Source of the DNA: Candidatus Liptonbacteria bacterium RIFCSPLOWO2_01_FULL_53_13
Lineage (GTDB): Bacteria > Patescibacteriota > Minisyncoccia > UBA6257 > 2-01-FULL-56-20
Reading direction: 5' to 3'
NCBI GenBank assembly: GCA_001818895.1
Contig: MHLB01000017.1
Location: 1-10,535, forward strand
Length of the DNA stretch: 10,535 nt
Shown: piece after piece, positions 1-10,535 of the stretch
Position numbering within the stretch: position 1 is the stretch's first letter
Layout: each line of letters starts with the position of its first letter
Position numbers and translations under genes: made by a program
Notes under the pieces: model-generated
Told to the model about the DNA's origin: nothing
Seen by the model: only the letters and a program-made list of their open reading frames with translations
Databases searched by the model: none

Positions 1-1308
1 TTTTTCCGCAAAATCCTGTTTTATGCCTTGGTTTTCCTGTTTTTTCTCATAGGGATAGGGGTGGCGGGTTATGCACAGGGGTGGCGTCTTGACATCCCTT
101 CGTTTGCGCTCAAAAAGGTGGGGGCTATCTACGTGCAAAGCGCCCCGCGCGATGCCGCCATTGCGCTTGATGGGAAGCACATAAAACCGAATGGGGGCTT
201 TTTCCAGACCGGCACGCTCGTGAACGGGCTCTTCCCCCGTTCTTATACGCTCACGCTCTCCCGCGAGGGGTATCGCCCGTGGAAACGGACGCTTTCCGTG
301 GAGCCGGCGAAAGTGGCGGAGGCAAAGTACGCTCTACTCGTGCCGGAGGCCGCAACCGCGGTCGCAACCGGAAGCGCAAAGAATGTGTGGCTTGCGGGAA
401 GTGAACCGATTACGCTCGTCGGAGGCGAGTTGCACTACAAGAATCAGAAATTGCGGGGAACGGACATTTTGGACGTAACGGCGGACGGCGGGCGGGCGCT
501 CGCGCGGGACGGGGCGACGGGCGCGCTTTTTTTACACGACCTTACCTACGCGACTTCCACGAATTTTTCCTCTCTTCTTGCAAAACTCGGCATTACAGGG
601 AAAGATGCACAATTTTCCTTTGACCCGGAGGATGGCACGAAAATAATCGCGCTCTCCCCGCACGCGCTATCCCTCATAGACACGGAAAAAAAGATGGTAG
701 GCGGGCTCGCGAAAACTTCTGCGCGGACTATCACGGCGCAGGTGGTGGGAAAATCGTTTATCGCGTGGGCGATTGCGAATACCGGAACGGCAACTTCAAC
801 CGTCGGGCTCTACGAGAAATCCACCAAACTCTCGCGGATGGTCGGCGGCGCATTGGCGGGTGAAACCGCGAAGCTCGCCTGGGTAAATTCCAATGTCCTT
901 GCCATCCTCCAGCGCGACGGCTCGCTGTATCTCTATGACACCGGCGACGACGCCCCCAAAAAGCTCGCGAGCGACGTGCGCGATATTGCGTTCACCGCAA
1001 ACGGGGACAAAATCGCCGCGCTGGAACATAAAAGCATTGAGATATTCTCTCTGCGCGACGCGAAGGACTATTGGAGATTCAATACCCAGAACGCCGAAAG
1101 TATCGGCGAACTCTCGTGGCATGCGGATGCCCACAATCTTTTTCTTCACTATGCCGACCGCGTAGCACTGCTTGACCTGGACGATAGCGCGCAGGAAAAC
1201 ATCACGCCTGTCGCGGAAACGGAAAAAGGAATGTATGACGAAAAAGGAAATAAATTTTTCTTTCTGGACAAGAACGGGCTTTCGGTAATTGTGTTCCCGG
1301 AAAAATAA
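1..1308 (+). CDS. PEGA-domain membrane-anchored protein, 5' end outside window
   Basis: The frame is open from base 1 (FFRKILFYA precedes any start codon), so the TTG at 28 is probably not the true start and the gene is partial; 435 residues are visible. A hydrophobic segment (about residues 4-24) looks like a signal anchor, placing the rest outside the cytoplasm. It is followed by a PEGA-type domain (about residues 40-113: GAIYVQSAPRDAAIALDGK, then a G-Y-x-P-W turn and K-R-T-L strand). The remaining 320 residues contain repeated strand-rich stretches (for example GSLYLYDTGDD, KSIEIFSLRDAKDY, DRVALLDLDD) that suggest a beta-propeller-like fold; this is inference. PEGA domains are common in surface proteins but have no catalytic role. 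The stop codon TAA falls in the T-tract of a minus-strand terminator, so this gene converges on the RNA candidate to its right. Specific function unknown. Confidence 0.85.
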   Translation, partial: FFRKILFYALVFLFFLIGIGVAGYAQGWRLDIPSFALKKVGAIYVQSAPRDAAIALDGKHIKPNGGFFQTGTLVNGLFPRSYTLTLSREGYRPWKRTLSVEPAKVAEAKYALLVPEAATAVATGSAKNVWLAGSEPITLVGGELHYKNQKLRGTDILDVTADGGRALARDGATGALFLHDLTYATSTNFSSLLAKLGITGKDAQFSFDPEDGTKIIALSPHALSLIDTEKKMVGGLAKTSARTITAQVVGKSFIAWAIANTGTATSTVGLYEKSTKLSRMVGGALAGETAKLAWVNSNVLAILQRDGSLYLYDTGDDAPKKLASDVRDIAFTANGDKIAALEHKSIEIFSLRDAKDYWRFNTQNAESIGELSWHADAHNLFLHYADRVALLDLDDSAQENITPVAETEKGMYDEKGNKFFFLDKNGLSVIVFPEK

Positions 1309-1334
1309 ACAAGGGGTGCTACGCGGAGCACCCC
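1301..1334 (-). terminator. Intrinsic terminator of the minus-strand RNA candidate
   Basis: Perfect 8-bp stem: GGGGTGCT at 1313-1320 and AGCACCCC at 1327-1334 with a 6-nt loop. Read on the minus strand it is followed by TTGTTTATTTTT (1312 down to 1301), a good U-tract. Read on the plus strand there is no U-tract after the stem, so it is directional for leftward transcription. The U-tract overlaps the last codons of the PEGA gene. Confidence 0.75.
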
Positions 1335-1557
1335 AAGCTTGTTGGTCGCGAGCGGGACGGAGAAGGGGGGACTACTTTTGGATCACCCCCTCTCAGACCG
1401 CGCGGGGCGCGGCGGAAGCAGACAAGGAGCAGTTGCAGCCCCTCTGTCTCATGGACTCCTCCTTTCCCCGAAGAAACCCCCTGCATGACCCGCAGAGAGC
1501 CGCAAAGGAAGAACTCCTCCCCGCGTCCCGCTCGCTTTCTCAAAGCTGAAGAATCTG
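1301..1557 (-). ncRNA. Candidate structured non-coding RNA, family not recognised
   Basis: A leftward transcript of about 240-255 nt is bounded by an extended -10 promoter and an intrinsic terminator. Its body is closed by a perfect 12-bp stem, GCGAGCGGGACG (plus 1348-1359) with its complement at 1524-1535. Inside are six hairpins (plus coordinates): 1360-1394 (9 bp, 15-16-nt loop), 1398-1412 (6 bp, triloop), 1420-1449 (11 bp with one bulge), 1463-1476 (4 bp), 1477-1499 (8 bp) and 1507-1520 (5 bp). Five of the pairs are G-U on the minus strand and would be A-C mismatches on the plus strand, which fixes the sense strand as minus. I looked for RNase P, SRP, tmRNA and 6S signatures and found none convincing. 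The RNA is free-standing, with no long ORF of coding character. Confidence 0.6.
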
Positions 1558-1563
1558 TGCTAT

Positions 1564-1572
1564 ATTATAGCA
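1564..1572 (-). promoter_or_regulatory. Extended -10 promoter for the RNA candidate
   Basis: On the minus strand the sequence is TGC followed by TATAAT (1572 to 1564), an ideal extended -10 element. A TTGATT lies at 1582-1587 but only 12 nt away, too close for a normal -35, so the extended -10 would have to carry the promoter. The predicted start is near 1556-1558, about 20 nt before the closing stem of the RNA. Confidence 0.6.
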
Positions 1573-1603
1573 TAATTAGGAAATCAAGCCCCCTAATTTC
1601 ATT

Positions 1604-1622
1604 CCTCCTTTCTCAAAGGAGG
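1604..1622. repeat. Perfect inverted repeat, 8-bp arms
   Basis: CCTCCTTT (1604-1611), loop CTC, AAAGGAGG (1615-1622). The central CTTTCTCAAAG also occurs at 1535-1545, in the leader of the RNA candidate, there with shorter arms. It starts a gene-free stretch running to 2067 in which seven perfect inverted repeats occur. Confidence 0.8.
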
Positions 1623-1654
1623 TGGCGAAGCCGTGCGAGCCAGAGGATTTCGTT

Positions 1655-1735
1655 TCTTATAAATCCTATTTGTCTTATTTGTCCTATCGGTCATATCAGT
1701 CATATCGGCCCTATTCGTCTTATTCATCCCATCAA
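1655..1735. repeat. 9-nt tandem repeat, nine degenerate units
   Basis: Nine consecutive 9-mers, among them TCCTATTTG, TCTTATTTG, TCCTATCGG, TCATATCAG, TCATATCGG and CCCTATTCG, with a loose consensus TCnTATnnG. Read on the minus strand they give the GAnAtAnGA type of intergenic repeat that I associate with candidate-phylum genomes. The unit is a multiple of three, so any frame through it yields a spurious three-residue repeat peptide. No gene is indicated. Confidence 0.8.
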
Positions 1736-1741
1736 AAGCGC

Positions 1742-1760
1742 AAGGACGTCCGACGTCCTT
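1742..1760. repeat. Perfect inverted repeat, 9-bp arms
   Basis: AAGGACGTC at 1742-1750 and GACGTCCTT at 1752-1760 around a single C. With only one central base this would extrude as a DNA cruciform or form an RNA hairpin only by opening inner pairs. No T-tract follows on either strand, so it is not a standard terminator. Confidence 0.75.
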
Positions 1761-1795
1761 AAGTGGCAATACGGCAAAGAGAGAACGAATCCCCC

Positions 1796-1825
1796 TATTC
1801 TCATGTTCTTGAGAACATGAGAATA
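1796..1825. repeat. Perfect inverted repeat, TATTCTC family copy 1
   Basis: 14-bp arms: TATTCTCATGTTCT at 1796-1809 and AGAACATGAGAATA at 1812-1825 around TG. The outer 7 bp (TATTCTC and GAGAATA) are shared with the repeat at 2032-2061 while the inner arms differ. A second, overlapping palindrome follows at 1822-1839. Confidence 0.85.
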
Positions 1826-1839
1826 AGAATGTTCTTATT
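1822..1839. repeat. Perfect inverted repeat, 8-bp arms
   Basis: AATAAGAA at 1822-1829 and TTCTTATT at 1832-1839 around TG. It overlaps the right end of the previous palindrome, so the two hairpins would be mutually exclusive at their shared bases. Confidence 0.75.
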
Positions 1840-1894
1840 TGTGCTATTTCGCTTCGGCAGCTTTGCTTGTCCCCCTTTCCCCAGCCTCATAAGA

Positions 1895-1920
1895 GAGTGG
1901 TATGATGCATCATACCACTC
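1895..1920. repeat. Perfect 26-bp palindrome, TATGATGCATCATA family copy 1
   Basis: Arms GAGTGGTATGATG and CATCATACCACTC meet without a spacer. The same 26 bp recurs exactly at 3864-3889, and the 14-bp core TATGATGCATCATA recurs at 1987-2014 with different but still complementary flanks. Confidence 0.9.
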
Positions 1921-1986
1921 GGCGTGTATGTTCTCGCTAAACAACTTCGCTTTAATAACAACTCTCATCTTCCTCCGCTCCACAAG

Positions 1987-2014
1987 AGGGTACTATGATG
2001 CATCATAGTACCCT
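1987..2014. repeat. Perfect 28-bp palindrome, TATGATGCATCATA family copy 2
   Basis: Arms AGGGTACTATGATG and CATCATAGTACCCT. It shares the 14-bp core with copies 1 and 3, but the outer arms are AGGGTAC and GTACCCT instead of GAGTGG and CCACTC. Both sides changed together, so symmetry was kept. Confidence 0.9.
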
Positions 2015-2031
2015 GTCGTTCGCTCTGAAAC

Positions 2032-2061
2032 TATTCTCTTATTCTCACGAATAAGAGAATA
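2032..2061. repeat. Perfect inverted repeat, TATTCTC family copy 2
   Basis: 13-bp arms TATTCTCTTATTC (2032-2044) and GAATAAGAGAATA (2049-2061) around TCAC. It lies 6 nt beyond the stop codon of the leftward zinc-ribbon gene, so it may end that transcript, but only GTTTC follows it on the minus strand, a poor U-tract. Confidence 0.8.
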
Positions 2062-2067
2062 ATGATG

Positions 2068-3852
2068 TTACGCTATTTCACTGTTATAGCAACTTTCGCA
2101 ATACACGATCTCCGGCCTGTCGGGCGCATAGGAGGTCTCAAATTCGTTGGGGCAGGGCTCCCCGCCGTGAAAATGGGCTGTCGTATTCGCGTATCGCGAT
2201 GCGCCCTTGTCGTCAGTCGTAAGTTGTGAGTCGTCCGCCTTCCCTCGGCACTGGCATCCCCTTTTCCACAAACGGCGTGGATTGCGAAGCGTGAACCGGT
2301 CAGTCCGCCGGCACGGAAAACATTTTTGCGGCAAGGGAATTTGAAGTTTCCGGTATATCTCAAGCTCCAATGGAACGATGCGGAATGCTCCGACGCAAAG
2401 CGGGCGGTTTTCTTTCTCTCCTGGCGATTCTTGCGAGATACATCCGATAGTTTCGTTCAAAATGGAGTCATTTGTTTCAGCAATCGTTTCGGAGAGTTTT
2501 GAAGCGGGAATCGTAACTTGATATTCCTGCTTTTCCCTGTCGCGCCACGAGTATCCTTTCGCGAGCGCTTCGGCTTTGGAAAGCGGAAAATAGTCCTGCG
2601 CCATACTTTCATTGTAGGTAAACGGTGAAACCTCCGGAGGAAAATATTGTCCCCATTCTCCCGTTTTCTCCATATGTTCAATGATTTTTTTCTTCAGCTC
2701 CACGTATTCTTCTTTGGAATATTGCTTGTTCAGTATGCAATACGATCCTTTCTTAAGGCCGAAACAGCCGAAGCAATTGCTTGTCCCAAAACACATGTCG
2801 CAATAGCAAGAGTCGGTAATGGTGTTAAAACAGCTCCGCGCCACGATTGTCCGATGCGGAGAATCAACCCCCTGCGTTTCGTATGAAAGCTGTCCGACGA
2901 TTATTTCCGTACAATCTCGGCAGTCTTCGTTCTGCTGCCACGCGTCCTGCATATATGCGGTATCCTTGTTGTCGCGGCAGTTAAATGCGGACCGCGCCCG
3001 CTGGGTATTTTCAATGTAATCGCCGGAAGAGCTTTGCGTCTGCATCCCGTGATAGAATTTCACCGGGATGCTTAAGCGCAATCGGGAAAACTTTTCGCGC
3101 GCTTCCTGCAAAAACCCCCTGTTTAAATGAGATGTTTGGAGGCGTTTTTCGTACTCCTCTTTTCCTAGATTTTCATTGAACCAATGGTACTGTTTGTTGC
3201 GAAGCCCGACGCACCCGAAGCAATTTGAGCATCCGCGGCAGTTACTTGATAAGTAAACGCCTATGCAGTCCGAGCAATCATAACACCAGGCGCAACCCGA
3301 GCATTTCGCGACGTTAATACACTCGTAGCAAAATTCACTTTTTTCTGTCATATAACAGTCAGAACAAAGAAAAGATTTTTCGCACCAACTGCCATACATG
3401 CATTTCTCGCACCTGTCGCTTGTGACAAGCATATAGCAATCCTTGTTGTTTTGGGCTTGATTCGTATATTCGCTGTTGACGCTGTTGGAATTCACCATCG
3501 CCAAATGAGGCACGGCACGCCGAAGTTCTTCATACTGTTCAAAAAACGGCCGGCTAAAGTCAAAGTCACGGCCGTATTGTGTGGGGTCCCACGCGTCGGA
3601 CTTCCAATATTCCTGATTGTATACGGGAAACGGCGCATCCGACCGATAAATGGAAATGATACTTTTTCCCGTTGCGTCGCATTTTCTCTTGCAGAAATTA
3701 TATTCGTTCCTGTCCAAAAGCCGCCGGATATACCGGCACTCCGGGCACCACGTCGGCGGCTGGACCTTTATCTTTTCATAAAAGCTGAAATCGTCGGGTT
3801 CTATCGTGAACTCGGATTTACAATTTTGGCAGGTTTTCGTCTCTGAATTCAT
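2068..3852 (-). CDS. Cysteine-rich zinc-ribbon protein, downstream paralog (594 aa)
   Basis: I chose the ATG at 3852 (MNSETKTCQNC), because it matches the start of the neighbouring paralog; the upstream ATGs (MMHHTT) are a reading of the palindrome at 3864-3889. Domains: an N-terminal zinc ribbon resembling the probable zf-trcl type (C8, C11, C36, C39; PPTWCPECR); a central cysteine-rich stretch with many CxxC pairs; two copies of a FGC...Y..(N)...KEEY signature; a second ribbon (C486, C511, C514); and a C-terminal CESC (585, 588) after NEFETSYAP. Soluble, with no signal or membrane segment. The product is 594 residues, close to the paralog (587), 52 nt upstream and on the same strand. Odd points: the second ribbon has lost its normal first CxxC, and residues 540-548 are encoded by a 7-nt tandem repeat. 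Function unknown; metal binding is inferred. Confidence 0.85.
   Translation of the reverse strand: MNSETKTCQNCKSEFTIEPDDFSFYEKIKVQPPTWCPECRYIRRLLDRNEYNFCKRKCDATGKSIISIYRSDAPFPVYNQEYWKSDAWDPTQYGRDFDFSRPFFEQYEELRRAVPHLAMVNSNSVNSEYTNQAQNNKDCYMLVTSDRCEKCMYGSWCEKSFLCSDCYMTEKSEFCYECINVAKCSGCAWCYDCSDCIGVYLSSNCRGCSNCFGCVGLRNKQYHWFNENLGKEEYEKRLQTSHLNRGFLQEAREKFSRLRLSIPVKFYHGMQTQSSSGDYIENTQRARSAFNCRDNKDTAYMQDAWQQNEDCRDCTEIIVGQLSYETQGVDSPHRTIVARSCFNTITDSCYCDMCFGTSNCFGCFGLKKGSYCILNKQYSKEEYVELKKKIIEHMEKTGEWGQYFPPEVSPFTYNESMAQDYFPLSKAEALAKGYSWRDREKQEYQVTIPASKLSETIAETNDSILNETIGCISQESPGEKENRPLCVGAFRIVPLELEIYRKLQIPLPQKCFPCRRTDRFTLRNPRRLWKRGCQCRGKADDSQLTTDDKGASRYANTTAHFHGGEPCPNEFETSYAPDRPEIVYCESCYNSEIA
2209..2236. 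repeat. 7-nt tandem repeat inside the coding sequence
   Basis: Four successive 7-mers on the plus strand: GTCGTCA, GTCGTAA, GTTGTGA, GTCGTCC. On the coding strand they encode DDSQLTTDD, which is absent from the paralog at the equivalent place, so the repeat appears to have been added in frame. Confidence 0.7.
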
Positions 3853-3863
3853 GGGCTTGATAC

Positions 3864-3889
3864 GAGTGGTATGATGCATCATACCACTC
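3864..3889. repeat. Perfect 26-bp palindrome, TATGATGCATCATA family copy 3
   Basis: Identical to the palindrome at 1895-1920. It sits in the 52-nt gap between the two zinc-ribbon genes, 12 nt upstream of the start of the downstream one. It could act on translation or mRNA processing there, or be a mobile palindrome that landed in the gap. Confidence 0.9.
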
Positions 3890-3904
3890 TGTTGTTGTCT
3901 TCAT

Positions 3905-5668
3905 TCATGCCACTTCAGCATTGTAGCAACTTTCGCAATACACTATCTCCGGCCGCTCCGGCGCGTAGCTGGTCTCAAATTCGTTGGAGCACGATGATGT
4001 GCTATGAAAATGCTTTGCGGTATTTGTGTAAATGCCGCTCTCGGATTTTTGCCCTGCGCAACCGCAACGGCGCGCATAAAGCTTGCTTTTGTTTCTTTGT
4101 GCAATCCGTTCGCTATGCCGGCAATCCACACAGGTACGCGGCGCGGGGATACCAAGTTGTTTCAAGAATTGCAGTTCGGGCTGGATAAGCCGATACGCAC
4201 GCTTGCAGTTTTCGCACTGAATAATCTCCTTCAAAATGTCGTCGCTCACATCTTTGATGGAATCTGGGATTGCCGAAGCGGGCATCGTCGTCTGATATTC
4301 GGTCGGGTTCGGATCTTGCCACCGTGCGCCGAACGCCTCCACCTCCTCGCGTGTCATCGTGAAATGCTCCGGTACGATGGTGTGCTGATAAGCGAACGGA
4401 GAGAATTCCGGCGGGAAGAATTCGCCATATTTATATACTCTGCCTTTTTTATCAACATAGGGCATGTCGTTCATATGTTTGATTATCCGTTCGCGTAGCA
4501 CGGCGTATTCTTCTTTTGAATACTGCTTGTTCAAAATGCAATATTGCTGGTCCATAATCCCTACACAACCGAAAAGATTCGCCCCGTTTCTGTGGCAATC
4601 AATTGAATATTCCATTTGCCGTCCCCCGTCCCAACAATCCCAGCAGAATTTAAGGTCCGCCGCATTCCAACCACTAACGGCCACTTCATAAAAAAGTTCC
4701 GATTTTGAGCCGATAAGGGACGCATCCATACAATCACGGCTTGAGGGAACCTGCGAATACTGCACGTATTTTAAGTTTTCGCACTCACGAATTAAGTAAC
4801 TCTTATGCACGTTTTTGGAATGGGTTATATATTCTCCCGAAACATTGTTGTTTTGGACGCCCTGCATGCTTTTATTCGGATGCGTGAGCCAGAATGCGTG
4901 CGCCCGCCTTCCTGCCGGTTGGATGCCTTGCCATCTGTGCAAAGCCATCTCTGCGAGGCGTTTCTCGTATTCTTCCTTGGAATACTGCTCGTTGAAAATG
5001 CAATATTTTTTTGAACGCATGTTCACGCACCCGAAACAATCGGCGCAACTCCGGCAGTTTTTTGAAAACCAAACGTTGATGCAATCTTCACACTGCGCGG
5101 AATAATGCGTTTGGTAGCAATTCGTGAGCCAAAAAGAGTTATAGCATTGCTGTGATTTCTGAACATGCGAGTTGTCGTAACAATTACTGCTGAAATCAAC
5201 GCCGTTTCCGTAGGCGCTGTCTTCGGTATGATTGGAATTGAAGAGAAGGTAGCAATTCTTAAGACCGTCAGCATTGCCCGAATATTCGCTGTTCACCATG
5301 TTAATCGCAAACGTTGCCATCTTGGGAACCTTCTTGAAAAGTTCAAGCAACTGCTCCAAAAAGGGGCGGCTAGGGTCAAAGTCCCGGCCGTACTGAAGCG
5401 GGTCCCATGCCTCTTGGCTCCAAAAATCTTTGTCGGGATAGACCGTGAATCCGCTCTCGGGCGGCCAGAATGAAAGCATCGGCTTGCCGTTCAACGGATT
5501 GGTGCTTTTGAAAAGCTTTCTTTCGTTTCTGAAAAGAGCCCGCCGGAAGAAGCGGCACGAAGGGCACCACGTGGGAGGAGGCACTTTGAACTTTTCGTAC
5601 CAGCCGAAATCCTCCGATTCTATGGTGAACTCGGATTTACAATTTTGACACGTGCGTTCTTCGGTCAT
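3905..5668 (-). CDS. Cysteine-rich zinc-ribbon protein, upstream paralog (587 aa)
   Basis: Starts at ATG 5668 (MTEERTCQNCKSEF), preceded in the same frame by a TAA two codons upstream. N-terminal zinc ribbon C7, C10, C35, C38 with the motif PPTWCPSCR; a middle region of spaced C/N repeats (NCYLLFNSNH, NCYDNS, QCYNS, NCYQTH, QCEDC, NCRSCADCFGC) suggestive of a repetitive solenoid; two YCI-x-N-x-x-YSKEEY signatures; then a complete second ribbon (C485, C488, C513, C516: CENCK...PRTCVDCR) that resembles the first, an internal duplication; CGC at 535-537; and C-terminal CESC (578, 581). Cytoplasmic by appearance. It is the first gene of a tandem pair with 2068-3852. It ends in TGA at the place where the paralog ends in TAA. 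Similar proteins are, from memory, frequent in candidate-phylum genomes under uninformative names. Function unknown. Confidence 0.85.
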   Translation of the reverse strand: MTEERTCQNCKSEFTIESEDFGWYEKFKVPPPTWCPSCRFFRRALFRNERKLFKSTNPLNGKPMLSFWPPESGFTVYPDKDFWSQEAWDPLQYGRDFDPSRPFLEQLLELFKKVPKMATFAINMVNSEYSGNADGLKNCYLLFNSNHTEDSAYGNGVDFSSNCYDNSHVQKSQQCYNSFWLTNCYQTHYSAQCEDCINVWFSKNCRSCADCFGCVNMRSKKYCIFNEQYSKEEYEKRLAEMALHRWQGIQPAGRRAHAFWLTHPNKSMQGVQNNNVSGEYITHSKNVHKSYLIRECENLKYVQYSQVPSSRDCMDASLIGSKSELFYEVAVSGWNAADLKFCWDCWDGGRQMEYSIDCHRNGANLFGCVGIMDQQYCILNKQYSKEEYAVLRERIIKHMNDMPYVDKKGRVYKYGEFFPPEFSPFAYQHTIVPEHFTMTREEVEAFGARWQDPNPTEYQTTMPASAIPDSIKDVSDDILKEIIQCENCKRAYRLIQPELQFLKQLGIPAPRTCVDCRHSERIAQRNKSKLYARRCGCAGQKSESGIYTNTAKHFHSTSSCSNEFETSYAPERPEIVYCESCYNAEVA

Positions 5669-5674
5669 TGCGGT

Positions 5675-5752
5675 TTACAGCCCCGATGCCCCCGGGGGTC
5701 GGGGTCCCGACTTTACGTCAGGATTCTGGCAGGTTTTTATCTCGCTTTCCAT
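5675..5752 (-). pseudogene. 25-codon in-frame ORF: zinc-ribbon N-terminus remnant or leader peptide
   Basis: ATG at 5752 opens a 25-codon ORF ending in TAA at 5675-5677. Its first ten residues, MESEIKTCQN, match the start of the downstream paralog (MNSETKTCQN); after that the homology breaks off into PDVKSGPRPPGASGL, encoded by a GC-rich palindromic stretch. It is in the same reading frame as the 587-aa gene, which starts two codons after its stop. I read it as the broken start of another family member, interrupted by a GC-rich palindrome; a translated leader peptide is the alternative. Confidence 0.55.
5682..5705. repeat. GC-rich palindrome in front of the 587-aa gene
   Basis: CCCCGA, TG, then CCCCCGGGGG, then TCGGGG: nested inverted repeats with a 2-nt bulge and no loop, about 15-38 nt upstream of ATG 5668. 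It lies inside the 25-codon ORF and encodes its proline/glycine-rich end. Its base composition is unlike the gene on its left. Confidence 0.6.
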
Positions 5753-5759
5753 CGCTCTG

Positions 5760-5788
5760 ACTATAACGTATCACAGGAAAACCGCCAA
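5760..5788 (-). promoter_or_regulatory. Promoter candidate for the zinc-ribbon pair
   Basis: On the minus strand TTGGCG (5788-5783) is followed after exactly 17 nt by TATAGT (5765-5760). The predicted start is at about 5753, almost on the ATG of the 25-codon ORF at 5752, so that ORF would be translated from a nearly leaderless transcript. The -35 box lies in the stem of the hairpin at 5771-5806. Confidence 0.45.
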
Positions 5789-5806
5789 ATGGCGGTTTTT
5801 CTGTGA
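5771..5806. terminator. Long hairpin with A- and T-rich flanks, probable terminator
   Basis: TCACAGGAAAACCGCC (5771-5786) pairs with GGCGGTTTTTCTGTGA (5791-5806) with one non-Watson-Crick position and a 4-nt loop. Either strand has a GGCGG stem followed by T4-T5, so it can terminate in both directions. It lies between the rpsI terminator and the zinc-ribbon genes and may insulate them. Confidence 0.6.
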
Positions 5807-6030
5807 TGAACTTTGTCCGCGTCTGTCCGCGTGAGGTCTGCGTCTGTCTGCGCCTGCTCGCAAGCAGGGTTAACGCTTTGCCCAATGTGGCGTCGCTCGC
5901 ACTGCTCGCTCCTTAGAAACCATCGGTTTCTAAACGCCCCTCGCGAGCGCTCGGGGCTATTTCCAACACGGGGAAGGACTCCTTTCCCGTCCTTCCCCGA
6001 CCCCTATCCTCTCCCCAATGGGCAAAACTA
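5807..6030. other. Gene-free stretch rich in hairpins
   Basis: No convincing coding sequence. It contains an imperfect tandem repeat (5815-5855) and four inverted repeats: CCTGCT/AGCAGG at 5853-5868, TTAGAAACC/GGTTTCTAA at 5913-5933, GCCCC/GGGGC at 5936-5957, and CGGGGAAGGAC/GTCCTTCCCCG at 5969-5999. The stretch is flanked by terminators on both sides. No clear promoter was found, so I do not call an RNA gene. Confidence 0.6.
5815..5855. repeat. Imperfect 10-11-nt tandem repeat
   Basis: Four units: GTCCGCGTCT, GTCCGCGTGAG, GTCTGCGTCT, GTCTGCGCCT. It is directly right of the hairpin at 5771-5806 and runs into the small hairpin at 5853-5868. Confidence 0.65.
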
Positions 6031-6061
6031 AATAAAAACCCCCGATTCGGGGGTTTTTATT
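6031..6061. terminator. Bidirectional intrinsic terminator after rpsI
   Basis: AAAAACCCCC (6034-6043), loop GATTC, GGGGGTTTTT (6049-6058), with A/T pairing continuing outwards. A 5-bp GC stem with T-tracts in both directions ends 1-2 nt from the rpsI stop codon, so it most likely ends the ribosomal-protein transcript. Confidence 0.9.
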
Positions 6062-6062
6062 T

Positions 6063-6488
6063 TTAACGCTTTGCCCACTGAGGAGCCCTTCTCGCTTTCT
6101 TGAGTCCGTACTTCTTGCGTTCCACCATTCTTGAATCGCGGGTCAGAAATCCGAGCCCGCGCAGGCGCTTTTTCAAATCGGGGTCCTGGAGGATAAGCGC
6201 GCGGGAGAGCCCGTGGCGCACCGCTTCCGCCTGCCCTTTCGGGCCGCCTCCGGACACTTTCGCGGTGAAATGCTCTTTCGTGAGCTTGAGCTGGGTAAGG
6301 GGCGCAATGACTATTTCGCGCAAACGGGGAATGGTGAAATATTCCGCGAATTTCTTGCCGTTCACCTGCGTCTCCGCGAAATGCGCGCCGATGCGCACGC
6401 GCGCTACTGCGGTTTTCCGCCTCCCGACGCCCTCAAAGAATTTCTCTTTGGATTTTACTGCGGCTGGTTTTGATTTTGCTTCTGCCAT
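6063..6488 (-). CDS. rpsI: Small ribosomal subunit protein uS9
   Basis: 141 residues. The S9 signature is clear: GRRKTAVARVRI near residue 22, GGGPKGQAEAVRHGLSRAL in the middle, and LTRDSRMVERKKYGLKKARR before the C-terminal APQWAKR. S9 binds the 3' major domain of 16S rRNA, and its basic tail reaches the P-site tRNA; that tail is present here, with W where F is usual. A lysine/alanine-rich N-terminal extension of about 15 residues precedes the fold. It is the last gene of the cluster, 14 nt after rplM, the usual L13-S9 pair, and is followed at once by a strong terminator. No Shine-Dalgarno sequence is seen. The last 15 coding and stop bases occur again at 5870-5884. Confidence 0.97.
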   Translation of the reverse strand: MAEAKSKPAAVKSKEKFFEGVGRRKTAVARVRIGAHFAETQVNGKKFAEYFTIPRLREIVIAPLTQLKLTKEHFTAKVSGGGPKGQAEAVRHGLSRALILQDPDLKKRLRGLGFLTRDSRMVERKKYGLKKARRAPQWAKR

Positions 6489-6494
6489 GGTTGT

Positions 6495-6517
6495 ATATTT
6501 GTTTAATCAACAAATAT
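6495..6517. repeat. Inverted repeat at the rplM/rpsI junction
   Basis: ATATTTGTT (6495-6503), TAATC, AACAAATAT (6509-6517). The hairpin spans the rplM stop codon (6503-6505) and ends 6 nt before the rpsI start codon, so it could influence translation of rpsI. AT-rich and weak; effect is speculative. Confidence 0.6.
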
Positions 6518-6844
6518 TAGGTTCTTCCGCCTCTTTTGGTTCAGGAAATTCTTCGGCAACATGTGGCGCACCGTTTCCCAGATTACTTTCTTCGGGTCTT
6601 TTTCAAACCGTTCCTTGAAGCGCAAGGTCTTCAGGTGCCCCATGTAGCCCGTGTGGCGATAAGAAAGCTTCTCCGTCCACTTGCGCCCCGTGACGATAAC
6701 TTCTTTATAGTTTTTGAGGAGCGCTTTGTCTTCCCCGACAAGGCGCGGGTCATAGCTTGGGTTTTTCTTCCCTTGTAAAATGGCGGCGATTTCCGATGCC
6801 ACGCGCCCGAGGGGCTTTTGTCTTGCGTCAATGGGGTAATCCAT
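6503..6844 (-). CDS. rplM: Large ribosomal subunit protein uL13, short form
   Basis: 113 residues, against about 140 for typical bacterial L13. Recognised by the N-terminal IDARQKPLGRVASEIAAILQGK, then VIVTGRKWTEKLSYRHTGYMG, and VRHMLPKN near residue 93-100. L13 is an early assembly protein of the 50S subunit that binds 23S rRNA. The C-terminal 25-30 residues found in most bacteria (the RLK-x-Y-x-G and H-P-H region) are missing; the protein ends in KNLIFVD at a TAA. The neighbouring rpsI is intact, and no frameshifted remainder is visible, so this looks like a reduced form and not a broken gene. The start ATG is directly followed upstream by the 100-bp repeat element A. Confidence 0.93.
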   Translation of the reverse strand: MDYPIDARQKPLGRVASEIAAILQGKKNPSYDPRLVGEDKALLKNYKEVIVTGRKWTEKLSYRHTGYMGHLKTLRFKERFEKDPKKVIWETVRHMLPKNFLNQKRRKNLIFVD

Positions 6845-6847
6845 AGT

Positions 6848-6946
6848 TGAAAAATGTCTAATGACTAATATCTAATTTCTAAATAATGAATAATTCCCAA
6901 ATGGCATTTTAATGTTTTTAGACATTAGAAATTAGGAATTGGTCAT
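6848..6946. repeat. AT-rich intergenic element, copy A
   Basis: About 100 bp between rplM and rplQ. Its first 42 bases (6848-6889) are identical to 9627-9668, and 22 bases at its right end (6919-6940) are identical to 9704-9725; the middle differs. The ends are imperfect inverted repeats of each other, built from CTAAT/ATTAG words. Like copy B it begins 3 nt from the start codon of the gene on its left. Confidence 0.85.
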
Positions 6947-6951
6947 TTATA

Positions 6952-7308
6952 TCATACGAACTCTATCCTCGCCAGCCGGCTGCTGTCGCGCTTTTTCGTC
7001 TTTCCCAGTTTCGTGATGCGCAGATATCCTCCTTTGCGTTCGGCGTAGCGGGGCGCGATGTCGTGGTAGAGCATATCCACCGTTTTCGTATTTTGCAAGC
7101 GCCGGAGGAGCAACCTTCGCGCGGCGAGCGTTTGCCCTTTCGCGATGGTCACGCAGCGCTCCACGAGCGGGCGGATCGCCTTCGCGCGGATTTCCGTCGT
7201 CTCGATCTTCCCCGCGCGCACCAGGTCGTTCACGAGATTCCTCAAAAACGACCTGCGCCTGCCGGTCTCCCGATGGAATTTTCTGTTGTTGCGCTTGAGA
7301 TGCTGCAT
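6952..7308 (-). CDS. rplQ: Large ribosomal subunit protein bL17
   Basis: 118 residues, the normal length for the conserved L17 core. Signature at the start: HLKRNNRKFHRETGRRRSFLRNLVNDLV, then ETTEIRAKAIRPLVERCVTIAKG and, near the end, GGYLRITKLGKTKKRDSSRLARIEFV. L17 binds the 50S subunit near the exit of the peptide tunnel. It follows rpoA after 15 nt, the usual order in bacteria (S13-S11-S4-alpha-L17). Stop codon TGA, whose position fits the normal end of the family. No Shine-Dalgarno sequence; the start is fixed by the conserved MQHLKR. Confidence 0.96.
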   Translation of the reverse strand: MQHLKRNNRKFHRETGRRRSFLRNLVNDLVRAGKIETTEIRAKAIRPLVERCVTIAKGQTLAARRLLLRRLQNTKTVDMLYHDIAPRYAERKGGYLRITKLGKTKKRDSSRLARIEFV

Positions 7309-7323
7309 GTGCGATTTGCCGGT

Positions 7324-8091
7324 TTATTCTTTGATCTTCTTCGTTCTCGCTTTCTTCTTCGGCGCTTCTTCCTTGGTTTCTTCCGCCTCAAAGTTCTGCA
7401 CTTCAAGCTCAAACACTTTCTCAAAGTGGTCTTTCAGGATGCTTGCGGTCTTGTGGAACGCCGCCGAGGGGCTTATGGTGCCGTCGGTGTCAATCTCCAC
7501 GCGCAAGCGGTTATAGTCCGTGCGGTCGCCCATGCGCATGTTGTCAACCGTATAGCTCACTTTCGTGACCGGCGAGAAAAATGCATCAATGCCGATAAGC
7601 CCGATGGAAAGCTTCTCCGCCTTGCGGGATTCCACCGAAGAATATCCGAGCCCGCGCTCTACCGTGATTTCCATATCCAATTCCGCGCCCTTCTCGGTCA
7701 AGGTTGCGATTACCTCGTCGGAGTTTATCAGTTCAACCTCGGAGTTTTTTTCAATATCCGCGCCCGTCGCGGTGCGTATGCCTTTCACCTTGAGCAGAAG
7801 CGTCTGCGGTTCGTTGGTGTGCATGCGGAAACGGAGTTTCTTGAGGTTGAGCGTCAGTTCCACCACGTCCTCTTTTATCCCCTGAATGGTCGTGAATTCG
7901 TGCGGGGCATTCTTGATCTTGACGTACGTAACGGCAGCGCCCGGAAGCGAGGAAAGCAATGTCCGGCGAAGCGCATTGCCGATGGTGAGCCCGTAGCCCG
8001 CGTAGAGTCCCTCGATTTCAAACACGCCGTGCTTCGGCTCCGAAGTGACGGTCTTTACGCTCACGGTTGATACGAGATGTGCGAATTCCAT
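7324..8091 (-). CDS. rpoA: RNA polymerase alpha subunit lacking the C-terminal domain
   Basis: 255 residues; most bacterial alpha subunits have 310-340. The N-terminal dimerisation and assembly domain is complete: GYGLTIGNALRRTLLSSLPGAAV (about residue 33-55), HEFTTIQGIKEDVVELTLNLK, and FFSPVTKVSYTVDNMRMGDRTDYNRL followed by VEIDTDGTISPSAA. After ILKDHFEKVFEL (about residue 225) comes only a glutamate/lysine-rich tail ending in KKKARTKKIKE. The alpha-CTD, which contacts UP elements and activators, is absent, and no detached CTD ORF is seen before rplQ. The product should still assemble core polymerase with beta and beta-prime. It lies between rpsD (18 nt) and rplQ (15 nt). Confidence 0.96.
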   Translation of the reverse strand: MEFAHLVSTVSVKTVTSEPKHGVFEIEGLYAGYGLTIGNALRRTLLSSLPGAAVTYVKIKNAPHEFTTIQGIKEDVVELTLNLKKLRFRMHTNEPQTLLLKVKGIRTATGADIEKNSEVELINSDEVIATLTEKGAELDMEITVERGLGYSSVESRKAEKLSIGLIGIDAFFSPVTKVSYTVDNMRMGDRTDYNRLRVEIDTDGTISPSAAFHKTASILKDHFEKVFELEVQNFEAEETKEEAPKKKARTKKIKE

Positions 8092-8109
8092 GTGAGTATT
8101 TTTAATATG

Positions 8110-8727
8110 TTATTTGCTGAATGATTCGACCACGAGATTAATTTCAAACGGTATCGATTCAAATTCCGGAGGGCCGATGACCTTTCCTTCAAGCTTCCCC
8201 TTGTCAAGATGAAGCCATACCGGCGGCTCGTAATTCGCGAGTGCTTCTTTCAGGGCGGAAAATACGGCCTTGCCGGCGGATTCCGGCCGGACGGTGACGA
8301 TGTCGCCTACTTTCAAGAGAAACCCGGGCGAGCGGACTTTTTTCCCGTTTATCATAATGTGCCCGTGGGTCACCAGCTGGCGCGCCATGCTCCGCGAGCC
8401 GGCGAACCCGAGGCGGTACAAGATGCTGTCAACGCGGTACTCCAGGAGTTCAATGAACCGGACGCTGGTTGACCCCTTCTTCTGGCTCGCCTGCTTGAAG
8501 ACGTTCCGGAGCGCGCGTTCGTCAATGCCGTAGGTCAGCTTGAATTTCTGCTTCTCCTGTATCTGGCGCCCGAAATCGGAAAGCGTCTTGCGCCTTCTGC
8601 TTTTCCCGTGCACGCCCGGGCGGTAGGGCTTGCGTACCAATGCGCACTTCGGCGACTGGCACCGCGTGGCTTTAAGCCCGAGATGAATTCCCAGTGAGCG
8701 TTCTCTTTTTTCTTTGGCGCCTTGCAT
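8110..8727 (-). CDS. rpsD: Small ribosomal subunit protein uS4
   Basis: 205 residues, close to the usual length. Family marks: KCALVRKPYRPGVHG near residue 27-41, LTYGIDERALRNVFKQA, then the S4 RNA-binding domain (about 97-150: EYRVDSILYRLGFAGSRSMARQLV, HGHIMINGKKV). S4 nucleates 30S assembly on the 5' domain of 16S rRNA. In four-cysteine forms a zinc ion is held by two cysteine pairs; only the second pair is here (C23, C28), and the first is missing because the protein starts with MQGAKEKRERSLG. An in-frame stop lies in the spacer upstream, so a longer start is not available. The rpsK-rpsD spacer holds a TAATGGCTA-type repeat. No Shine-Dalgarno sequence. Confidence 0.96.
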   Translation of the reverse strand: MQGAKEKRERSLGIHLGLKATRCQSPKCALVRKPYRPGVHGKSRRRKTLSDFGRQIQEKQKFKLTYGIDERALRNVFKQASQKKGSTSVRFIELLEYRVDSILYRLGFAGSRSMARQLVTHGHIMINGKKVRSPGFLLKVGDIVTVRPESAGKAVFSALKEALANYEPPVWLHLDKGKLEGKVIGPPEFESIPFEINLVVESFSK

Positions 8728-8728
8728 A

Positions 8729-8763
8729 GTAATAAATGGCTATTGGCTAATTTCTAATGGCTA
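8729..8763. repeat. TAATGGCTA-type repeat in the rpsK/rpsD spacer
   Basis: Contains AATGGCTATTGGCTA, then ATTTC, then TAATGGCTA. The same word family fills the rpmJ/infA spacer (9876-9937). It reaches into the stop codon of rpsK. Confidence 0.6.
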
Positions 8764-9225
8764 TACCCTTCTCACCTTCACCGGCCGAGGACCGTTATGC
8801 GGAATGCCGGTGACATCTTTTACGGAAGTGATATTGAACCCGTGATTGATAAGAGACCGTATGGCGGAATCCCTTCCGCTCCCGATGCCGCGCACAAGCA
8901 CCTCTACCTGTGTCATGCCCATATTCTTCATTTTTTCCGCAACCACCGCAATGATCTTTGACGCCGCGAACGGAGTTGCCTTTTTGGGGCCGGAAAACCC
9001 CGTTGATCCCGCCGTTGCCCATGCGAGCACTTCGCCCCGCTCGTCCGTCACCGTCACCACCGTATTGTTATAGGACGCTTTGATATACACTCTCCCTCGC
9101 TCAAGCTTCCTGCCGCGTTTCACGGGCGCCGCTTTGGGGGCTTGCGGTGCCGCGGATTCGGCGGTCGTAGCGGCCGCCTGCGGTTTCTTCTCTTCCGGTT
9201 GTTCGGTGATTTTGCTTTTACCCAT
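8761..9225 (-). CDS. rpsK: Small ribosomal subunit protein uS11
   Basis: 154 residues, about 25 more than common S11. The extra part is an N-terminal stretch (residues 1-38) rich in alanine, proline, glutamate and lysine, probably disordered. The core then shows GRVYIKASYNNTVVTVTDERG, WATAGSTGFSGPKKATPFAA, VLVRGIGSGRDSAIRSL and TGIPHNGPRPVKVRRV at the end, all S11 marks. S11 sits on the 30S platform by the mRNA exit. A later start (for example a GTG) cannot be excluded, but the ATG at 9225 lies 14 nt after the rpsM stop, a spacing in line with the other genes. The residue after PHNG is P where many bacteria have C. Confidence 0.95.
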   Translation of the reverse strand: MGKSKITEQPEEKKPQAAATTAESAAPQAPKAAPVKRGRKLERGRVYIKASYNNTVVTVTDERGEVLAWATAGSTGFSGPKKATPFAASKIIAVVAEKMKNMGMTQVEVLVRGIGSGRDSAIRSLINHGFNITSVKDVTGIPHNGPRPVKVRRV

Positions 9226-9239
9226 GGGTAGTAAATTGG

Positions 9240-9623
9240 CTATTTGAGGTCAACTTTTCTCTTTCCGCTTCCTGCGGTCTTCCGTACGTTCCCCCGCACC
9301 GTCCGCGAATTGGTTCTCGTTCTTTGCCCGCGCACCGGAAGGCGCTTCGCGTGGCGCGATCCCCGGTAGGTTTGCAGTTCTTTCAGCCGTTGGATGTTCT
9401 TGCGGATGATCTGGCGGAGCTCTCCTTCAACCTGGCAATTCTTTTCAATCCAACCGCGGATCTTATTGACTTCTTCCGGCGTAAGGTCTTTCGCCTTCTT
9501 GCCAGCATCCACGTGCGTCTCGTGAAGCACACGCCTGCTCGTCGTAAGCCCTAATCCATACACATAGGTAAGCGATATCTCTATCCGCTTTTCGTCCGGA
9601 ATGTTGATGCCGAATAATCTCAT
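9240..9623 (-). CDS. rpsM: Small ribosomal subunit protein uS13
   Basis: 127 residues, normal length. Marks: N-terminal GINIPDEKRIEISLTYVYGLG, a helical middle ending in IRGWIEKN, and the C-terminal YRGSRHAKRLPVRGQRTRTN, which contacts the head of the 30S subunit and the P-site tRNA. The basic tail ends in KRKVDLK. It lies directly upstream of rpsK (14 nt), the standard order. Copy B of the 100-bp repeat lies between it and rpmJ and reaches to within 3 nt of its start codon. No Shine-Dalgarno sequence. Confidence 0.97.
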   Translation of the reverse strand: MRLFGINIPDEKRIEISLTYVYGLGLTTSRRVLHETHVDAGKKAKDLTPEEVNKIRGWIEKNCQVEGELRQIIRKNIQRLKELQTYRGSRHAKRLPVRGQRTRTNSRTVRGNVRKTAGSGKRKVDLK

Positions 9624-9626
9624 GGG

Positions 9627-9733
9627 TGAAAAATGTCTAATGACTAATATCTAATTTCTAAATAATGAGTAATTTCTAAGTGCCTAGGGTATTTCAGTGT
9701 TTCTAGACATTAGAAATTAGGAATTAGTAATTC
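9627..9733. repeat. AT-rich intergenic element, copy B
   Basis: About 105 bp between rpsM and rpmJ; 42 bases at the left (9627-9668) and 22 at the right (9704-9725) are identical to copy A at 6848-6946. The middle (9669-9703) differs in sequence and length. Both copies lie in the same orientation and at the same distance upstream of a ribosomal-protein start codon. Confidence 0.85.
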
Positions 9734-9736
9734 GCG

Positions 9737-9853
9737 TTACCCTTGTCGCTGTTTATGTTTCGGATTTTTTTTGCACACCACATACAACCGGCCCTGCCGT
9801 TTCACTATCTTGCACATAATGCATATCTTCTTGATGGAACTCCGGACTTTCAT
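9737..9853 (-). CDS. rpmJ: Large ribosomal subunit protein bL36
   Basis: 38 residues, the usual length of L36. It begins [15 protein letters not shown] and ends NPKHKQRQG. It carries the zinc-binding set C11, C14, C27 and H33 of the cysteine-bearing form of the protein. L36 is a late-assembly protein of the 50S subunit. ATG at 9853, TAA at 9737-9739. Its place between infA and rpsM is the standard one in bacteria. The spacers on both sides carry CTAAT/TAATGGCTA repeats. No Shine-Dalgarno sequence. Confidence 0.96.
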
Positions 9854-9875
9854 TTGGATAGTATGCAGAACTTAG

Positions 9876-9937
9876 GACTTAGCCATTAGCGAATTTTTCT
9901 AGTTCTAATGGCTGACTACTAATGGCTACTGGCTAGT
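9876..9937. repeat. TAATGGCTA-type repeats with an inverted pair, rpmJ/infA spacer
   Basis: TTAGCCATTAG at 9879-9889 pairs with CTAATGGCTGA at 9905-9915 (one wobble position), and a further TAATGGCTACTGGCTAG follows. It fills nearly all of the spacer between the two genes. Confidence 0.65.
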
Positions 9938-10159
9938 TTATAATCGGCGTACGATCCTCCCCCTTCTCCCGTCCGGACCCATTTCCAGAAGCACGCGGTC
10001 GCCCGGGAGTACGCGGATATGATGCAAGCGCATCTTGCCCGCAAGATGGCCAAGTATCTCCCTGTCGGCGCCTATACGCACCTTGAACAAGAGTGCCGGA
10101 AGCGCCTCAAGCACTATTCCCTCTTCCCGCACGGGAACTGTTTTCTGGTTACCGTCCAT
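9938..10159 (-). CDS. infA: Translation initiation factor IF-1
   Basis: 73 residues, as expected for IF-1. The single OB fold is seen in EGIVLEALPALLFKVRIG, then ILGHLAGKMRLHHIRVLPGDRVLLEM, and a short basic end GRRGRIVRRL. IF-1 binds the A site of the 30S subunit and supports IF-2 and IF-3 during initiation. It is the first gene of the cluster: 126 nt upstream is the stop codon of an unrelated gene, with a promoter candidate in the gap. The more usual upstream neighbours (map, adk, secY) are not in front of it. A tail of about ten residues (SLPVREEG type, here GNQKTVPVREEG) precedes the fold. Confidence 0.95.
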   Translation of the reverse strand: MDGNQKTVPVREEGIVLEALPALLFKVRIGADREILGHLAGKMRLHHIRVLPGDRVLLEMGPDGRRGRIVRRL

Positions 10160-10230
10160 GCGTGAGAAGTTTAGCCCGACCGCAATAAAACGTCGCCACC
10201 CTCAACGGGGCGCCTATAGATCGTCTCGTC

Positions 10231-10236
10231 ATTATA
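10231..10236 (-). promoter_or_regulatory. Second -10 candidate upstream of infA
   Basis: TATAAT is perfect on the minus strand at 10236-10231 but has no recognisable -35 or TGn extension. It lies downstream of the TTGACA promoter, so it may be an alternative start or only part of an AT-rich leader. Confidence 0.3.
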
Positions 10237-10255
10237 TGTAAATCAGAACCTCCAT

Positions 10256-10285
10256 AGTGTATGCGAAAAGGGGGTGATTTGTCAA
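10256..10285 (-). promoter_or_regulatory. Promoter candidate for the infA-rpsI cluster
   Basis: On the minus strand a consensus -35 TTGACA (10285-10280) is followed after 18 nt by TACACT (10261-10256, four of six consensus bases). Start predicted near 10249, giving an infA leader of about 90 nt. The -35 box begins directly after the TAG stop of the preceding gene. Confidence 0.6.
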
Positions 10286-10535
10286 CTATTCCACCACCAC
10301 CTTGACCCGTCCGGGGTTCTCGGGCGCCGAACCGAGCCAAAAGGGCCAAAGCGAGAGATTTGCGCTCACAAGCTCCGGCAGGCCCGCCACGTACGCGCGC
10401 GCGTCCTGAATGCGCTTCCCTGAAACCGCCTGTTTGAATTCGTCTTCGTTGAACTTCGCGGTCACCACGCCGGATGCCGTAACGCCCACTTTCAGCTCGC
10501 CCTTCCCGAAGTCCGGGTTCGGATTTTTATATTCA
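10286..10535 (-). CDS. C-terminal fragment of an unrecognised protein
   Basis: Open on the minus strand from the window edge to TAG at 10286-10288, about 82 residues. The visible part has a predicted strand region (GELKVGVTASGVVTAKF), a helix (NEDEFKQAVSGKRIQDARAYVAGLP) and an end LWPFWLGSAPENPGRVKVVVE. The W-P-F-W then P-x-N-P ending resembles, from memory, the C-termini of large surface or membrane proteins in candidate-phylum genomes; I cannot name the family. A GTG at 10489 is an internal codon and not needed as a start. The gene precedes infA in the same direction but is probably transcribed separately. Confidence 0.65.
   Translation of the reverse strand, partial: EYKNPNPDFGKGELKVGVTASGVVTAKFNEDEFKQAVSGKRIQDARAYVAGLPELVSANLSLWPFWLGSAPENPGRVKVVVE

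Follow-up and report, generated by a model that had tools for sequence, protein, structure and literature searches.

The closest described counterparts of the RNA candidate discussed here are RNase P RNA (RF00010), 6S RNA (RF00013), SRP RNA (RF00169 and RF01854), and the orphan intergenic small RNAs (sRNAs) of bacteria. RNase P RNA is, like the candidate, a closed multi-arm structure, while 6S RNA, about 200 nt long and closed by pairing of its ends as the candidate is, forms a single long rod interrupted by a central bubble. SRP RNA is also end-paired, and the candidate comes near the size of its large type. With the orphan intergenic sRNAs, the candidate has in common a promoter-like element, a fold, and a terminator-like element arranged in order, as well as a narrow phylogenetic range, but it differs from them by its closed four-arm body. 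Small RNAs of such reduced genomes seem little described, as judged from a literature survey that was not exhaustive.

We analyzed a window of 10,535 nt at the start of a 14.3-kb contig from a genome of 777,595 bases that is 81% complete. The candidate lies on the minus strand of this window, between the stop codon of a gene for a PEGA-domain protein and the first of two Cys-rich genes, where an earlier note had proposed an undescribed structured RNA. Our best reading, for which we see an even chance, is an orphan, independently transcribed, structured sRNA encoded on the minus strand. It is probably an RNA gene ordinary in kind, with no evidence of a basic role.

Anatomy and fold of the candidate

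The elements of the candidate and its nearest genes are collected in Table 1.

Table 1. Features of the candidate locus, numbered from the first base of the window
Feature	Positions	Strand	Basis
PEGA-domain protein gene	1-1308	plus	Pfam search
Intrinsic-terminator-like hairpin (1334-1313) with T-rich tail (1312-1301), TTGTTTATTT	1301-1334	minus	terminator scan, fold
Closed multi-arm RNA body, 188 nt	1348-1535	minus	fold
Closing stem, 3' strand, perfect 12 bp	1348-1359	minus	letters, script, pair probabilities
Arm 4, hairpin with exposed 9-nt loop CCAAAAGUA (1381-1373)	1365-1390	minus	minimum-energy fold, unpaired probabilities
Arm 3, GC hairpin	1392-1418	minus	minimum-energy fold
Arm 2, hairpin with 7-nt loop	1420-1449	minus	minimum-energy fold
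Arm 1, long interrupted hairpin, AAAGGAGG paired with CUUCCUUU	1453-1517	minus	minimum-energy fold
Closing stem, 5' strand, perfect 12 bp	1524-1535	minus	letters, script, pair probabilities
5' tail of predicted transcript, weakly structured, about 20 nt	1536-1557	minus	unpaired probabilities
Extended -10 promoter element TGCTATAAT	1564-1572	minus	motif scan
Cys-rich gene, first after the candidate	2068-3882	minus	ORF list
Cys-rich gene, second	3905-5668	minus	ORF list

The perfect 12-bp stem described in the earlier note is present as an inverted repeat, with pair probabilities of 0.76-1.0, and after one unpaired base it runs on for five further pairs. The repeat rests on the letters and a script, a repeat search at the settings chosen having listed none in 1300-1600. 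Inside the stem, the minimum-energy fold has four arms, not the six internal hairpins counted earlier, and a short linker joins the body to the terminator-like hairpin. The fold of 1306-1557 contains 51 G-C, 24 A-U, and 14 G-U pairs. Among the G-U pairs that had been named as signs of the transcribed strand, 1428/1440 and two pairs inside 1477-1499 (1496/1480 and 1498/1478) are found in it, whereas 1425/1444 and 1510/1517 are absent from its 14 G-U pairs.

The body folds at -102.5 kcal/mol on the minus strand, with a z-score of -4.4 over 300 shuffles, compared with -80.8 kcal/mol and a z-score of -2.2 on the plus strand, a preference that agrees with the earlier choice of the minus strand as the transcribed one. 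The core inside the closing stem reaches a z-score of only -1.65 by itself; the fold exceeds chance against its own shuffles, and the closing stem carries much of the excess. In absolute terms, the fold is strong largely because the sequence is GC-rich, at 57-70% across the body in 60-base steps, compared with 33-45% just outside it and an intergenic mean of 47%.

For a ranking within the genome, we took 190-nt windows on both strands at 463 intergenic places, 926 strand-windows in all, with 20 shuffles each; the candidate came 2nd by energy and 102nd by z-score. Twelve percent of these strand-windows have a z-score below -4, other intergenic stretches of the window (about 1740-2160 and 5690-6160) reach -5 to -8, and perfect inverted repeats of at least 12 bp, spaced 60-250 nt apart, occur 47 times in the genome, coding and intergenic DNA taken together. 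By z-score, the fold is unremarkable for this hairpin-filled genome, and against such a background a strong fold alone is weak evidence.

The same background speaks for another reading, possible although rather unlikely, in which the locus is an inert or DNA-level intergenic element of the kind of hairpin stacks, palindromes, or dispersed structured repeats, its promoter-like sequence having arisen by chance or serving something else. Dispersed structured repeats do exist in this genome, and inspection of folds by eye showed further closed multi-hairpin stretches behind uS9, both in the window and in relatives, whose closing stems are unrelated. Such an element would sit less easily with the candidate being single copy in its genome, with the strand preference of its fold, and with the orientation that it shares with both the extended -10 element upstream and the terminator-like hairpin downstream.

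A small protein-coding gene, either a 74-aa minus-strand frame or a 19-codon frame behind AAAGGAGG, is very improbable here. Inside the body, AAAGGAGG does stand 5 nt ahead of an AUG, but it is buried in a helix, and a Shine-Dalgarno sequence precedes 6 of 462 starts, taken as the first ATG of each crude longest ORF, compared with 10 at internal control positions, a crude count with no enrichment. In addition, a search of a large protein collection for three shared 5-residue words returned nothing for the 74-aa frame, and neither this frame nor an 86-aa plus-strand frame has a Pfam match. Sequestration of a Shine-Dalgarno sequence belonging to the small frame was likewise considered as a mechanism and rejected for the lack of such enrichment in the genome.

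Promoter-like and terminator-like elements in their neighborhood

The TGC-TATAAT promoter proposed earlier is indeed there on the minus strand, where it overlaps a 15-bp palindrome, TGCTATAATATAGCA; by eye, no good -35 hexamer lies 16-18 nt away from it. Its motif, TGNTATAAT, has its sole copy in the window at this place, and since 33 of 200 shuffles of the window contain at least one copy, the window alone does not take it beyond chance. Genome-wide, we counted 67 copies, 37 of them in ORFs and 30 in intergenic DNA, which totals about 75-77 kb, whereas seven permuted 9-mers used as controls have 1-5 copies each in intergenic DNA and 9-21 in ORFs; intergenic DNA is defined here by a crude longest-ORF set that includes spurious frames. 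The candidate's own copy is tallied among the 37 because one such spurious ORF of 111 aa (1485-1820, plus strand) overlaps it. Reading downstream from the 30 intergenic copies, one first meets an ORF on the same strand in 22 cases, a feature on the opposite strand in seven, and nothing in one.

The motif looks like a working promoter motif in this genome and offers a measurable promoter marker for it. Owing to its enrichment in intergenic DNA over the permuted motifs, the copy at 1572-1564 is likely a real promoter, and the sequence evidence suggests that the candidate likely has, as an sRNA gene should, a promoter of its own, without a -35 box. Transcription is predicted to start near 1556-1557.

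At the other end, where the earlier note saw a strong terminator, a hairpin with a T-rich tail lies in the right place, but terminator-like sites are equally common in shuffles (17 in the window versus a shuffled mean of 16.6), and the T-tract partly coincides, on the opposite strand, with the last codons and stop of the PEGA gene. The hairpin also starts within 5 nt of that stop, and the Cys-rich genes are co-directional with the candidate RNA. These points would fit a by-product of convergent gene ends, with 1334-1313 as a terminator of the PEGA gene, or shared with it, and the remainder as untranslated or processed read-through from the minus-strand Cys-rich genes. Such an origin is nevertheless distinctly unlikely, given the roughly 510 nt with several hairpins between the Cys-rich gene and the candidate, and the enriched promoter motif just upstream of the body.

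The window also carries a minus-strand ribosomal cluster whose members, named by eye from their translations, we take to be uS9, uL13, bL17, RNA polymerase alpha, uS4, uS11, and uS13. In six of 29 PEGA loci from relatives (G020, G017, G009, G019, G023, and G028), uS9 lies directly downstream of the PEGA gene in convergent orientation, across a gap of about 53-375 nt; in the other 23, uS9 was not seen within the 0.9-1.5 kb available downstream. Here the PEGA gene and uS9 are about 4.75 kb apart, with both Cys-rich genes, several palindromes or hairpins, and the candidate between them. We infer from this comparison that the segment was gained in this lineage, although it may instead have been lost in the others. 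With the PEGA protein as bait, no confirmed relative was found in collections of genome contigs and viral contigs.

Meanwhile, the two Cys-rich proteins, of about 600 aa each, had no Pfam match but are members of a protein family that has expanded greatly: this genome alone gave 34 matches, and 19 of 38 family genomes, its own included, gave at least one.

Searches for relatives among known RNAs and in related genomes

A cmscan of the window yielded no Rfam family at gathering scores, and at E up to 10 the region 1200-1700 gave seven matches, all far below gathering scores and none of them a housekeeping RNA, in line with the earlier failure to match the candidate to RNase P, SRP, tmRNA, or 6S RNA. 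ARAGORN reported nothing in the window and no tmRNA in the genome's contigs, and the candidate has no tRNA-like end.

A strongly diverged housekeeping RNA of one of these four kinds is therefore extremely improbable, even though two of them went unfound elsewhere in this incomplete genome: tmRNA, by ARAGORN, and RNase P RNA, although its model matched every one of the 20 relatives searched, in 8 of them above the gathering score. The body is short next to the 323-485 nt of 12 RNase P matches from the family, and its multi-arm fold sets it apart from 6S RNA. The 6S model had no match in 21 genomes, own included, a weak point as it matches only 5 of 14 control genomes. Both SRP RNA models were likewise without a match in 21 genomes, and matches to the SRP54 GTPase domain were confined to 7 of 21 genomes, all short and weak and one of them over the cut-off, which 14 of 14 controls exceeded; there is thus probably no SRP for the candidate to serve. 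SRP looks absent from the order sampled. Loss of SRP has been published for Parcubacteria (PMC4508563). Genome size, gene content, and the missing SRP suggest that the organism is a Parcubacteria-like bacterium.

As a separate observation, the RNase P match at one relative's locus (L168; G040, C3 4800-6100) covers only 207 bases over the full 367-position model and scores 36.6 bits, below the gathering score. That genome is listed as 100% complete, and its RNase P RNA is possibly reduced.

In blastn searches with 1290-1575, 101 genomes (own included) returned the candidate itself and one 23-nt match inside an ORF (G074), and a DNA search of 383 genomes of the class, again with its own, returned the same two alone; phages and plasmids gave no match at E 1e-5. 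A single-sequence covariance model recovered, from the 101 genomes, the candidate and a match in G016 at E 0.008, which runs antisense to an ORF resembling adenylate kinase by eye and was not taken as a credible homologue. With laxer filters, 38 family genomes (own included) added three further weak matches at E 2.3-6.8 (G015, G007, and G004). These 38 genomes include no sister genome from the same genus. Additionally, an 18-mer around the arm-4 loop has five matches in the species collection, all set aside, as their similarity to the candidate stops at 18-21 nt; four are in or antisense to open frames of at least 275 codons, and the fifth (L201), which immediately precedes an ATG within an antisense stretch of 135 codons, may be intergenic.

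The homologues that the earlier note had looked to candidate-phylum genomes for did not appear: there is no credible one in 100 relatives, in 382 other genomes of the class, or in phages and plasmids. As a yardstick, 12 family RNase P RNAs were compared by mutual blastn and found each other at E 1e-3 in 56 of 132 ordered pairs, or 3-6 of 11 per query, with a database of 800 kb and blastn settings different from those of the genome search. This yardstick is generous because the RNase P RNAs are longer and were pre-selected by the family model. With that reserve, had the candidate been conserved as well as RNase P, it would probably have surfaced in some of the other 37 family genomes, but it did not.

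Without a credible homologue, there is no covariation to consider; the test came to nothing through a lack of sequences rather than through contrary evidence. The genomes searched yielded no credible homologue that would place the candidate in a conserved structured RNA class, and the lack of a credible relative among them favors a young, lineage-specific RNA over a new component basic to the cell. The basic role that had been thought probable is thereby left without a homologue to speak for it, and six relatives lack the segment between the PEGA gene and uS9. It is doubtful, though conceivable, that the candidate is the first example to be seen of a structured RNA class not yet described, either mobile or evolving fast, which travels with the Cys-rich gene segments of these reduced genomes and has sister copies outside the genomes searched.

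If the orphan sRNA is accepted as the preferred reading, the locus would be a single-copy, lineage-specific gene for an RNA of about 240-250 nt, transcribed on the minus strand from the extended -10 element at 1572-1564 and ending at the hairpin 1334-1313. The closing helix of 12 + 5 pairs and the four GC-rich arms would give a compact, presumably stable body, leaving the 5' tail of about 20 nt and the arm-4 loop exposed. The RNA would most likely act in trans as a regulatory RNA through these exposed parts, or else as a protein-binding scaffold, either mode being a guess.

In a crude duplex test against 690 start regions, the tail, the arm-4 region, and the linker paired no better than shuffled segments. 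The 5' tail reached a mean of -10.4 with 25 Cys-rich genes versus -9.5 for all, an apparent slight edge, and pairing with Cys-rich mRNAs was set aside as a mechanism that the test does not support.

Other structured elements of the genome

Several further elements came to light in and around the window. At 5865-6062, and at five other loci (L170, L173, L175, L180, and L189), the 3' end of uS9 (15-64 nt) is repeated 100-193 nt downstream, past a hairpin-rich insert. Of the family genomes whose downstream sequence could be used, 6 of 29 carry the repeat (this genome, G000, and G024, G023, G013, G003, and G019), from a sample of 35 genomes with uS9 and 30 loci, one too short; a match in G025, 640 nt away, was left out. 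Five related inserts have a GAAACCGANGGTTTC-type hairpin in common, and one of the five, in C22, is this genome's second copy. Among them, 10 of 29 predicted pairs are changed on both sides and others are broken, with a covariation term of only -0.16. The insert resembles a small structured element that would insert at the gene's end and restore that end.

A dispersed structured repeat of 170-245 nt, of the form AAAGTTGGC..GGCAACTTTG, is found at L091 (5558-5730, plus strand), L131, L104, L119, L079, L083, and L105, giving seven aligned copies, and partially in C14. It had no match in 122 loci from other genomes and no Rfam match in three copy-bearing contigs (C19, C11, and C32). In these copies, 6 of 55 predicted pairs are changed on both sides, and the overall covariation term is unfavorable (+2.35).

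The crude start count, for its part, gave no sign of Shine-Dalgarno usage in the whole genome. Four closed hairpins without an Rfam match lie at C10 8784-8872, C56 5179-5267, C42 3132-3221, and C39 1728-1833; by eye, the pairs C10/C56 and C42/C39 (in opposite orientation) have a common core with quite different perfect arms of 16-21 bp. Within the window, palindromic hairpins at 1895-1920, 1987-2014, and 3864-3889 share a TATGATGCATCATA core and differ in their outer stems, with similar ones in other contigs. Finally, 1656-1740 consists of short tandem-like repeats of the TCATATCGG type, and similar stretches occur in C32, C43, and C19.
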